This document shows, piece by piece, positions 1 through 64,000 of a DNA stretch of 64,000 nt (positions within the stretch are counted from its first letter, which is position 1; every line of letters starts with the position of its first letter). The DNA lies in contig NZ_JAGIAW010000005.1 of the NCBI RefSeq assembly GCF_017744655.1, positions 186,001 to 250,000 of the forward strand, written 5' to 3'. A model generated the notes under the pieces. It saw nothing but the letters and a program-made list of their open reading frames with translations. It was not told the origin of the DNA and made no database searches. This DNA is from Devosia sp. (GTDB lineage: Bacteria; Pseudomonadota; Alphaproteobacteria; Rhizobiales; Devosiaceae). A program made the position numbers and the translations under genes.

Positions 1-1023
1 GAATTGAGCCGCACTGGCGTCGTCCGGTTGGCCGATTCCTCGGCCTCGGCAGCTCTCGGCGCGGGCAGCACTATTTTGGGTAAACCGCTCTCGGCGTTAA
101 TTTCATCCGAAGATGGCTTTGCCCTGCGCGGCTTCCTCGAACGCCCCGGGCGCTTCGCCGAGACGGAGCGTCCAGCCGTCATCCTGCGCTCTGGAGACAA
201 CAAGTCGGAAATCGTCCTTTTCGCCCAGGGTCAGGCCGGCATCGTCAGCGGCTATTTTGCCATGGTGCGGCCGCGCAATGTCGCGCCGCGCCGCGCCCTT
301 GGTACGCCCGATGCCGATCCGGCCCTGCTCGCCCGCATTGGGCGGGGTGTCAGGCGACCGCTCAATACCATTATCGGCTTTGCCGAACTGCTGCGCAGCA
401 AGGCCTTTGGTGAACTCGGCGACGAGCGCTACGAAGCCTATGCCGAGGACATTGCCGCCGCCGGCAATGACATCGCGGCGCTGGTGGATGAGCTTGAAGA
501 CTATGCGCGCCTGCGTGAGGGAAAATATCTCGCCGAACGCGCCAGCCTTGATCTGACGGAGCTCTTGGAAACCTGCGTGCTGCGCATCCGCAACCAGGCC
601 AATGCCGGGCGGATCATCGTGCGCAATGCCATTTCCGAAACGCTGCCGCGCGTAACAGCCGATCGGGCGTCGCTGGCGCAGGCCGTGCTTAACCTCCTCG
701 CCAGCGCCATCGACCAGAGCCCGGTGGGCAGCACGGTCGTCATTTCGGCGCAGTTGCTCGATGATGGTGGGATCGCGATCCATGTCCGCGACAATTCCAA
801 TCACGCCGTGGACATGGCCGAGCGCTTCGTGGTGTTCCGCGATGGCCTGAGCAAGTCCGGACAGGCGCTCGCGCCGGTTCGCTCCAGCGTCGGCCTGGCG
901 CTTACCCGCTCGCTCCTCGCGGTCAATGCGGTCTCGCTCTCGGTTGATCCCGCGGGCGAAAATGGCGTGCTGTTTTCGCTCCGCATCCCGGCCGATCTCG
1001 TGGACAATCTGCCGACCGAGTAG
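1..1023 (+). CDS. Degenerate PAS/histidine-kinase-like protein (5' end outside window)
   Basis: The frame is open at base 1, so the N-terminus lies outside the window. Counting from the TTG at base 4, a PAS-like segment (to about residue 95) is followed by a HisKA-like helix and an ATPase-like domain. The H box reads GRGVRRPLNTIIGFAELL, so the phosphoacceptor His is Arg (R114). The N box reads NLLASAIDQSP, with the second Asn replaced by Ser, and the G1 box reads RDNSNHAVDM instead of DTGIGM. The helices still align well with rhizobial PAS kinases. Seen: the catalytic residues are missing. Inferred: a pseudokinase acting as a scaffold or regulator. It could be DivL-like, but DivL normally carries Tyr at the acceptor site. 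Confidence 0.75.
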   Translation, partial: ELSRTGVVRLADSSASAALGAGSTILGKPLSALISSEDGFALRGFLERPGRFAETERPAVILRSGDNKSEIVLFAQGQAGIVSGYFAMVRPRNVAPRRALGTPDADPALLARIGRGVRRPLNTIIGFAELLRSKAFGELGDERYEAYAEDIAAAGNDIAALVDELEDYARLREGKYLAERASLDLTELLETCVLRIRNQANAGRIIVRNAISETLPRVTADRASLAQAVLNLLASAIDQSPVGSTVVISAQLLDDGGIAIHVRDNSNHAVDMAERFVVFRDGLSKSGQALAPVRSSVGLALTRSLLAVNAVSLSVDPAGENGVLFSLRIPADLVDNLPTE

Positions 1024-1062
1024 AGCCGGGTCATTCTTCCCAAGGGAAATGGCGATAGGCGA

Positions 1063-1103
1063 AAAGTTTAGCGCCCAATGCGGGTGCGCAAGCGCGAAAC
1101 TTT
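1063..1103. repeat. Imperfect inverted repeat upstream of the ABC operon
   Basis: Arm AAAGTTTAGCGC (1063-1074) pairs with GCGCGAAACTTT (1092-1103) at 11 of 12 positions around a 17-base spacer. It lies between the degenerate kinase stop and the binding-protein start (1155). No T-run follows, so a protein-binding site or a weak terminator are both possible. Confidence 0.45.
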
Positions 1104-1154
1104 GCCTATACCTAGCGAAAGGCGCGGAGCCGCGCCGACCTCTGGGAGACAGAT

Positions 1155-2633
1155 ATGAGAGTGACCAAGTCTTTCGCGCTGGCCAGTGCCGGTTTGCTGT
1201 TGGCCACCAGCTTTGCCTTTGCGCAATCGACCGAAATTCGGGTCGGCGCGCCGCTCGAACCGCCGATGCTGGACCCGACGGCCGGCGCTGCCGAGGCCAT
1301 CGACGTGGTGGTCTATCAAAATGTCTTCGAGGGCCTGACCCGCATTGACCAGACCGGCGCGGTACAGCCTGGCCTCGCGTCCGCATGGACCGTCAGCGAA
1401 GACGGGCTCACCTATCGCTTCACGCTCAATGACGGGGTCACCTTCCACGATGGCACCGCCTTCGACGCAGAAGACGTGAAATTCACCTTCGAGCGCATTC
1501 TGGCCGAAGACAGCGTCAACGCGCAGAAAGCACTTTACGAGGCCATTTCGGCCGTAACGGTGATTGACCCGCTTACGGTGGAATTCACCCTGTCGCGTCC
1601 GGACGGACTGTTCCTCTTCAATATCGGCCGCGGCGATGCTGTCATCGTGGCGCCGGAAAGCGCCGCCAACAATGCGACCGACCCGATCGGCACCGGCCCC
1701 TTCGCCTTCGTGCAGTGGGATCGCGGCAGCCGCGTCATTCTCGAACAGTATGGCCCCTATTGGGGTGAGAAGCCGGCCCTGACCAAGGCGACCTATGTGT
1801 TCATCGGCGATACCGCGACGATGACCAATGCCCTGCTCGCTGGCGATGTCGACGGTACCTACAATTTTGCCGCCGAAGCCCTGCCGGTCTTTGACGGCAA
1901 CCCGCAGTTCAAGGTGCTTGTCGGTTCGACCGAAGGCGAAACGATCCTTTCGACCAACAATGCGAAATCGCCCTTCGACAAGCTCGAAGTGCGCCAGGCC
2001 ATGGCCCATGCCATCAATCGCCAGGAAATCATCGATGGGGCGACCTATGGCTATGGCGTGCCAATCGGCAGCCATTTCGCGCCGCACCACCCCTACTATA
2101 TCGACCTGACCAATACCTATCCCTATGACCTCGACAAGGCGCGGGAACTTCTTACTGAGGCCGGCTATCCTGATGGTTTCTCGGCGACCCTGAAGCTGCC
2201 GCCGGTCAACTATGCCCGTGTTTCGGGCCAGATCATTGCCAGTGAATTTGCGAAGGTCGGCATCAAGCTCGAGTTAGTCAACATGGAATGGGCACAGTGG
2301 CTGGAAGACGTCTTTGCCAACAAGGACTTCGACCTGACCATCATCAGCCATGTGGAACCGTTCGACATTGGCATCTATGCCAATCCCGACTACTACTTCG
2401 GCTATAACAACCCCGAAGTGCAGGCCCTCAACGAGACGCTCAATGCCACGACCGACGAGGCCAAGCGCAAGGAGCTGGCACAAGAGATGCAGACCATCAT
2501 CGCCAAGGATGCGGTCAACGGCTTCCTCTTCGAACTCGCCCAGACCGGCGTGTGGAACGCCAAGCTCGAAGGCATGTGGCAGAACGCACCCGTCGAAGGC
2601 GTGGTCCTGCGCAACGTACATTGGGTTGAATAA
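1155..2633 (+). CDS. ABC transporter periplasmic substrate-binding protein, family 5 (peptide/nickel type)
   Basis: A 492-residue extracellular solute-binding protein of the DppA/OppA family. A Sec signal peptide occupies roughly residues 1-23 and ends in SFAFAQ. The mature part has family features: the NVFEGLTRID region near residue 55, LNDGVTFHDGTAFDAEDV near 95, and the GTGPF block near 180. It captures a peptide or similar ligand in the periplasm for the permeases encoded next. GGGAGACAG ahead of ATG is a good ribosome site. It heads a four-gene operon, separated from the first permease only by a palindromic repeat. The substrate cannot be assigned from sequence. Confidence 0.93.
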   Translation: MRVTKSFALASAGLLLATSFAFAQSTEIRVGAPLEPPMLDPTAGAAEAIDVVVYQNVFEGLTRIDQTGAVQPGLASAWTVSEDGLTYRFTLNDGVTFHDGTAFDAEDVKFTFERILAEDSVNAQKALYEAISAVTVIDPLTVEFTLSRPDGLFLFNIGRGDAVIVAPESAANNATDPIGTGPFAFVQWDRGSRVILEQYGPYWGEKPALTKATYVFIGDTATMTNALLAGDVDGTYNFAAEALPVFDGNPQFKVLVGSTEGETILSTNNAKSPFDKLEVRQAMAHAINRQEIIDGATYGYGVPIGSHFAPHHPYYIDLTNTYPYDLDKARELLTEAGYPDGFSATLKLPPVNYARVSGQIIASEFAKVGIKLELVNMEWAQWLEDVFANKDFDLTIISHVEPFDIGIYANPDYYFGYNNPEVQALNETLNATTDEAKRKELAQEMQTIIAKDAVNGFLFELAQTGVWNAKLEGMWQNAPVEGVVLRNVHWVE

Positions 2634-2660
2634 GACTTCGGCGACTGAAGCCAGCCACAC

Positions 2661-2773
2661 CCCCCTCCCAGCCTCCCCCACAAGGGGGGAGGTGCAGGTT
2701 TGTGCGCGTGGCAGGATCGAGCCAGTGCGACCGATCTTCACCTCCCCCCTTGTGGGGGAGGCCGGGAGGGGGG
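2661..2773. repeat. Family B palindromic repeat pair (copy 1)
   Basis: Two mirror-image units face each other across about 50 bases. Each is a C-run, a G-run and a short loop (CCTCCCCC, ACAAG or TTGTG, GGGGGAGG). It lies inside the ABC operon. The last arm, GGGAGGGGGG (2764-2773), is 10 bases ahead of the permease GTG and is the only visible Shine-Dalgarno sequence. Further family B copies lie near 13.2, 26.1, 31.8 and 42.2 kb. Confidence 0.85.
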
Positions 2774-2783
2774 AACTCACCAA

Positions 2784-3734
2784 GTGACCCTCTATATCCT
2801 CCGCCGCATCTTCGGCTTTCTCGTCACCCTCCTCATCGCTGCCGCCGTCATATTCTTCCTGCTCGATCTCCTCCCCGGTGATCCCGCGCGCTTCATCCTC
2901 GGCATCAATGCCACGCCCGAAGCCGTGGCAGCTCTCCGCCTGCAGATGGGCCTAGACGACCCAGCCATTGTCCGCTTCGGCAACTGGCTTTTCGGCATGC
3001 TGCGCGGCGATTTTGGCCTGTCACAGACGCAAAAGTTGCCGGTGGCCGGCCTGATCGCCGACCGCATGGCCGTTACGCTGCCGCTGACCATCTTTGCCAT
3101 GGTCATCTCCGTCGTCATCGGCCTGCCGCTCGGCATTCTGGCGGCGCGGCATCGCGGCAAGATCATCGATACCGGGCTGATGATCCTCGCGCAGACTGGC
3201 GTCGCCATACCCAATTTCTGGTTCGGCATGCTGCTTACGCTACTCTTTGCCGTCACCCTGCGCTGGCTGCCGCCGGGCGGTTTTACGCCGTGGAATGAAG
3301 ATGCCTGGGCCTCGCTGCGCGGCCTCGTGCTGCCCAGCCTCGCGCTTGCCCTTCCCCAGGCCGCCATTCTCGCCCGCGTCATGCGCACGGCGCTCGTCGA
3401 TGTTTCGAGCCAGGATTTCATCCGCACTGCCCGCGCCAAGGGGATGACCTTTGGCGAAGCGCTATGGCGCCACGGCGTGCGCAATGCTCTGCTGCCCGTG
3501 CTGACAATCCTCGGCCTGCAGTTTGCTTTCCTCGTTGCCGGCACCATCATCGTCGAAAACGTCTTCTATCTTCCAGGCCTCGGCAAGCTGATCTACACCG
3601 CCATCATGGAGCGCGATCTGGTACTGGTGCGGAGTGCCACGATCATTCTCGTGCTGGTCGTCAGTTTCACCATGCTGGTCGTCGACCTTGCTTATGGCTT
3701 CGTCGATCCTCGTATCCGGGAGCGACGGGCATGA
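2784..3734 (+). CDS. ABC transporter permease, DppB type
   Basis: A 316-residue inner-membrane permease that forms half of the translocation channel with the next gene. It opens with LYILRRIFGFLVTLL, the usual DppB N-terminal helix, has about six transmembrane segments, and carries the coupling-loop region RTARAKGMTFGEALWRHGVRN near residues 215-235, where the ATPase docks. GTG at 2784 is preferred because the family N-terminus begins there and an SD-like G-run lies 10 bases upstream. Upstream codons in this frame only translate the repeat. It overlaps the next gene by ATGA. Confidence 0.93.
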   Translation: MTLYILRRIFGFLVTLLIAAAVIFFLLDLLPGDPARFILGINATPEAVAALRLQMGLDDPAIVRFGNWLFGMLRGDFGLSQTQKLPVAGLIADRMAVTLPLTIFAMVISVVIGLPLGILAARHRGKIIDTGLMILAQTGVAIPNFWFGMLLTLLFAVTLRWLPPGGFTPWNEDAWASLRGLVLPSLALALPQAAILARVMRTALVDVSSQDFIRTARAKGMTFGEALWRHGVRNALLPVLTILGLQFAFLVAGTIIVENVFYLPGLGKLIYTAIMERDLVLVRSATIILVLVVSFTMLVVDLAYGFVDPRIRERRA

Positions 3735-4579
3735 ACTGGCGCAGCCTTCTGAAGCATCCCGGCCTTGTCATCGGGCTCAGTGCCACGGCGCTTTTCGCGC
3801 TCCTGGCCCTCCTTTCGCTCGTCTGGACACCCTACCCCATCGCCGACATCTCCATCGCCCGGCGCTTTGCAACGCCGGGGCCGGAGCATTGGTTGGGCAC
3901 CGACCAATTGGGCCGCGACATGCTTTCGCTGATCATGTCGGGCACACTCACGAGTTTTACCGTGGGAGCCATGGCCGTGCTGATCGGCGCCGGCATCGGC
4001 GTGCCGCTAGGGCTTGCAGCGGCCATTTATGACGGGCCTGTCGAATGGGTCGTGCTCCGCTTTTCCGATCTCGCCTTTGCTTTCCCTGCCGTTGTCATCG
4101 CCATTCTTATCGCCACGCTGGTGGGCCCCGGCGCCAGCAATGCGGTGATCGCCATCGGCATTTTCAATGTGCCGGTTTTTGCGCAGGTGGCGCGCGGCGG
4201 CGCATTGGCCATTTCGACGCTGGATTTCGTCGCCGCGGCGCGTTTGGCAGGCCTCAGCAAGCCGATGATCGCCCTGCGGCATCTCCTGCCCAATATTGCC
4301 AGCCTCATCATCGTGCAGGGCACGATCCAGCTCTCGCTCGGCATTCTGGCTGAAGCAGGCCTCTCCTATATCGGCCTCGGTACGCAGCCGCCGGCCACAA
4401 GCCTGGGGCTAATGCTGCGCGACGCGCAGAGCCTGTTCCTGATCCATCCTTGGCTCAGCCTCGCGCCAGGACTCGCTATCGTCGTCATCGTGATCGCGCT
4501 CAACATTGCCGGGGATGGGCTGCGCGATGCGCTCGACCCGCGCCTGCGCAATCGGGGATTGGCCAATGTCGCTGGTTGA
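3731..4579 (+). CDS. ABC transporter permease, DppC type
   Basis: A 282-residue partner of the preceding permease. The N-terminus has one transmembrane helix, then the DppC hallmark HWLGTDQLGRDMLS near residues 57-70, then five further helices. The EAA-like loop AARLAGLSKPMIALRHLLPN sits near residues 170-190. The start ATG overlaps the upstream stop (ATGA), showing translational coupling. The frame is open further upstream, but that part lies inside the previous permease and has no family match. Confidence 0.93.
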   Translation: MNWRSLLKHPGLVIGLSATALFALLALLSLVWTPYPIADISIARRFATPGPEHWLGTDQLGRDMLSLIMSGTLTSFTVGAMAVLIGAGIGVPLGLAAAIYDGPVEWVVLRFSDLAFAFPAVVIAILIATLVGPGASNAVIAIGIFNVPVFAQVARGGALAISTLDFVAAARLAGLSKPMIALRHLLPNIASLIIVQGTIQLSLGILAEAGLSYIGLGTQPPATSLGLMLRDAQSLFLIHPWLSLAPGLAIVVIVIALNIAGDGLRDALDPRLRNRGLANVAG

Positions 4580-6122
4580 GATCGAAAAACTGACAATCAG
4601 CTTCGGCGGCAAGGCGGCTGTGTCGGACCTGTCCCTGAGCATCAATAAGGGAGACCGTTTCGGTGTCGTCGGCGAGAGCGGCTCGGGCAAGTCGCTGACG
4701 GCTCTCGCGGTGACCGGCCTGTTGCCGGAAAATGCCGAGGTCTCCGGCGCCATTCGTTTCGATGGCGCCCACCTGCCCCAGGACGAAAAAGCCATGGCGC
4801 GGCTGCGTGGCCAGCGGATCGGCATGGTGTTTCAGGAGCCGATGACGGCGCTCAATCCGCTGCTGCGGGTTGGCGACCAGATCGAGGAAGCACTCAAGCT
4901 GACTGGCCACGAGGGTGACACCGCTGTGGCCGGCCTCCTCACCGAAGTTGGGCTCGAAGCGCAGCATACCGATCGCTTTCCGCATCAGCTTTCGGGCGGG
5001 CAACGCCAACGCGTGATGATCGCCATGGCGCTGGCCAGCGCGCCGGACCTGATGATTGCCGATGAACCGACCTCGGCGCTCGATGTCATCACCCAGCGCG
5101 TGGTGCTCGATCTCATCCGCGAGATCTGCGACCGACGGCAAATGACACTGATCTTCATCAGCCACGACATGCGCGCTGTCGCAACGCTTTGCGACAGGAT
5201 CGCGGTCTTGCGCGGCGGCAAGCTGATCGAGACGGGGCCGGTGAAGGAGGTTCTGTCTCGCCCGGCCGACGCCTACACGCAAAAGCTCGTTGCCGCGACA
5301 CGCATGGCACCGCGTCAGGGTGAGCCGCATGTGGCTGAGAAGACCTTGCTGGAGGTAGTCCACCTCACGCGTGCCTTCCCGCAGGGTGGCTTCTGGCGCT
5401 GGCGGCAAAAACCGCTTCTCGCGGTCAACGATGTCAGCCTCCGCGTTTCGGCCGGCGAATGCCTGGCGCTCGTCGGGCCATCCGGCTGCGGCAAGACCAC
5501 GCTCGCCCGTATGATCGTTGGGCTCGATAGCGCCACAACGGGCCAGATGCGCTTTGAAGGCACGGCCTATCGCGGCAGCGACCTGCCGCCGGCCCGCCGC
5601 GCTGATCTTTCGCTGGTATTTCAGGACCCGTTCGGCAGCTTCAACCCGCGGCTGAGCATCACCCAATCGCTCGGCGAACCCTTGCGGCTCATACCGGACC
5701 TCGATCCCCTCGCGCGCGAAGAACGGCTTATGGAGGCGATCGATTCTGTGGGCCTGGACCGCGCCATGCTCGCCCGCTTCCCGCACGAGTTTTCTGGCGG
5801 CCAGCGGCAGCGCCTCGCTATTGCCCGCGCCCTCGTCACCCGGCCCAGCCTCGTCGTGCTCGACGAGCCGGTTTCGGCGCTCGATGTCTCGGTGCGAGGG
5901 GACGTGCTCGACCTGCTGGTCAAGCTGCAGAACCAGCTTGGCCTCACCTACATCATCATCAGCCACGACCTCGACATGGTCGCAGCCATGGCTGATCGCG
6001 TGCTGGTGATGGAGGCGGGGAAAATCGTCGAAGAGGGCAAGCCTGATGCCCTCTTCGCTGCGCCGCAGCATCGGCTGACCAAGGCCCTGATGGAGGCCCG
6101 CCTTCCCGATATCGCGGCCTAG
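4566..6122 (+). CDS. ABC transporter ATP-binding protein, DppD-DppF fusion
   Basis: A 518-residue protein with two complete ATPase domains, doing the job that DppD and DppF do separately. The first half has Walker A GESGSGKS (near residue 37), signature LSGGQRQRV and Walker B LMIADEPTSALD. The second has GPSGCGKTT (near residue 310), FSGGQRQRLAIARAL and LVVLDEPVSALD. It powers uptake through the two upstream permeases. ATG at 4566, overlapping the permease end by 14 bases, was chosen because MSLVEIEKL starts the canonical first strand. Both sites look catalytically intact. Confidence 0.93.
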   Translation: MSLVEIEKLTISFGGKAAVSDLSLSINKGDRFGVVGESGSGKSLTALAVTGLLPENAEVSGAIRFDGAHLPQDEKAMARLRGQRIGMVFQEPMTALNPLLRVGDQIEEALKLTGHEGDTAVAGLLTEVGLEAQHTDRFPHQLSGGQRQRVMIAMALASAPDLMIADEPTSALDVITQRVVLDLIREICDRRQMTLIFISHDMRAVATLCDRIAVLRGGKLIETGPVKEVLSRPADAYTQKLVAATRMAPRQGEPHVAEKTLLEVVHLTRAFPQGGFWRWRQKPLLAVNDVSLRVSAGECLALVGPSGCGKTTLARMIVGLDSATTGQMRFEGTAYRGSDLPPARRADLSLVFQDPFGSFNPRLSITQSLGEPLRLIPDLDPLAREERLMEAIDSVGLDRAMLARFPHEFSGGQRQRLAIARALVTRPSLVVLDEPVSALDVSVRGDVLDLLVKLQNQLGLTYIIISHDLDMVAAMADRVLVMEAGKIVEEGKPDALFAAPQHRLTKALMEARLPDIAA

Positions 6123-6700
6123 TCGGCCTTGTGCACCTGGTGCAGCAGCACGGCTGCAATGGCGAGATTTTCGGGCATGGCCTCCATGACCTCGTCATAC
6201 TCGGCCCATTCTTCCTCGCCCGCCGTGTCGTCGGGCTTGGTATCGGGCGAAGACAGCATCAGGCCTGAGGCGAGCAGCATGGCCGCCTCGCCACGCGCAT
6301 CTTCGCTGGTCTCACGCAGGAATTCGTCCCAATAGTCGAAGCGCATCAGCATGGCCTGCTGGAAGCCGGCGATCCAGACCTGCCAGACCACCTCGTCGGT
6401 TTCCTCGTCGACCTCGTAGAGCGGCGCATATTCGCCGCTGGCGAGTTCCTGCTCAATCTCGGCGAGGCGCGCCACGATCAGCGTCTCCAGCTCAGCCGTG
6501 CCCGGCTTGGGTTCGCCACGCTCGTCGGCCAGCCAGTCGAAGGGCCACCATTCCTCCTTGGCAATCGGCTCGGGGCCGACCGCGAGGCAGCACAAGAAAC
6601 CGTCGAGCTCGGAGAGCAGCATGGCTTCGTCGCCGGCCTCGGCAAGCAGGTCTTCGAGCCGAACCAGGGATTCGGGCAGGTCGGTGAGTTCAGAGGTCAT
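6119..6700 (-). CDS. UPF0149/YecA-like protein
   Basis: A 193-residue soluble acidic protein resembling the YecA/UPF0149 family (YgfB-like). Diagnostic features are LSELDGFLCCLAVGPEPIAKEEWWPF in the N-terminal half and the helical GFQQAMLMRF region. The short C-terminal SEC-C-type metal-binding tail found in some relatives is absent. Start ATG at 6700 follows a GGAACTG ribosome site; the longer frame has no family resemblance. It converges with and overlaps the ABC ATPase gene by four bases. The molecular role is unknown. Confidence 0.8.
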   Translation of the reverse strand: MTSELTDLPESLVRLEDLLAEAGDEAMLLSELDGFLCCLAVGPEPIAKEEWWPFDWLADERGEPKPGTAELETLIVARLAEIEQELASGEYAPLYEVDEETDEVVWQVWIAGFQQAMLMRFDYWDEFLRETSEDARGEAAMLLASGLMLSSPDTKPDDTAGEEEWAEYDEVMEAMPENLAIAAVLLHQVHKAD

Positions 6701-6749
6701 GGCAGTTCCGGTCCGCATCGCGTGGAAGAGATGCGGACCTATACACGGC

Positions 6750-8063
6750 TCAGCGCGTGTTGTGCAGCATACCCTGGAAAGAACGGTAACTTGCCTTGGG
6801 CGTGCGCTGCTGCGTCTCGTAGTCGACGTGGACGAGACCGAAGCGCTTGTTGTAGCCCTCGGCCCATTCGTAATTGTCGAGCAGCGACCAGGCGAAATAG
6901 CCGCGCACATCGGCGCCGGCTTCGCGGGCAGCGAGCACAGCCTTGAGGTGTTCGTCGTAGTATTTTACGCGGCGCGGATCGTCGTCGCCTTCGACCTCGG
7001 CCATGCCGTTCTCGGTCACGTAGAGCGGGATTTTGGTATATTCATTGGAGACGCGTACCAGCAGGTCCGACAGGCCCCTGGGGTAGATTTCCCAGCCGAT
7101 ATCGGTCTTTTCGAAATCGCCCTTGACCTGCTCGACCGGCCGGCCTGGTTGGGTGGACGCCTTGTAGATGCCGCGGGTGTAGTAGTTGATCCCGAGCCAG
7201 TCGAGCGGGCGCGACACGACCGACATATCGGCCTGATAATTTTCCGGCAGATAGGGTGCGAGCCATTCGGTGAGTTCGGCGGGGTATTGTCCCTTCAGCA
7301 CGCCGCCGAGATACCAGCGGTTGAATAGCGCATCGCCGAAATTGCAAGCGGCCTTGTCTTCTTCGCTTTCGCTTGCTGGCTCGGACTTTTCGAGGTTGAG
7401 CACGATGCCGAGATTCTTGGTGCCGGTGGCGCGCAGGGCGTCGATGGCGATGCCGTGGGCGAAGAGCACATGGTGCATGGCGCGGGCGGCGGCGCGCAGG
7501 TCGCGATAGCCGGGGGCGTGGATGCCGAGGAAATGGCTGAGGAAGGCAACGCACCAGGGTTCGTTGATGGTCGCGGTCGCAGCAAGACGATCGCCGAACT
7601 TTTCGCCGACCAATGTCGCGTAGTCGCCGAACCAGTTGGCGATGTCGCGGTTCATCCAGCCGCCGCGGTCCTGCAGGGTCGAGGGCAGATCCCAGTGGTA
7701 AAGGGTTGCGTAGGGTTTCAGGCCGCGCTCAAGCATCCCGTCGATCAGGCGATCGTAGAAATCAAGACCGGCCTGGTTGATGGCGCCGGTGCCTTCGGGG
7801 ATCAGGCGCGGCCAGGCGATCGAGAAGCGATAGGCGTCAAAGCCGCCATCGCGGATGAGATCGAGATCCTGCGGCCAGAGTTCGTAGTGATTGCAGGCGT
7901 TGAGGCCCGTATCGCCATTGTGGACATTGCCCGGGGTCGCCGAGAACGTATCCCAGATCGATTGGCCGCGACCATCGCGCTGGCCGCCTTCGATCTGATA
8001 GGCGGCAGTAGCGACGCCAAAGGTGAAGTCGGGACCAAAATCCTTGCGATCGATCGAAAACAT
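6750..8063 (-). CDS. GH1 family beta-glucosidase
   Basis: A 437-residue glycoside hydrolase family 1 enzyme that releases glucose or galactose from beta-linked oligosaccharides, probably in the cytoplasm because no signal peptide is visible. The N-terminal block FTFGVATAAYQIEGG is the family signature. The acid/base Glu lies in TINEPW (E168) and the nucleophile in YVTENG (E351). The length matches bacterial BglA/BglB. It stands alone rather than in an ABC sugar operon, and a LacI-like operator candidate lies 64-75 bases upstream. The exact substrate cannot be read from sequence. Confidence 0.94.
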   Translation of the reverse strand: MFSIDRKDFGPDFTFGVATAAYQIEGGQRDGRGQSIWDTFSATPGNVHNGDTGLNACNHYELWPQDLDLIRDGGFDAYRFSIAWPRLIPEGTGAINQAGLDFYDRLIDGMLERGLKPYATLYHWDLPSTLQDRGGWMNRDIANWFGDYATLVGEKFGDRLAATATINEPWCVAFLSHFLGIHAPGYRDLRAAARAMHHVLFAHGIAIDALRATGTKNLGIVLNLEKSEPASESEEDKAACNFGDALFNRWYLGGVLKGQYPAELTEWLAPYLPENYQADMSVVSRPLDWLGINYYTRGIYKASTQPGRPVEQVKGDFEKTDIGWEIYPRGLSDLLVRVSNEYTKIPLYVTENGMAEVEGDDDPRRVKYYDEHLKAVLAAREAGADVRGYFAWSLLDNYEWAEGYNKRFGLVHVDYETQQRTPKASYRSFQGMLHNTR

Positions 8064-8126
8064 AACCCCTCCGCTGGGCGCTGCGCCCTTGTTGGACTAG
8101 CCCGATAGCCTTTTCGGAAAAGCTAT

Positions 8127-8138
8127 GCAATCGATTTC
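8127..8138. promoter_or_regulatory. Candidate LacI-family operator upstream of beta-glucosidase
   Basis: GCAATCGATTTC has the central palindrome AATCGATT with outer G/C matched, typical of LacI-type sites with a central CG. It sits 64-75 bases upstream of the GH1 start. Just beside it, TAGCCTTTTCGGAAAAGCTA (8105-8124) is an imperfect hairpin. No regulator gene lies nearby, so this is pattern evidence only. Confidence 0.35.
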
Positions 8139-8166
8139 GGAAAGGGGTTTTGGCGCCGGAGCGCGC

Positions 8167-9243
8167 CTAGAACTGCGCCTTGCTGACCGGCATGCCGGCG
8201 AGAAGTCGCTGTGCGATCAGGCGATAAGCGGACGCTTCGGCCCCCTCCGGGTCCGCCGATACGGGCGGCACGCCGGCGTCGGATTTTTCGCGGATGGACA
8301 TCACTAGGGGGATGGCGCCGAGGAACGGAATGTCGAGGCGCGTGGCCGCTCTTTCGGCGCCGCCCGTCCCAAAAATGTCGTAGCGATTGCCGGTGTCGGG
8401 GGCGATGAAATAGCTCATGTTTTCGATGAGCCCGAGGATGGGAACAGACATGCGGCGGAGCATGTCGATGGCTTTTTGGGCGTCGATGAGCGCGAGGTCC
8501 TGCGGGGTCGAGACGATGACGACGCCATCGACGATGGTCTGCTGGAAAAGGCCGATATGGATGTCCCCGGTACCCGGCGGCAGGTCGATGACGAGAACGT
8601 CGAGATCGCCCCAATCGGTTTCGCGCAGCAGTTGGCGGAGGCCGGAGGTCGCCATGGGGCCGCGCCAGACCACGGCCTGGCCGGGGACCAGCATCGCGCC
8701 GATCGACATGACTTTCATGCCAAAGGCTTCGTGCGGCTGGAAAATACCGTCGTCGCGGAGTGCCGTTCGGTCTTCGATGCCAAGCAGTTTTGGCACAGAG
8801 GGGCCATAGAGATCGGCGTCGAGCATGCCGACCTTGAGGCCTTCGGCGGCGAGAGACAGGGCGAGATTGACCGAGGTGGTGGACTTGCCGACACCGCCCT
8901 TGCCCGAGCCGACGGCGATGATGCGGCGGACGCCTTTCACCTTGGTCTTGCCCTGCGGCTGGGGGGAGCCGTGCGAGAATTTGGGACCGGCCTGCTTTTC
9001 GGAGGTGATGGAGACCATCACCTTGCGGCCGCCCGACAGGGTTTTGACCGTCTCGATGGCGGCTTCGCGGGCGGGACCGAAGGCGGCCTCCATGCCCTGC
9101 GGCACGCCGACGGCGAAGGCGACGGCGCTGGGGGTGACGATGATTTCGGAGAGGCCGGAAAAACTCGCAAGGTCGCCGCCGCCGGGGATTTCCACGGCGC
9201 TGAGGGCAGTTCTTATACGGGCGGCGAGTTCGGTATCGGCCAT
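8167..9243 (-). CDS. apbC: Mrp/ApbC-type P-loop ATPase (Fe-S carrier family)
   Basis: A 358-residue MinD-like ATPase of the Mrp/NBP35 group, which loads iron-sulfur clusters onto apoproteins. An N-terminal MIP18-like segment (residues 1-80) precedes the deviant Walker A GSGKGGVGKST (112-122). Further family blocks are DADLYGPSVP, VWRGPM and DLPPGTGDIH. The CxxC that holds the cluster in enteric ApbC is replaced: ENMSYFIAPDTGNRYDIFGT has no Cys. ATG at 9243 begins a normal N-terminus; an in-frame TTG at 9333 would add 30 residues without homology. It forms a minus-strand series with transaldolase. Confidence 0.9.
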   Translation of the reverse strand: MADTELAARIRTALSAVEIPGGGDLASFSGLSEIIVTPSAVAFAVGVPQGMEAAFGPAREAAIETVKTLSGGRKVMVSITSEKQAGPKFSHGSPQPQGKTKVKGVRRIIAVGSGKGGVGKSTTSVNLALSLAAEGLKVGMLDADLYGPSVPKLLGIEDRTALRDDGIFQPHEAFGMKVMSIGAMLVPGQAVVWRGPMATSGLRQLLRETDWGDLDVLVIDLPPGTGDIHIGLFQQTIVDGVVIVSTPQDLALIDAQKAIDMLRRMSVPILGLIENMSYFIAPDTGNRYDIFGTGGAERAATRLDIPFLGAIPLVMSIREKSDAGVPPVSADPEGAEASAYRLIAQRLLAGMPVSKAQF

Positions 9244-9354
9244 GTCGGTCTCGGAAAAGAGAAAGACCTCACCCAGGCGTTTGACGAGGGCGAGGCCTTC
9301 AAAAGGCTTGGCTTTGAAATTACTCGAAGCCAATCAATGGATTGCGACGATCCC

Positions 9355-10008
9355 TTAGAGGATCGACTGGCCGGTGGCCTTCCAGTCCTTGAGGAAGCCT
9401 TCAATGCCCGCATTGGTCAGCGGGTGGATCGCGAGCTTCTTGATCACGTCCGGCGGGATGGTGGCGACGTCGGCACCGACCAGAGCCACCTGGGTGACGT
9501 GGTTGGGCGAACGGATCGAGGCAGCCAGGATCTGGGTCTCGAACTGGTAGTTGTCGTAGATCGTGCGGATGTCTTCGATCAGCTGCACACCATCGAGGTT
9601 GATGTCATCGAGGCGGCCGAGGAAGGGCGAGATATAGGTCGCGCCGGCCTTGGCAGCGAGCAGGGCCTGGTTGGCCGAGAAGCAGAGCGTGACGTTGGTC
9701 TTGACGCCCTTGTCCTTGAAATACTTGGTTGCCTTCAGGCCGTTAAGGGTCAGCGGCAGCTTGATGACGACGTTGGACGCGATCTTGGCGAGGTGCTCGC
9801 CTTCGGCAACCATGCCTTCATATTCAAGGCTGGCGACTTCAGCGGAAACCGGGCCGGGAACGATGGCGCAGATTTCGGCGATAACTTCCTTGAAGTCGCG
9901 GCCGGACTTGGCGATCAGCGACGGATTGGTGGTGACGCCGTCGAGGAGACCGGTGTCATAGAGTTCCTTGATGGCGGCGGTGTCTGCAGTATCGACGAAG
10001 AACTTCAT
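9355..10008 (-). CDS. tal: Transaldolase, small TalC/Fsa subfamily
   Basis: A 217-residue transaldolase of the short subfamily, transferring a dihydroxyacetone unit between sugar phosphates in the pentose phosphate pathway. It starts [20 protein letters not shown], carries [11 protein letters not shown], the Schiff-base Lys in NVVIKLPLT, and the [17 protein letters not shown] and SPFLGRLDD blocks. Length is normal. GGAGGGAAC just ahead of ATG is a strong ribosome site. Some members are fructose-6-phosphate aldolases, and sequence alone does not settle which. Confidence 0.93.
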
Positions 10009-10084
10009 CGTTCCCTCCTAGATTCCTAACGAGTGGCCTTTAGCCAAGGTGTAGCACGGCGGCGGCACGCCGCAAGCGAGTTGG

Positions 10085-10124
10085 GCAATGACTTGAAAGC
10101 TAAAGAGAGCTTTGAAGTCATTGC
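10085..10124. repeat. Strong hairpin after the aminotransferase stop
   Basis: A 17-base arm (10085-10101, GCAATGACTTGAAAGCT) pairs with 10108-10124 at 16 of 17 positions, loop AAAGAG. It begins four bases after the aminotransferase stop on the minus strand and lies 77 bases ahead of transaldolase. No U-run follows on either strand, so it is better read as an mRNA-stabilising or processing hairpin than a classic terminator. Confidence 0.55.
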
Positions 10125-10128
10125 AATT

Positions 10129-11313
10129 TCAGCTGGCGGCACCCAGCAGGGCGGTCGCAAGATCGCCGACGCGATCTTCCGGGATGCCGGCGACGTTGAT
10201 GCGACTGTCCGAAGTCATATAGACCCCGTTTTCGGCTTTAAGATGATCGACGCCTTCGACGGTGAGGCCGAGCAGCGAGAACATGCCGCGGTGATCGGCG
10301 ACGAAGTCGAAGTCGCTGGAGTTCGAGCGTTCGCGAATTGCGTCTGCGAGTTTTTTCCGCAATGAAATCATGCGGTTACGCATGACGGCAAGTTCTTCTT
10401 CCCACTCGGCGCGCAGAGCCTTGTCCTCGAGAATGGTGCGGATGATCTCGGCACCGTGATCGGGGGGCTGGGAATAGGCGCCGCGGATGATGTTCAGAAG
10501 CTGCGAATTTGTAACATCCGCTTCTTTTTCATCGCGGGCGATGAGGATGGCCGCGCCAACACGCTCACGATAGAGCCCGAAATTCTTCGAGCCCGAGAAT
10601 GCTACCAGAGCTTCGGGGACCGTGGATAGAATTTTGCGGGTGCCATAGGCGTCGGCTTCGATGCCATCGCCGAAGCCGAGATAGGCGAGATCGACGAAGG
10701 GCAGCGCGCCGGTGCGTAGAAGGCTGGCGGCGACCTGGTCCCACTGCTCGTTGGAGAGGTTCGCGCCGGTCGGGTTGTGGCAGCAGCCGTGCAGCAGCAC
10801 GACGTCGCCAGCGCCCAATTTATCAAGCGTGGCCAGCATTTCGGCGAATTTTACGCCGCGCGTTTCCGTATCGAAATAGGGATAGGTCGCGACCTTGAGG
10901 CCGGAGTTGATGGCGATCGGGTTGTGGTTGGCCCAGGTCGGGTCCGAGACATAGACCGTGGCGCCGGGGCGGGCACGGTTGATGAGCTGCATCAGGACCC
11001 AGAGCGAGCCGGTGCCGCCCGGCGCCTGCGCGATGCGGACGCGGGAGCGGTCGACGCTATTGGCCAGGACGAGGTCGAGCACGGCGGTGCCGAAGCCCTT
11101 GTTGCCGGCGATGCCGAGATAAGTCTTTGTTTTTTCGTTCGAAAGGATTCTCTCTTCGGCTTTGCGCACCGAGGTCATGACCGGGGTCACGCCCTTTTCG
11201 TCTTTGTAGACGCCGACGCCGAGGTCGATCTTGGTGGAACGCTGGTCAGCAGCGTATTCGCCCATGAGCGCAAGAATCTTGTCGCCAGGAGCCTTTGAGA
11301 GGTTTTCGAACAT
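10129..11313 (-). CDS. Class I aromatic/aspartate aminotransferase
   Basis: A 394-residue PLP enzyme of the AspC/TyrB (subgroup I-alpha) family, moving amino groups between aspartate or aromatic amino acids and 2-oxoglutarate. It begins MFENLSKAPGDKILALMGEY, close to the family opening. The PLP Lys lies in SGSKNFGLYRERVG (K243); other blocks are HGCCHNPTG and the Asp/Tyr pair in FVDLAYLGFG. TyrB and AspC cannot be separated by eye. It lies between etfA and transaldolase on the same strand. Confidence 0.92.
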   Translation of the reverse strand: MFENLSKAPGDKILALMGEYAADQRSTKIDLGVGVYKDEKGVTPVMTSVRKAEERILSNEKTKTYLGIAGNKGFGTAVLDLVLANSVDRSRVRIAQAPGGTGSLWVLMQLINRARPGATVYVSDPTWANHNPIAINSGLKVATYPYFDTETRGVKFAEMLATLDKLGAGDVVLLHGCCHNPTGANLSNEQWDQVAASLLRTGALPFVDLAYLGFGDGIEADAYGTRKILSTVPEALVAFSGSKNFGLYRERVGAAILIARDEKEADVTNSQLLNIIRGAYSQPPDHGAEIIRTILEDKALRAEWEEELAVMRNRMISLRKKLADAIRERSNSSDFDFVADHRGMFSLLGLTVEGVDHLKAENGVYMTSDSRINVAGIPEDRVGDLATALLGAAS

Positions 11314-11393
11314 TTGTTGGAAGTCCGGTGAGGGAAGCGCCGCCTTTATAGGCGGCTGGGGGATTTTTGCAATTGAAACAGAGGTCGCAGGCT

Positions 11394-12323
11394 CTAGCGT
11401 TTGAGGCCCTGTTTTTCCAGCTCGGCGATCAATTGCGGAACGATTTCAAAGAGATCGCCGATCAGGGCCACGTCGGCGATTTTCACCAGCGGGGCTTCTG
11501 CATCGGTATTGATGGCGAAAATCTTCTTGGCGCCCTGGATGCCGGCGAGGTGCTGCAGCGCGCCGGAGATGCCGATGGCGATGTAAAGGTCGGGGGCGAT
11601 GATCTTGCCGGTCTGGCCGATTTGCCAATCGTTGGGGGCGTAGCCGGCGTCGACCGCGGCGCGGGTGGCGCCGACGGCGGCACCGAGAGTTTTGCCAAGC
11701 TTTTCAATGAGTTGAAAACCTTCGGCGGAGCCGACGGAGACGCCGCCGCCGATGACGATCTGGGCCGTCGCGAGATCGGGCGTGTCGCTTTCGGTGCGAT
11801 GCGCCGCGAGGAAGCGGGCGGCGGAAGTGATTGAAAGATCGAGGTTTTCGACCGGCGCGGCATTGCCCGAAGCGGCTGGGCGGAAGGCCGAGGCGCGGAA
11901 GGTCAGGAGATGCTTTTCTTGCGGATCGGTGAGTGTTTCCAACGCATTACCGGCGTAAATCGGGCGGGTAAAGCGGTTGGGGCCGAGGATTTCGACAATG
12001 TCGGTGACAGGCTGGATATCGAGCTTTGCGGCGAGGCGCGGGATGACATCCTTGCCCACCGAGGAGGCACTCGCGCTAACAGACTGGTAGCGTTGAGCCA
12101 AGCCTTCGAGGGAATTGGTGATGGATTCGGCCGTCTCGGCCGCCTTGACCACTTGGACTATCCGAACTCCGGCGATTTGAGCGGCCGCAGCGGCGATGTT
12201 GCCAGGATTTTCGGCAACGACGAGGAGGTCGACCGGGCCGAGTTGGCTCGCGGCGGCAACGAGGCGGGCAGTGGCGGGCGAGAGTTCACCCTTGTCGTGA
12301 TCGGCAAGCAGGAGAACCGACAT
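11394..12323 (-). CDS. etfA: Electron transfer flavoprotein alpha subunit
   Basis: A 309-residue EtfA. With EtfB it carries electrons from acyl-CoA and other dehydrogenases to ETF-quinone oxidoreductase. The C-terminal FAD-binding region is clear: VSVGSAEGFQLIEKLGK, RAAVDAGYAPNDWQIGQTGK, LYIAIGISGALQHLAGIQ and FAINTDAEAPL. The N-terminal half is the less conserved Rossmann-like domain. Its start overlaps the etfB stop by one base (TGATG), indicating translational coupling. Confidence 0.96.
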   Translation of the reverse strand: MSVLLLADHDKGELSPATARLVAAASQLGPVDLLVVAENPGNIAAAAAQIAGVRIVQVVKAAETAESITNSLEGLAQRYQSVSASASSVGKDVIPRLAAKLDIQPVTDIVEILGPNRFTRPIYAGNALETLTDPQEKHLLTFRASAFRPAASGNAAPVENLDLSITSAARFLAAHRTESDTPDLATAQIVIGGGVSVGSAEGFQLIEKLGKTLGAAVGATRAAVDAGYAPNDWQIGQTGKIIAPDLYIAIGISGALQHLAGIQGAKKIFAINTDAEAPLVKIADVALIGDLFEIVPQLIAELEKQGLKR

Positions 12324-13081
12324 CAGAGCGCCTCCATCTCATTGACTTCAGCGGCGATGGCGCTGGCGAGGTCGGCAACGGAGCCGACAGTCTTGCCGGC
12401 CACGCGTTCGGCGGGCGGTGACACTTTTTCGATTGTAAGGCGCGGGGCGAGGTCGATGCCGAAGCTATCGGCCGGGCGCACGGCGAGCGGCTTGGAGCGC
12501 GCTTTCATCACCATGGGGAGGGCGGCGTTGCGCGGGGTGTTGAGGCGGAGATCGGCGGTGACGACGGCGGGGAGCGGCAGGGCGATGGTTTCGCGGCCGT
12601 AATCGACTTCGCGGGTGACTTCCAACTCGGAGCCTTTCACCACGATTTCCGAGGCGAAGGTGGCCTGGGGGCGGTTGGTGAGGGCGGCGAGCATCTGACC
12701 GACATGGTTTGAATCGTCGTCGACGGCCTGCTTGCCCAAGAGGATCAGGTCGGGCTGCTCTTCGTCAACGACCTTGGCAAGCAGCTTGGCGATCGTGAGG
12801 GTTTCGAGGGCCGCGTCGGTTTCGACGAGGATGCCGCGATGGGCGCCCATGGCGAGGGCGGTCAGGATGACGTCGTTGCTCTGCTTGGGGCCGATGGAGA
12901 CGACGACCACTTCGCTTGCGTGGCCCTTTTCGGCCAGTTGCACCGCGGCTTCCACCGCGTGCTTGCAGAAGGGATTCATCGACATGCGTACGCCGGTGGT
13001 TTCGACGCCCGTTCCATCGGGACGGACGCGGATGCGGACATTGTGGTCGACGACGCGCTTGACGGCGACGAGGATTTTCAT
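12323..13081 (-). CDS. etfB: Electron transfer flavoprotein beta subunit
   Basis: A 252-residue EtfB, the AMP-binding partner of EtfA. It opens MKILVAVKRVVDHNVRIRV and has MNPFCKHAVEAAVQLAEKG, the GKQAVDDDSNHVGQMLAAL region and the REVDYGRETI block. ATG at 13081 is supported by GGAGCC ten bases upstream; the longer frame is low-complexity and precedes this canonical start. It is first of the etfBA pair, and a long repeat-filled gap lies upstream. Confidence 0.96.
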   Translation of the reverse strand: MKILVAVKRVVDHNVRIRVRPDGTGVETTGVRMSMNPFCKHAVEAAVQLAEKGHASEVVVVSIGPKQSNDVILTALAMGAHRGILVETDAALETLTIAKLLAKVVDEEQPDLILLGKQAVDDDSNHVGQMLAALTNRPQATFASEIVVKGSELEVTREVDYGRETIALPLPAVVTADLRLNTPRNAALPMVMKARSKPLAVRPADSFGIDLAPRLTIEKVSPPAERVAGKTVGSVADLASAIAAEVNEMEAL

Positions 13082-13204
13082 GGGCGGCTCCGAATTTGGG
13101 GGTTCAATGGCAGGTTGAGCCGAGGCGGGCAAGGCACGGGAGGGGAAATTCGGTTCGGTGGCGAGGGGAATGTTAGAAAGGGGTGCCTGCACACCGTGTG
13201 GGGC

Positions 13205-13406
13205 CCACCCTCTCCCATTCTCCCCCTTGTGGGGGACTGTTCACTTTGGACTTTCCCGTTCCCACCGCGTCATTGCCGCGAAAGCGGGAATCTCCTTGCG
13301 CAGAAACAGAGATTCCCGCTTTCGCGGGAATGACACCGAGTATTTTGAAGGGCCTCAGAAGTCCAAAATCAACACTCCCCTTAATGGGGAGGATGGGAGG
13401 AGGGTG
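13205..13406. repeat. Family B repeat (copy 2) interrupted by a family A element
   Basis: The left B arm (13205-13235, CTCCC..CTCCCCCTTGTGGGGGA) and the right B arm (13373-13406, ACTCCCCTTAATGGGGAGGATGGGAG) are separated by a family A element at 13269-13334. The bases beside the two arms also match in inverted form (TTTGGACTT against AAGTCCAAA). The 399-base gap 13082-13480 holds nothing else except the terminator listed next. Confidence 0.75.
13269..13334. repeat. Family A (dRS3-like) repeat, copy 1
   Basis: Left arm GTCATTGCCGCGAAAGCGGGAATC (13269-13292) has one base different from the other copies; the right arm (13311-13334) is the perfect mirror. Each arm fits ATTCCC-N8-GGGAAT and can fold as an 8-bp hairpin with a GAAA or TTTC loop. 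It lies inside family B copy 2. Confidence 0.88.
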
Positions 13407-13424
13407 AACCGGGTTGGCGGCCAT

Positions 13425-13457
13425 AAAAAGCCCGCGCCTTCATCGGAAGGCGCGGGC
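13425..13457 (-). terminator. Intrinsic terminator of the Tim44-like gene
   Basis: A perfect 12-bp stem (13430-13441 with 13446-13457, GCCCGCGCCTTC) closes a four-base loop. On the minus strand it is followed by five U residues (13425-13429). It lies 24 bases beyond the stop at 13481. Confidence 0.9.
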
Positions 13458-13480
13458 CGGAATGCGTGGAGCTGAAGGGA

Positions 13481-14443
13481 TCAGGCTTCCTGGATGGCGG
13501 AGAGGAGCCAGTCGCCGCCGGAGGTGCGCTTGAAGGTCCAGATTTCGACGGACTCCGTGGCGTTCTCGGCATCGCCTTCGACCACAGCACCGGTATTGCG
13601 ATCCGCGGTATAGTCGACCGAGGAATAACGCATGGCGACGGTGGCGTATTCGTCACGTCCCTCGCGCCAGCTCTCGGAGAGGTCGCCCTGGAGGAGCTTT
13701 ACGTCGGAGACGTGGTTCTTGACGCCATTGGTGGCGTTGGTGGCCAGCTCTTCGGAGAGATAGCCCATGACTTCGGGCGTTGTGAGCGCACGAAGGGCGG
13801 AGTAATTCTCGCTGGCGAAGGCAGCCTGTACGCGGCTCAGCATCTGTTCGAAGATTTCGAGGTCTTCGATGCCGATATTGAGCTGGTTCTTCCCCGGCGC
13901 GGGCTTTGCAGCGCGCGGGGCAGCGGAGCCGCCGCCAAACATCTGGCCGAAATCATTGCGTTGCGTATTGGGCTGGGCCTGATAAGCCGCGGCATTGGGG
14001 CCGCCGGCCGTGGCAGGGCGCGCGCCGCGGAAGAAGCGCATGGCCAGCCAGACGAGGCCGCCGATGAAGGCGATCTGCACGATCATGGCGAAGATTCCGC
14101 CCAAACCACCAAAGCCGGCGCCGAAGAACAGGCCAAGCAGGCCACCGAGCGCCAGGCCACGAAGGAGCGAACCGCCAAAACCATTCATGAAGCCGCCGCG
14201 GGGCTGCGCCGACTGCACGCCGGGAGCCGCCGAGGGCTGCTGGCCGGGAGTCATGGTACGCTGCACCGGGGCAACCTGGTTGGGCGCGGTATTGGTGGGC
14301 GCGGGCGAATTGAACGTGTTCATGCCACGGCCACCAAAGCTGCCGCCACGGCGCGCTTCGGCATCGCTGACCGAGATCATGGAGAAGGCCATGATGAGAA
14401 CAGTGAAGAGGCTCGCGAAGCGAAAGGTCTTGGAGGCGTACAT
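13481..14443 (-). CDS. Tim44-like domain membrane protein
   Basis: A 320-residue protein with an N-terminal hydrophobic signal (FASLFTVLIMAFSMIS), a Gly/Pro/Ala-rich linker, a glycine-rich hydrophobic stretch (GLALGGLLGLFFGAGFGGLGG) followed by a transmembrane helix near residues 140-155, and a C-terminal Tim44-like domain ending SVEIWTFKRTSGGDWLLSAI. Such proteins are common in Alphaproteobacteria and are thought to be membrane anchored; function is unknown. ATG at 14443 puts the signal first; ATG at 14476 would add 11 residues. A strong terminator follows. Confidence 0.8.
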   Translation of the reverse strand: MYASKTFRFASLFTVLIMAFSMISVSDAEARRGGSFGGRGMNTFNSPAPTNTAPNQVAPVQRTMTPGQQPSAAPGVQSAQPRGGFMNGFGGSLLRGLALGGLLGLFFGAGFGGLGGIFAMIVQIAFIGGLVWLAMRFFRGARPATAGGPNAAAYQAQPNTQRNDFGQMFGGGSAAPRAAKPAPGKNQLNIGIEDLEIFEQMLSRVQAAFASENYSALRALTTPEVMGYLSEELATNATNGVKNHVSDVKLLQGDLSESWREGRDEYATVAMRYSSVDYTADRNTGAVVEGDAENATESVEIWTFKRTSGGDWLLSAIQEA

Positions 14444-14622
14444 ATGTCGGATCCAGAGAATGGTGTTGTCCGCCATATAGGTAGTCTTGATCGCAATGTG
14501 TAGCGGTGGGGCGCAAAACGCGCTGCGGCATAGTGGTGACGGGCGTGTGACGGCGCGGGCAGTTGACGCCGGAGCCGCGGGCATGGACATTGCAGCCTCT
14601 TTCCTTCTGCTTCGGACGTCCT

Positions 14623-15789
14623 ATGCCTATCCTGAACCGCATTGCCGAATTTCATGATGAAATCACCGCCTGGCGACGGGATTTGCATCAGCATCCGGAA
14701 GTGCTGTTCGATGTGCATCGCACCGCGGGGATCGTGGCGGAAAAGCTCAAGGCATTTGGCGTCGATGAGGTTGTCACCGGGCTCGGGCGCACCGGGGTTG
14801 TCGGCATCATCAATGGCAAGAGCAATACGAGCGGCAAGACCATCGGGCTGCGCGCCGATATGGATGCGCTGACGGTCACCGAAAAGACCGGCGCCGCCTA
14901 TGCCTCGACCAATCAGGGCAAGATGCATGCCTGCGGGCATGACGGGCATACGGCGATGCTGCTGGGTGCGGCGAAGTATCTGGCCGAGACGCGGAATTTC
15001 GATGGGCGCATTGCGCTGATCTTCCAGCCGGCCGAAGAGGGCGGCGGCGGCGGCAAGGTGATGCTCGACGACGGTCTCGTCGAAAAGTTCGACATTTCGG
15101 AATTTTACGGGATGCACAACTGGCCGGGCATGCCGGTTGGGCATTTCGGTATTCGCCATGGCGGGATCATGGCGGCGACGGATCGGTTTTACATTACCAT
15201 TACCGGCCAGGGCGGGCATGCGGCGCGGCCGCAGCAGACGGTCGATCCGATCATTGTTGCGGCGCAGATGGTGACGGCGCTGCAGACGATTGTTTCGCGC
15301 AACCTTGATCCGCTGGAATCGGCGGTGCTTTCGGTGACGATGATCGAGGCGGGCGAGGCGGACAACGTCATTTCGCAGACGGCGAAGATCACCGGCACGG
15401 TGCGCACGCTCGATGGCGATGTGCAGGATTTTATCGAGGCACGGCTCGGCGAGATCGTACCGCAGTTTGCCCAGAGCTTTGGGGCGAGCGCTGACATCCG
15501 CTATGCGCGGGGTTATCCGGTGACCGTCAATTCGCCGGATGAAGCTGACTTTGCCGCCGATGTGGCGACCGAGGTGGTCGGCGCGGAACGGGTGGATCGC
15601 AATACGCCGCCATCCATGGGCGGGGAGGATTTCTCCTTCATGCTCAACGAGCGGCCGGGAGCTTATATTTTCCTTGGGAACGGGAATTCGTCGGAGCTGC
15701 ATACGGATACGTATGATTTCAATGACGAGGCCATCCCGGTTGGGACGAGCTATTGGGTGCGGTTGGCGGAGACGGCGCTGAAGGCGTGA
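14623..15789 (+). CDS. M20 family amidohydrolase (hippurate/IAA-amino acid hydrolase type)
   Basis: A 388-residue di-metal hydrolase of the M20D group that cleaves N-acyl amino acids or similar amides in the cytoplasm. Metal-binding blocks are visible: ADMDAL, HACGHDGHTAMLLG, PAEEGGGGGK and the late MGGEDFSFML. The dimerisation lid region GGHAARPQQTVDPI is present. ATG at 14623 starts the canonical N-terminus (MPILNRIAEFHDEITAWRRD); upstream in-frame sequence has no family match. No operon partner is seen, so the substrate is unknown. Confidence 0.92.
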   Translation: MPILNRIAEFHDEITAWRRDLHQHPEVLFDVHRTAGIVAEKLKAFGVDEVVTGLGRTGVVGIINGKSNTSGKTIGLRADMDALTVTEKTGAAYASTNQGKMHACGHDGHTAMLLGAAKYLAETRNFDGRIALIFQPAEEGGGGGKVMLDDGLVEKFDISEFYGMHNWPGMPVGHFGIRHGGIMAATDRFYITITGQGGHAARPQQTVDPIIVAAQMVTALQTIVSRNLDPLESAVLSVTMIEAGEADNVISQTAKITGTVRTLDGDVQDFIEARLGEIVPQFAQSFGASADIRYARGYPVTVNSPDEADFAADVATEVVGAERVDRNTPPSMGGEDFSFMLNERPGAYIFLGNGNSSELHTDTYDFNDEAIPVGTSYWVRLAETALKA

Positions 15790-15800
15790 GGCTCGGATAT

Positions 15801-15960
15801 CCTCCCCCGCTCGCGGGGGAGGGGGACCGCCGGTAGGCGGTGGAGGGGGGGGTGCCGCGAGCACAATGCCCCTTAGCTATACCAACCGATGACTCAGTGC
15901 TTTTGGCACCCCTCTCCACCACGCGACGCGTGGTCCCCCTCTCCCGCAAGCGGGAGAGGA
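15801..15960. repeat. Family C palindromic repeat pair (copy 1)
   Basis: Left unit CCTCCCCCGCTCGCGGGGGAGG followed by GGGGACCGCCGGTAGGCGGT faces a right unit ending CTCTCCCGCAAGCGGGAGAGG. It fills the space between the convergent M20 and AEC genes. A near-identical copy is at 29.0 kb. Confidence 0.85.
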
Positions 15961-15979
15961 AAGAAAGAGCAGCCCTGCC

Positions 15980-16915
15980 CTATAGCGACAAAATATACAG
16001 CCACCCCGTAATCGTCACGGCGGATAGCACCGTGGCGATGAGGATGGTGTTGGTGGCGACGCTGACGCCGCGGTCATAGTAGGTCGCGAAAACGTAGATG
16101 TTTACGCCGGCCGGCATGGCGGAAAGCAAAATGCCGTAGCGGGCGATTTCGAGCGGGACGTGCAGGAGCCAGACCATCAGCACATAGGCGATGGCTGGGT
16201 GCAGAACGAGCTTGATGAGCGAGGCGACGAGAGCCTGCTTCCAGTTTTCCGAGAGCTTGAATTCGACCAGCGCGCCGCCGATGCCGAAGAGGGCGGCGGG
16301 GACGACGGCCTGGCTCATCATGACGAAAAAGGCTTCGGCCGGTTCGATAAGCTGGATTTCGAGCAGTGAGCCGATAATGCCGGCAGCAATGCCCCAGATG
16401 AGCGGATTGGAGACGACGCGGCGAATGGCGACGACGAGCGTCTTGCCGAGCGGCTGACCATCGCGCTTGACCAGTTCCATGGTGATCATGCCGACGGTGA
16501 GCAGAATGGCGCCGTGGAGGCCGATGATTGAGAGGGTGACCGGCAGGGCATCGCTGCCATAAGCGCGGGTGAGGATCGGGAGGCCGACGAGGACCGTATT
16601 GGTGAAAGTGCCGGAGAAGCCGACGGCGACGCTTTCGCCGGGGCGATTGCCGAAAACGCGCTGGGCGATAATGATGCCGACGATGAAACAAGCGATGGCG
16701 CCGAAATAGAAGGGCCCGATGATCGATAGATTGAAGGCCGAGCGGAAATCACTCGTCGAGATCGAGTGAAACAAGAGACATGGCGTCGCGAAATTGTTCA
16801 CGAAAGCGATGAGGCTTTTGACGCCCTCGGCCGGATAGAGCCGCTTGAGCACGGCGAAATAGCCCAGGCCCATGAGGCCGAAGATGGGCAGAATAACGTA
16901 GATGATGTCGAGCAT
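15980..16915 (-). CDS. AEC family transporter (auxin efflux carrier type)
   Basis: A 311-residue inner-membrane protein with ten likely transmembrane helices. It has the AEC pattern: an opening helix in MLDIIYVILPIFGLMGLGYF, NNFATPCLLF near residue 40, GFSGTFTNTVLVGLPI near 100, and a C-terminal helix GVNIYVFATYYDRGVSVAT. These proteins export or import small carboxylates such as malate or malonate, and often lie beside their substrate genes, but no such context exists here. It ends just beyond a family C repeat. Confidence 0.88.
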   Translation of the reverse strand: MLDIIYVILPIFGLMGLGYFAVLKRLYPAEGVKSLIAFVNNFATPCLLFHSISTSDFRSAFNLSIIGPFYFGAIACFIVGIIIAQRVFGNRPGESVAVGFSGTFTNTVLVGLPILTRAYGSDALPVTLSIIGLHGAILLTVGMITMELVKRDGQPLGKTLVVAIRRVVSNPLIWGIAAGIIGSLLEIQLIEPAEAFFVMMSQAVVPAALFGIGGALVEFKLSENWKQALVASLIKLVLHPAIAYVLMVWLLHVPLEIARYGILLSAMPAGVNIYVFATYYDRGVSVATNTILIATVLSAVTITGWLYILSL

Positions 16916-17012
16916 TGGCCGAAGGTCCGGGCCGGAGGGGAAATTCAGGCCTAGACCCTTGGCGCGGCTGGGTCAACCATGATCTTGTATGGAAGAATTA
17001 CCACCGCACGGT

Positions 17013-17076
17013 GTCATTCCCGCGAAAGCGGGAATCCCTGTTTCCGAGATGAGATTCCCGCTTTCGCGGGAATGAC
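17013..17076. repeat. Family A (dRS3-like) repeat, copy 2
   Basis: Perfect 24-base arms (17013-17036 and 17053-17076) around a 16-base spacer. It lies between the AEC gene start and glpD, about 60 bases before the candidate operator. The rest of the 290-base gap holds only that operator. Confidence 0.9.
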
Positions 17077-17134
17077 GCAGTGGTTTTGTAGGAAAGCTTG
17101 GTGCTTCGGCGAGGGACTACTGTCAGACCGCCCG

Positions 17135-17164
17135 AAACGAAACAAAGACAGTTTCAAAACGAAA
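17135..17164. promoter_or_regulatory. Candidate GlpR (DeoR-type) operator ahead of glpD
   Basis: Two exact direct repeats AAACGAAA (17135-17142 and 17157-17164) start 22 bases apart, two helical turns, and lie 42-71 bases upstream of glpD. DeoR-type regulators such as GlpR bind short direct repeats, and A/G-rich, CGAAA-containing half-sites are typical. No glpR gene is in the window, so the assignment rests on position and pattern. Confidence 0.45.
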
Positions 17165-17205
17165 GCAAATGACTTACATACGAACTATTCTCGGAGCGAA
17201 GCGAT

Positions 17206-18699
17206 ATGAGTGAGTCAGTGCTGGATCTGTTCGTCATCGGCGGCGGCATCAATGGGGCCAGCGTGGCGCGCGATGCGGTGGGGCGCGGGTTCTCGGTTGG
17301 CTTGGCCGAAATGAACGACTTTGCTTCGGGCACGAGCTCGGCGGCGACCAAGCTGATCCATGGCGGGTTGCGCTATCTCGAGCACTACGAATTCCGACTG
17401 GTGCATGAGGCGCTGGCGGAGCGCGAAATTCTTTGGGCGGCCGCGCCGCATATCATTCGGCCGCTGCGCTTCGTGCTGCCGCATCACAAGGGGCTGCGGC
17501 CGGCCTTCGTGCTGCGCACGGGGCTCGCCATGTATGACTATATGGGCGGGCGCAAGCTCTTGCCGCCGACCAAGACGCTGGACCTGACGCGGGATGTGAC
17601 CGGGAAGCCGCTGAAGCCGGGCTATCGGCTGGGGTTCGAATATTCTGATTGCTGGGTCGATGATGCGCGTTTCGTGGTGCTCAATGTGCGCGATGCGGCG
17701 GACAAGGGCGCGACGGTTTATGCCCGGACCAAGGTGACTTCGGCGCGCAAGGAAAATGGCGCCTGGACGATTTCGCTCGAGGGCGAAGGCGGGACGCAGA
17801 CGGTGCGCGCAAAGATGATCGTCAATGCGGCGGGGCCGTGGGTCGACAATGTCATCAATGGCGTGATGGGCAAGAACGGGGCGCATAATGTGCGGCTGGT
17901 TCAGGGTAGCCATATTGTGGTGAAGAAGCTCTATGACCACGACCGCTGCTATATTTTCCAGAATGGCGATGGGCGGATCATTTTCGCCATTCCCTATCAG
18001 GATGATTTCACGCTGATCGGCACCACGGACCGCGACTACAAGGGCGATCCGAAGGACGTCAAAATTTCTGAGGAAGAGACGGATTATCTGCTCTCCGCTG
18101 CCAGCGAGTATTTTGCCAAGCCCGTGACCAAGGACGAGATCGTCTGGACCTATTCGGGCGTAAGGCCGCTGTTCGACGATGGCGCAAGCGCGGCGCAGGA
18201 GGCGACGCGGGACTATGTGCTCAAGGTCGAGGGTGATGCGGCGACTGGGGCAGTGGTCAATGTGTTTGGCGGCAAGCTGACGACGTCGCGGCGGCTGGCG
18301 GAGTCGGTTCTTGAGAAGATCGAAGAGGTGCTTGGCAAGAAGAAGGGCTCGTGGACCAAGGTCAGCACCCTGCCCGGCGGTGATTTCGGGCCGCTGAGCT
18401 TTGATGCGGAAGTGCGGCGGCTGGGGCTCGACTATCCGGAATTGCCGGGGACGCTGCTGAAGCGGTTGATGCGGCTTTATGGGAGCAAGGCGCGGGTACT
18501 GCTGGGGGATCGGAAGACGGTTTCCGCGCTGGGGCAGCATTTTGGGGCTGACCTTTATGCGGCCGAGGTCGATTATCAGGTTGAACACGAATGGGCGCGG
18601 ACGGCACAAGATGTGCTGTGGCGGCGCACGAAGCTGGGGCTGCGGGTTGGCGCTGAGGATGTGGCGCGGCTTGAAGGGTATCTGGCTAGTCGGAAGTAA
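17206..18699 (+). CDS. glpD: Aerobic glycerol-3-phosphate dehydrogenase
   Basis: A 497-residue FAD enzyme that oxidises glycerol 3-phosphate to dihydroxyacetone phosphate and passes electrons to the quinone pool at the membrane. The FAD motif [17 protein letters not shown] lies near residue 12, and [17 protein letters not shown] near 50 is the GlpD signature. Other blocks are VNAAGPWVD and [14 protein letters not shown] Shine-Dalgarno-like GGAGCGAAG precedes ATG. It is followed by glpK on the same strand after a repeat, giving the two core steps of glycerol use. Confidence 0.97.
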
Positions 18700-18710
18700 A
18701 CACCGTTCTG

Positions 18711-18859
18711 CCTTCTCCCCTTGCGGGAGAAGGTGCCCGAAGGGCGGATGAGGGGTCCGCGACCTGGCCGCCCACTCCTCTGCGGAGGACAGAAACCCCT
18801 CACCCTGGAAATCTGCTGAACGCAGATTTCCGGTCCCTCTCCCGCAAGGGGCGAGGGGG
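18711..18859. repeat. GC-rich palindromic repeat pair between glpD and glpK
   Basis: Left unit CCTTCTCCCCTTGCGGGAGA with GGTGCCCGAAGGGCGGATGA faces a right unit ending CCCTCTCCCGCAAGGGGCGA. A shorter hairpin, GGAAATCTGCTGAACGCAGATTTCC, lies at 18808-18832. Together they fill nearly all of the 182-base gap. It is related to families C and D. Confidence 0.75.
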
Positions 18860-18881
18860 ACAGCGTGCGGAGGAGAGCACT

Positions 18882-20363
18882 TTGACTAACTTTGTACTTG
18901 CGATCGATCAGGGCACCACATCCAGCCGGGCGATTGTGTTCGATGGCGACCGGAAGGTGGCCGGGGTCGGGCAGAAGGAATTTTCGCAGATCTTCCCGCA
19001 GGATGGCTGGGTGGAGCACGATCCGGAGGAAATCTGGGAGAGTGTCAGTTCGACCATCAAGACCGCGCTGGGCGAGGCCAAGGTTGGCGCGGAGCAGATT
19101 GCGGCGATCGGGATTACCAATCAGCGCGAGACGGTTGTTGTCTGGGATCGGGCGACGGGGAAGCCGATCTACAATGCGATTGTCTGGCAGGATCGGCGGA
19201 CCTCTGCGACTTGTGCGGAGCTGAAGCGCGCGGGGCATGAGGCGCTGTTTACCGAGCGGACGGGATTGCTGCTGGACCCGTATTTTTCGGGGACGAAGGT
19301 CAAGTGGTTGCTCGACCATGTCGAGGGGGCTCGGGCGCGCGCGGAAGCCGGGGAGCTGGCTTTTGGAACGATTGATACGTTCCTCATCTGGCGGCTGACG
19401 GGCGGCAAGGTGCATGCGACCGACGCGACCAATGCGGCACGGACGCTAATGTTCGATATCGGGCGCAATCAGTGGGACGACGAGCTGCTTGATATTCTCG
19501 GCGTGCCGAAAGCGCTGCTGCCCGAGGTGAAGGATTGCGCCGATGATTTTGGGGTGACAGCGCTGTTTGGGGCCGAAATCCCGATTCTCGGGGTGGCGGG
19601 CGACCAGCATGCGGCGACGATTGGGCAGGCCTGTTTTGAGCCGGGTATGGTCAAATCGACCTATGGGACTGGCTGTTTTGCGGTTTTGAACACCGGCAAG
19701 GATATGGTGCGTTCGCAGAACCGGCTGCTCACGACCATTGCCTATCGGCTGAATGGCGAGACGATCTATGCGCTGGAAGGTTCGATTTTCATTGCGGGCG
19801 CGGCGGTGCAGTGGATTCGGGATGGGCTGAAACTCGTAAAACATGCCAGCGAAACCGGGCCGTTGGCGCGGACGGCGGACCCGAGCCAGAACGTCTATAT
19901 GGTGCCGGCCTTTGTGGGGCTCGGGGCGCCATGGTGGGATGCGGAGGCGCGTGGGGCGATTTTTGGCATTACCCGCAATACGGGGCCGGCTGAAATTGCG
20001 CGCGCGGCGCTGGAGGCGGTTTGCTACCAGACGCGGGACTTGCTGGAGGCGATGCGGAAGGACTGGACGGCGGAGGGCGACACGGTGCTGCGCGTCGATG
20101 GCGGCATGGTCGCTTCGGACTGGACCATGCAGTTTCTAGCGGATGTGCTGGACGCGCCGGTGGATCGGCCGACGATTCTGGAAACCACGGCGCTGGGTGC
20201 GGCCTGGCTGGCGGGCATGAAGGCCGGGGTCTGGCCTGATATGGACGAATTTGCTGCCAGCTGGGCGCGGGATCGGCGGTTTGAGCCGGCGATGGATGCG
20301 GAAGAACGCAAGGCCAAGGTCGCGGGCTGGGATGATGCGGTAAGGCGGGTGCTGACGCAGTAG
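18882..20363 (+). CDS. glpK: Glycerol kinase
   Basis: A 493-residue FGGY-family kinase that phosphorylates glycerol with ATP to glycerol 3-phosphate, the GlpD substrate. Markers include [13 protein letters not shown] at residue 8, [24 protein letters not shown], and [19 protein letters not shown] near residue 240. It uses TTG as start, with GGAGAG eight bases upstream, and [11 protein letters not shown] is the standard N-terminus. Length is normal. No transporter gene is adjacent, so glycerol entry is encoded elsewhere or is passive. Confidence 0.97.
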
Positions 20364-20375
20364 AGTTTGCCGATT

Positions 20376-20540
20376 ACCCCACCCTCGTTCCTTCTCTCCT
20401 AAAATCGCTCCACAGGAGCGATTTTGCCTGCTGCCGGTCGAAGCCCACAAAGGGGAGGGATTAAGGGTGGGGGGCGAGAGCCACGATTTCCGAGTGTGTG
20501 AACACCCCTCCCCCTGCCCTCCCCGTCAAGGGGAGGGTGT
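20376..20540. repeat. Divergent family B-like repeat pair after glpK
   Basis: Units ACCCCACCCTCG and GGGAGGGATTAAGGGTGGGG on the left, CACCCCTCCCCCTGCCCTCCCCGTCAAGGGGAGGG on the right. A small hairpin ATCGCTCCACAGGAGCGAT lies at 20405-20423. It separates convergent glpK and the DUF1499 gene. Confidence 0.65.
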
Positions 20541-20558
20541 CAGATCGAGTGGGGAGAC

Positions 20559-21386
20559 CTAGTCTCCCTCACCCTCGACGCTTGGGGCTGGCTCTTCGTC
20601 TTCGGATGATGCGGGCTGGTTGACGTTGGGGTTGTCGCGGAGGAGCGTCGTCACTTCATTGTCGAGCGTTACCATGAAACGCTCGATGCGGGTGCCGTTG
20701 GAACCAAAATCGTGCGGGGCGCTGATGGAGGCGGAGCGCATGTCGACCTTGGCGCCGGTGGGCGTGGGGGAGACGCGGAAGACGGCCTCTTCGCGCCAGC
20801 CGGGAATGGTGGTGATGCGGGCATTGATGCGGCCGGGCGTGCCATCGGGGCCGGGCGCGCGGGTGAGGCGGATGTCCCAGCCCTCGCTCTGCGCGAGGCG
20901 TTCGACCACGCCGAAAAGCGAAACCACATCGAGCGGATAGGTGCGCGTCGTCGCATTGGGGAAGATGCGCGCCTGCTCGTCGGGGGTGATGAGCTTGGGC
21001 GGCGGCATTTTCGCCGTATCGGGCAGGAAGAGCAGCGGCAGGTCGCCACGGGCGACGGTGGCGATATCGGTTACCGGCGGATAGCGCCAGGCGTAGTAGC
21101 CGTAATAGGCGAAGGGGATAAGGCAGATGAGGCCGAGGAAGAGGCCGGACAGTGCCTTGCCCCAGCCCTGATCGCCCGAGAACCACAGGCGAATGATGGC
21201 CAGAAGGCCGGTGAGAGCGGCAAGGGCCGAGACGACCAGCGCCAGCATCGCAACGGTGAAGAAGCTCGGGGAGTCGATCAGCCCCAGGTGATGCATAGCC
21301 ACGGGCAGAATGACGAGCGGAATGGCAATCCTGCCAATCCGGCGGGCCCAGATGGCCGTTTTCGACGTTCTGATCAGTATGCGCAC
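20559..21386 (-). CDS. DUF1499 domain membrane protein
   Basis: A 275-residue protein with three N-terminal hydrophobic segments (near residues 18-36, 40-62 and 80-100) and a C-terminal DUF1499 domain from about residue 115. The domain is marked by AQSEGWDIRLTRAPGPDG, GRINARITTIPGWREEAVFRV and STSISAPHDFGSNGTRIERF-like blocks. The tail after residue 255 is acidic and disordered. DUF1499 proteins are widespread in Alphaproteobacteria and have no settled function. Confidence 0.8.
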   Translation of the reverse strand: MRILIRTSKTAIWARRIGRIAIPLVILPVAMHHLGLIDSPSFFTVAMLALVVSALAALTGLLAIIRLWFSGDQGWGKALSGLFLGLICLIPFAYYGYYAWRYPPVTDIATVARGDLPLLFLPDTAKMPPPKLITPDEQARIFPNATTRTYPLDVVSLFGVVERLAQSEGWDIRLTRAPGPDGTPGRINARITTIPGWREEAVFRVSPTPTGAKVDMRSASISAPHDFGSNGTRIERFMVTLDNEVTTLLRDNPNVNQPASSEDEEPAPSVEGEGD

Positions 21387-21477
21387 GAAGAGGCGTTTCC
21401 CTTGCTGGCGCCTGTTTTACGTCAAAGGTCTTGGGATTGTTTAAACTTGTCGCGATTTCGCTCCGCGAAACGCTGGC

Positions 21478-22113
21478 TCAGGGATAGAGGCGCGCGTTTT
21501 GCCAGCCGGCATCCAGCGTTTCGCGGGTGAAGCGGACGCGGTCGTGGAGGCGGTATTCGCCGTCTTTCCAGAATTCCATCATGGTGGGAAGAATCCGAAA
21601 ACCGGCCCAATGGGCGGGGCGGACGACATCGGCATCGCCGATCTCGGCGGTGAGCTTTTCAACGCGAGCGATGAGCGTGGCGCGGTTTTCGAGCGGGCGC
21701 GACTGGAGCGAAGCGGACGAGGCGATCTGGCTGCCGCGGTGGCGCGAGGCGAAATAGGTGTCGGATTCGGTGGGGCTGACGACTTCCACCGGGCCGCGGA
21801 GGCGAACCTGACGGCGCAGCGACTTCCAGTGGAAGACGGCTGACGCCTGGGGATTGGCGAGAAGCTCGCGGCCTTTGTCGCTCTCGAAATTGGTGAAGAA
21901 GCAGAAGCCCCTGCTATCGCGGGCATTGAGGAGAACCATGCGGACATCGGGCATGCCGGAAGCGTCGGCGCTGGCGAGAGCCATGGCGTGGGGATCGTTG
22001 GGCTCGCTCTCATTGGCCAGCGCAAACCACTCCTCGAATACGGCGAAGGGATCGAGGTCGGAACGATCGCCATCGTCGAAAAGGCGTTCGGTGAGGGTCT
22101 GCAGCATCGTCAT
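21478..22113 (-). CDS. pdxH: Pyridoxine/pyridoxamine 5'-phosphate oxidase
   Basis: A 211-residue FMN enzyme making pyridoxal 5'-phosphate, the last step of vitamin B6 synthesis. Family features are VRMVLLNARDSRGFCFFTNFESDKGREL, FHWKSLRRQVRLRG, SRHRGSQIASSASLQS and the C-terminal FWKDGEYRLHDRVRF block. ATG at 22113 gives the usual short N-terminus; the longer frame adds unrelated residues. It diverges from the DnaJ-like gene, with about 100 bases between the starts. PLP made here serves the aminotransferase and HemA in this window. Confidence 0.95.
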   Translation of the reverse strand: MTMLQTLTERLFDDGDRSDLDPFAVFEEWFALANESEPNDPHAMALASADASGMPDVRMVLLNARDSRGFCFFTNFESDKGRELLANPQASAVFHWKSLRRQVRLRGPVEVVSPTESDTYFASRHRGSQIASSASLQSRPLENRATLIARVEKLTAEIGDADVVRPAHWAGFRILPTMMEFWKDGEYRLHDRVRFTRETLDAGWQNARLYP

Positions 22114-22220
22114 ATTTCCCGCGCTTTTGGCCCTCTCAAACTGGACAAGCCGAGGGGGCGTGGCCATATAGGACTCGAATTGTGGGCGAAGCAACGCCCG
22201 ACCCAAACAGATTGGACCAA

Positions 22221-23192
22221 ATGCGCGATCCTTACACCGTGCTCGGGGTGCCGCGGTCCGCAAGCGAGAAGGACATCAAGTCCGCCTATCGCAAGCTGGC
22301 CAAGAAGTATCATCCCGATCAGAATCCCGACGACCCTTCGGCACATGGAAAATTTGCCGAGGCGACGCATGCCTATGACCTCTTGAACGATGCCGAAAAG
22401 CGCGGCCAGTTCGACCGCGGCGAAATCGACGCCGAGGGCAATCCGCGCTTTGCCGGCTTCGGCAATGGCGGCTTTGGCGGCGGTGCCGGACGTGGCGCGC
22501 GGCCGGGTGCCGCTGGCGCGGGCGGATTTTCGGCCGAAGACATTTTGAAAGAATTCATGAGCGGCTTTGGTGGCCAGCCGCGCGGCGGTGCTGGCGGCCG
22601 GGCCGGTGGTGCCGGTGGCGCGCAATGGGACCCATTTGCCGGTGGCATGGGCGCCGGTGCGGGCGCGCAGACGCGCGGCGGCATGAAGGGCGACGATGTG
22701 GTCGTGAATGCGACCGTATCGCTGGAAGATGCGCACAAGGCGGCTTCCATTCCGGTGCGCATGCCATCGGGAAAAATGCTGAACGTCAAACTGCCCGAGA
22801 AGGTGGAAGAAGGTCAGCAGATCCGGCTCAAGGGCCAGGGCACGGCCAATGCCTTTGGCGAGCCCGGCGATGCGCTGGTGACGGTGCGCTTCGAGAAATC
22901 GAAGGTGTTTCGGCGTGACGGCAGCGATGTGCGCACCGATGTTTCGGTGACGCTTTACGAAGCCGTGCTGGGCGCCAAGGTGCGCGTGCCGACGCTGGAC
23001 GGTTCGGTGGAACTGAACCTGCCGCCGGGCGTGGATACCGGCAAGGCGCTGCGCCTCAAGGGCAAGGGCCTCTACGGCGATGGCGACCTTTATGTGAATA
23101 TCCGGGTGGTGCTGCCGCCGGGTGGGGATCCGGATCTCGAGGCACTGGCGCGGTTCATGCGAGATCAGAAGCCGTATAAGGTCAGGGATTAA
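22221..23192 (+). CDS. DnaJ-like protein, CbpA type
   Basis: A 323-residue J-domain protein. The J domain covers residues 1-65 with the HPD motif in KYHPDQNPDD, followed by a long Gly/Ala-rich linker (about 75-160) and two C-terminal substrate-binding domains (VVVNATVSLEDAHKAASIPVRMP and VKLPEKVEEGQQIRLKGQG). There is no zinc-finger, which separates it from DnaJ proper and matches CbpA. It stimulates DnaK ATPase. ATG at 22221 places MRDPYTVLGV at the start; an upstream GTG at 22182 is possible but adds no family sequence. Confidence 0.9.
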   Translation: MRDPYTVLGVPRSASEKDIKSAYRKLAKKYHPDQNPDDPSAHGKFAEATHAYDLLNDAEKRGQFDRGEIDAEGNPRFAGFGNGGFGGGAGRGARPGAAGAGGFSAEDILKEFMSGFGGQPRGGAGGRAGGAGGAQWDPFAGGMGAGAGAQTRGGMKGDDVVVNATVSLEDAHKAASIPVRMPSGKMLNVKLPEKVEEGQQIRLKGQGTANAFGEPGDALVTVRFEKSKVFRRDGSDVRTDVSVTLYEAVLGAKVRVPTLDGSVELNLPPGVDTGKALRLKGKGLYGDGDLYVNIRVVLPPGGDPDLEALARFMRDQKPYKVRD

Positions 23193-23220
23193 GGGGGCAT
23201 CGGCCCTCCCTCACCCCGGC

Positions 23221-23288
23221 GTCATTCCCGCGAAAGCGGGAATCCCTCTGCCCTGCCGAAGTGAGATTCCCGCTTTCGCGGGAACGAC
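23221..23288. repeat. Family A (dRS3-like) repeat, copy 3
   Basis: Arms at 23221-23244 and 23265-23288 (right arm ends GGGAACGAC, one base different) around a 20-base spacer. It lies 32 bases from the end of the GIY-YIG gene. Confidence 0.88.
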
Positions 23289-23320
23289 GCGGTGACAAAC
23301 GGGAGCTGGGGCGGAGCATT

Positions 23321-23623
23321 TCAGCCCCAGTGCTCTGCGATCTCAGGATAGAGATCCCGCCAATCCGGGTTCATCGCTGAGATCAGTTCGTCCTTCCAGG
23401 CGCGATTCCATTTCTTGATCTGTTTTTCGCGCATGATGGCGCCTTCGGCCGAGCCTTGGTGCTCGTACCAGACCAGATAATGCACATGGTAGCGCCGGCT
23501 GAAGCCATCGAGCAGGTCGTTGCGATGGATGTAGGTGCGGCCGATGAGGTCGCTCGTCACCCCGGTGTAGACGACAGATTTTGTCTTGTTGGTCAGGATG
23601 TAGACGTAAAATTCCTTGTCCAT
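23321..23623 (-). CDS. Small GIY-YIG nuclease-fold protein
   Basis: A 100-residue single-domain GIY-YIG protein of the short UPF0213/YhbQ-like group. GIY is read as YVY (residues 6-8) and YIG as YTG (19-21). The catalytic Arg is probably in SDLIGRTYIHR and the metal-binding Glu in MREKQIKKWNR (near residue 70). Length is normal for stand-alone members. Start ATG at 23623 was chosen over an upstream ATG because MDKEFYVYIL is the family opening. It is bracketed by family A repeats, with nothing else between, which suggests an association with the repeats. Confidence 0.9.
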   Translation of the reverse strand: MDKEFYVYILTNKTKSVVYTGVTSDLIGRTYIHRNDLLDGFSRRYHVHYLVWYEHQGSAEGAIMREKQIKKWNRAWKDELISAMNPDWRDLYPEIAEHWG

Positions 23624-23664
23624 CGCTGCGCCCCGACAGCAGAATTCCATCAATCTAGCACTGC

Positions 23665-23731
23665 GTCATTCCCGCGAAAGCGGGAATCTCTGCCGGAGGT
23701 GAAGGGAGATTCCCGCTTTCGCGGGAATGAC
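23665..23731. repeat. Family A (dRS3-like) repeat, copy 4
   Basis: Perfect arms at 23665-23688 and 23708-23731 around a 19-base spacer, 42 bases upstream of the GIY-YIG start. With copy 3 it brackets that gene. Confidence 0.9.
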
Positions 23732-23775
23732 GCGGTGGATGAGAGGGAGATTTGAGGGCAACCGATGTAGCCGCC

Positions 23776-24717
23776 CTACTCCCGCGGAGCTGCTGCTCTT
23801 TCCAGCCGATCGTTGATTGCTTCGCCTAGACCCTCATGCGGAATGGGGGCCACCGCGATCAGGTTTGCGCCGGTTGCGTCCAGTTCATGCAGCATGGAAA
23901 AGAGATTGCGGGCGGCTTCGTGGAGGTCGGCGGTGGGGGAGAGGTTTCGGGTTTCGCCGGCGAAGTCTGCGCTCGCGCCAAAAGCCAGAAAGGCTTCGCC
24001 GGCTTGGGGTACCGTGTCGAGGCGCATGGCGGCGTTGGGGGCATAGTGACTGAGGAGCATGCCGGGGGCGGAGATTTTGGCGCCTTTGGCGGCCCGGGAA
24101 ACTTTGCGGCCGAAGGCTTTTTCGATGTCTTCGCGGGCGAGCGCGCCGGCGCGGAGCTGGATGATGGTTTCGCCATCGACGGCGACGATGGTCGATTCAA
24201 CGCCGGCCTTGCAGGGGCCACCATCGAGGACTGGTACCTTGCCACCAAAGCCACGGCGGACCTGCTCGGCTGTGGTGGGCGAGAGCTTGCCGGAAGGATT
24301 GGCCGAGGGCGCCGAGAGCGGGCGGCCGGTGGCGCGGAGGAGCGCCAGAGCCACCGGATGATCGGGCATGCGGATGGCCACCGTGTCGAGGCCAGCGGTG
24401 GCGACATCGGCGAGACCGTGGCCGGGGCGCAGGGGAACCACGATGCTGAGGGGGCCGGGCCAGAATTTTTCGGCGAGCTTTTTCGCGAGAGGGGAAAATA
24501 CGGCGAGCCGTTCGGCCATTTCGAGATCGGCCACATGGGCAATCAGCGGGTTGAAGCGGGGGCGGCCCTTGGTTTCGTAGATCGAGAGCACGGCATCTGG
24601 ATTGGTCGCATCGGCGCCGAGGCCGTAGACCGTCTCGGTCGGGAAGGCGACGAGTTTGCCGGCGCGGAGGGACGCTGCGGCTTCGGCAATGGCCTCGTCG
24701 TCGGGAAAGGTGCTCAT
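23776..24717 (-). CDS. L-threonylcarbamoyladenylate synthase (Sua5/YrdC)
   Basis: A 313-residue Sua5-type enzyme that makes threonylcarbamoyl-AMP from Thr, bicarbonate and ATP for the t6A modification of tRNAs reading ANN codons. The YrdC domain covers residues 10-200: KLVAFPTETVYGLGADA, KGRPRFNPLIAHV, VAIRMPDHPVALALL and SAPSANPSGKLSPTT. The C-terminal Sua5 domain (about 215-300) includes APGMLLSHYAP. The two-domain architecture and length are normal. Starts at ATG 24717. Confidence 0.95.
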   Translation of the reverse strand: MSTFPDDEAIAEAAASLRAGKLVAFPTETVYGLGADATNPDAVLSIYETKGRPRFNPLIAHVADLEMAERLAVFSPLAKKLAEKFWPGPLSIVVPLRPGHGLADVATAGLDTVAIRMPDHPVALALLRATGRPLSAPSANPSGKLSPTTAEQVRRGFGGKVPVLDGGPCKAGVESTIVAVDGETIIQLRAGALAREDIEKAFGRKVSRAAKGAKISAPGMLLSHYAPNAAMRLDTVPQAGEAFLAFGASADFAGETRNLSPTADLHEAARNLFSMLHELDATGANLIAVAPIPHEGLGEAINDRLERAAAPRE

Positions 24718-24846
24718 GGGCGGTGTTTGACAAGCAGCTCAAGCGCCGTCAAGACATTGGGGCGCATATGGCGCCCTGCGTTTGTCGCGCTTTTGCACCA
24801 GAAAAGTGCTATCCACTTTTCCTGAAAGCGCTCCCAGAGGCCACAA

Positions 24847-25794
24847 GTGACAACGCTTCTCGTCAGCCAGACCAACTTTGCCGACCACCGGACCCCGCCC
24901 GGGCATCCGGAGCGGGCCGATCGCATCATTGCGGTCGAGGAGGCGCTGGCGACGGACGAGTTCGACCGACTGGTGCGGCGCGAGGCGCCCTATGGCGACA
25001 TTACGCTCGCTGAACTCGTGCATGACGAGCGCTATATGGCGCGATTGCGCATGGCGCGGCCGGCGGAAGGCATCGGGCAACTTGATCCTGATACCTATAT
25101 TTCGGACCAATCGCTTTCGGCGGCGGCGACCGGGCTCGGTGGGGCCATGGCGGCGCTCGATGCGGTCGTGATGGGCGAAGTGGACAATGCCTTTTGTGCC
25201 ATTCGCCCCCCGGGGCACCATGCCGAGATCGACCGGCCGATGGGGTTTTGCCTCATCAATACCGTGGCCATCGTGGCGCGTGAGGCACAGCGAAAATATG
25301 GGGCGGAGCGGGTCGCGATCATTGATTTCGACGTGCATCACGGCAATGGAACGCAGGACATTTTTTATGACGATGCCAGCGTGTTTTATGCATCGAGCCA
25401 CCAGATGCCGCTCTTTCCCGGCACGGGGCATCCGAGCGAGCATGGCGTGGGCAATATCGTCAACGCGGCGCTGAAGGCGCATACGGATGGCTCGGAAATG
25501 CGGGCGGCCTATAATGAAATCATCCTACCGGCGCTGGATAATTTTGCGCCGGACCTGATCCTGATTTCGGCCGGCTTCGATGCGCATGAGCGGGATCCGC
25601 TGGCGCAGCTCGAATGGGTGGATCAGGACTTTGCCTGGGTCACGGGAAAGTTGATGGATGTGGCAGAGCGCCGCTGCGGCAATCGCATTGTGTCGCTGCT
25701 CGAAGGTGGCTATGACCTCAAGGGCCTTGCCGGAGGCGTGCGCCAGCACGTGGCCATGCTGATGGATGGGGCGACGAGTTCTCTCAATTTTTAG
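24847..25794 (+). CDS. Histone-deacetylase-family deacetylase (class II-like)
   Basis: A 315-residue zinc amidohydrolase of the arginase/deacetylase fold. Residues RPPGHHAEIDRPMGFCLIN give the catalytic HH pair, DFDVHHGNG provides Asp and His zinc ligands, and SAGFDAHERDPL supplies the third. Bacterial members remove acetyl groups from polyamines or other small amides. GTG start at 24847 with the expected N-terminus MTTLLVSQTNFADHRTPPG. It lies directly ahead of xseB with a 9-base gap, so the two are probably cotranscribed. Substrate unknown. Confidence 0.93.
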   Translation: MTTLLVSQTNFADHRTPPGHPERADRIIAVEEALATDEFDRLVRREAPYGDITLAELVHDERYMARLRMARPAEGIGQLDPDTYISDQSLSAAATGLGGAMAALDAVVMGEVDNAFCAIRPPGHHAEIDRPMGFCLINTVAIVAREAQRKYGAERVAIIDFDVHHGNGTQDIFYDDASVFYASSHQMPLFPGTGHPSEHGVGNIVNAALKAHTDGSEMRAAYNEIILPALDNFAPDLILISAGFDAHERDPLAQLEWVDQDFAWVTGKLMDVAERRCGNRIVSLLEGGYDLKGLAGGVRQHVAMLMDGATSSLNF

Positions 25795-25803
25795 GATGGC
25801 GCC

Positions 25804-26052
25804 ATGGCCGAGATTGCCGAGGATGTGAAAACCCTGAGCTTCGAAGCGGCTTTGGAGCAGCTCGAACAGATCGTGCAGAAGCTCGAAAGCGGACGCGCGC
25901 CGCTGGCCGAATCCATCGCCATCTATGAGCGCGGCGAAGCACTGAAGGCGCATTGCGAGATGCTGCTGAAGACGGCGGAAGCAAGAATCGAGAAAATTAC
26001 GCTCAGCCGTGAGGGTAAGGCCGTGGGCACTGAGCCGCTCGACGCGAACTGA
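25804..26052 (+). CDS. xseB: Exodeoxyribonuclease VII small subunit
   Basis: An 82-residue helical protein that pairs with XseA to degrade single-stranded DNA. Diagnostic blocks are [41 protein letters not shown] and ARIEKITLS. Length is normal. It starts 10 bases after the deacetylase stop, probably in the same transcript. The large subunit gene is not in the window. Confidence 0.93.
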
Positions 26053-26070
26053 TGTTTGAGCGTGGGGTAC

Positions 26071-26213
26071 CACCCCCTCCCGCCCCCCCCATCAAGGGGG
26101 AGGTGTCACCGAATTCGCTGTGGCAAATTCGGTTGGGGACAGTGGTTTTGATGAAATCGCGCCACACACTCGATCTGCACCTCCCCCTTGATGGGGGAGG
26201 ATGGGAGGGGGTG
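26071..26213. repeat. Family B palindromic repeat pair (copy 4)
   Basis: Units CACCCCCTCCCGCC with ATCAAGGGGGAGGTG (left) and CACCTCCCCCTTGATGGGGG with AGGATGGGAGGGGG (right). The bases between the units contain a hairpin, CCGAATTCGC..GCAAATTCGG. It separates xseB from the SCO1 gene. Confidence 0.85.
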
Positions 26214-26230
26214 ATCGGCAGGAACCGAAC

Positions 26231-26830
26231 ATGACGACGAACAAAACGCTGCGCAATTTCCGTATTGTGCTTTGGGTGCTGGTGGCCGTGGCGGCGCTGG
26301 GGGCGACGTTTCTTTATGTGTTTCGGCCGCCGCAGCGGCCGCTGGGGCTGAATGGGCAGAGCTTTGCGCTGAATTCGACGCAGGGCGGGACTTTTACCGA
26401 GAAGGATCTGGTGGGGAAGCCGAGCCTGATCTTCTTTGGCTATACGTTCTGCCCTGATGTGTGCCCGACGACGCTGGCTGAAACGACGGCCTGGCGTGCG
26501 CAACTGGGGTTGAGCCCGGAAGACCTGCGGATCATTTTCGTCACTGTCGACCCCGAGCGCGATACGCCGGAAATGGTGAAGTCGTACGTGGAAGGGTTTG
26601 ATCCCAGTGTGATCGGGTTGGTGGGCGATCAAGCGGCGACCGACCAAGTGAAGGCGGCGTTTGGCGTGTTTTCGGAAAAGGCGGGCGATGTGGAGAGCGA
26701 GTTCTATCTCGTCAATCACACGGCGCTGACGTTCTTGATCGACAAGAACGGCTCGTTCCAGGGCACCGTCGCCTATGAAGAGGCGCAGGATACGGCGCTG
26801 GCCAAGGTCAAGCGGCTCGTCGGGCAGTGA
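26231..26830 (+). CDS. SCO1/SenC family copper protein
   Basis: A 199-residue membrane-anchored thioredoxin-fold protein that delivers or reduces copper for the CuA site of cytochrome c oxidase. One transmembrane helix near residues 8-28 places the domain in the periplasm. Copper ligands are the Cys pair in FCPDVCPTTL (CxxxC, near residues 75-79) and a His in YLVNHTALTF (near 165). ATG at 26231 has AGGAA seven bases upstream. It overlaps the tlyA start (GTGA). Confidence 0.94.
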   Translation: MTTNKTLRNFRIVLWVLVAVAALGATFLYVFRPPQRPLGLNGQSFALNSTQGGTFTEKDLVGKPSLIFFGYTFCPDVCPTTLAETTAWRAQLGLSPEDLRIIFVTVDPERDTPEMVKSYVEGFDPSVIGLVGDQAATDQVKAAFGVFSEKAGDVESEFYLVNHTALTFLIDKNGSFQGTVAYEEAQDTALAKVKRLVGQ

Positions 26831-27567
26831 GCCGGATACGGCTCGATCTGGCGCTTGAGCAGCGGGGGCTGCTGCCCAGCCGGGCGCGCGCACGCGATGC
26901 GATTCTGCGTGGCACCGTCAGCGTGAATGGCGAGAAGGCGAAGAAGCCCAACCAGATGGTTAGCGCGGATGATGCAATCGCGCTGGATGATCCGGCAGCG
27001 GGCTATGTATCGCGGGCGGCGCTGAAACTGGTGGCAGGGCTCGATGCGGGTGGGATCGATGTCGAGGGGAAGACCTGCCTCGATGTGGGTTCGTCCACCG
27101 GGGGATTTACTCAAGTTTTGCTGGAGCGCGGCGCGGCAAAGGTTTTTGCCGTGGACGTGGGGCATGACCAATTGCACGAGAGGATCAAGGGCAATCCGCG
27201 CGTCGTGAGCCTTGAGGGATTCAACGCGCGGGAACTTTCGCGTGCGGAGATTCCCGAGCCGGTGGAGCTTCTGGTGTCGGATGTGAGCTTTGTATCCGTC
27301 ACAAAAGTGCTGGAGGCGCCGCTGGGGCTTTGCGCGGCTCGCGCTGACGCTGTGATCCTCTTCAAGCCGCAGTTCGAGGTGGGGCGGGATTTTGTTGGCA
27401 AGGGCGGGATTGTCACAGACGTTGAGTCCAGTGCTCGCGCTATGCTCGAGGTGATCGCCTTTGTCGAAGCGCAGGGATTTGCGCATCGATTGAGCGTGGT
27501 GTCGCCGATTGCTGGCGGGGATGGGAATATCGAGACGGTGCTTGTCTTCGGCCGGGGTTATTCGTAG
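26827..27567 (+). CDS. tlyA: TlyA family rRNA 2'-O-methyltransferase (S4-FtsJ)
   Basis: A 246-residue protein with an N-terminal S4 RNA-binding domain (residues 1-60, LDLALEQRGLLPSRARARDAI) and an FtsJ/RrmJ SAM domain (65-240). Blocks include YVSRAALKL (catalytic Lys), CLDVGSSTGGFTQVLLERGA (SAM site) and ILFKPQFEVG (catalytic Lys). In mycobacteria TlyA methylates both ribosomal RNAs and affects capreomycin sensitivity; the role here is inferred. GTG start overlaps the SCO1 stop, and the 3' end overlaps the convergent CAP gene by 10 bases. Confidence 0.92.
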   Translation: MSRIRLDLALEQRGLLPSRARARDAILRGTVSVNGEKAKKPNQMVSADDAIALDDPAAGYVSRAALKLVAGLDAGGIDVEGKTCLDVGSSTGGFTQVLLERGAAKVFAVDVGHDQLHERIKGNPRVVSLEGFNARELSRAEIPEPVELLVSDVSFVSVTKVLEAPLGLCAARADAVILFKPQFEVGRDFVGKGGIVTDVESSARAMLEVIAFVEAQGFAHRLSVVSPIAGGDGNIETVLVFGRGYS

Positions 27568-28067
27568 ACGCGCCACGCATCAAAGCTGCCGCCGGCGATC
27601 ATGGCCCAGTAGGGCTTGCCCGAATTGGTGCGCGCAACGGCGAGGCCAAACTCGGTGAACTTTGACGAGAGCAGCGTGTTGCGGTGGCCCTGGCTTTCGA
27701 GCCAGCCGCCGATGACGTCAGGGAGGGTCTTGTAGCCCTTGGCGACGTTTTCGCCGACCGCGCCGAGATAGCCCGCTTCGGTGACACGCTGGCGGAGAGT
27801 CACACCAAGATCGTGGCTGAGCTTATCCTGACGAGCCATCAGGCGGGCCTGCGAAAGAGCAGCGGCTTCAAGGCGTGGATTGTAGGTCCACGGCGGGGCG
27901 CCGTTGGCTTTTCGCGTGGCGTTGATGGCCGAGAGGATTTCGTCGCGCGTCAGGCTTTCCGGACGGTTCGATGTGTTTGCCGGCAGCGGCGGGATGGTGG
28001 CCGAGCAGGCCGAGATGAGGCTCATGGCGCCAAGAGCAAGAACTGCGCGGCGGGAGAAATTCGTCAT
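27558..28067 (-). CDS. CAP/SCP domain lipoprotein
   Basis: A 169-residue secreted protein. The N-terminus SRRAVLALGAMSLISAC combines a twin-Arg-like start with a lipobox (LISAC), so a lipid-modified Cys near residue 19 is likely. The CAP domain (about 45-165) shows LEAAALSQARLMARQDKLSHD, GENVAKGYKTLPDVIGGWLESQGHRNTLLSSKFTEFGLAV, the usual His/Glu layout. Start ATG at 28067 follows GGAAATC. Function unknown; CAP proteins vary widely in role. Confidence 0.88.
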   Translation of the reverse strand: MTNFSRRAVLALGAMSLISACSATIPPLPANTSNRPESLTRDEILSAINATRKANGAPPWTYNPRLEAAALSQARLMARQDKLSHDLGVTLRQRVTEAGYLGAVGENVAKGYKTLPDVIGGWLESQGHRNTLLSSKFTEFGLAVARTNSGKPYWAMIAGGSFDAWRVYE

Positions 28068-28086
28068 CGAGGGATTTCCGGGGCGA

Positions 28087-28938
28087 TCAGGCAAGGTCGT
28101 AGGCGCTGAGGAGGTTTGGGAGGCAGGCGAGTTGCCCGACGATAGGGTTGCCCTCTTCGAGATCCCAGCAGGCCGAGAGAGCGGCATGGGCAGCGGCCCA
28201 GCCGAGGATGCGCTTGCGATTGTAGCCCAGGCGCTGGGACAGGATATCGGCGCGCGCAGCGATGCGCCTAGGATCGGAAGCGATCTTCTCGGCGCGCTGG
28301 GGGTTGATAAAGATGTTGGCGGTCTCATAGGCAGGGTCGCCCACGAGCCCCTTGGGGTCGATGGCGAGCCAGCCGCGATCGGAGCTCAGGATATTGTCGT
28401 GGTGCAGGTCGCCGTGGAGCGGCACGATGGCGCTCGGCTTATCGAAAAGCTTTAGCGCGATGCCGGCGGAGCGGGCATAGAGATCGCGGGCGGTGTGGGG
28501 CCAAGCGCGGACATCGGTATCGAACAGCGTCTGGAAGCGATCGCGAAGGGGCTGCAAATCTTCTGGGGCGTCTGGCCTCGGCCTATGCAGGCTGGCAACG
28601 ACCGTGGCGATGGCGATTGTGCCCTCATCGTCTTTACCGGCGCGAACGGGTTCGCCCAGCGTACCCCCGTCGAGCCATTCCATGAAGATTGTATCGCCAT
28701 GGCTATCGAATACGGTGGCGGCGCCGTCGCCTTCATACCATTGGAGAAGGCGGACGCCCCTCCCCTCTTCCTTTGATGCTTCAGGCTTGATGATTTTCAG
28801 CGCCGCGAAGTTGCGCCCATTCTGCTCGACGCGAAAGAGCCAGCTGCGCGGCGTTTCGGCCACGGGCGTGGATTTTGTCAGGGACCAACGGATCATGGCG
28901 CGGCTGAGCGCGGTTTCTGCAGGAGACTGATTCATCAT
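28087..28938 (-). CDS. APH(6)-like aminoglycoside/streptomycin kinase family protein
   Basis: A 283-residue phosphotransferase of the streptomycin 6-kinase type. The Brenner motif HGDLHHDNIL (175-184) supplies the catalytic Asp (D177) and Asn (N182), and AIDPKGLVGD (from 192) gives the metal-binding Asp with the DPKG hallmark of APH(6). The ATP-binding half is less clear. It sits in an ordinary chromosomal setting with no mobile signature, so it is likely a chromosomal homologue; drug activity is not shown by sequence. Base composition matches its neighbours. Confidence 0.8.
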   Translation of the reverse strand: MMNQSPAETALSRAMIRWSLTKSTPVAETPRSWLFRVEQNGRNFAALKIIKPEASKEEGRGVRLLQWYEGDGAATVFDSHGDTIFMEWLDGGTLGEPVRAGKDDEGTIAIATVVASLHRPRPDAPEDLQPLRDRFQTLFDTDVRAWPHTARDLYARSAGIALKLFDKPSAIVPLHGDLHHDNILSSDRGWLAIDPKGLVGDPAYETANIFINPQRAEKIASDPRRIAARADILSQRLGYNRKRILGWAAAHAALSACWDLEEGNPIVGQLACLPNLLSAYDLA

Positions 28939-29032
28939 GGCGCCATTAGAGCAGAAGGCGGCGTGCGATTCGACGGCTCAATCGCTGTTGGCGCGAGAAG
29001 GTGATGAAAGTGTGGTGGTTATCGGGAGCTAA

Positions 29033-29196
29033 CCTCCACCGCTTGCGGGGGAGGGGGACCGCCGGCAGGCGGTGGAGGGGGGGTGTGGCGGGGTGAAATA
29101 TCTAGGGCTTCGCCCCGCTCTGCACGAGCGCCAGTGCGTTTGGCCCCCCTCTCCACCATGCTTAGCATGGTCCCCCTCTCCCGCAAGCGGGAGAGG
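29033..29196. repeat. Family C palindromic repeat pair (copy 2)
   Basis: Left unit CCTCCACCGCTTGCGGGGGA followed by GGGGACCGCCGGCAGGCGGT, right unit ending CCCTCTCCCGCAAGCGGGAG. Nearly identical to copy 1 at 15.8 kb, including the CACCCCCC flank and the CTCCACCATGC..GCATGGTCC stem near its right side (29150-29172). It fills the gap between the APH gene and uxaC. Confidence 0.85.
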
Positions 29197-29213
29197 AAGG
29201 AAGGAGCCACGGC

Positions 29214-30632
29214 CTACTTGATCCTATAAGCGTCCTTGGCCGCCTGATAGCTCAGGTGCTTGGCGATCTCTTCGGCCGAGGACTTGGTCAGCCGGTTTTC
29301 GCCAACCCAGCGGCCCAAAAATCCGCAGACTTCGCGGCGCCAGACGTCATGGCGGGCGGGGATGGAGAGGAGCGCGCGGGTGTCGTCGTTGAAGCCGGCC
29401 AAGTTGTAAAAACCGGCGGTTTCGACGACCTGGTCCAGATAGCGACGGATGCCCTGCGGCGAATCGTGGAACCACCAGGGGGGACCAATAAGAAGGCTGG
29501 GCCAATAGCCGGCCATGGGGGCGAGCTCGCGGGCATAGGTGGTTTCGTCGAGGACGAACATGATGAGCCGCAGATTGGGCTCGTTGCCGCAGCGCGAGAG
29601 AAGGGCGCGGAGGCCGCCGACATAGTCGGTGGGGCCGGGAATATCGGCTCCGAGATCGGGGCCGCGTTCACCGAACAGCAGCGGATCGGTATTGCGGCGC
29701 GAGCCTGCGTGGATCTGCGTGACCATGCCGTCTTCGACCGAAAGCAGCGCCATTTCGGTCATCATCTGGGCGCGGAAGAGTTCGGCGTCATTGGCGTCGT
29801 GCTTGCCGGCCAGAATTTTTTCCAACAAGGCCTGCTTTTCTACCAACGGGAGATCAGCAGTGTTGGCCGTGGGCACGCCATGGTCGGTGGCGACGGCGCC
29901 AAAACGACGAAAGTATTCGCGGCGCTTGCGGTGGGCGTTGATGAGGCCATCCCATTTGGAGATGTCTTCGCCGGTCAGTTCGCCGAATTTCTTCAGGTTT
30001 TCGACGATGGCGGGGCGGCTGGGGTCGGTGACGTCATCGGGGCGATAGGTGGTGCGGACCTGGCCAATGAGGCCCTGCCCTTCCATCGACTGATGGTGGG
30101 TTAGCGGATCGAGCGCGAATTCTGTGGTGGCGATGACTTCGACGTTGAAGCGTTCGAGAATGGCGCGCGGCAAGAGTTCGGGCGCGCCGAGTTTTGCATC
30201 GATGGCGTCGAAAATGCTGTCGGCGGTTTTGCCCGAGAGCTCTTCGGTGATGCCGAAGACGGCGTGGAGCGAGTGATCGACCCAGGTTTTCGAGGGCGTG
30301 CCGGCGAACAGGTAATAATTGTCGGCAAAGAGGCGCCAGGCCTTGCGGCCGTCGGTTTCCACCGGTTTTCCATCCTTACGGGGAATGCCCAAGGCGTCGT
30401 AGCTGATGCCCCGGCTTTTGAGCATGCGCAGCACATAGTGATCGGGCGTCAGAAACAGGGCCGTGGGGCTGGCAAAGCGACCATTTTGGGCGAACCAGGA
30501 AGGGTCGGTATGGCCATGCGGGCTGACGATGGGGAGGTCTTTCACCGCCGGATAGAGATCCCTGGCGATGGACTGCGCGGGCTCGGAAGCGGGGAAGAGA
30601 CGATCGGGATGAAGGTGTGCTGGCTGGGTCAT
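29214..30632 (-). CDS. uxaC: Glucuronate isomerase
   Basis: A 472-residue enzyme that converts glucuronate and galacturonate to fructuronate and tagaturonate, the first step of uronate catabolism. Family markers: LPIVSPHGHTDPSWFAQNG near residue 30, DHYVLRMLKSRGISYDALG near 65, VIATTEFALDPLTHHQSM near 185 and a C-terminal AGFNDDTRALLSIPARHDVWRR block. Length is normal. ATG at 30632 begins MTQPAHLHPDRLF; the longer frame lacks homology. A palindrome 35 bases upstream may be its operator. Other uronate genes are not in the window. Confidence 0.94.
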   Translation of the reverse strand: MTQPAHLHPDRLFPASEPAQSIARDLYPAVKDLPIVSPHGHTDPSWFAQNGRFASPTALFLTPDHYVLRMLKSRGISYDALGIPRKDGKPVETDGRKAWRLFADNYYLFAGTPSKTWVDHSLHAVFGITEELSGKTADSIFDAIDAKLGAPELLPRAILERFNVEVIATTEFALDPLTHHQSMEGQGLIGQVRTTYRPDDVTDPSRPAIVENLKKFGELTGEDISKWDGLINAHRKRREYFRRFGAVATDHGVPTANTADLPLVEKQALLEKILAGKHDANDAELFRAQMMTEMALLSVEDGMVTQIHAGSRRNTDPLLFGERGPDLGADIPGPTDYVGGLRALLSRCGNEPNLRLIMFVLDETTYARELAPMAGYWPSLLIGPPWWFHDSPQGIRRYLDQVVETAGFYNLAGFNDDTRALLSIPARHDVWRREVCGFLGRWVGENRLTKSSAEEIAKHLSYQAAKDAYRIK

Positions 30633-30666
30633 GGCAGACTTGTGCCATGTTCGGGAGAGGCTTTCA

Positions 30667-30686
30667 ACATCTTCCATACAAGATGT
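30667..30686. promoter_or_regulatory. Perfect palindrome upstream of uxaC (candidate operator)
   Basis: ACATCTT (30667-30673) and AAGATGT (30680-30686) form a perfect inverted repeat around CCATAC, 35-54 bases ahead of the uxaC start. The size and A/T-rich arms suit a GntR-type uronate repressor (ExuR/UxuR-like), but the regulator is not identified. Confidence 0.45.
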
Positions 30687-30854
30687 AGATTGTGAAGATT
30701 TAAGACAAATTAACCGCGCTCGCAAACTGCAATTCGTCATCAGGCCAAGCGAGGCTATCGTGCTGAGGCGGGTGAGAAACGGCCCTTTTTCAAGGCGGCT
30801 GCCCAATGTCGATGACCGGCTCTGCAAGGGCCGGAAGCACGCAGAGGGAAGAGC

Positions 30855-31010
30855 ATGGCCGATCTCGGAGCAGAGGGACTGAAGCAGTTGCGGCTCGACG
30901 CAAGGCGCGGCGCGCAGGTGCAGCGAATTCAACAGATGGTGCTGGCGGCGGGGATCGCGGCGCTGTGTGTGATCGGCGTTGCCGGGGTGTTTCTGGCGCA
31001 GGTGATGTAA
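30855..31010 (+). CDS. Small single-pass membrane protein (51 aa)
   Basis: A 51-residue frame, MADLGAEGLKQLRLDARRGA..., with a hydrophilic, Arg-rich N-terminal half and one hydrophobic helix near residues 29-48 (VLAAGIAALCVIGVAGVFLA). The ribosome site GAGGGAAGAGC immediately before ATG is strong, and codon use resembles the neighbours. It ends 57 bases before the response regulator, so cotranscription is plausible. No family is recognised. Confidence 0.65.
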   Translation: MADLGAEGLKQLRLDARRGAQVQRIQQMVLAAGIAALCVIGVAGVFLAQVM

Positions 31011-31067
31011 GCCGGTTTCGCGCGGCGTTCGCCTTCGATAATATCGGCGCTGGGGGACCAACCGCGC

Positions 31068-31739
31068 ATGCGAATTTTGCTTGTCGAAGACAATGAGGAC
31101 CTGGGCGAGGCCATCGAAAGACGGCTGCGCACGGCTGGTCACTCGGTCGACTGGGTGCGCGACGGCGCCGATGTGGTGTCCGCGGCCAAGGGCGAGGATT
31201 TCGACGCGGTGGCGCTCGACCTGATGCTGCCCAATCGCGATGGGATCGGTCTTATTGCGGAGCTGCGGCGGGAGAAATTTTCGGCGCCAATCCTGGTCAT
31301 TACCGCCCGCTCGGAGATCGACGACAAGGTGAGCCTGCTCGATCTTGGAGCGGATGATTATCTCGTAAAGCCGTTTGATCTGCGCGAGCTTGAAGCACGG
31401 TTGCGGGCGTTGATCCGGCGGACGGGCGGGAAGACGAGCAGTGTGCTAGCGCTGGGGGATCTGGAGCTGGATTTGGCGGGGCTCAATGCCAGTGTGGGCG
31501 GCAAGGCGCTGGAGCTGGGGCGGCGGGAGTTTCGGCTGCTCGAGATTCTCCTTACGCACGCGGGAAAAGTGGTCGCCAAGGAGCGGTTGATGAACCAGCT
31601 GTTCAATTTCGATGAGACCGTGTCGATCAATGCGCTGGAGCTGCATATTTCGAGATTGAGGAAGAAGCTGGAGCCGGCGCGGGTGGAGATCGGGACGGTT
31701 CGCGGGGTTGGTTATGTGGCGCGGGCGGTGAATGGGTAG
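31068..31739 (+). CDS. OmpR-family response regulator
   Basis: A 223-residue two-component regulator. The receiver (1-120) has the acidic pocket EDNED, the phosphoacceptor D51 in VALDLMLPNRDG, and Lys in YLVKPFDL. The winged-helix DNA-binding domain follows (about 125-220), marked by LGRREFRLLEILLTHAGKVV and the recognition region HISRLRKKLEP. It is paired with the sensor fusion gene 146 bases downstream, separated by a family B repeat. Its targets are not visible in sequence. Confidence 0.93.
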   Translation: MRILLVEDNEDLGEAIERRLRTAGHSVDWVRDGADVVSAAKGEDFDAVALDLMLPNRDGIGLIAELRREKFSAPILVITARSEIDDKVSLLDLGADDYLVKPFDLRELEARLRALIRRTGGKTSSVLALGDLELDLAGLNASVGGKALELGRREFRLLEILLTHAGKVVAKERLMNQLFNFDETVSINALELHISRLRKKLEPARVEIGTVRGVGYVARAVNG

Positions 31740-31760
31740 TTTTTACACCGTGCTTGCCGC

Positions 31761-31878
31761 CACCCCCTCCCATCCTCCCCCATCAAGGGGGAGGTGTTGC
31801 ATCGCGTGCTTGGCACTTTCTCGTCACAACCACAGTCCCTGCACCTCCCCCTTGATGGGGGAGGATGGGAGGGGGTGA
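31761..31878. repeat. Family B palindromic repeat pair (copy 5)
   Basis: Units CACCCCCTCCCATCCTCCCC with ATCAAGGGGGAGGTG and CACCTCCCCCTTGATGGGGG with AGGATGGGAGGGGG. Its last arm GGGAGGGGG (31868-31876) is nine bases ahead of the GTG of the sensor fusion gene and seems to be its Shine-Dalgarno sequence. Confidence 0.88.
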
Positions 31879-31884
31879 CCCGGC

Positions 31885-34338
31885 GTGCCCACTAAAAAGT
31901 CCTTTTCCATCCGCAGACGCATTCTGGCGCTGGCTACGGTGCTGCTGCTCGCGGCTGCGGTGATCCTTATTGTCTTCATTCGCGACTATGCCGAGCGGGC
32001 GGCGGATCGGGCTTTTGATCGGTTGTTGGCGGCTTCCGCGCTGACGATTGGCGGAGCAGTGCAGGTCGAGGACGAGACCGTTATCGTCGAATTGCCCTTT
32101 GCTGCCTTTGCCATGTTTTCGGGGGCTGATCGGGTTTTCTATGCTGTCGAAGGGCCGGGTGGAGGGACGGTGACAGGCTATGAAGACCTCGCAGCGCAGA
32201 TGGACGAGACCAGTTCGGCGGAGCCGCGCTTTGCCGATATTTTGTACCACGGCGAACTGGTGCGAGTGGCGTCGATCGGGCGGCTGATTTCGACGGCGAG
32301 CGATACGGGATGGGTGACGATCCACGTTGCCGAGACGCAGAACCAGCGCGAGGCGCTGAGCAATGAAATCCTGTCCAATGCCATCGTGCCAGTGATTGCG
32401 CTGACGCTGCTTGCGGTGGGGCTGGTGTGGTTCGGTATTTCGCGCATGTTTGCGCCACTGACCGAGCTGGAGCACGAATTGGCGGCGCGGCCGCCCGATG
32501 ATCTGTCGCCGGTCAGCGTGCCGGTGCCGGTGGAAGTGGGGCAGCTCGTGGCGGCACTCAATGGGTTCATGGGGCGGCTGCAAAAGACCATGGAGCGGGT
32601 GAGCGGGCTGGTGGCGGAAGCCGCGCATGAGGTGCGAACGCCGCTCGCTTCGCTGCGGGCGCAGGCGGAAGTGGCGATGGATGAGCAGGACCTGGAGGCC
32701 ATGCGCGGGCGGGTTGGGCGCATTCATACGGGCGCGGTGCAGGCGAGCCAGTTAGTCAGCCAGTTGCTGATGGACGCGACGATTTCGCATCGCCTTGAAG
32801 CGCAGGACAGCGAGATGGTGGCGCTTTGGGGGATCATCGAGGAAGTGTGCCAGCGGCTCGATGGCGAGCAGTTGGAACGGGTTTCGCTCGATGCTTCGGA
32901 CGCGGCGCAGGCCGTGCAGGTGCGTGGGGATCGCGTGGCACTGCGCGAGATGATGCGCAATCTGATCGACAATGGCCTCACGTATTCCGAGGGGCCGGTG
33001 GAAATCGGTGCAGCGATCGCGGCCGACGAACTGGTGGTCACGGTGGGGGATCGCGGGCCGGGGATGGATGACGAGGAGAAGGCCAGCGTGCTCGAACGCT
33101 TCAAGCGCGGCAAGGCAAGCGCCGGAACGGTGGGGTCAGGGCTGGGGCTTTCCATTGTGGCGCGCGTAGCCGGGGCGCATGGCGGAAAGCTGCGGTTTGG
33201 TGACCGCGCGGGTGGTGGGCTGGTGGTCGAGGTGGCGCTGCCGCTGACGCGGGTGTCGCGGCGGGCTGGGCTCGTGGCATTTGCAGGGCTGGCGCTTGCC
33301 GCACTGTTGCTGGTGCCGGGCAATGCGGAGGCAGCATCGACGAACTATCCGGCGCCGGATGGGTCGAGCGGGACTGTGCTCACCATTGTCGGGGTGACGG
33401 ATACAAAGGTGTTTCAGGCCTTTGTCGCCGGTTTTCAGGCGGAGCGGCCCGAGGTGACGGTCACCTATGAGGAGATGGATTCGCTGCCGCTGTTCCGGCA
33501 GTTCCTTGATGGCACGCTGCCGGTGGCGCCCGATCTGCTGATTTCGTCGGCTTCGGACCTGCAGCTCAAACTCGCCAATGACGGGCATGCGCTGGCCTAT
33601 GACAGTCCCTATCTCGGCGACCTGCCCGATTGGGCGCATTGGCGCAACGAGGTGTTTGGCTTCACCTTCGAGCCGGCGGTGATCATCTACAATCCCGACC
33701 GGATTGCGCTCGAAGACGTGCCGCGGACGCATCTGAAACTGGCGGAGCTGCTGGAGACGGAAACGGAAAAATTCCGCGGGCAGATTGCGACCTATGACAT
33801 TGCGCTGTCGGGCGTGGGCTATCTGTTGGCGGCGCAGGACCAGACGATTTCCTCGACCTTCTGGCGGCTGGCGACGGCGTTTGGACGTGTCGGGGCACAG
33901 TTTTCGGGCTCGAGCCCGGCGATTTTGAATGGCGTGGCCGATGGGTCGCTGGCGCTTGGGTATAATGTGTTGGGCTCCTATGCCTTTGCGCGGCAGGCGG
34001 AGGGGGCCAATATCGAGATCGTGGTGCCCGACGATTATGTGCTGGTGCTGACGCGCTCGATGCTTATTCCCCGCGAGGCGAAAGAGGTCGGCCTGGCGCG
34101 GGCATTTGTCGATTTTGCGCTTTCGCCCGCGGGACAGGCAATTGCAGCGGGCGGTACGGCGCTGGGGTCGGTGGTGCCGGGATCGAGCGGGGACTGGACC
34201 AGCGAGGCGATTGCAGCGCGGGGGCGCGGGGTGATCCAGGCCATTCCGCTGGGGCCAAGCCTGCTTGTCGCGCTCGACACGCTCAGGCGGCAACGGTTTT
34301 TGGATACGTGGAAAGAGATCGTGTCGCCGAAGCTTTAG
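31885..34338 (+). CDS. Sensor histidine kinase fused to a C-terminal periplasmic solute-binding domain
   Basis: An 817-residue fusion. Order: TM1 (about 12-32), periplasmic sensor (33-165), TM2 (167-187), HAMP-like linker, HisKA with EAAHEVRTPLASL (H248), ATPase domain with N box MRNLIDNGLTYS and G boxes DRGPGM and GSGLGLSI, then at residue 456 a new hydrophobic segment GLVAFAGLALAALLLVPG ending AEA, and a type II solute-binding domain (484-817, FbpA/SBP family 1-like) with DLLISSASDLQLKLANDGHA and FAVSPAGQAI-like blocks. The kinase half resembles TctE-type sensors. The segment at 460-483 can be a third TM or an internal signal peptide; either puts the binding domain outside the membrane. GTG start. 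An in-frame GTG at 33253 could allow a free binding protein but has no close ribosome site. Confidence 0.92.
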   Translation: MPTKKSFSIRRRILALATVLLLAAAVILIVFIRDYAERAADRAFDRLLAASALTIGGAVQVEDETVIVELPFAAFAMFSGADRVFYAVEGPGGGTVTGYEDLAAQMDETSSAEPRFADILYHGELVRVASIGRLISTASDTGWVTIHVAETQNQREALSNEILSNAIVPVIALTLLAVGLVWFGISRMFAPLTELEHELAARPPDDLSPVSVPVPVEVGQLVAALNGFMGRLQKTMERVSGLVAEAAHEVRTPLASLRAQAEVAMDEQDLEAMRGRVGRIHTGAVQASQLVSQLLMDATISHRLEAQDSEMVALWGIIEEVCQRLDGEQLERVSLDASDAAQAVQVRGDRVALREMMRNLIDNGLTYSEGPVEIGAAIAADELVVTVGDRGPGMDDEEKASVLERFKRGKASAGTVGSGLGLSIVARVAGAHGGKLRFGDRAGGGLVVEVALPLTRVSRRAGLVAFAGLALAALLLVPGNAEAASTNYPAPDGSSGTVLTIVGVTDTKVFQAFVAGFQAERPEVTVTYEEMDSLPLFRQFLDGTLPVAPDLLISSASDLQLKLANDGHALAYDSPYLGDLPDWAHWRNEVFGFTFEPAVIIYNPDRIALEDVPRTHLKLAELLETETEKFRGQIATYDIALSGVGYLLAAQDQTISSTFWRLATAFGRVGAQFSGSSPAILNGVADGSLALGYNVLGSYAFARQAEGANIEIVVPDDYVLVLTRSMLIPREAKEVGLARAFVDFALSPAGQAIAAGGTALGSVVPGSSGDWTSEAIAARGRGVIQAIPLGPSLLVALDTLRRQRFLDTWKEIVSPKL

Positions 34339-34349
34339 CGTCTCACGAC

Positions 34350-34417
34350 GTCATTCCCGCGAAAGCGGGAATCTCCTAGTCGGCGGAAACAGGGATTCCC
34401 GCTTTCGCGGGAATGAC
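34350..34417. repeat. Family A (dRS3-like) repeat, copy 5
   Basis: Perfect arms 34350-34373 and 34394-34417 around a 20-base spacer, between the sensor fusion stop and dapD. Confidence 0.9.
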
Positions 34418-34515
34418 ACCGTGGGGGATGGGGAGAGCGGCGGATCGGGCGAGATTTCGTTGACACTCCGCCTGTCCCCGCTATGGTCCGCGCCAGCATT
34501 TCCGTAGGAGCCGTC

Positions 34516-35358
34516 ATGTCGAACGCCCAGCTTTCCACCATCATCGAAGCCGCCTTTGAGAACCGGGCCGAGATCAATTTCTCGACCAAAGGCGAAGTGC
34601 GCGATGCGGTGGAAACGGCGCTGAACCTGCTCGATAGCGGACAGGCTCGCGTGGCCGAGAAGGTCGATGGCGAGTGGCAGGTTAATCAGTGGCTGAAGAA
34701 GGCCGTGCTGCTGTCCTTCCGTCTCAATGACAATGTGCTCATCGAAGGCGCGCCGGGCGGGGCCAACTGGTTCGACAAGGTGCCGAGCAAGTTTGTGGGT
34801 TGGGGCGACAACCAGTATCGCGCGGCCGGTTTCCGCACCGTGCCGGGCGCCGTGGTGCGCCAGTCGGCCTTTATCGGCAAGGGTGTCATCCTGATGCCGA
34901 GCTTTGTGAATCTCGGGGCCTATGTCGATGAAAACACCATGGTCGATACCTGGGCCACGGTGGGGTCTTGCGCGCAGATCGGCAAGAATGTGCACCTTTC
35001 GGGCGGCGTCGGCATTGGCGGCGTGCTCGAGCCGCTGCAGGCCAATCCGACCATCATCGAAGACAATTGCTTTGTCGGTGCGCGTTCGGAAGTCGTCGAA
35101 GGCGTCATCGTCGGCGAAGGGTCGGTGATCTCCATGGGCGTCTTCATTGGCGCTTCGACGAAGATCATCAATCGCGCCACCGGCGAAGTGCATATGGGCA
35201 AAGTGCCGCCCTATTCGGTCGTCGTTTCAGGTTCACTGCCGGGCAAGCCGCTGCCGGATGGCACGCCGGGCCCGAGCCTTTATTGCGCTGTGATCGTCAA
35301 GACGGTCGATGCGCAGACGCGCTCGAAGACCGGCATCAACGAACTGTTGCGCGACTAA
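34516..35358 (+). CDS. dapD: Tetrahydrodipicolinate N-succinyltransferase
   Basis: A 280-residue left-handed beta-helix acyltransferase that puts succinyl from succinyl-CoA onto tetrahydrodipicolinate in the diaminopimelate/lysine pathway. An N-terminal helical domain (1-100, [15 protein letters not shown]) precedes hexapeptide repeats ([32 protein letters not shown]). ATG at 34516 follows TAGGAG at six bases; an upstream ATG would add 11 unrelated residues. It works with dapE 600 bases downstream. Confidence 0.96.
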
Positions 35359-35461
35359 GTCGGGGTTCGGTGCACATAATAGGCAGCGCTGGCTCTTGCC
35401 GCGCTGTCATCCTACTCTTCGCATTGCGCCGGAATGATTCCGGGCCAATGTGGGGGAAGTC

Positions 35462-35941
35462 ATGGATAAAATCGTTGCACTATTGACCACGTCTGAAGGC
35501 CGGATCGGCCGCCAGCAATGGTGGATCGGCGTGCTCGCCGTTTTCGTCATCGCGCTGGTGGTCAGCATCGTCTTGAACTTCATTGCCTTTGGCAATTTCA
35601 CCATTCTTGCCTGGCTCTATGTGTTGCTGAACCTGGCCCTGCTGTGGCCGACCTACAATCTCGGCATGAAGCGCCGGCATGACCGCGGCAGCGATGGCAT
35701 GGACCTCAAGATCTTGCTCGGCGCCAGCGTGCTGCTCAACCTCTTAACCGCGACCGGCATCGGCTTTTCGGTGGTGGATATCGGGGGTGGCGTGATGCTG
35801 CCGCAGCCGCCGTTCTGGTTGACCGCGCTCAATCTTATCTTTGGCATTTTTGCCATCTACATGCTCGTGCAGCTCGGTTTTCTCAAGGGCACCACGGGCT
35901 CCAATTCCTATGGTGCCGATCCCGTCGGCGCCGCTGCCTGA
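35462..35941 (+). CDS. DUF805 domain membrane protein
   Basis: A 159-residue protein with four predicted transmembrane helices and the DUF805 pattern: SEGRIGRQQWWIGVLAVF at residues 10-27, a loop with MKRRHDRGSDGM near 75, and a final helix. GGGGGAAG just before ATG 35462 is a strong ribosome site; four codons earlier is a second ATG. It is inserted between dapD and dapE. Function is unknown. Confidence 0.88.
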   Translation: MDKIVALLTTSEGRIGRQQWWIGVLAVFVIALVVSIVLNFIAFGNFTILAWLYVLLNLALLWPTYNLGMKRRHDRGSDGMDLKILLGASVLLNLLTATGIGFSVVDIGGGVMLPQPPFWLTALNLIFGIFAIYMLVQLGFLKGTTGSNSYGADPVGAAA

Positions 35942-35958
35942 CCTTTAGGACTTATCCG

Positions 35959-37113
35959 TTGACCATCGACCCGCAGAACCTGCTCGAACGCCTCATTGTC
36001 TGCCCCTCGGTAACGCCGGAGGCGGCCGGGGCGCTCGACCTTTTGGGCAAGGAGCTGGAAGCGATCGGCTTTGCCGTGACGCATCTGCGGTTCGATGGTG
36101 ACGGGTCCTATCCCGTCGACAATCTCTTTGCGACGCGCGGCACGGGCGGGCGGAAGCTGCTCTTTGCCGGGCATACCGACGTGGTGCCACCGGGTGATCG
36201 CGCGCAATGGACCAGCGATCCCTTCGTGCCGCGGGTCGAAGGCGGCAAGCTTTTTGGGCGCGGGGCGGCCGATATGAAATCGGGTGTCGCGGCCTTTGTG
36301 GCGGCCTGTGCCGCCACTCCGTCAGAGGCCGGCACGATCCAGCTTGCCATTACCAATGACGAAGAGGCCGATGCCATCAATGGCACGGAAAAGCTCGTGC
36401 GCTGGATGGCCGATAATGGCCACAGCTTCGACTTCGCGCTGGTGGGTGAGCCGAGCTCGGCCGAGGCGCTGGGCGACAGCATCAAGATCGGGCGGCGCGG
36501 GTCGTTTTCGGGCGCGGTGACGGTGAAAGGCGTGCAGGGGCATGTCGCCTATCCGCACAAGGCGAACAATCCGCTGCCTGTGCTGGCCGCTATTCTGACG
36601 GCGCTGAGCACGACCAAACTCGACGATGGCACGGAGCACTTTCCCCCCAGCAACCTTGAAGTGACGACGGTGGATGTCGGCAATCCCACCAGCAATGTCA
36701 TTCCGGGCGCCGGGACGCTCAAATTCAATATCCGCTACAATGACGCCTGGACGCCGGACAGTTTGGCAGACTGGGTGCGCGAGCGGATCGCTTCAGTCGA
36801 GGCGAAGGGCACCGAGGTCAGGTTTGAACTGGCCGGCGTGCCGTCGCGGTCGTTCCTCTCGCCGCTTTCCGACGATATCGACACGCTGTCCGATGCCATC
36901 GAGGATGTGACCGGGCGGCGGCCTGAATATTCGACCGGCGGCGGCACGTCGGATGCGCGCTTCATCGCGCAATACGGACCGGTGGTGGAGTGCGGCCTCG
37001 TTGGCCCCTCCATGCACAAGGCGGACGAGCATATCGCCATTACCGACCTTGTCGGGCTGACGGCGATCTATGAGAGCTTTATGGCCAGATTTTTCGCGAG
37101 CGAGGCGGAATGA
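35959..37113 (+). CDS. dapE: Succinyl-diaminopimelate desuccinylase
   Basis: A 384-residue M20 zinc enzyme that removes succinate to give L,L-diaminopimelate. Blocks: CPSVTPEAAGALDLL, FAGHTDVVPPGD (metal His, Asp), GRGAADMKSG, ITNDEEADAINGTEK (catalytic Glu), GRRGSFSGAVTVKG and ending YGPVVECGLVGPSMHKADEH. It uses a TTG start (35959) with TTAGGA 8 bases upstream. Length is normal. It overlaps the next gene by ATGA. Confidence 0.95.
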   Translation: MTIDPQNLLERLIVCPSVTPEAAGALDLLGKELEAIGFAVTHLRFDGDGSYPVDNLFATRGTGGRKLLFAGHTDVVPPGDRAQWTSDPFVPRVEGGKLFGRGAADMKSGVAAFVAACAATPSEAGTIQLAITNDEEADAINGTEKLVRWMADNGHSFDFALVGEPSSAEALGDSIKIGRRGSFSGAVTVKGVQGHVAYPHKANNPLPVLAAILTALSTTKLDDGTEHFPPSNLEVTTVDVGNPTSNVIPGAGTLKFNIRYNDAWTPDSLADWVRERIASVEAKGTEVRFELAGVPSRSFLSPLSDDIDTLSDAIEDVTGRRPEYSTGGGTSDARFIAQYGPVVECGLVGPSMHKADEHIAITDLVGLTAIYESFMARFFASEAE

Positions 37114-37655
37114 AGACCTTTGCGGCACTGAAGGAAGCGCTGGCCGGCTGGATCGCCATCATTCGCGGCGAGGCTGATTGGCAGAGGCATTTTACGATTT
37201 CTGCGGCCGGACTGACGACGGCACTGGTGCTGTTTCTGTTTTTTTCGCTGCTTTCGATCGCACTGGCGACGGCCGATGTCGGCATTCCGAATTTCTTCGG
37301 TCTCCTCATTGCACTGCTGGTGCAGAGCCTTTCCATCCTCGCGTTGCTTATCGGCATCTTTGTAACCCGGCGCATGGTGCCAGGCGACGCACGGGTGCTG
37401 GACCTGCTGGTGCCAGGGATTTATGCGCTGATCGCCTATCTCGTGGTTGGCACCATTCTCTCGCTGATTGCCGGACCGGTGCTGATTCTGCTCTGGATCG
37501 GCCTGGCTTTTCTGCTGTTTCATCTGGGCTGGCGGGTCGGCGGGTGGAATATTGGCGTTGCTGCGGCATTTGCGGTTTTGACCATGGTGCTGCTTGTCGG
37601 TATGCCAGTGACGCTCTACATGGTGCTTGGCCCCGTGGCCGCGCCCACACCTTGA
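37110..37655 (+). CDS. Hypothetical membrane protein A
   Basis: A 181-residue protein with at least four hydrophobic helices (near 33-52, 63-83, 103-128 and 150-172). The opening (residues 1-30) is amphipathic with LAGWIAIIRGEADWQRHF. No family was recognised. Its start overlaps the dapE stop, so it is translated with dapE. The next gene is of similar size and layout, beginning with a soluble segment that also contains a 'WIAIIRGEADWQRHF'-like layout ([17 protein letters not shown]), so the two look distantly paralogous. Confidence 0.78.
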   Translation: MKTFAALKEALAGWIAIIRGEADWQRHFTISAAGLTTALVLFLFFSLLSIALATADVGIPNFFGLLIALLVQSLSILALLIGIFVTRRMVPGDARVLDLLVPGIYALIAYLVVGTILSLIAGPVLILLWIGLAFLLFHLGWRVGGWNIGVAAAFAVLTMVLLVGMPVTLYMVLGPVAAPTP

Positions 37656-37671
37656 GACGAGATCCACGCCC

Positions 37672-38235
37672 TTGGCCCAGCCTAATTCTCCCTTTTTCGA
37701 AGAAGCCGCGAGCGCCGTCCGAGGCTGCGTTGCCCTCATTACCGGCAAGCGCGATGCTTCGGCCTATTTCGATTTTTCCCAGCGCGGCCTTGTCGGCAGC
37801 CTGATCGCGGCGGTCGTCGCCGTGATGCTGGCCGGCTTTGGGCCGGTGCTGTTCGGGATCAACATGCCGGCCGGGGCGGCGACGCAATCGGTCATCGTCA
37901 ATGCTGTGCTCTTCGTGGCGCAGGCGGGCATGGCTGCCCTCGTCCTCAGGCAGATGGGACGGCAGGATGGGTTCATTCCCTATCTCGTTGCCAGCAATTG
38001 GGTGACGCTGGTTTCGGCGGTGCTGCTGCTGATTTCGACGCTGTTCGGCGAGGCCGGCATCGTGCTGCTGCTCGGCATTGCCATCGTGGCGCTGCTGACG
38101 TTCATCAATATCGGCCGCTTCATCGTGACGCTGGCGCCGCTGCAGATCGGGCTTTTGTTCGTATCGCAGGCCGTGGGCGTGTTCCTGGCGCTGGGCATTG
38201 TTGCCTTGTTCCTCCCGGCGCCGGCGCTGACCTAA
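37672..38235 (+). CDS. Hypothetical membrane protein B (likely paralogue of the upstream gene)
   Basis: A 187-residue protein with about five hydrophobic helices. Shared with the previous gene: a short N-terminal segment with [35 protein letters not shown] preceding the first helix. TTG at 37672 is preferred because it opens [12 protein letters not shown] close to the homologous region; ATG at 37627 lies in the previous gene. It converges with truA (four-base overlap). No function is known. Confidence 0.68.
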
Positions 38236-38969
38236 TAGTCGACTTTAACGAAGTAGAGCCCTGCTGATGGCGCCATGGCGCCGCAGCGGCTGCGGTCGGC
38301 TGCGTCGAGCGCGGCGCGGAAATCGGCCGGGGTCCATCTGCCCTCACCAACCAGTTTCAGCGAACCCACCATGGAGCGCACCTGATGGTGGAGGAAAGAG
38401 CGAGCGCTGGCGGCAACGACGACGTGGTCGAGTTCGCGGCGCACGGCAAAATGGTCGAGCGTGCGGATGGGCGAATTGGCCTGGCACTCGGACGAGCGAA
38501 AGGTCGTGAAATCATGGCGGCCGAGGATTTTTTGGGCGGCTTCGTGCATCACTTCGGCATCGAGCGGCATGGGGACGTGCCAGACCTGATTGCGCTCGAG
38601 TGCGGCGGGGGCGCGGCGGTTGAGGATGCGGTATTCGTAGTGACGCGCGAGGGCTGAGAAGCGGGCCTCAAAGGTTTCGGGGACGATTTCGCAATCGATG
38701 ACCGCGGCGGGGTTGGGGCGCAGGTGATAGTTGAGTGCCTCGCGCACGCGAAACGGGTCGCGGTCGGTCGAGAGGTCGAAGTGGACGACCTGGCCGAGGG
38801 CGTGGACGCCGGCATCGGTGCGGCCGGAGGCCTGCGTCGTCACCGTCTCGCCAGAGAAGCGGAAGATGGCTTCTTCGAGGGCCTGCTGCACGCTCATCCG
38901 ATCGGCCTGGCGCTGCCAGCCGCAGAACGGGGTTCCATCGTACTCGAGCGTGATGCGATAGCGGGGCAT
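38232..38969 (-). CDS. truA: tRNA pseudouridine(38-40) synthase
   Basis: A 245-residue enzyme that makes pseudouridine at tRNA positions 38-40. Start [21 protein letters not shown], catalytic Asp in [18 protein letters not shown] (near residue 52), [15 protein letters not shown] and the closing [18 protein letters not shown] blocks are all present. Its start overlaps the fmt stop by one base (TGATG), making def-fmt-truA an operon read on the minus strand. Confidence 0.96.
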
Positions 38970-39895
38970 CAGCCGATGACGGTTGCGGGCAAGACCCCTG
39001 CCCCGCGCAGGAACGTTGCGGCATCCATGGCGCCCTTGCCTTCGCGCTGCACCTGGGTGAGGCGGACGGCGTCGGAACCACAGGCGATGGTGAGTTCGGG
39101 GCCGATCAGGGTGCCGGGGGCGGCATTGCCGGATGCGAGCGTGGAGCGCAGGGCCTTGATGCGGGTCGGCTTGCCGGCCAGCTCAAGCTCGAACCAGGCG
39201 CCCGGGAACGGCGAGAGGCCGCGGATGGTGTTGTGCACCTCTTCGGCGGATTTGGAGAAATCGAGCTTGGCCTCGGTCTTCTCGATCTTTGCCGCATAGG
39301 TAACGCCCTCTTCGGGCTGGGGCGTGAAATCGAGGCTGCCGCGTTCGAGCGCGGCGAGCGCGCGGCCCATGAGATCGGCGCCGAGGCGCATCATCTGGTC
39401 GTGCAGTTCGCCCGCGGTCATGTCGGGGCCGATGGGGATGATTTCGGTCGGGCCCATGGCGCCAGTATCGAGACCTTCGTCCATGTTCATGACGACGATG
39501 CCGGTCTGCTTGTCCCCGGCCATAATGGCGCGCTGCATGGGCGCGGCACCGCGCCAGCGGGGCAGGAGCGAACCGTGGAGATTGAGGCAGCCTTCGGTTG
39601 GCGCTTCGAGGATGGCCTTGGGCAGAATCAGGCCATAGGCGACGACCACGGCAACATCGGCGCCGAGCGAGGCGAATTGCAGCTGTTCGGCTTCGTTACG
39701 GAGGCTTTTAGGCGTGAAGACGGGAATGCCGAAATTCTCGGCCGCTTCATGCACCGGGCTCTTGCGCTCGGCTTGGCCGCGGCCGGCCGGCTTTGGCGCG
39801 CGCGTATAGACGGCGAGGACTTCGTGGCCGGAAGCGACGATCTCGGTCAGCGTCGGCACGGAAAATTCGGGCGTGCCCATGAAGACGACGCGCAT
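38969..39895 (-). CDS. fmt: Methionyl-tRNA formyltransferase
   Basis: A 308-residue enzyme that formylates Met-tRNAi. Blocks: [19 protein letters not shown], the folate-binding [21 protein letters not shown] (near residue 110) and the C-terminal OB-like domain from about 205. ATG at 39895 opens the canonical sequence; nine codons upstream are non-homologous. Downstream is truA (overlapping), upstream is def after a repeat. Confidence 0.96.
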
Positions 39896-39914
39896 GACGA
39901 GAGCCTCTCTTTTT

Positions 39915-40036
39915 CCTCTCCCCATCGGGGAGAGGGTGGATCGCCCGCAGGGCGAGACGGGTGAGGGTGCTCTAGCCCAAGGCGCAGCACCCCCTCATCC
40001 GGCGCTTCGCGCCACCTTCTCCCCGATGGGGAGAAG
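39915..40036. repeat. Family D palindromic repeat pair between def and fmt
   Basis: Left CCTCTCCCCATCGGGGAGAG with TCGCCCGCAGGGCGAGACGG, right GGCGCTTCGCGCCACCTTCT with CCCCGATGGGGAGAAG. It lies between the def stop and fmt start on the minus strand, separating two genes that function together. Related to the repeat after glpD. Confidence 0.8.
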
Positions 40037-40042
40037 AATAGA

Positions 40043-40558
40043 TCAACGCGCGGCGAGCTTTGCCTGCTTGTCGAACTTCTTGATGACGCGGTCGCGCTTC
40101 AGGCGGCTGAGATAGTCGATGTAGAGCACGCCATCGAGGTGATCGAGTTCGTGCTGGATACAGACGGCGAGCTTGCCATCGGCGTCCTTGGTGACTTCCT
40201 GGCCGTCGAGGTCAGTGTACTTCACCGTGACCGTGGAAGGACGCTCGACTTCATAGTAAAGCTCGGGGATCGAGAGGCACCCCTCTTCGGTCACCTGGAT
40301 CTCGTCGCCGAACTTGGTGATTTCGGGATTGATCATGACGAGCGGCGTCGGGGTTTCGCCTTCGGGGGCGAGGTCCATGACGACGATGCGCTTCATCACC
40401 CCGATCTGGGGCGCAGCAAGGCCAATGCCCGGCGCGTCATACATGGTATCGAGCATGTCCTTGGCCAGCGTCTTGATCTCTTCGTCGACCTCGACGATGG
40501 GATCGGCAACTGCGCGCAGGCGCGCGTCGGGAATGATGAGAATAGGGCGGATGGCCAT
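40043..40558 (-). CDS. def: Peptide deformylase
   Basis: A 171-residue iron or zinc hydrolase removing formyl from new N-termini. Three family motifs: GIGLAAPQIGV, EEGCLSIPELY and QHELDHLDGVLY, which give the Cys and two His ligands and catalytic Glu. ATG at 40558 starts MAIRPILIIPDARLR. It is at the head of the def-fmt-truA group, 147 bases from fmt with a repeat in between. Length is normal. Confidence 0.97.
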   Translation of the reverse strand: MAIRPILIIPDARLRAVADPIVEVDEEIKTLAKDMLDTMYDAPGIGLAAPQIGVMKRIVVMDLAPEGETPTPLVMINPEITKFGDEIQVTEEGCLSIPELYYEVERPSTVTVKYTDLDGQEVTKDADGKLAVCIQHELDHLDGVLYIDYLSRLKRDRVIKKFDKQAKLAAR

Positions 40559-40691
40559 GGCAAAGGTCCGGCGATATCTGGATTTGCCAGTGATATGGCG
40601 TCTTGAGGCTCTCTGGTCAACTGCGCAGCGGGTTTGCGCACCGCGCAGAATAGAACATTTTAAGAACAGAAGAATCGGGTAGAGTGCCCCC

Positions 40692-42116
40692 ATGAGTGAA
40701 CTCGACACTATTCTGTTCATGGCCGGCTCTGTGCCGGTGACCCTGGGGCTTGCGCTTGTTGTCGGCATCGTGGTGCTGCTGGCGACAGGCGTTTTTCTAC
40801 TCGTCGGCTCGGCGCGCGCCAATGCGCAGCGGGCCGATGAAGTGGCGCGGGAAGCGAGCGAAAACCTGAAAGCCAGTTTTCTCGAACAGATTGCGCAGCG
40901 CGACATGCGCATTCGCGACCTTGATCTCGGGATTGCGCGCGAGCGCGAGCGGTCGGGCGAACTGATCGACAATGAGCGGGAAAAGAACAGCGAGCTGACG
41001 GCTGAACTGGCGGCAATGCGAACGCGGCTCGACGAGCAGGCGCGGCAGAACGAAGCCAATATGAAGCGCTTTACCGAAGCGCGGCAGCAGATGACCGACG
41101 AGTTCAAGGCCATTGCCGGGGACGTGCTCAAAAGCCACGGCGAGACGTTTTCCAAGCAAAACCGCGAGCAGGTCGATACGCTGCTGAAACCGCTGCAGGA
41201 CAAGATTACCGAGTTTCACAAGAACCTCGTCGAAGATCGCTCCGCCATGGGCGAGCGCATTCGCGCTCTTGCCGAGAGCAATCTGCAGATCACCACGGAA
41301 GCGCAGAATCTGACGCGGGCGCTAAAAGGCAATTCGCAGACGCAGGGCGCCTGGGGCGAAATGATCCTGTCCACAATTCTCGAGCAATCGGGGCTGCGGG
41401 AGGGCGAACAGTATTTTACCCAGCAGAGCCATAGCGGCGAAGACGGGCAACGCGTCCGCACGGATGTCGAAATCCTGATGCCGAACGGGGACAAGCTGGT
41501 CATCGACTCAAAGGTGTCCCTGACCGCCTTCGAAGCCTTTGTGAACAGCGAGGAGCTGGATCGTGACCAGCATCTGCGCGCCCATATCACCTCAGTGCGC
41601 GGGCACATCACGACGCTGGGGGACAAGAGCTACCATCGCGCGGCCAAGTCGAGCCTCGACTATGTGATGATGTTCGTGCCGATCGAGTCGGCGCTGGCGA
41701 CGGCGATTCAGCATGACACCAAGCTTGTCGAATTCGGCATGGGCAAGGGCGTGATGCTGACCACGCCGACGACGCTGATGACGGTGCTGCGCACCGTGCG
41801 CAATGTCTGGGACATCGAAAAGCGCCACCAGAATGCGGAGGAGATCGCAGAGCGCGCCGGTGCGCTTTACGAGAAGGTCGCCGGGTTCCTTGGGACGATG
41901 GACAAGGTGGGCAGCAGCATCGAGCGCGCGCAGCAGGATTTTGCCAAGGCCAAGGACCAGCTGTCCACCGGGCGCGGCAATGTGGTGCGGCAGGTGGAGA
42001 TGCTGCGCGAACTTGGCGCGAAGTCGGGGAAGAGTTTGCCGGCGGGTTGGGATGGCGGGAGCGATGAGCAGCGGACGCTTAGGCTTGTGGGTGAGGAGCC
42101 GGGGGACAGGAATTAA
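40692..42116 (+). CDS. rmuC: DNA recombination protein RmuC
   Basis: A 474-residue protein with one N-terminal transmembrane helix (LGLALVVGIVVLLATGVFLLV, residues 17-38), a long coiled coil (about 45-190) and the RmuC nuclease-like domain (about 200-420, GNSQTQGAWGEMILSTILEQSGL, DVEILMPNGDKLVIDSKVSL, SLDYVMMFVPIESAL). In E. coli it limits inversions and other rearrangements. It diverges from def. Confidence 0.94.
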   Translation: MSELDTILFMAGSVPVTLGLALVVGIVVLLATGVFLLVGSARANAQRADEVAREASENLKASFLEQIAQRDMRIRDLDLGIARERERSGELIDNEREKNSELTAELAAMRTRLDEQARQNEANMKRFTEARQQMTDEFKAIAGDVLKSHGETFSKQNREQVDTLLKPLQDKITEFHKNLVEDRSAMGERIRALAESNLQITTEAQNLTRALKGNSQTQGAWGEMILSTILEQSGLREGEQYFTQQSHSGEDGQRVRTDVEILMPNGDKLVIDSKVSLTAFEAFVNSEELDRDQHLRAHITSVRGHITTLGDKSYHRAAKSSLDYVMMFVPIESALATAIQHDTKLVEFGMGKGVMLTTPTTLMTVLRTVRNVWDIEKRHQNAEEIAERAGALYEKVAGFLGTMDKVGSSIERAQQDFAKAKDQLSTGRGNVVRQVEMLRELGAKSGKSLPAGWDGGSDEQRTLRLVGEEPGDRN

Positions 42117-42131
42117 AGGCTGAGCGTGCTG

Positions 42132-42247
42132 CCACCCCCTCCCGGCCTCCCCCATCAAGGGGGAGGTGAAGGTCAGCGATTGGGGTGAGATATTGCCACA
42201 CGCTCGATACGACACCTCCCCCTTGATGGGGGAGGATGGGTGGGGGG
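42132..42247. repeat. Family B palindromic repeat pair (copy 6)
   Basis: Units CCACCCCCTCCCGGCCTCCC with CATCAAGGGGGAGGTG and CACCTCCCCCTTGATGGGGG with AGGATGGGTGGGGG. It lies between convergent rmuC and the DUF2945 gene. Confidence 0.86.
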
Positions 42248-42265
42248 ATGGCAGGCACCGGCGCC

Positions 42266-42478
42266 CTACCCTGCCCGCAATTCGCTCCGACTTTTCAGCA
42301 CCTGATCCCCATCCTCCTGCTCGATGAGATAGGCCGGCTCCTTCCGGCTCGCTTCGCGTGTAACCTCGGTTCCCTTGATGGTGCGGGTCACGCGACTGGT
42401 GAAGCGCTCGATGATCTTGCCGTGCGCCTCGTGTGCGCCCCAGGTCCAGCTAACTTTCGAACCTTTCCGAGATGCCAT
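42266..42478 (-). CDS. DUF2945 / HVA1-family small protein
   Basis: A 70-residue basic protein: MASRKGSKVSWTWGAHEAHGKI..., matching the DUF2945 (hypervirulence-associated, Tudor-like) domain over its whole length. Strong ribosome site GGAGGAGGCG seven bases upstream. Longer frames upstream are unrelated. Function is unknown; the Tudor-like fold suggests binding of nucleic acid or peptides. It diverges from the protease gene, leaving 211 bases with no clear extra element. Confidence 0.85.
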   Translation of the reverse strand: MASRKGSKVSWTWGAHEAHGKIIERFTSRVTRTIKGTEVTREASRKEPAYLIEQEDGDQVLKSRSELRAG

Positions 42479-42689
42479 GAGATCGCCTCCTCCATGGGGC
42501 AATAACCGTCCGTTCAAACGGTTGCCAAAGCCCGATTTCGCCGGGATTGTGGCCGCCGGATTAACGCTGCCGCAATGCAGCCAGCAACATTGCGAAACAT
42601 TAATGCTGGCGCAACTTCCCAGAAAGGCGGCACGTTCCATATCTAGTGCCACAAGCTGTTGAGAGCTTTTTCGAAGGAGACTTTTCCTT

Positions 42690-44222
42690 ATGCGTCCCAC
42701 TCTTCTTTCGCGTACGCGCCGCTGGCTTGGAGCATCGGCCCTGGCGCTTCTGGTGGGTATCGGTGGCGTGTCCACGGCATTCGTGCTGACGGGTCAGGCT
42801 GCCAATGCCCAAGTGCGCAATGTGGCTCAGATCGCTGTGCCGCAAGTCACCCAGCAGCAAGGCTTTGCCGACCTCGTTGATGCCGTGAAGCCGGCAGTCG
42901 TGTCCATTCTCGTTGAAGCTCAGGAACCGGCCCGCACGGTGCAGCGCGGCGGCGGTGACAACTTCCAGTTCAACTTCCCCGACCTGCCCGAAGGTCACCC
43001 CTTCCGTGACTTCTTCGACCAGTTCGGTGGCCCCGGAGGCCCGCGTGGTCAGGGTGGCGATGCCAAGCCGCGCCAGTTCATGGCTGCCGGTTCGGGCTTC
43101 ATCATTTCGGCTGATGGCTATGTGGTCACCAATAACCACGTCGTTTCCGATGCCACCAAGGTCACCGTGATCTTCGAAGACGGCTCCGAACAGGTTGCAA
43201 CGGTTGTCGGCACCGACGAGCGTACCGACCTTGCCGTACTCAAGATCGAAGGCAAGGACCTGCCCTTCGTGACGTTCGAGGACACCGCGAGCCGCGTTGG
43301 CGACTGGGTGGTTGCCGTTGGTAATCCGTTCGGCCTCGGTGGTACCGTGACCGTCGGCGTAATCTCGGGTGCCGGCCGCAATATCGGCGGCTCCAGCTAT
43401 GGCGATTTCCTGCAGATCGACGCAGCCGTGAATACCGGCAATTCGGGCGGCCCGGCCTTCAACACCAAGGGTGAAGTGGTCGGCGTCAATACTGCCATCT
43501 ATTCGCCCAATGGTGGCAATGTCGGTATCGCCTTTGCCATTCCGGCCCACACGGTCAAGCAGATCGTCAACCAGCTGATCGACACCGGTACGGTGACCCG
43601 CGGCTATCTTGGCGTCTCCATCCAGGACGTGACCAAGGACATTGCCGATAGCGTTGGCCTCGCCAATGCCCGCGGCGCCATTGTCCGCGAACCGGCCTCC
43701 GATGGCCCTGCCGGTGATGCCGGCGTCAAGTCCGGCGACATCATCACCCAGGTGGATGGCGACCAGATCGATGACGCGCTCGACCTCAGCCGTACCATTG
43801 CCAACAAGGCACCGGGTTCGGACGTCGAGCTGACCATCTGGCGCGATGGCGCGGAGACCAAGCTGACCGTCAAGCTCACCGAGCTGACCGAACAGGCTGC
43901 TCCGACCCAGGATCAGGCACCGGTTCCGCCGGCCGACGTTCCGGAAAGCACCTCTAGCCTGGGCATGACCCTGGTTCCCAATGGTGACGGTTCGGGCGGC
44001 CTCCTGATCCAGGACGTCCAGCCCGACAGCACCGCAGCCCAGCGTGGCCTCGCCGTTGGCGACGTGCTGCTCGAAATCGACAACAAGCCGCTGAGCACGA
44101 TTGCCGATTACGATGCCGCTATCTCGGGCGTGCAGAGCAAGGGCCTCGATACGGCCCTGGTCAAGGTTGCCCGCAACGGTGAAGCCCGCTTCATCGGCCT
44201 GCCGCTCGGTGAAGAAGGCTAA
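42690..44222 (+). CDS. degP: Do/HtrA-family periplasmic serine protease
   Basis: A 510-residue periplasmic protease-chaperone that handles misfolded envelope proteins. Signal peptide (about 1-40, cleaved near AANAQV), trypsin-like domain with triad H150 (VTNNHVVS), D180 (DERTDLAVL) and S252 (NTGNSGGPAF), then two PDZ domains (about 300-390 and 410-500). The Gly/Pro-rich stretch at 112-130 is the LA-loop region. It is DegP-like by gene order and size, but DegQ or MucD are equally possible. The two-component pair follows downstream. Confidence 0.94.
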   Translation: MRPTLLSRTRRWLGASALALLVGIGGVSTAFVLTGQAANAQVRNVAQIAVPQVTQQQGFADLVDAVKPAVVSILVEAQEPARTVQRGGGDNFQFNFPDLPEGHPFRDFFDQFGGPGGPRGQGGDAKPRQFMAAGSGFIISADGYVVTNNHVVSDATKVTVIFEDGSEQVATVVGTDERTDLAVLKIEGKDLPFVTFEDTASRVGDWVVAVGNPFGLGGTVTVGVISGAGRNIGGSSYGDFLQIDAAVNTGNSGGPAFNTKGEVVGVNTAIYSPNGGNVGIAFAIPAHTVKQIVNQLIDTGTVTRGYLGVSIQDVTKDIADSVGLANARGAIVREPASDGPAGDAGVKSGDIITQVDGDQIDDALDLSRTIANKAPGSDVELTIWRDGAETKLTVKLTELTEQAAPTQDQAPVPPADVPESTSSLGMTLVPNGDGSGGLLIQDVQPDSTAAQRGLAVGDVLLEIDNKPLSTIADYDAAISGVQSKGLDTALVKVARNGEARFIGLPLGEEG

Positions 44223-44267
44223 AACAACAGCGCTTTTGATTGCCTAGCGGCTCGAAAGCGCCCTATG

Positions 44268-44300
44268 GGCTCCGGGGTTTCCCTCCCCCCGGAGCCTTTC
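44268..44300 (+). terminator. Hairpin between the protease and regulator genes
   Basis: Stem GGCTCCGGGG (44268-44277) pairs with CCCCGGAGCC (44287-44296) around TTTCCCTCC, with only a short TTTC tail. It could act as a partial terminator or attenuator before the regulator, which begins 27 bases later. Confidence 0.6.
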
Positions 44301-44323
44301 AGTTCAGTAAGCGGAGCACCGGC

Positions 44324-44995
44324 ATGAAGATTTTGTTGATCGAAGATGACCGGGAAGCCGCGAGCTATCTTATCCAGGCATTGGACGAAGCGGGCCATGT
44401 GACCCACCACGCCAGCGACGGCGAAACCGGCTATGCCATGGCTTCGGGCATGGACTATGACGTGCTCATCGTCGATCGCATGCTGCCCCGGCGCGATGGC
44501 CTGTCCATCATCGAGAGCCTCAGGGCCGAGGGCGACAATACGCCCGTGCTCATTCTCTCCGCCCTTGGCGAAGTGGACGACCGCGTGACGGGTCTGCGGG
44601 CCGGGGGCGACGATTATCTCACCAAACCCTATGCCTTTACCGAACTCCTGGCGCGCATCGAAGTTTTGGCGCGACGCTCGAGCCCGGCTGAAGCTGCAAC
44701 CAACTACAGCGTCGGCGGGCTATCGCTCGATCGCCTGAGCCGCAAGGTCGAGCGCGACGGCGAGGCCATTCTTTTGCAGCCGCGCGAATTTCGCCTGCTC
44801 GAATATCTGATGAAGCATGCGGGCAAGGTAGTGACCCGCACCATGCTGCTCGAAAATGTCTGGGACTATCATTTCGACCCCCAGACCAATGTAATCGACG
44901 TCCACATGTCGCGCCTGCGCTCGAAAATCGACAAGGGGCATGACAATGCCCTGCTCCATACGGTGCGCGGCGCCGGCTACATGATCCGGGACTAA
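44324..44995 (+). CDS. OmpR-family response regulator
   Basis: A 223-residue regulator: receiver with EDD acidic pocket, phosphoacceptor D51 (IVDRMLPRRDG) and Lys in YLTKPYAF, followed by a winged-helix domain (about 130-220, LQPREFRLLEYLMKHAGKVV and HMSRLRSKIDK). ATG 44324 follows GGAGCACC; the longer frame lacks homology. It sits between the Do protease and a sensor kinase, so it probably senses envelope stress or redox change. Such a pair next to degP is common in Alphaproteobacteria. Confidence 0.93.
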   Translation: MKILLIEDDREAASYLIQALDEAGHVTHHASDGETGYAMASGMDYDVLIVDRMLPRRDGLSIIESLRAEGDNTPVLILSALGEVDDRVTGLRAGGDDYLTKPYAFTELLARIEVLARRSSPAEAATNYSVGGLSLDRLSRKVERDGEAILLQPREFRLLEYLMKHAGKVVTRTMLLENVWDYHFDPQTNVIDVHMSRLRSKIDKGHDNALLHTVRGAGYMIRD

Positions 44996-44998
44996 CAC

Positions 44999-46438
44999 GT
45001 GAGCCGCTTCGCCCAGGTCTGGCGGACCTCCACCGTTCGCCTTACTGCCACCTTCATCGCCATTTTCGTCGTCTTCGCCATCCTTCTCATGGGCTTTATC
45101 GGCTGGCAGTCGAGCGTGCAGATTCAGCGCCAGCAGACCGACGATATCGACCGCGAGGTGCGCCTGTTCCAGCGCATCGAGGCAACGCAGGGCATTCGCG
45201 CCCTGGCCTTTGCGCTCAACCGGCTATCGAGCCAACCGGGCCCTGGCGTTTACTATCTCGGCGATGCCGCGGGGCAATATCTGCTCGGCAATATGAGCGA
45301 TGTGCCGCCCGATGTGCTGATCGATCCGGGTGTCTACAGTTTCGATTATGATCGGCCCGACCCCTTGGGCGCCGATGCCGGCCCCGAGCCCAGCGGGTCG
45401 AGGGGACCCGACGGCGGCCCACCCCCAAGGCGTTCGGGCGTTGCCGTGGTCAAATCGGTGGAACTCAACAATGGCATGCGGCTCGTTGTGGGACGCGACG
45501 TCGTCGAGCGGCGCGGCTATTCGGCCATCATCCTGCAAAGTTTTCTCGTCGGCGTCGTCGGCATTATTTTGTTTTCGGTCGTCGCTGGCGGGGTGACGGC
45601 GCGGCGGGTGCTCAAACGCATCGACACCATTCGCGATACCTCGACAAAAATCATGTCGGGCAATCTTTCCGAGCGCGTGCCGATCACCAAGCGCAATGAC
45701 GAGTTCGACGGGCTGGCGCGCAATCTCAATGCCATGCTCGACCGTATCGAACAGCTGCTGCAAGGACTCAAGGAAGTCACCGACAATGTGGCGCATGACC
45801 TGAAAACGCCGCTGACGCGGCTACGCAACCAGGCCGAGGGCGCGCTGCGCGATACGGCAAGCCCGCAAACCAAGGAAAAGGCGCTGGAGACGGTGATCGC
45901 CGAGAGCGACAAGCTGATCCAGACGTTCAATGCTCTGCTGATGATCGCCCGCGTCGAAGCCGGGGCGCCTTCGGGGGCGCTGTCTGAGATCGATGTCAGC
46001 GCCATCGTTGCCGATGTGGCCGAGCTCTATACGCCCGTTGCCGAGGACGAAGGCATCGAGGTTGCAACCGATATTGCCGAAGGGGTTACGCTCAAGGCCA
46101 ATCGCGAACTGATTGGGCAGGCCATGGTGAATCTCCTAGAAAACGCCATAAAATATGCCAAGCCCGAAGACGGCAGCACCGGCAAGATTGCCGTGAGCCT
46201 CAAGCGCGCGGGCGGCAGCGTCGCGATTGTCGTGGCAGACAATGGCCCCGGCATTGCCGAAGCCGACCGGAGCCGGGTGCTGGAGCGCTTCGTGCGGCTC
46301 GAAAAGAGCCGGTCGGAGCCGGGCTCGGGGCTGGGGCTGGCGCTGGTCAATGCCGTGGCGCGGCTCCATGGCGGCAGTTTCCGCATCGAGGACAATGGCC
46401 CGGGCGTGCGCGCGGTGCTCGAGGTACCGGGGAGCTAG
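44999..46438 (+). CDS. Membrane sensor histidine kinase
   Basis: A 479-residue EnvZ/QseC-type kinase. TM1 (about 17-38), a roughly 140-residue periplasmic domain with a Pro/Gly-rich segment (DGGPPPRRSG near 138), TM2 (179-200), HAMP (200-253), HisKA VAHDLKTPLTRLR (H266) and ATPase (N box NLLENAIKYA, DNGPGI, GSGLGLAL). GTG start three bases after the regulator stop, so they are an operon. The stimulus is unknown. Confidence 0.93.
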   Translation: MSRFAQVWRTSTVRLTATFIAIFVVFAILLMGFIGWQSSVQIQRQQTDDIDREVRLFQRIEATQGIRALAFALNRLSSQPGPGVYYLGDAAGQYLLGNMSDVPPDVLIDPGVYSFDYDRPDPLGADAGPEPSGSRGPDGGPPPRRSGVAVVKSVELNNGMRLVVGRDVVERRGYSAIILQSFLVGVVGIILFSVVAGGVTARRVLKRIDTIRDTSTKIMSGNLSERVPITKRNDEFDGLARNLNAMLDRIEQLLQGLKEVTDNVAHDLKTPLTRLRNQAEGALRDTASPQTKEKALETVIAESDKLIQTFNALLMIARVEAGAPSGALSEIDVSAIVADVAELYTPVAEDEGIEVATDIAEGVTLKANRELIGQAMVNLLENAIKYAKPEDGSTGKIAVSLKRAGGSVAIVVADNGPGIAEADRSRVLERFVRLEKSRSEPGSGLGLALVNAVARLHGGSFRIEDNGPGVRAVLEVPGS

Positions 46439-46470
46439 AGCTTTTCATGTTTGAACCGCTGCCCCAGTAG

Positions 46471-46656
46471 ACCTCATCCTGAGGCGCGGAGCGAAGCCTC
46501 GAAGGGTTTGACTGGCTGCAATCGCTCCAGTGGAGCAATTGCAAGGAAGAACGCCCAGAGCGCTACGCGTCGGGCTATGGGCGTGGCACTATGGCGCAGG
46601 CCTGCCCGACCTCGTGGTTCGAGGCTTCGCTACGCTTCGCACCTCACCATGAGGTC
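46471..46656. repeat. Family E repeat pair (copy 1)
   Basis: Left ACCTCATCCTGAGGCGCGGA with GCGAAGCCTCGAAGG and right CGTGGTTCGAGGCTTCGCTA with TTCGCACCTCACCATGAGGT are inverted versions of one unit. A smaller hairpin ATCGCTCCAGTGGAGCAAT is at 46521-46539. It fills the gap between the sensor kinase and LOG gene. Copy 2 lies after hemA. Confidence 0.8.
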
Positions 46657-46694
46657 TTCTAGGCTTTTCAGTTTACAAGCAAAGCTGCGATGCT

Positions 46695-47558
46695 CTAGCC
46701 CCCAAGCCAGTCCGGCTCTTCGGTTTCCGGCAGCTTGTAGAAATCGCGGACCACGGCCCAGCCTTCTTCGGCCGTATCGACGATGGAGAACAGCTCCGGG
46801 TCGGTTGGGGAAATGGTGCCGGCCTCGGCGAGAGCCTGGAGGTTGATGACCTTGTCCCAGAATTCTTTGCCGAAGAGCACGACCGGGATGCGATCCATGC
46901 GGCCGGTCTGGATCAGGGTCAGGGTTTCGAAAAATTCGTCGAGCGTACCAAAGCCGCCGGGGAAGACGGCAACCGCCTTGGCGCGCAGCAGGAAGTGGAT
47001 TTTTCGCGTGGCGAAATAGTGGAAATTGAAAGAGAGGTCGGGCGTCACGTAGAGGTTCGGCGCCTGTTCGTGCGGCAGCACGATGTTGAGCCCAATGGAG
47101 GGCGCGCCCATGTCGGCTGCGCCGCGATTGCCCGCTTCCATGACGCCGGGACCACCGCCGGTCACCACGACATATTCGGTGAAATTGCTCGCGGCCGAGG
47201 TTTGGCTTGCCAATTGGGCGAAGCGCCGGGCCTCGTCATAATAGCGCGACGCGGCTTCGAGATTGCGCTTCTGCACTTCGTTCTTGGCCGCCCAGGCGGG
47301 CTTGCCGGGTTCGGGAATGCGGGCGCCGCCGAAGAGCACGACGGTCGAAACGATGCCGCGCTCGCGCAGGCGGAATTCGGTCTTGAGATATTCGAGCTGG
47401 AACCGGACGCCGCGGGTGTCTTCCGAGGTCATGAAGTCGTCGTCGGCAAAGGCGAGCCGATAGGCGGGATTTTCGGTCTGGGCCGTCTGCGGCGCTTTCT
47501 TGGCGGCGGCAATGTCCTGCTTGGACGTGCGCAGCGAGGTCGGGTGGCGTCTGGCCAA
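46695..47558 (-). CDS. LOG family protein (TIGR00730-like)
   Basis: A 287-residue Rossmann-fold protein of the LOG/lysine-decarboxylase-like family. GGGPGVMEAGNRGAADMG and PGGFGTLDEFFETLTL carry the PGGxGTxxE nucleotide-hydrolase motif. Members cleave cytokinin nucleotides or other nucleoside monophosphates to base and ribose phosphate; here the substrate is unknown. The N-terminal ~60 residues are variable and Gln/Ala-rich. TTG at 47558 was chosen because GGAGAAG sits eight bases upstream, whereas longer alternatives have no ribosome site. Confidence 0.88.
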   Translation of the reverse strand: MARRHPTSLRTSKQDIAAAKKAPQTAQTENPAYRLAFADDDFMTSEDTRGVRFQLEYLKTEFRLRERGIVSTVVLFGGARIPEPGKPAWAAKNEVQKRNLEAASRYYDEARRFAQLASQTSAASNFTEYVVVTGGGPGVMEAGNRGAADMGAPSIGLNIVLPHEQAPNLYVTPDLSFNFHYFATRKIHFLLRAKAVAVFPGGFGTLDEFFETLTLIQTGRMDRIPVVLFGKEFWDKVINLQALAEAGTISPTDPELFSIVDTAEEGWAVVRDFYKLPETEEPDWLGG

Positions 47559-47679
47559 ATGGCTTCTCCGTTCCGAATCCGGTCTTGACCGGCGCGCCAC
47601 AATTCGGCGCCTTTGCATTGGGCATAACCAGTGCGGTGAGCCGGGGCAAGGGCGGGAGGAATCCATTCAGTTCACGAGT

Positions 47680-48513
47680 GTGGAAGCCAGGATCGATGCG
47701 GCGGCGCATCTCGTCCTCGCGCGCCTGCCGCGCGGCGCCGTTGCCGATGGTCTCATCGAGTTCCTGGTCTTCGGGCTCAAGCAGGCCTGGGCCTGCCTTT
47801 TTGGCGGGCTGATGCTGGGGATGATCATCGTCACCCGTCTATGGTGGCCCGAAATCGGGCTCAACCGCTACGACTTCTGGTTTGTCGCCGCGCTTGTCAT
47901 CCAGGCCGGGATGATCCTCTTTCGGCTGGAAACGCTGGATGAGGCGCGAGTGATCCTGATCTTCCACGTCGTGGGCACCATCATGGAAGTGTTCAAGACC
48001 TCGGTGGGGTCATGGGTCTATCCCGACGATGCGCTGTTCCGCATTGCCGGGGTGCCGCTGTTTTCAGGTTTCATGTATGCCTGTGTCGGCTCCTACATGG
48101 CGCGCATCCAGCGCATTTTCGACATCACCTTTACCCGCTATCCGCCGATCTCAATGACGGTGCTGCTGGCTCTGGTCGTCTATGTCAATTTCTTCAGCCA
48201 CCACTATTTTTATGACTTTCGCTGGTGGCTGTTTGGCGGGGTCGTGCTGCTCTATGGGCGCAGCTTCATGCACTATCGCGTGTTTCGCTTCCGCCATTCC
48301 ATGCCCATGCTGGTGGCCTTCCTGCTCGTGGCGCTGTTCATCTGGATTGCGGAAAACATCGGCACCTGGAGCCGCGCCTGGATCTATCCGAGCCAGGAAA
48401 ATGGCTGGAGTCTCGTGAGTTTTGAAAAGCTCGGCTCGTGGTATCTGCTGATGCTGATCTCGGTGGTGCTGGTGACGTTGGTGCATCCGCCGCGACGGCA
48501 TAAACCGGACTGA
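47680..48513 (+). CDS. DUF817 membrane protein
   Basis: A 277-residue protein with eight likely transmembrane helices and the DUF817 pattern: LKQAWACLFGGLMLGMIIVT, GTIMEVFKTSVGSWVYPD, GFMYACVGSYMARIQRIFD and a C-terminal SFEKLGSWYLLML. The start is uncertain: GTG 47680 begins the folded region but lies 19 bases from the best ribosome site (GGGAGGA, 47654-47660), and ATT 47665 or ACG 47674 are non-standard options. It ends 27 bases before the SRP RNA promoter region. Function unknown. Confidence 0.8.
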   Translation: MEARIDAAAHLVLARLPRGAVADGLIEFLVFGLKQAWACLFGGLMLGMIIVTRLWWPEIGLNRYDFWFVAALVIQAGMILFRLETLDEARVILIFHVVGTIMEVFKTSVGSWVYPDDALFRIAGVPLFSGFMYACVGSYMARIQRIFDITFTRYPPISMTVLLALVVYVNFFSHHYFYDFRWWLFGGVVLLYGRSFMHYRVFRFRHSMPMLVAFLLVALFIWIAENIGTWSRAWIYPSQENGWSLVSFEKLGSWYLLMLISVVLVTLVHPPRRHKPD

Positions 48514-48516
48514 CCC

Positions 48517-48546
48517 CTTGCTTTCGACACCATTTGTTCGCATATA
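48517..48546 (+). promoter_or_regulatory. Candidate promoter for SRP RNA
   Basis: A -35 CTTGCT (48517-48522) is followed after 17-18 bases by GCATAT/CATATA (48540-48546), close to the alphaproteobacterial housekeeping pattern CTTGAC-N17-CTATAT. Transcription would begin a few bases before the RNA. Confidence 0.55.
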
Positions 48547-48553
48547 GCCAATC

Positions 48554-48647
48554 GGGAGGTTGGCGCGGACGTGTTCCTCGCCAACCGGGTCAGGTCCGGA
48601 AGGAAGCAGCCCCAACGAGATCCTCACGGGTCGATGCCAGCCTCCTA
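48554..48647 (+). ncRNA. ffs: Signal recognition particle RNA (4.5S-type)
   Basis: The apical SRP loop signature GGTCAGGTCCGGAAGGAAGC is present at 48588-48607. The ends pair: GGAGGTTGGC (48555-48564) with GCCAGCCTCC (48636-48645), with one G-U pair. The length of about 94 bases suits bacterial 4.5S RNA. Position upstream of dnaX is the conserved arrangement. The RNA binds Ffh and guides membrane proteins to the translocon. Confidence 0.95.
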
Positions 48648-48770
48648 CTCAATTCTCTGTTCGTATCTGGCAATTTGAGCCGCAGGCTTTTGCGGGACGA
48701 ACGTCATTGCCCTATGGTCAGAAAATGACCCAAGGCCGAATCCCTAAGGCACAGGCAGGAAAGGGCAAAA

Positions 48771-50564
48771 ATGGCTGACGCTCAGACCACGCCCTATCTG
48801 GTGCTGGCCCGCAAATATCGCCCGCGCGACTTCTCGACCCTCGTCGGGCAGGACGCGATGGTGCAGACGCTGGGCAATGCCTTTGCGCAGAACCGCATCC
48901 ATCATGCTTTCATCATGACCGGCGTGCGCGGCGTGGGCAAAACCACGACGGCGCGCATTCTGGCTCGCGCCTTCAACTATGAAGACGAAAACGGCCGCCG
49001 CCCGACGCTCGATCTCGAAAAAGAAGGCATGCATTGCCGCGCCATTATCGAGGGACGCCATGTCGACGTCATCGAAATGGACGCCGCGAGCAATACCGGC
49101 ATCAATGACATCCGCGAGATCATCGACTCGGTGAAGTATGGCCCGGCCTCGGCGCCCTACAAGGTCTATGTCATCGACGAAGTGCACATGCTCTCGACGG
49201 CGGCCTTCAACGGCCTCCTGAAGACGCTCGAGGAACCGCCGCCCTACGTCAAATTCATCTTCGCGACGACCGAAATCCGCAAGGTGCCGGTCACCATCCT
49301 GTCGCGCTGCCAGCGGTTCGATCTTCGGCGCATCCCCGCCGATATCATGACCGCCTATCTCGAAAAGATTCTCGGGCAGGAAGGCATTGGCTTTGAGCCC
49401 GATGCCCTGGCCATGATCGTGCGCGCCGGCGAAGGCTCGGCGCGCGATAGCCTGTCGCTGCTCGACCAGGCCATTGCCCATGGCGGCGGGTCGGTTTCGG
49501 CGGCGACGGTCAAGACCATGCTGGGTCTGGGCGATCGCGCGAGGATCATCGACCTTTTCGAGGATGTCATGGGCGGCCGTGTCGCCGAAGCACTGACAGC
49601 GCTGCGCGAGCTTTATGATCTTGGCGCCGATCCGCAGACCATGCTGGCGGACCTGGCTGAATTCACTCATCTCGTGACGCGCATCAAGGTCGTGCCGGCG
49701 GCAGCCGACGACGCATCGCTGACCCCTGACGAGCGCAGCCGTGGCCGCGATCTGGCGCAACGCCTGCCGATGCGGGCGCTGACGCGGGCGTGGCAAATCC
49801 TCTTCAAGGGCAATGAAGAAACGGGCCGCGCCGGCAATGCGCTGCAGGCGGCGGAAATGACGCTGATCCGGCTCGCCTATGCTGCCGACCTGCCGAGCCC
49901 GGACGAGGTGATTTCAAAGCTTTCCGGCCAGGTGCTGGCCAATGCGCCACTGACGCCCCCTGCCCCGCGCCTGCCGCCCAATGGTGGTGGCGGGGGTGGC
50001 GGCGCAACAGCGCTGCGCGTCGAGGCGCCGATGTCAGCGCAGCCACAGGCTGTCGCGACGCAGGCGATTGCCTCAACGCAACCACAGGCTATGGCCGAAA
50101 CTGCGCCCGTCACGCGGCCGCAGGCAGTCGTGGCGCCGGCCTTGGCGACTGTCGCGACCTACAAGGACCTCATTGCGCTGGCCACTGCCAAGCGCGATGT
50201 GCTCGTAAAACTCGCGCTCGAATCGCAGATGCGGCCGATTTCCTTCGAACAGGGCCGTATCGAGGTGGCGCTGGCCGATGGCGCCGATCCCGGCATGATC
50301 GCGACGCTGTCGGCGCGGTTGCAGACCTGGACCGGTCAGCGCTGGCTGGTCATGGTTTCGACCAAGCCGCCCGAGGGCCTGACCATCCGGCAGGAGCGCG
50401 AGCAGCGCAAGGAAGCGGCCACCGCGGCGGCTCATGAGGACCCGCTTGTGAAGGCCATCCTTGAAACCTTTCCCGGGGCCAAGGTCGTTAACGTCTCTGT
50501 GCGTGACGAAGAAGCCGCCATTCCCGAAATCGCCCCCGCACCAATCGAAGAGGACGACGAATGA
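48771..50564 (+). CDS. dnaX: DNA polymerase III gamma/tau subunit
   Basis: A 597-residue clamp-loader ATPase. Walker A GVRGVGKTTTARILARAF (near residue 48), Walker B VYVIDEVHML, sensor and arginine-finger regions ILSRCQRFDLRRI are intact. The zinc-binding insert is reduced: between ARAFNYE and DVIEMDAASNTG only one of four Cys remains (MHCRAI), an alphaproteobacterial trait. A Pro/Gln/Ala-rich linker (about 385-450) leads to a C-terminal tau-like domain. Follows SRP RNA and overlaps ybaB by ATGA. Confidence 0.95.
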   Translation: MADAQTTPYLVLARKYRPRDFSTLVGQDAMVQTLGNAFAQNRIHHAFIMTGVRGVGKTTTARILARAFNYEDENGRRPTLDLEKEGMHCRAIIEGRHVDVIEMDAASNTGINDIREIIDSVKYGPASAPYKVYVIDEVHMLSTAAFNGLLKTLEEPPPYVKFIFATTEIRKVPVTILSRCQRFDLRRIPADIMTAYLEKILGQEGIGFEPDALAMIVRAGEGSARDSLSLLDQAIAHGGGSVSAATVKTMLGLGDRARIIDLFEDVMGGRVAEALTALRELYDLGADPQTMLADLAEFTHLVTRIKVVPAAADDASLTPDERSRGRDLAQRLPMRALTRAWQILFKGNEETGRAGNALQAAEMTLIRLAYAADLPSPDEVISKLSGQVLANAPLTPPAPRLPPNGGGGGGGATALRVEAPMSAQPQAVATQAIASTQPQAMAETAPVTRPQAVVAPALATVATYKDLIALATAKRDVLVKLALESQMRPISFEQGRIEVALADGADPGMIATLSARLQTWTGQRWLVMVSTKPPEGLTIRQEREQRKEAATAAAHEDPLVKAILETFPGAKVVNVSVRDEEAAIPEIAPAPIEEDDE

Positions 50565-50884
50565 AAGATATCATGGGCATGATGAAGGCCGCCAGCGAAA
50601 TGAAAGGCAAGATGGAGGCCATGCAGGCCGAGCTTGCCGAGATGGTGGTTGAAGGCCGCTCCGGCGGGGGTCTCGTCACTGTTGCGCTTTCGGGCAAGGG
50701 TGATTTGCGCGGGCTCAAGATCGATCCGACGCTGGCCAATCCGAGCGAGATCGAAGTGCTTGAGGATCTGATCGTCGCCGCGTTCAACGATGCCAAGGGC
50801 AAGAGCGAAAGCGAAGTGCAGCGCCGCATGGCGGAAGTCACCGCCGGCCTGCCGATCCCGCCGGGAATGAAGTTCCCGTTCTAA
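50561..50884 (+). CDS. ybaB: YbaB/EbfC nucleoid-associated protein
   Basis: A 107-residue DNA-binding dimer. Blocks [42 protein letters not shown] and [20 protein letters not shown] match YbaB. The start overlaps the dnaX stop (ATGA). It usually sits between dnaX and recR as here, and is thought to help in recombination or nucleoid organisation. Confidence 0.95.
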
Positions 50885-50896
50885 ATCGATCACTGC

Positions 50897-50966
50897 GTCA
50901 TTCCCGCGAAAGCGGGAATCCTTGTTTCGGCCCTCAAACAGAGATCTCCGCTTTCGCGGGGATGAC
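50897..50966. repeat. Family A (dRS3-like) repeat, copy 6 (degenerate right arm)
   Basis: A perfect left arm (50897-50920) and a mutated right arm (50943-50966, GATCTCCGCTTTCGCGGGGA). It splits the ybaB-recR pair and lies just before the recR start. Confidence 0.85.
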
Positions 50967-51005
50967 ATTGTGAGGGTGGGTGTATGCAGAGCCAAGTCGC
51001 AAAAA

Positions 51006-51599
51006 ATGCCATCCGGCGGACCTGAAATCGAGCAATTGATCCAGCTTCTGGCCCGCTTGCCGGGCCTGGGGCCGCGTTCGGCGCGGCGGGCTGTGCTGCA
51101 TATGATCAAGAAAAAGGAGCAGTTGATGCTGCCCCTTTCGGCGGCGCTCGACCGGGCCGTGGCGGCGGTAAAAACCTGCGAAATCTGCGGCAATGTCGAT
51201 ACGACGTGCCCCTGCTCGATCTGCTCGGACCCGCGGCGCGGCGATAGCGGTATTCTGATCGTCGTCGAAGATGTTTCCGACCTCTGGGCGATGGAACGCG
51301 CCGCGCCGGGCCAAGTACGCTACCATGTGCTGGGCGGGGTATTGTCGCCGCTCGATGGCGTGGGGCCCGACGATCTCAATCTCGACATGCTGATTTCGCG
51401 CGCACCGGACTATTCGGAGATCGTGCTGGCAATGAATGCCACGGTCGATGGGCAAACGACAGCGCACTACATCACCGACCGGCTCGAGCCGGGAACGAAA
51501 GTGACAAGGCTCGCCCATGGTGTGCCGATCGGCGGGGAACTCGACTATCTCGACGAGGGCACGCTGAGCCAGGCGCTGCGGGCACGGACGCAGATTTAG
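51006..51599 (+). CDS. recR: Recombination protein RecR
   Basis: A 197-residue protein of the RecFOR pathway, loading RecA on gapped DNA. N-terminal helix-hairpin [17 protein letters not shown] (near residue 20), zinc finger [16 protein letters not shown], Toprim [16 protein letters not shown] and closing [19 protein letters not shown] 51006 gives the canonical [11 protein letters not shown] but has no clear ribosome site. Upstream is a family A repeat. Confidence 0.94.
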
Positions 51600-51751
51600 G
51601 TTTTTGGGCCGAAGCACGCTCTGTGAAGCGTTTCGCGCGAGATTGTCACCCCGGCGCAGGCCGGGGTAACAGCCGGTGGCAAAAGTCGCACCTGTTCTTT
51701 GGCTTTCGATCGGTAGGAATTTTTTCTGGACTACCAGAGTCCTCGACCACC

Positions 51752-52387
51752 TCAGCTCGTCAGCACGATCCGCATCAAATCCGCCGTGTTCTTGGCGCCG
51801 AGTTTTTCCATAACGCGGGCGCGGTGGACTTCGATGGTGCGGGGCGAAATGCCCAGTTTTCGGCCCGCTTCCTTGTTCGATTGCCCATTGGTGATGAGCT
51901 GAAGCACTTCGCGTTCGCGCGGGGTCAATTGGGAGAAACCCCGTACCTCCACGGGGCGCCTCCCACCCTGCATAGCGCCCAGATGCACGTCGCGGCGCAG
52001 GGCGTCGCGGATGATGCCGAGCAGGTGTTCGCTATCGATGGGTTTTGGCACCACATCGGTCGCGCCCAGTTTCATGGCCGTGACGGCGGCTTCAAGCTGG
52101 GGAGAATTGGCCAGCATGACCACCGGCGTGCCGGTATGCAGCGCCTTGACGCGTCGCAGCAGCGGCAGGCCGCTCTCCTGGCCGATGACCAGGTTGACCA
52201 CCGCCACATCGACCCGTCGTCGTTCGAGCGAGGCGAGGAAATGCCCGGCCTCGAGCGAGAACATGGTCTGAAAGCCTTCGAGGCGGAACAATACGCTCAG
52301 CCCCTCGCAGATGGCGGGATCGTCGTCCACGATATGGATCACACGGTCCCGATTGAGAAATGAATGATAATAAGTGTCGTCGCTCAT
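51752..52387 (-). CDS. FixJ/NarL-type regulator with Asn in place of the phosphoacceptor Asp
   Basis: A 211-residue regulator. The receiver (15-130) keeps the acidic pocket DDD (21-23) and the Lys of DVVPKP (K115), but the phosphate-accepting position reads VVNLVIG, so Asp is Asn (N65, codon AAC). The HTH LuxR domain (about 145-205, LTPREREVLQLITNGQSNKEAGRKLGISPRTIEVHRARVM) is intact. Inferred: DNA binding independent of canonical phosphorylation or controlled by another input. ATG 52387 is preferred over upstream starts that lack homology. The 260-base gap to mscL holds only a terminator. Confidence 0.9.
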   Translation of the reverse strand: MSDDTYYHSFLNRDRVIHIVDDDPAICEGLSVLFRLEGFQTMFSLEAGHFLASLERRRVDVAVVNLVIGQESGLPLLRRVKALHTGTPVVMLANSPQLEAAVTAMKLGATDVVPKPIDSEHLLGIIRDALRRDVHLGAMQGGRRPVEVRGFSQLTPREREVLQLITNGQSNKEAGRKLGISPRTIEVHRARVMEKLGAKNTADLMRIVLTS

Positions 52388-52611
52388 CGTGCCCAAAGCC
52401 CCTTTGGCAAGGTTCGCATTACCCTTGGGCCGGAGCCGCATGACAGTGGAAAAACGCATCCACCGTCCTCCGTCCCACTCACCCCTGTAGTTTGCTCTAA
52501 GTGGTCATGCCGTCCGATAGAGAGAATACTTAAGTGTCACTACGCACTTGCTAGGTATATTTGCCTAACATAAAATGGTCAACAGATATTATTCCTAGAT
52601 CGTAGACACAA

Positions 52612-52639
52612 AAAAGCCGGCCTCTGCAAGCCGGCTTTT
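52612..52639 (-). terminator. Intrinsic terminator downstream of mscL
   Basis: Stem AAAAGCCGGC (52612-52621) with GCCGGCTTTT (52630-52639), loop CTCTGCAA. The A-run on the plus strand gives a U-run on the minus strand. It lies eight bases beyond the mscL stop; on the plus strand a T-run (52636-52639) also makes it potentially bidirectional. Confidence 0.88.
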
Positions 52640-52646
52640 ATTCGCG

Positions 52647-53039
52647 TCAGACGCGGGGATTGGTGCGCAGGGCGTCGCGGATTTCGGTGAGCAGGATTTC
52701 TTCCTTGGTCGGGGCGGGCGTGGTTTCGACCGGCTCCTGGGCCGCTTCGCGCTTGAGGCTGTTGATGGCCTTAACCACGAGGAAGAGCACGAAGGCGACG
52801 ATGGCGAATTTGACCACGGCATTGATGAAGAGGCCGATATTGACCCGCGCCTCGCCCACGGTCAGCACGATGCCGGAAAAATCGATGCCACCGATGATGA
52901 TGCCGATGAGCGGCATGAAGATATCGTCGACGATGGAGGACACGATGGCCCCGAAGGCGGCACCGATGATCACGCCGATGGCGAGGTCGATCATGTTGCC
53001 CTTGACGGCGAAATCACGGAATTCCTTAACAAAGCTCAT
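52647..53039 (-). CDS. mscL: Large-conductance mechanosensitive channel
   Basis: A 130-residue channel protein. [44 protein letters not shown] gives the gating helix and TM1, and [25 protein letters not shown]2. The C-terminal [13 protein letters not shown] ends with a helix. It relieves osmotic downshock. ATG 53039 gives the standard MSFVKEF; earlier ATG would add six residues. It is followed by a strong terminator. Confidence 0.96.
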
Positions 53040-53208
53040 AGGTTCGACCCTCTTCAAACGGGAAAGCGGCCTCCGGTCAGGACGTTAACGGAGGGATAAC
53101 CAACATTTCCGACCTTTCGGCAATTTGCAATGGTCCCTCAGTCGAACTTGCGCCCCTGCGCCGGGGGGCAGATAACGGCTCTCAACAATTCGAGCTTGTC
53201 TGAAATCC

Positions 53209-54828
53209 ATGGCGCTTTCCTCTGCTGACAGTTCAGCCAGCCTCCGGCTGGCCATCGACTATCTGCCCCAGGGCATTGCGGTCTTCGATGCGGGGCTGCG
53301 GCTCGTCGTGTCGAACCGGCGCTATAATCTGCTGCTCGCTTTGCCCGAGGACCTGATCCGGGAGGGCACAGCGCTTTTCGACATTGCACTGTTCCTTGCC
53401 GAGCGCGGCGACCTTGGCGTGGGCGATGCAGCGCGGCTCGCCATCGAGCGCATCAACCTGCTTACCGAAGCGCCGATAACGGTGACCCAACGCCTCGGCA
53501 ATGCCGGTCAGACGCTGGAATTTCATTCGAGCCGGCTCTCGGATGGCGGACTTGTCATCACCTTTTCGGATGTGACGGCGCGGGTGAAGGCGGAGCGCGA
53601 ACTGGAGCGGGTCAATTTTTCGCTCGAAGGTCGCGTCGAGGAGCGCACGGCAGACCTGACGCGCGTTAATGCCGAGTTGGAGATTGCGCGCGCCAAGGCT
53701 GACGCCGCCAATCACGACAAGACCCGATTTCTGGCGGCGGCGAGCCACGATCTTCTCCAGCCGCTCAATGCCGCGCGGCTCTATACATCCACATTGATCG
53801 AGCGGGCCAAATCCACTGCCTTTGCCGAATTGGCGACCTCTATCGAAGCCTCGTTGACGGCGGTTGAGGAGATCATGTCGGCGCTGCTCGATATTTCACG
53901 CATCGATAGCGGGGCGCTCAAGCCCGCCCCTGCCCCGGTGGCGGCGCAGGACCTGTTGCGCAAGGCAGAGGTGGAATTCGCCCCCCTCGCCCGCGAGCAC
54001 GATGTGACGCTGCGCATCGTCAAGACAGCAGCCTCGGTGATGGCGGACCGCTCGCTGGTCGGGCGTATCGTGCAGAACCTTGTTTCCAATGCCATCAAAT
54101 ATACCCCGGCGGGCGGCAAGGTGCTGGTGGGCCTGCGGCGGCGCGGCAATCGTCTGCGGCTCGATGTGATCGATACGGGCATCGGTTTCAATAGGGATCA
54201 GCACCGGCTGGTCTTTGCCGAATTTTCCCGGCTCGATCGGGCGGCGCGCATGGCACAGGGGCTGGGGCTCGGGCTTTCCATCGTGCAACGCCTCGTCTTG
54301 GCCATGGACCTGACACTGGAACTCGACAGCAAGGAAGGGCGCGGCTCGCGCTTTTCGCTCTATCTCCCCGTGGTGCGCAATGCCCGGCCGGCGCAGGGCG
54401 AAAGCTGGCCGATGGTGGAAAGTAATGTCGGCACGCTCAATCTGAAGGTGCTGTGCGTCGACAATGAGAAGGCCATTCTCGAAGCCATGCAGGGCCTGCT
54501 GGAGCATTGGGGCTGCGACGTGCGCGTGGCTCTGTCGCTCAAGCAGATCGACAGGGAGCGCCTCTTGGAGGGGTGGTATCCCGATCTCGTGCTGATGGAT
54601 TATCACCTCGACCAGACTTCGGGCCTCGATGCCATCGAATGGCTGCGGCATAATCTCGGTGGCCATCTGCCGGCGGCGCTGGTGACGGCCGATCGCAGCC
54701 CTGCTGTGCGGGCGCTGGCCGAGGATCGCGGCATTCTGGTGGTGACCAAGCCGGTCAAGCCCGCGGCCCTGCGGGCGACGATCAGCGGGTTGGCCAATCA
54801 ATCGGGACGGGGTACGCGGGTTGGGTAA
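53209..54828 (+). CDS. PAS-containing hybrid histidine kinase
   Basis: A 539-residue soluble kinase. N-terminal PAS_7-like domain (about 12-125), coiled coil (130-165), HisKA AAASHDLLQPLNAARL (H180), ATPase with NLVSNAIKYTP, IDTGIG and GLGLGLSIV, then a C-terminal receiver (412-525) with D464 (LMDYHLD) and Lys in TKPVKP. All catalytic residues are present. HK type with SHDLLQPLNA is characteristic of a LuxR-partnered group. The FixJ-type gene across mscL is a possible partner, although it lacks the acceptor Asp. Confidence 0.93.
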   Translation: MALSSADSSASLRLAIDYLPQGIAVFDAGLRLVVSNRRYNLLLALPEDLIREGTALFDIALFLAERGDLGVGDAARLAIERINLLTEAPITVTQRLGNAGQTLEFHSSRLSDGGLVITFSDVTARVKAERELERVNFSLEGRVEERTADLTRVNAELEIARAKADAANHDKTRFLAAASHDLLQPLNAARLYTSTLIERAKSTAFAELATSIEASLTAVEEIMSALLDISRIDSGALKPAPAPVAAQDLLRKAEVEFAPLAREHDVTLRIVKTAASVMADRSLVGRIVQNLVSNAIKYTPAGGKVLVGLRRRGNRLRLDVIDTGIGFNRDQHRLVFAEFSRLDRAARMAQGLGLGLSIVQRLVLAMDLTLELDSKEGRGSRFSLYLPVVRNARPAQGESWPMVESNVGTLNLKVLCVDNEKAILEAMQGLLEHWGCDVRVALSLKQIDRERLLEGWYPDLVLMDYHLDQTSGLDAIEWLRHNLGGHLPAALVTADRSPAVRALAEDRGILVVTKPVKPAALRATISGLANQSGRGTRVG

Positions 54829-54846
54829 AGCTGACTCTTCTCCTTC

Positions 54847-54872
54847 GTCATTCCCGCGAAAGCGGGAATGAC
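54847..54872. repeat. Family A short form (single hairpin), copy 7
   Basis: GTCATTCCCGCGAAAGCGGG followed by AATGAC is one arm only, perfect ATTCCC-N8-GGGAAT in a self-complementary hairpin with GAAA loop. It shows the single arm is a stable unit. The rest of the 212-base gap holds A-rich tracts and a CGGTGCCCGGG..CCCGAGCACCG hairpin near 55010-55031. Confidence 0.85.
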
Positions 54873-55040
54873 GCGGTGGATGGGATGGATGTCTTCAAAG
54901 GCAAAAATCCAAAAGCCAAAAAGGCCGGCACCCGGAAGGGGCCGACCCGATGCAGTATCATTTATTTGAAAATGGCTGCCTGAAAAGCTTCTGGTGCTGA
55001 AAGCCGGTCGGTGCCCGGGTTTTCCCGAGCACCGGAAAGG

Positions 55041-55430
55041 TCAGATCCAGTAGGGCGTTACGCCATAATAGTCGTAGACGCGACGACCGTTTTCTTCGGT
55101 AAAGTAGTCGTCTTCTTCGCGTTCATAGCGCGGGGCGCCTTCGAGCTGATCCTTGGTCACATCGACGCGGTAGCCGCCGAGGCTTTCGTCATAGTTCAGC
55201 TTCGACCAAGGCAACGGATAGTGCTCGTGCCCCATGCCGAGGAAGCCGCCGAAGCTCAGCACCGCATAAGAAACCTGACCCGAGCGCTTCTCAACGAGAA
55301 TGCGTTCGATCGAGCCGATATGCTCGCCCATGGGGTCGTAGACCTTGGTGCCTTCCACCTTGTCGGAAGCGATCAGGTCGTGGGTTTCCTTGATGTCGGC
55401 GTCTGCCTTGCGAACGTCATCATAGGCCAT
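55041..55430 (-). CDS. PRC-barrel domain protein
   Basis: A 129-residue acidic soluble protein with a PRC-barrel (about 18-85: LIASDKVEGTKVYDPMGEHIGSIERILVEKRSGQVSYAVLSFGG) and a variable C-terminal tail (DVTKDQLEGAPRYEREEDDYF). ATG 55430 is supported by AGGAGGA seven bases upstream. Such proteins are often general-stress or photosynthesis related; here the function is unknown. A candidate EcfG-type promoter is 33-58 bases upstream. Confidence 0.88.
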   Translation of the reverse strand: MAYDDVRKADADIKETHDLIASDKVEGTKVYDPMGEHIGSIERILVEKRSGQVSYAVLSFGGFLGMGHEHYPLPWSKLNYDESLGGYRVDVTKDQLEGAPRYEREEDDYFTEENGRRVYDYYGVTPYWI

Positions 55431-55462
55431 TTCGGTCCTCCTGGGTTTGTCCATGGCCGAGC

Positions 55463-55488
55463 AACGCAGCGTGACGCGAAGCGGTTGC
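55463..55488 (-). promoter_or_regulatory. Candidate EcfG-type promoter of the PRC-barrel gene
   Basis: On the minus strand GCAAC-N17-CGTT differs by one base from the alphaproteobacterial general stress pattern GGAAC-N16/17-CGTT. It lies about 33 bases ahead of the start codon, a suitable distance. The match could be chance. Confidence 0.3.
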
Positions 55489-55508
55489 CCGGCCTGAAAC
55501 AAATGTGA

Positions 55509-57119
55509 TCAGGCAACCAATCTGGGTTTGGCGCTGGGGCGCGGGCCGCGCTCGGCGATGAAGCGGGCAAAGGCCTCGCGGTCGAGCGGGCGGGAAATAT
55601 AGTAGCCCTGAGCGAAGTGAACCTTGCCTGAGGCCTTGAGTTCGCTGAGGCGCGCCGCGGTTTCGACGCCTTCGACGACGATCTTGCGGCCCGAATCCTG
55701 CACCATGTCGATGGCGTGATCGAGCATGCGGGCCATGACCGATTCATCGGGTGCCATGGCAAAGCTGCGGTCGAGCTTGACCCCGTCGACGGAGAGACCA
55801 GCCAGGGTGTGCATAGACGAATAGCCGGCGCCAAAATCGTCGATATAGATGTGCGCGCCTGCATCGCGCAGGCGCTCGATTTCGCCTTGGGCCGTCTCCA
55901 GTTCGAGGGCGCCGGTTTCGACGATCTCGATGGTCAGATCGAAGTGCGAGCCAGAGGCGAGGAAGGGCGCGAAAATATCGAGCAGCACGGCAGCATCGAG
56001 ATCGCGCGGAAAGATATTGAAATTGACCTGCATGCGCTTGCCCAGAGGCACGAGCGGCAGCAGTTCGGCATGGGCGCGCTCGACGATGAGGCGCGTGAAG
56101 GGCTGGGTCAGGCCATGCTCTTCGACAATGGGAATGAAGCGATCGGGATAGATCATTGTGCCATCGACATCGTGCCAGCGGGCAAGAACCTCGCAGCCGG
56201 TGACGAAGTCCTTTTCGAGATCGAGCAGGGGCTGATAGGCGCAGGCGACCCCGCGCGACTGGAAGCGGCGGAGGAAGCGGGATTCGAAGGACCAGTGACG
56301 CGCGAGCAATGCATAGAGCTTGCTCGAGAGCCAGGCCGAGACAATGGCGCAGACGATGAGGCTGAGCGCGGCGACGACCCCGCCAAGGCCTAGCAATTGT
56401 CCGATCGTGGTACGGGCAGCGACGCAGTGAAGACCCGCCGGGTCGCATTGAGTGGTGGTAAGGGCTCCGTCGCGCAGGCCCATGGGGCCATCGGGTTCGG
56501 TGATGCTGGCGGCATAAAGGCCGGGCTCACCTGAAGCATGCCACCAGCGCCCGTCTTGGGCCCGGATCACCACTTCGAATTGCAGCCATTTCGACGCGGT
56601 CGCTTCCACCGGCGTCGTCGGCACGACCATGCCGTGATTGCCCCGCACGGCAAAGGACCCCTTGAGCCCCCCAAGGCCGAGCTCTTCGAGATTGCGATTG
56701 AGCCAAAGGGTAACGCTGAAGCCATTGGCAGGGAGAATATCGGGTTCGCCGAGATCGATCGGCTTGGGCAACAACCCGTTATTGGCGGTGCAGATGACCT
56801 TGCCGCTCTCGAAGAAGAACAGCTCGTTCATGCCGTCGGGCAGAAAGGCGACGCGGCGCTGCTGGGCGGCATATTCGGCCGAGCAGGGATTGGCGGTAAG
56901 TTGCTGGTCCATGATGTCGAGGGTCGAGAGCACATTGGTGCGCACGCGCGTATAGGTCTGCATGACCCGCGCGACTTCGGCATTCATGCTGACATGCAGT
57001 TCGCGCAGGATGAAGCAGGCGCTGCCCGACAGAAGCGCAAGGAAGCAGACGAGCCAGAGCACCGACTTGACCTTATTCTGGTGCCTTGCCGATATGAGAA
57101 ACGATATAATTGTGTTCAT
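55509..57119 (-). CDS. CSS-motif EAL-domain c-di-GMP phosphodiesterase
   Basis: A 536-residue inner-membrane enzyme. TM1 (about 18-38), a periplasmic CSS domain with Cys in TANPCSAEY (C79) and GKVICTANN (C110), TM2 (240-262) and a cytoplasmic EAL domain (about 285-525). The catalytic Glu is in CEVLARW (E310); NFNIFPRDL, IEIVETGAL, YIDDFGAGYSSMHTL, VKLDRSFAMAP and IVVEGVET are the usual residues. EAL is read EVL but other residues are intact. CSS proteins (PdeC-type) are controlled by periplasmic thiol redox, which fits here. Confidence 0.93.
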   Translation of the reverse strand: MNTIISFLISARHQNKVKSVLWLVCFLALLSGSACFILRELHVSMNAEVARVMQTYTRVRTNVLSTLDIMDQQLTANPCSAEYAAQQRRVAFLPDGMNELFFFESGKVICTANNGLLPKPIDLGEPDILPANGFSVTLWLNRNLEELGLGGLKGSFAVRGNHGMVVPTTPVEATASKWLQFEVVIRAQDGRWWHASGEPGLYAASITEPDGPMGLRDGALTTTQCDPAGLHCVAARTTIGQLLGLGGVVAALSLIVCAIVSAWLSSKLYALLARHWSFESRFLRRFQSRGVACAYQPLLDLEKDFVTGCEVLARWHDVDGTMIYPDRFIPIVEEHGLTQPFTRLIVERAHAELLPLVPLGKRMQVNFNIFPRDLDAAVLLDIFAPFLASGSHFDLTIEIVETGALELETAQGEIERLRDAGAHIYIDDFGAGYSSMHTLAGLSVDGVKLDRSFAMAPDESVMARMLDHAIDMVQDSGRKIVVEGVETAARLSELKASGKVHFAQGYYISRPLDREAFARFIAERGPRPSAKPRLVA

Positions 57120-57201
57120 CAGCGCCCCCCGCCGAGCGGAATGATGCGCAAGGACCTCTCAAGGCGGCGTTAATCCCTACCCTTGCCAATTCGTCTCCAA
57201 T

Positions 57202-57226
57202 GGAACTGTCGTCTGCGACAGGCATT
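57202..57226 (+). promoter_or_regulatory. Candidate EcfG-type promoter ahead of the small-gene pair
   Basis: GGAAC (57202-57206), 16-base spacer and CATT (57223-57226) differ by one base from the general-stress consensus GGAAC-N16/17-CGTT. The spacer holds a hairpin CTGTCGTCTGCGACAG. It lies 41 bases from the ATG of the next gene. Confidence 0.35.
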
Positions 57227-57267
57227 TTTCCTTGAGGGCCTTAAGCGCATGAGACGAGGACGGAAAA

Positions 57268-57525
57268 ATGGTTTTCGGCAATCTTGAAGAAGAGATCATG
57301 AGCCGGGACAACCTGACCCCGATGCAGATTGCCCAGCACAGCCTTTTCACCGCGCGCGAAAAGCTCGACCTCCTGCAACAATTGAGGGCCGATGCGGCCG
57401 GTGCCGCGGCCGAGGGCCGTGAATTCGGGTTCACTTCGGGCGAGATAGACGAGGCTATCGCCCATGTGCATCAAGGCGTGCAGAATGGGGTGGGGACGGA
57501 AACCGCTTTCAAGGGAGATTACTGA
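57268..57525 (+). CDS. Hypothetical small protein (85 aa)
   Basis: A soluble, helical 85-residue protein with EKLDLLQQLRADAAGAAAEG in the middle and an acidic-flexible tail. Start ATG 57268 has GAGGACGG upstream. Its stop overlaps the next start (TGATG), so the two are co-translated. No family was recognised. Confidence 0.75.
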   Translation: MVFGNLEEEIMSRDNLTPMQIAQHSLFTAREKLDLLQQLRADAAGAAAEGREFGFTSGEIDEAIAHVHQGVQNGVGTETAFKGDY

Positions 57526-57818
57526 TGGCCAATGACAAGGACGGGCCGGCGCCCAGCGTCGCCAAGGTGGATTTTATGGTCGACGAAAAGGGCTCGAAGA
57601 TCGATGTGCCCGATGGCTCTGATCTGCGACCGACCGGCGATATCGAAGCTGCCATGGGCGGCACCAGCCCGGCCCAGTGGTGGCTTTATGGGGTCGTCGC
57701 GATTGTCGTTGTTGCGGCCATTGTCCTCGCGATGCAGATCTTTTCGGGTGCGCCGGGCACTGCCGTGCAGCCGGGATCGCCGACTGCGGCACCGGTGACC
57801 GAAACCACCACGCAATAA
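57525..57818 (+). CDS. Hypothetical single-pass membrane protein (97 aa)
   Basis: A 97-residue protein with an acidic, soluble N-terminal part (SVAKVDFMVDEKGSKIDV), a hydrophobic helix near residues 53-74 (WWLYGVVAIVVVAAIVLAMQIF) and a Thr/Pro/Ala tail. It overlaps the previous gene by one base and is followed by a terminator. No family is recognised; the pair looks like a stress-related two-gene unit. Confidence 0.75.
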   Translation: MANDKDGPAPSVAKVDFMVDEKGSKIDVPDGSDLRPTGDIEAAMGGTSPAQWWLYGVVAIVVVAAIVLAMQIFSGAPGTAVQPGSPTAAPVTETTTQ

Positions 57819-57820
57819 AA

Positions 57821-57842
57821 AAGCGGCCCGGGAGGGCCGCTT
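57821..57842 (+). terminator. Intrinsic terminator after the small-gene pair
   Basis: AAGCGGCCC (57821-57829) pairs with GGGCCGCTT (57834-57842) around GGGA; only TTCT follows on the plus strand, but on the minus strand AAAAAA precedes the stem and gives a U-run after it. A 10-A tract at 57850-57859 lies further on. It could terminate both the small-gene pair and the OmpA-like gene. Confidence 0.75.
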
Positions 57843-57864
57843 CTGATCCAAAAAAAAAACCGAC

Positions 57865-58530
57865 TTAGCCGCGAATAGGCGAAATCTGGATTTCGACGCG
57901 GCGGTTCTGAGCGCGGCCGGCTTCGGTGGCGTTGGAAGCGATCGGGCTTGAGGCGCCCTTGCCTTCGATGAAGAAGCGGCGCTGGTCGATGCCCTGATTG
58001 GCAAGGATGGTGGCGACCGAAACGGCGCGACGCTGGCTGAGCTCGAGATTGTGCGCAGCGCTACCGGTGGAGTCGGTGTGGCCATAGACATCGACAATGG
58101 TCTTGTCGAACTTGCGCAGCACAAGGCCGACGGAAACCAGCGTCTGGTTGAACTGCGGCTGCACCGTCGACTGGTCGGTGGCGAAGGTGATGTTGGACGG
58201 CATGTTGAGAATGACCTGATCGCCAACGCGGGTCACGGAAACGCCGGTACCCTGGAGCTGGGCGCGGAGTTCAGCTTCCTGCTGGTCCATATAGGAACCA
58301 ATGGCAGCGCCACTGAGGCCGCCGACACCAGCGCCGATCAGCGCGCCGACGCGCGGGTCGCCGCCAACCGCTGCGCCAACGATGGCACCGGCAATGGCAC
58401 CGCCGCCAGCGCCGAGCAGCGTGCCGCCGGCGGTGTTGGAAAGCTGGGACTGGCCAGTATAGGGATTGGTGGTGGTGCAGGCAGAAAGTGCCAGAGTGGC
58501 AGCAAGCGCGACGAGAACCTTGGTCTTCAT
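57865..58530 (-). CDS. OmpA-family lipoprotein with glycine zipper
   Basis: A 221-residue outer-membrane lipoprotein. Lipobox LALSAC (Cys near residue 18), glycine-zipper (about 33-83, GGTLLGAGGGAIAGAIVGAAVGG) and a C-terminal OmpA-like peptidoglycan-binding domain (about 110-215, NITFATDQSTVQPQ, VYGHTDSTGSAAHNLELSQRRA, GKGASSPIASNATEAGRAQNRRVEI). It links the outer membrane to peptidoglycan. ATG 58530 is the signal-peptide start. Confidence 0.92.
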   Translation of the reverse strand: MKTKVLVALAATLALSACTTTNPYTGQSQLSNTAGGTLLGAGGGAIAGAIVGAAVGGDPRVGALIGAGVGGLSGAAIGSYMDQQEAELRAQLQGTGVSVTRVGDQVILNMPSNITFATDQSTVQPQFNQTLVSVGLVLRKFDKTIVDVYGHTDSTGSAAHNLELSQRRAVSVATILANQGIDQRRFFIEGKGASSPIASNATEAGRAQNRRVEIQISPIRG

Positions 58531-58645
58531 GTTTTCCCCCGAAGGAATCTGAACAGTGGCCTTTGATTGATCTTCATTACGGCAGGAGCGTGATGAGGGA
58601 AAGATACTGAACGATGGATGAATAGGACCGGACGTATTGACGGCT

Positions 58646-59725
58646 TCAGTTCGCCTCGTCGCCCAGTACCTGCCTGATAACGGCACGCGTCTTGCCCGGA
58701 TCGGTCAGGAGCGGCGTCAGGTCGCTGAGTTGGTCGATTGCTCCGATGACCGGGAGCGCGGCGATCTCGGGATCAGCAATGGCCGCCATGGCGCTGGCGA
58801 CAGCGTCGTCGGTATTGATGGTGGTGAAGGGCCGGTCGAAATAGGGCCCGACTACAGGTTCGAATGGCGCAATGTCGTGCGCCCTCTGCCACTGCGCCAG
58901 CGCCAGATAGGCTCCGGCGAGGGCCTCGCCCCTTTCTTTCCATGCATCAGCCCGCAAGGCTGCTTCGAGATGCGGAGTGAGGGTGCTGGCGATGGGCAGT
59001 CGAGCAAAGCCGGTGCCGAACCATTTGGGATAGGGCGCATAGCGCCGCTCCAGCAGGAAACCCATGGCCATCACGTCGCGGCACAATCGTGCGGCGATGA
59101 CGCGGGAGCCGAGATCGTCACCGGCCTGCCCGGCACGGCCGACAAAAGCCTGTTCCTCGGCAATGCGACGCCACTGGCAGGCGATCTTGTAAAGCCAGAC
59201 ATCGCGCGGAAAATAGGCAAGGGTTTTGCGCAGGGCTTCGAGCCGCCCGCCATCGTCGCGAAAAACGGCGCCTGCGGTGAAGGCGAGGAGGCTTTGTTCG
59301 GGCAGACCCAGCCAATCGAGTGAAGTGAGATTTTCGAGCGAGCGAAGGCCGGTATGGGCCTGCAAGCGGCCCTCAAAAGTGTGAAACTCCAGCCCATGCT
59401 CCATGGCACCGACGGCATCGGGGCCATTGGCGGCAGGATGCGGACGGCTGCGCCAACCGGCAGGTTCGCCGAGGAAGGTTTCGGGCACTACCGCGGCGAA
59501 ATCGGCCAGCAGGCGGGCGGCGTGAGCCGCGAAATCGCGCGCGTCGAGATAGAGATGGACCCGCGGCCCCCAATTGTGGTCCCGGGAGATCTCGTCATCA
59601 AAACCCAGCAGTTCCGAGCCGTAGCCGATGAGCGCAGCGGAATGCGGCAGGTCGGGCGCGACGCGGGAAAGCCAGGGCGCGACGATATCGCCATAAAAGC
59701 GGCGCGACAGTTCGATGCCCTGCAT
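58646..59725 (-). CDS. DUF4037 domain protein
   Basis: A 359-residue soluble protein. LIGYGSELLGFDDEISRDHNWGPRVHLYLD near residue 28 resembles a nucleotidyltransferase-type active site (GS followed by D..SRDHN), and the C-terminal half matches DUF4037. Start ATG 59725 lies eight bases after the stop of the preceding minus gene, so both are likely one transcript. No catalytic activity can be assigned. Confidence 0.85.
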   Translation of the reverse strand: MQGIELSRRFYGDIVAPWLSRVAPDLPHSAALIGYGSELLGFDDEISRDHNWGPRVHLYLDARDFAAHAARLLADFAAVVPETFLGEPAGWRSRPHPAANGPDAVGAMEHGLEFHTFEGRLQAHTGLRSLENLTSLDWLGLPEQSLLAFTAGAVFRDDGGRLEALRKTLAYFPRDVWLYKIACQWRRIAEEQAFVGRAGQAGDDLGSRVIAARLCRDVMAMGFLLERRYAPYPKWFGTGFARLPIASTLTPHLEAALRADAWKERGEALAGAYLALAQWQRAHDIAPFEPVVGPYFDRPFTTINTDDAVASAMAAIADPEIAALPVIGAIDQLSDLTPLLTDPGKTRAVIRQVLGDEAN

Positions 59726-59733
59726 TGGTTCGC

Positions 59734-61059
59734 TCAGCGCAGACGCTCTACCGACGGCGCCATCTTGTGCGGGGCCACGTCGCGGGCTTCCACTTCGTCG
59801 AGCAGGCGCAAAATCTTTTCGACATTGGCGATGTGGCGCTGCTCCATGGAGAAATTCAGCGTCACGTAATCGCGGCCGGGGCAGAAGGTGCAGATGTTCA
59901 CAGCTGCGTGCCAGGCGCCGCAATAGAGCGGCTCGACCATGCCATGGGTCATGGGCCCATAGGTGCGGTGCGGCGGAACCAGCGTGAGCACGATGTGCAT
60001 GCCGCCGTTAAAGCGCCAGAAGCGCTTGTTGGGGAGGCCAGGGAATACGCGATTGAGCGCGCGCATGGCCCGGAACATCGACATGATCACCACCTGGAAG
60101 GAGGTAATATCCTTCTGTTCGATGCCGGCCACGGTGTCGTCGACGGCGCGGACATAGGCGACGAAATCGTCCATCACCTTGAACTTGGCTTCGAGCGCCC
60201 GGACGCGGAAGAAGTCGTCGTCGGTATTGTTCCGCTTGGTGTCGAGCATGGTATAGGCCGCGCCGATTACCTTCTTGCTCATGTGCTTTTCCGCCCCCTC
60301 GCCATTGAGCGCATGGGTGACGAGCGCGAACATCAGCGAGCGCTGGCGCACGCCGAGCTTGTTGGCAAGCTGACGCAGGCGATGGCGCTCGATGGCAAGG
60401 GTCTTGAAACCCCAGGGCTGCTCGGGGGGCGCGAAGACATTGGCGAGCACGAGATAGATGAATGCCGTCATGCCGCCGCGGAAAGCGCTCTTGATCCGAT
60501 CAAAGAGCGGCAACTTGTTGCCTTTGTCCGACTGGACACCGTGCCCTGCCGAAGCGGAACGGGTGAGGAGCGCAGAATCCGAGCCTTCGAGCAGCGCATG
60601 GCTCGAGCGCACCTGCAGGATCGAGGCGCGACCCTCTGCATCCGGGCCACCCCGGCGCACTGCTACCATCAGGCGAAAGAGCGGCAGATCCCCGCGCTCA
60701 AAAATGTCGTGGGACTTGCTCAGCCACTTGTCGGGATAGCCGTCGAATTCGTCGACCACTTCGACCGAGGTAATGGCGTCGAGCAGGTGTTTGGGGAAAG
60801 GCTGGCCGGGCTGGGCGCCGACAAAGCCGTGGGTGAGCTGCGGTGCAAGGGCCACCATTTCGGCCACGACATTCCCGAGGCTCTCCTTGTCGTAACTCTG
60901 GGTCGAAAAGGCGGTAAAAAAGACCGTGTCCTGGCCTTGATACAGGAACCACTGGAAATCGGTGAACAGGGCCTGTGGATCGCGCTTTACGGCGGCGCTA
61001 GCGAGGGCCAATGCGTCGGAGTGCTGGCCTGCAAAAGAAGAAGACGAAAAACTCTTCAC
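59734..61059 (-). CDS. WS/DGAT-like acyltransferase-superfamily protein
   Basis: A 441-residue protein resembling wax ester synthase/diacylglycerol acyltransferase or condensation-type folds. LPLFRLMVAV is followed by ILQVRSSHALLEGSDSALL, in which the HHxxxDG motif is SHALLEG (S153, H154, E158, G159). The C-terminal MTHGMVEPLYCGAWHAAVNICTFCPGRDYVTLNFSMEQRHI resembles the WS/DGAT C-domain. The second His is retained but the first His and Asp are changed. GTG start 61059. Call rests on distant similarity seen by eye. Function uncertain. Confidence 0.5.
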   Translation of the reverse strand: MKSFSSSSFAGQHSDALALASAAVKRDPQALFTDFQWFLYQGQDTVFFTAFSTQSYDKESLGNVVAEMVALAPQLTHGFVGAQPGQPFPKHLLDAITSVEVVDEFDGYPDKWLSKSHDIFERGDLPLFRLMVAVRRGGPDAEGRASILQVRSSHALLEGSDSALLTRSASAGHGVQSDKGNKLPLFDRIKSAFRGGMTAFIYLVLANVFAPPEQPWGFKTLAIERHRLRQLANKLGVRQRSLMFALVTHALNGEGAEKHMSKKVIGAAYTMLDTKRNNTDDDFFRVRALEAKFKVMDDFVAYVRAVDDTVAGIEQKDITSFQVVIMSMFRAMRALNRVFPGLPNKRFWRFNGGMHIVLTLVPPHRTYGPMTHGMVEPLYCGAWHAAVNICTFCPGRDYVTLNFSMEQRHIANVEKILRLLDEVEARDVAPHKMAPSVERLR

Positions 61060-61343
61060 TTGATTACCCCCTCATGCCGTATCCCCCCGGCATAGTGATC
61101 TAAGCGCACTCTTTATTAGCCGGCAATGACTTGGAACCGGCCCGGTTAATGCGCCGGGGCGCAAAACGCGCGATTTGTTGCTTCTGTGACATTATTTCCG
61201 GTCCCGGTCCCCGTCTGAACCGACGGGGCACCGTCACAGTCCGCAAAGTCGGGGATGCAGAGATCTGCAGTTGGCAGAACCGTCGCAAAACTTTAGAATG
61301 GTTCTTGAAATCACCGCCGGAGACTCTCCGGTTGCGCGTCGAA

Positions 61344-61357
61344 TTGACCTATATCAA
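61344..61357. promoter_or_regulatory. FNR/FixK-type box upstream of hemA
   Basis: TTGACCTATATCAA is an exact match to the anaerobox TTGAY-N4-RTCAA. Its centre is about 94 bases ahead of the hemA ATG. In related bacteria FnrL or FixK controls hemA through such a site. The rest of the 385-base gap (61060-61444) has one hairpin, CCCCGTC TGAACC GACGGGG (61209-61228), and no gene. Confidence 0.7.
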
Positions 61358-61444
61358 AGCGGTTGCCGCCCCAATATGTAGGGTGTCATGCAGCCGCAGC
61401 GGCATTCCCTGCCGGGCCCGCGGCAGGCGTAAAGGAACGGCCCC

Positions 61445-62725
61445 ATGGACTATCGCGGTATCTTCGAGGATGCAGTGGACACGCTGCGGGCGGAAAAGCG
61501 CTATCGCGTTTTTGCCGATCTCGAACGCGTCGCCGGGCGTTTTCCTAAGGCCATCTATCGCGACGACGCGGACAATGCCCGCGAGATCACCATCTGGTGC
61601 TCCAACGACTATCTGGGCATGGGCCAGCACGAAAAGGTCGTGCGCGCCATGCAGGATACGGCCGGCTCCATGGGCGTCGGCGCCGGTGGCACGCGCAATA
61701 TTTCGGGCACCAATCGCCCGCTGGTCGAGCTCGAGCGGTCGCTCGCCGACCTGCACCGCAAGGAAGCAGCCTTGGTCTTCACTTCGGGCTTTGTGTCGAA
61801 CGAAGCCGCGATCTCGACCATTGCCCGGCTCCTGCCCGATTGCATTATTTTTTCCGACCAGCTCAACCACGCCTCGATGATCCAGGGTGTGCGCCAGTCG
61901 GGCATGGAAAAGAAGATTTTCCGGCACAATGACGTCTCGCATCTGCGCGAACTGCTGAGCCAGGTCGATCGCAAGCGACCGAAGCTGATTGCCTTTGAAT
62001 CCGTCTATTCGATGGATGGCGACATCGCCCCGATCAAGGAAATCTGCGACCTCGCCGAAGAGTTTGGGGCACTGACCTATATCGACGAAGTCCATGCCGT
62101 GGGCATGTATGGCCCGCGCGGCGGCGGCATTGCCGAGCGCGAAGGCCTGATGGACCGTATCGATGTCATCGAAGGCACGCTCGCCAAGGGTTTTGGCGTC
62201 ATGGGCGGCTATATCGCCGCCAACAAGGCGATCATCGATGCCGTGCGCTCCTATGCGCCCGAATTCATCTTTACCACCGCCCTGCCCCCGGCGCTTTGTG
62301 CTGCGGCGCGTGCCTCCATCGAGCACCTCAAGGGCAATGGTCACGAGCGTATGATGCACCAGCGCCAGGCGCGGCTGACCAAGGCAATCCTTGCCGATGC
62401 CGGCCTGCCGGTGATGGAGACTTCCACACATATCGTGCCGCTGATCGTGGGCGATGCGCGTGCGGTGAAGGCCGCCAGCGACATGCTGCTTGAAAAGCAC
62501 AATATCTATATCCAGCCGATCAACTACCCGACGGTTCCCAAGGGCACCGAACGGCTGCGCATCACCCCCACCCCGCTCCATACCGACGAAATGGTGTTCG
62601 AACTACGCCATGCGCTGGTGAGCGTCTGGACCAGCCTCGAACTGCCGCGCGAAAAGGCCGATGCCGCCATTACGGCGAGCAAACTGACCTCGGGCGATCT
62701 GACGCTGCCGAGCCTCGGCGGCTGA
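61445..62725 (+). CDS. hemA: 5-aminolevulinate synthase
   Basis: A 426-residue PLP enzyme condensing glycine and succinyl-CoA to 5-aminolevulinate, the C4 entry to haem. Blocks: [78 protein letters not shown] and the PLP Lys in [14 protein letters not shown]. Length is normal and the start ATG follows AAGGAA. It is unusual in having a possible FNR/FixK box, which links haem production to oxygen. PdxH in this window makes the cofactor. Confidence 0.97.
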
Positions 62726-62747
62726 TTACCTTCAGCTAGCGCAGTAA

Positions 62748-62867
62748 CCCTCATGGTGAAGTGCCTTGCACTTGCAAGGCCTCGAACCAGGAGGGTGTGC
62801 CCCGATATTGCAGTGTCACGCCCCCGTGGTTCGAGGCTTCGCTACGCTACGCACCTCACCATGAGGG
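62748..62867. repeat. Family E repeat pair (copy 2)
   Basis: CCCTCATGGTGAAGTGCC with CAAGGCCTCGAACCAGGAGG (left) and GTGGTTCGAGGCTTCGCTAC with CGCACCTCACCATGAGGG (right). It is the same unit as the repeat at 46.5 kb, and lies after hemA. Confidence 0.8.
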
Positions 62868-62882
62868 CTACGGTCGTCCCCC

Positions 62883-62917
62883 TTGACCAAAAACCCGCGC
62901 CGCGACAATTATTTGTC
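62883..62917 (+). promoter_or_regulatory. Candidate promoter with overlapping palindrome
   Basis: TTGACC (62883-62888) is followed by 17-18 bases and CAATTA/AATTAT (62906-62912). The -10 region overlaps the palindrome GACAA-TTAT-TTGTC (62904-62917), which could be an operator. A transcript would start near 62919 and run into the structured region. Confidence 0.5.
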
Positions 62918-62930
62918 ATGATGCATCCCG

Positions 62931-63060
62931 CGCCCAAACTCCGACGTTGTGGCTTCCGGTCCCATGTGGACGGGGGCTTTGCGCCTGGGCGACGAAAAGG
63001 CTGAGTTTTATCACGCCGTCATCGACTCAACGCATACCTGCCTCCGCCCGGTTGGCAGGT
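62931..63060 (+). ncRNA. Structured leader or small RNA before the acetyltransferase gene
   Basis: P1 pairs CGCCCA (62931-62936) with TGGGCG (62986-62991). Inside, GCTTCCGGTCC (62952-62962) pairs with GGACGGGGGC (62968-62977) with one bulge and U-G pairs. A strong terminator stem follows at 63036-63060. The promoter at 62883 and terminator give a likely transcript of about 145 bases. It matches no riboswitch class that I recognise. Confidence 0.5.
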
Positions 63061-63070
63061 TTTTTGTTTT
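63036..63070 (+). terminator. Intrinsic terminator or attenuator
   Basis: Stem ACCTGCC (63036-63042) and GGCAGGT (63054-63060), loop TCCGCCCGGTT, then TTTTTGTTTT (63061-63070). It ends only 10 bases before the acetyltransferase ATG, so termination must be relieved for that gene to be read from the same promoter. Confidence 0.9.
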
Positions 63071-63080
63071 CGGATTAGTG

Positions 63081-63599
63081 ATGCCTCCTCATTTCGTCGC
63101 CTTCAGAACGGCCACCGCGGCAGACGTTCCCTCCATTCGCGCGCTCGTTCGCGCCTCCTACGCAAAATGGATCCCCATTATCGGCCGCGAGCCGCGTCCC
63201 ATGCTCGCCGACTATGCCGAGGCCATCCACGATTTCCGCTTCGACCTGCTCACCGTGGACGGACAGGTGGCCGGCGTGCTGCAGACCTGCCTTTGCGCCG
63301 ACCATCTCTGGATCGAGAACGTCGCCGTGCACCCGCACCACCAGCGCCGCGGCCACGGCCAGGCACTGCTGGTGCTGGCCGAACAGCTTGCGCGCCATGC
63401 CGGGCTCGGCGCTCTGCGCCTCCTGACCAATGCGGCCTTTGCCAGCAATGTCGCACTCTACCAGAAGCTCGGCTACGTGGTGGAACAGAGCGAAGCCTTC
63501 ATGGGCGGCACAACGCTCTACCTGACGCGCCAGCTCGCCCCTGCCGCTCCCATTCGCCCAGCGCATGGCTGGAATAACGAGAGCCGCACTACCGCTTGA
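63081..63599 (+). CDS. GNAT-family acetyltransferase
   Basis: A 172-residue N-acetyltransferase. Blocks FRTATAADVPSIRALVRAS, the acetyl-CoA-binding VAVHPHHQRRGHGQALLVLAEQ and ASNVALYQKLGYV are typical of GNAT. Substrate is unknown. The ATG at 63081 has a weak ribosome site (CGGA) and lies directly after an intrinsic terminator, which suggests the terminator controls it. A longer frame from 62949 is rejected. Confidence 0.85.
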   Translation: MPPHFVAFRTATAADVPSIRALVRASYAKWIPIIGREPRPMLADYAEAIHDFRFDLLTVDGQVAGVLQTCLCADHLWIENVAVHPHHQRRGHGQALLVLAEQLARHAGLGALRLLTNAAFASNVALYQKLGYVVEQSEAFMGGTTLYLTRQLAPAAPIRPAHGWNNESRTTA

Positions 63600-63670
63600 G
63601 CCGAGGAGAGATCATTTAGGTGTCATGGAAGCGAGCCGGGATCGTCCCGGGTCCGACAGAGGAGACCACC

Positions 63671-63841
63671 ATGAGCACCCCCCGCAAGAACAAGTTCTTT
63701 GCGACCCTCGACACCTTCGTCACCGTTTTCGGCAGCGCCGCAGCGGTTTCGGCAGCAGTTGAGGCCGGCCGGGCGCCCAAGGCGAAGCACCTGTCGGCCC
63801 TCGGTATCGAACCCACCGCCTTCCGCTCGATCGGCCGATAA
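63671..63841 (+). CDS. Small hypothetical protein (56 aa)
   Basis: A 56-residue basic protein: MSTPRKNKFFATLDTFVTVFG... with an amphipathic N-terminal part and ending TAFRSIGR. Strong ribosome site GAGGAG precedes ATG 63671; the upstream frame from 63620 is not preferred. Downstream is a terminator. The family is not recognised, but similar short proteins are common in Hyphomicrobiales. Confidence 0.7.
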   Translation: MSTPRKNKFFATLDTFVTVFGSAAAVSAAVEAGRAPKAKHLSALGIEPTAFRSIGR

Positions 63842-63921
63842 CAGCCGCGCGGGCCGCTGCTCCCTCCCGGCGTTTTGCCCCCCAAAATGCCTAGCGGTCT
63901 GATGCGCTAGAAGCCGACACA

Positions 63922-63965
63922 AAAGCCCGGATGCCAGTTTCCCTCCCTGGCCTCCGGGCTTTTTC
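63922..63965 (+). terminator. Intrinsic terminator of the small gene
   Basis: AAAGCCCGGA (63922-63931) and TCCGGGCTTT (63953-63962) form a long stem with an inner GCCAG/CTGGC stem, followed by TTTTCTATTTTT. Terminates the small gene. Confidence 0.92.
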
Positions 63966-64000
63966 TATTTTTGGGCTTTGTTCATGCGCGGGCTGCATGG

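Follow-up and report, generated by a model that had tools for sequence, protein, structure and literature searches.

Does a single open frame that joins a histidine kinase to a solute-binding protein (SBP) encode one tethered receptor, or a precursor that is split into a kinase and a free ligand sensor? The question is raised by a plus-strand gene at positions 31885..34338 of a 64,000-nucleotide stretch of Devosia sp. DNA (the window). The frame opens with GTG and encodes 817 amino acids. Pfam domains, all above cut-off, line up along it: 2CSK_N (residues 21–162), HisKA (241–300) and HATPase_c (348–455), followed by SBP_bac_11/1/6/8 at approximately 506–768. The frame and these matches bear out a preliminary description of the DNA, which had proposed a single 817-residue frame joining a TctE-like kinase to a C-terminal binding domain; the kinship with TctE is upheld by 2CSK_N, HisKA and HATPase_c, all above their gathering cut-offs. 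Pfam and AlphaFold place TM1 (helix 9–57), the 2CSK_N sensor domain and TM2 (helix 153–200) at 31909..32484 (+). Both helices are modeled mostly at high pLDDT, which drops to 58 at residues 191–200. Consistent with the model, TM1 and TM2 in this kinase family leave 2CSK_N facing the periplasm, with a cytoplasmic kinase core. The core (HisKA and HATPase_c, 32605..33249, +) includes H248 (codon 32626–32628), which is invariant in 48/48 aligned fused proteins and presumably the phospho-acceptor. A third hydrophobic segment (residues ~458–483; 33256..33333, +) terminates in AEA, the last alanine being residue 483, and is followed by the predicted mature SBP (residues 484–817; 33334..34335, +). The kinase is not a stand-alone protein ending after HATPase_c, and the SBP joined behind it makes this a variant rather than a plain TctD/TctE-type member. 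In the plasmid records examined, the fused protein carries the sole name 'extracellular solute-binding protein'; kinases hidden under SBP naming are easily overlooked when sensors are counted.

The fused protein is encoded near end-to-end in one frame, without stops, in 53 of 75 Devosia genomes. Among the other 22, the gene is cut by a contig end in two (G056, G066), disrupted in frame in two (G013, G052) and present as two separate genes in two (G058, G065); four have divergent matches alone (G002, G018, G030, G062) and 12 have no match at E ≤ 1e-60. The two disrupted frames are breaks, with no bearing on joins. A search for the same domain order, scoring two candidates per genome, found it beyond Devosia in several separate clades, covering other families and other Alpha-, Beta- and Gammaproteobacteria. 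An artefact of sequencing or assembly that joined two genes is effectively ruled out by the recurrence of the joined frame in 53 Devosia genomes and in other families. The preliminary description had named a frameshift or stop between the domains, or relatives always carrying two genes, as grounds against the fusion; neither ground applies, as the joined frame is not due to a frameshift error and many relatives carry it unsplit. Duplicates among genomes shared by the two collections were dropped at 90% identity (hydropathy and motif set) or by identical upstream DNA (tctC set). One frame is shared by 79 of the best 80 of 532 relatives, a selection that overstates the frequency of fusion, and three of the 79 (L159, L167, L183) are cut or interrupted.

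By parsimony, the fusion would have arisen up to six times. Broken, cut or single-gene loci (L081–L084, L096, L103, L119) were excluded from a first tree, in which the 'SBHK' label of L113 is an artefact of stop-to-stop frames. A second tree, built from 95 fused representatives plus 40 pairs of separate genes, yielded eight changes; one is a non-event, since L183, a row scored as 'separate', has a fused gene with a disrupted frame. Several nodes between fused clades have support of 0.15–0.77. The two Devosia genomes with separate genes are nested within the fused clade. They retain both proteins in the gene order regulator–SBP–kinase, and the SBP signal peptide stops before the same mature start as in the fused proteins. 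We infer the direction of change: the joined gene probably came apart again at least once, and its two parts changed order.

The character of the third segment was assessed across the 95 fused representatives. Its maximum 19-residue Kyte-Doolittle hydropathy (1.83 ± 0.28) matches the value found N-terminally in 36 separate SBPs, taken from stop-to-stop frames (1.83 ± 0.32), and lies far below that of TM1 (2.91 ± 0.33). Behind the hydrophobic core, a strict A-x-A is present in 67/95 third segments (shuffle expectation 48.7) and, for TM1, in 26/95 (48.8). The looser [AVSTGLI]-x-A is found in 95/95 third segments (shuffle 88.8), 65/95 TM1 regions (87.7) and 33/36 separate SBPs (33.3), and is thus undiscriminating in such an alanine-rich stretch. 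Simple AxA counting was therefore dropped as proof of cleavage, and weight was put on a positional profile and on hydropathy relative to TM1 and the separate SBPs. The mature N-terminus served as anchor for the profile in 65 of 95 representatives (30 could not be anchored); in these, alanine occupies 75% of −1, 54% of −3 and 17% of −2 positions, and proline stands at −6 in 29. Five of the 65 lack any [AVSTGLI]-x-A among the 12 positions just ahead of the anchor. The signal-peptidase pattern is also visible in separately fused clades. AlphaFold builds no helix at residues 456–483 (pLDDT <50), whereas TM1 and TM2 form helices; pLDDT is also <50 at 203–208 and most of 219–247, so that low confidence at the third segment is weak evidence. 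On these comparisons, the segment looks like an internal Sec signal peptide and unlike an anchor, and a signal peptidase I cut is predicted after Ala483 (after base 33333). At the level of sequence, the protein thus has the layout of a processed polyprotein, in which a putative internal signal peptide and signal peptidase I site separate two functional proteins.

The preliminary description had offered both a tethered receptor and a free SBP released after AEA. The evidence favors release without proving it, and tethering has become the less favored of the two. A tethered SBP would remain covalently attached through a lasting membrane anchor and act as a sensor in cis at a fixed local concentration. 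Such a role could account for the long retention of the fusion in several clades, which a mere polyprotein would not strictly need. Lipobox-like cysteines in 6/95 fused representatives and lipobox-like motifs in 3/36 separate SBPs (L073, L074, L085) also suggest that some SBPs may be lipid-anchored and that retention close to the membrane could be important for certain members. We nonetheless regard tethering as unlikely, given a hydropathy typical of signal peptides rather than anchors, the positioned AxA with its frequent proline, the model without a helix and the existence of the halves as separate genes in G058 and G065. Internal initiation would provide another route to a free SBP: translation from an in-frame start would give an SBP that carries a signal peptide of its own, and the long frame would amount to overlapping genes that chance to share a frame. 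Many relatives have kinase and SBP genes that adjoin or overlap, and an internal start from such an arrangement could have survived. Linkers, however, are not enriched in in-frame starts of any kind (90/95, versus 0.91 of 1004 kinase windows), in ATG (43/95 versus 0.52) or in starts with a Shine-Dalgarno-like motif (16/95 versus 0.15). Internal translation was rejected on these counts as the source of a free SBP, and we consider it highly improbable.

The closest characterized relative of the SBP is MctA, a metal-citrate binder. The top structural matches in Foldseek were 3c9h, an A. tumefaciens SBP (E ~5e-30), and MctA (~1e-26 to 1e-24), and phmmer gave 6e-61 to 3c9h and 6e-42 to 7f6e (MctA). 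Sugar-phosphate SBPs, with AfuA and VcA0625 (glucose-6-phosphate), form the next SBP class at E 3e-15 and weaker. The binding domain had been called FbpA-like; the SBP class stands, and the FbpA label is loose, with 3c9h and MctA well ahead of ferric-binding proteins. Iron was rejected as ligand since the latter rank far under MctA in the fold search. Of the six residues mutated in MctA (S26, D28, S79, S164, T199, Y221), four are identical here, T199 is replaced by S and S26 by V; the equivalents of the last five are D506, S555, S642, S677 and Y699. Across 48 fused proteins, the positions of D28 (D, 48/48), S79 (S, 46/48), S164 (S, 47/48), T199 (S/T, 47/48) and Y221 (Y, 47/48) are retained. 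S26 is not kept (T/A/V/S/P in other fused proteins); the structure of the MctA S26A mutant has a title stating that a Mg2+ complex is still bound. A literature search by the PDB codes 7F6E and 3C9H returned nothing relevant. The closest structures, the site residues and the transporter linkage described below suggest that the ligand is perhaps metal-citrate or a related di- or tricarboxylate.

A sugar or sugar phosphate could be sensed instead, as by the distant relatives AfuA and VcA0625, with the transporter carrying the same compound. In addition to the place of these proteins as the next class in the fold search, this is favored by A. brasilense Sp7, where two tctC products, both encoded near a fused gene, reach 8.2 and 37.9 times their malate level when fructose is the substrate (excerpts of PMC11837500). 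These levels do not point to citrate, but growth on malate may, as a guess, simply repress. The Foldseek margin of MctA over the sugar-phosphate SBPs and the mostly retained MctA site residues argue for a carboxylate. Furthermore, the characterized substrates of tripartite tricarboxylate transporters (TTT), nicotinic acid excepted, seem to bear two carboxyl or similar groups (excerpts of PMC5812351). A sugar ligand therefore appears doubtful to us, while retaining some chance.

The kinase partner is encoded upstream by an OmpR-type response regulator frame (Response_reg and Trans_reg_C; 31068..31739, +), which confirms a pairing already proposed from the DNA. Its top NCBIfam match is TctD at 196 bits, under the cut-off of 337 for that model, with PmrA barely behind at 194. 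A homologous regulator frame is present in 83/86 loci examined and absent in L123, L135 and L167, where the locus starts at or just before the fused gene.

Linkage and a shared DNA element suggest tctCBA, a tripartite tricarboxylate transporter, as the likely target of this pair. Of 80 named loci, 57 encode TctA within the stretch that was fetched, and the remaining 23 lack it there. In the genome under study, tctCBA lies 30 kb from the fused gene, its TctA and TctC being 89% and 85% identical to the products of the genes beside the D. marina fused gene. A tandem box, TGACAGG-N4-TGACAGG, is found upstream of tctC. With at most one mismatch in 14, it precedes 50 of 53 distinct tctC genes, picked at ≥60% identity to D. 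marina tctC, and mononucleotide shuffles contained no box at 0–1 mismatches. At ≤2 mismatches, a spacing of 11 gave 50/53, while spacings of 8–10 and 12–15 gave 0–2. The exact box occurs once in the genome under study. It is present in 42/59 Devosia genomes with a fused-clade gene (whole, cut, broken or split) versus 0/16 without (Fisher p 1.4e-7, relatedness ignored), and a reversed control pattern is found in 0/75. Allowing one mismatch makes the box unspecific (113/136 family genomes, some without the fused gene). No box above chance precedes the regulator gene, with five matches at ≤3 mismatches in the whole 64-kb window against 3.6 expected. The box also precedes tctC at loci with separate kinase and SBP genes, and so does not speak for the fusion itself.

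Taken as a whole, we consider it probable that the locus encodes a TctD/TctE-type three-component sensor whose SBP is built in as a polyprotein and which controls tctCBA. The open frame specifies one chain, with 2CSK_N expected on the periplasmic and the kinase core on the cytoplasmic side of the membrane. The internal signal peptide (~458–483) would export the SBP, and signal peptidase I would cut after AEA483, leaving kinase and free mature SBP in a 1:1 ratio. The SBP would bind metal-citrate or a related di- or tricarboxylate; once loaded, it may dock on the periplasmic domain of the kinase and alter its activity. By analogy with BctC and BctE, or HptA and HptS, the existing 2CSK_N domain is probably where the SBP delivers its signal, and the SBP would not form the whole receptor. 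The regulator would then bind the observed tandem box upstream of the linked tctC and turn on tctCBA. If this is true, kinase and SBP reach the membrane jointly, in matched numbers and at one place.

Related sensors are known from other bacteria. In Bordetella pertussis, the two-component system BctDE governs tctCBA-type genes, and citrate-loaded BctC activates the kinase (excerpts of PMC5812351 and PMC9602780). Control of TTT transporter genes by a TctDE-type pair is also what we propose for the present system. In BctDE, however, the transporter's own SBP (BctC, a separate gene) signals, whereas here an additional MctA/3c9h-like SBP is fused behind the kinase. In Staphylococcus aureus HptASR, a dedicated SBP, HptA, senses for the kinase HptS, which turns on a transporter (excerpts of PMC8774646). 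Unlike the fused gene, HptASR comprises separate genes, responds to G6P and belongs to a Gram-positive organism. As in sensors of the HptASR and BctC–BctE types, the SBP is encoded with the kinase, fused here and as separate neighbors in relatives. We take HptA to share the same broad SBP fold. MctA (PDB 7f6e and others), by contrast, is a stand-alone SBP of an ABC transporter and not kinase-fused. BvgS and EvgS carry SBP-type domains and a kinase on one chain (excerpts of PMC8534201). Those domains form the periplasmic sensor domain and precede the kinase core, whereas here the SBP follows the ATPase domain, behind a signal-peptide-like segment and in addition to 2CSK_N. In the FbcH cytochrome b/c1 polyprotein of Bradyrhizobium, one gene with an internal signal peptide gives two partner proteins after a signal peptidase cut; FbcH is a respiratory enzyme, unlike the sensor here.

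No description of an SBP behind the kinase was found in the literature searched for kinases with fused or adjacent SBPs (titles and abstract beginnings). We think it rather probable that these proteins represent a polyprotein class of two-component receptors, of several origins and undone at least once, in which signal peptidase I splits kinase from soluble ligand sensor. Many bacteria of soil and water have such a joined gene; its product is probably made as one protein and then split into two partners that turn on a nutrient importer. Kinases activated by SBPs are considered widespread, with few characterized (excerpts of PMC9602780), and one study, in the excerpts of PMC11113362, gives no sign that SBPs encoded near two kinases activate them. 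Kinase–SBP pairs are hard to call; here, fusion by evolution labels the pair. The fused proteins lend themselves to experiments as a set: a cut site, a ligand class and a regulator box are predicted.

Two minor elements flank the regulator gene. A 51-residue frame (30855–31010) had no Pfam match, and similar sequences occur at other Devosia loci (tblastn), for example directly ahead of the regulator in L121. Between the regulator and kinase genes lies an inverted repeat with 36-base perfect arms (31761..31877, no strand assigned), of which similar copies occur at other loci. The repeat is incidental, as relatives do not all have one; the two genes almost touch in L131, for example.

The fused gene (31885–34338, + strand) is a single frame of 817 residues, as the preliminary description had it, with a GTG start. 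The OmpR-type regulator with which it had been paired, identified by Pfam, lies before it at 31068–31739. The top NCBIfam match of this regulator is TctD, at a score under that model's cut-off. Pfam domains above cut-off in the fused protein are 2CSK_N (residues 21–162), HisKA (241–300), HATPase_c (348–455) and a solute-binding protein (SBP) of the SBP_bac_11/1/6/8 group (~506–768). In an AlphaFold model (48 sequences, mean pLDDT 83.5, pTM 0.64), the transmembrane helices TM1 and TM2 flanking 2CSK_N are helical, the SBP is confident and the HisKA region is weaker (block means 48–76). The genome holds one full-length copy, and the closest named relative, among the best 80 of 532, is Devosia riboflavina (96% in the top segment).

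The fused frame is not an artefact. A frameshift or stop between the domains, or relatives always having two genes, had been considered as grounds for rejecting it; instead, 53 of 75 genus genomes encode the protein nearly end to end in a single stop-free frame, and fused copies occur in genus, family and order alike. The other genus genomes have copies cut by contig ends (2), disrupted frames (2), separate genes (2), divergent matches only (4) or none at E ≤ 1e-60 (12). Further fused copies, at 33–74% identity, were found across 136 family genomes and 397 order genomes (two candidates scored per genome in the order search), many genomes of these sets having adjoining but separate kinase and SBP genes; in others, such as G086–G089, the separate genes lie on opposite strands. 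Among named genomes (best 80 of 532 relatives, hence skewed to close relatives), fused forms occur in Devosia, Pelagibacterium, Mesorhizobium, Aureimonas, Labrys, Alsobacter, Azospirillum, Skermanella, several Rhodobacterales, Bordetella, Achromobacter, Alcaligenes and Thorsellia. The frame is disrupted in two Devosia genomes (loci L081 and L183/L084) and breaks within the SBP part in Mesorhizobium sediminum (L159). A record titled Mycobacterium sp. KBS0706 (L161) has a fused system of alphaproteobacterial type together with TctA and TctC, and is probably mislabelled.

The segment before the SBP (the joint, ~458–483) is variable in sequence and constant in pattern across 95 fused representatives, and the pattern is seen in other fused clades as well. 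Its maximum 19-residue hydropathy (1.83 ± 0.28) equals that of the N-terminal regions in 36 separately encoded SBPs (1.83 ± 0.32) and is far below that of TM1 in the same 95 proteins (2.91 ± 0.33). A strict A-x-A motif follows the joint core in 67/95 (48.7 in shuffles) and TM1 in 26/95 (48.8), and is present in 25/36 separate SBPs (19.4). The loose form (joint 95/95, shuffles 88.8; TM1 65/95, 87.7; separate SBPs 33/36, 33.3) does not discriminate alone. Stronger evidence comes from the positional profile of the 65/95 representatives anchorable on the mature start: alanine stands at −1 in 75%, −3 in 54% and −2 in 17%, and proline at −6 in 29/65; in 5/65 the final 12 positions lack a site of this kind. 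The window's joint reads PGNAEA↓ASTNYPAPDG, with a predicted cut after residue 483. AlphaFold places no helix at residues 456–483 (pLDDT <50, as at 203–208 and most of 219–247), and internal start codons in the joint are not commoner than in the kinase. From this evidence, we think that signal peptidase I cleaves the fused protein. Of the options in the preliminary description, cleavage after AEA is the one favoured by sequence pattern and hydropathy. A lipobox-like cysteine is present in 6/95 fused representatives, whose SBPs could be lipid-anchored instead.

By structure, the SBP matched best to 3c9h, an SBP from A. tumefaciens, and to the MctA series, whose entries are titled metal-citrate-binding protein and in some cases contain Mg-citrate or citrate; the glucose-6-phosphate SBPs VcA0625 (E 3e-15) and AfuA (3e-14) ranked next by fold. 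Six residues mutated in MctA correspond to V504, D506, S555, S642, S677 and Y699. Across 48 fused SBPs, D506 is conserved in 48, S555 in 46, and S642, S/T677 and Y699 in 47 each. Position 504 is variable, in agreement with the MctA entry titles, by which the S26A mutant still holds a Mg2+ complex; D28A is titled with citrate, and mutants of the remaining four as apo state. Against a citrate-only ligand stand two tctC products of A. brasilense Sp7, more abundant on fructose than on malate in a published proteome (8.2- and 37.9-fold; PMC11837500); by annotated position, their genes lie near its fused gene.

The regulator, fused gene and tctCBA, encoding a tripartite tricarboxylate transporter (TTT), are annotated neighbours in Peteryoungia, Azospirillum and Sulfitobacter, as are the regulator, separate kinase and SBP genes and tctCBA in Mariluticola. 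No tctCBA was present within the stretch shown for the Bradyrhizobium and Bosea copies, which are separate genes. TctA fell within the fetched stretch at 57/80 named loci (best 80 of 532 relatives) and was absent from 23/80. The genome's own tctCBA is found just beyond the window's end, at a distance of 30 kb from the fused gene, its TctA and TctC being 89% and 85% identical to those adjoining the D. marina fused gene. Among 53 distinct loci with tctC at least 60% identical to that of D. marina, 50 carry TGACAGG-N4-TGACAGG upstream of tctC with no more than one of the 14 positions mismatched (exact in 33); mononucleotide shuffles gave no box at 0–1 mismatches. With up to two mismatches, 50/53 have a spacing of 11, and the remaining spacings in 8–15 have 0–2. 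OmpR-family sites have this layout of a tandem box with spacing 11. This genome has a single exact box, ~80 bases upstream of the probable TTG start codon of tctC. Among genus genomes, an exact box is present in 42/59 that have the fused-clade gene (be it whole, cut, broken or split) versus 0/16 that lack it (p 1.4e-7, uncorrected for relatedness). Extra exact copies occur in three genomes (G013, G038, G047), with positions checked for some copies only. Only the exact box is telling, since a one-mismatch copy is found in 113/136 family genomes, some lacking the gene. The box is independent of fusion, as some box-bearing loci have separate kinase and SBP genes. At nine loci (L163–L165, L169, L170, L172, L177, L184, L195), the fused gene is followed by another SBP gene, which stands alone and belongs to the same family; L159 was left out because its second SBP is a piece of the interrupted frame. 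At the two of the nine that were checked by Pfam (L164, L195), the next genes encode an ABC permease and ATPase; judging from this gene content, a sensor of this kind may there serve an ABC importer rather than a TTT transporter.

Kinase and SBP would probably be made as one chain and then cut in the membrane; the SBP would catch a (metal-)tricarboxylate and dock on the 2CSK_N domain of its own kinase, and the regulator would then turn on tctCBA. The docking step is proposed by analogy with the SBP–kinase pairs BctC/BctE (PMC5812351, PMC9602780) and HptA/HptS (PMC8774646). These component parts are already known; the arrangement, a kinase with the SBP after it, is a variant of which we could not find a description in the open-access literature searched. 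In BvgS and EvgS, by contrast, SBP-type domains form a periplasmic sensor ahead of the kinase core in one chain (PMC8534201).

A tree of 135 kinase–SBP pairs (95 fused representatives at <90% identity, 40 separate) requires 8 changes between fused and separate states, versus ~34 with labels shuffled. One is the disrupted gene of L183 and one the split in genomes G058/G065, leaving up to six fusions if the ancestral state was separate genes; several nodes parting fused clades are weakly supported (0.15–0.77). In many separate pairs the kinase gene abuts or overlaps the SBP gene, and therefore a lost stop or small in-frame change would fuse them. At L073 and L074 the SBP frame directly follows the kinase stop, in frame, and these pairs are a single codon short of fusion; their SBPs, with a lipobox-like motif (LAGC/LAAC), are probably membrane-anchored. 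G058 and G065 are nested in a large fused clade (nearest nodes 0.957 and 0.991 in the first tree, 0.849 and 0.999 in the 135-pair tree), and their separate genes, in the order regulator-SBP-kinase, are read as a secondary split. Their SBP signal peptides end right before the common mature sequence (ATA↓ATTYAAP, VMA↓ASTYPAP), that of G065 with a lipobox-like match too.

A large inverted repeat with 36-base perfect arms (31761–31877) separates the regulator gene from that of the kinase. Several other Devosia loci contain similar DNA; at L131 and others the two genes nearly touch. A second palindrome (34350–34417, 24-base arms) right after the fused gene has similar copies in several Devosia loci and looks like a dispersed repeat. 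Before the regulator, a 51-residue frame (30855–31010) with one hydrophobic stretch has no Pfam match; tblastn found similar sequences at other Devosia loci, that at L121 (3517–3663) lying right before the regulator frame.
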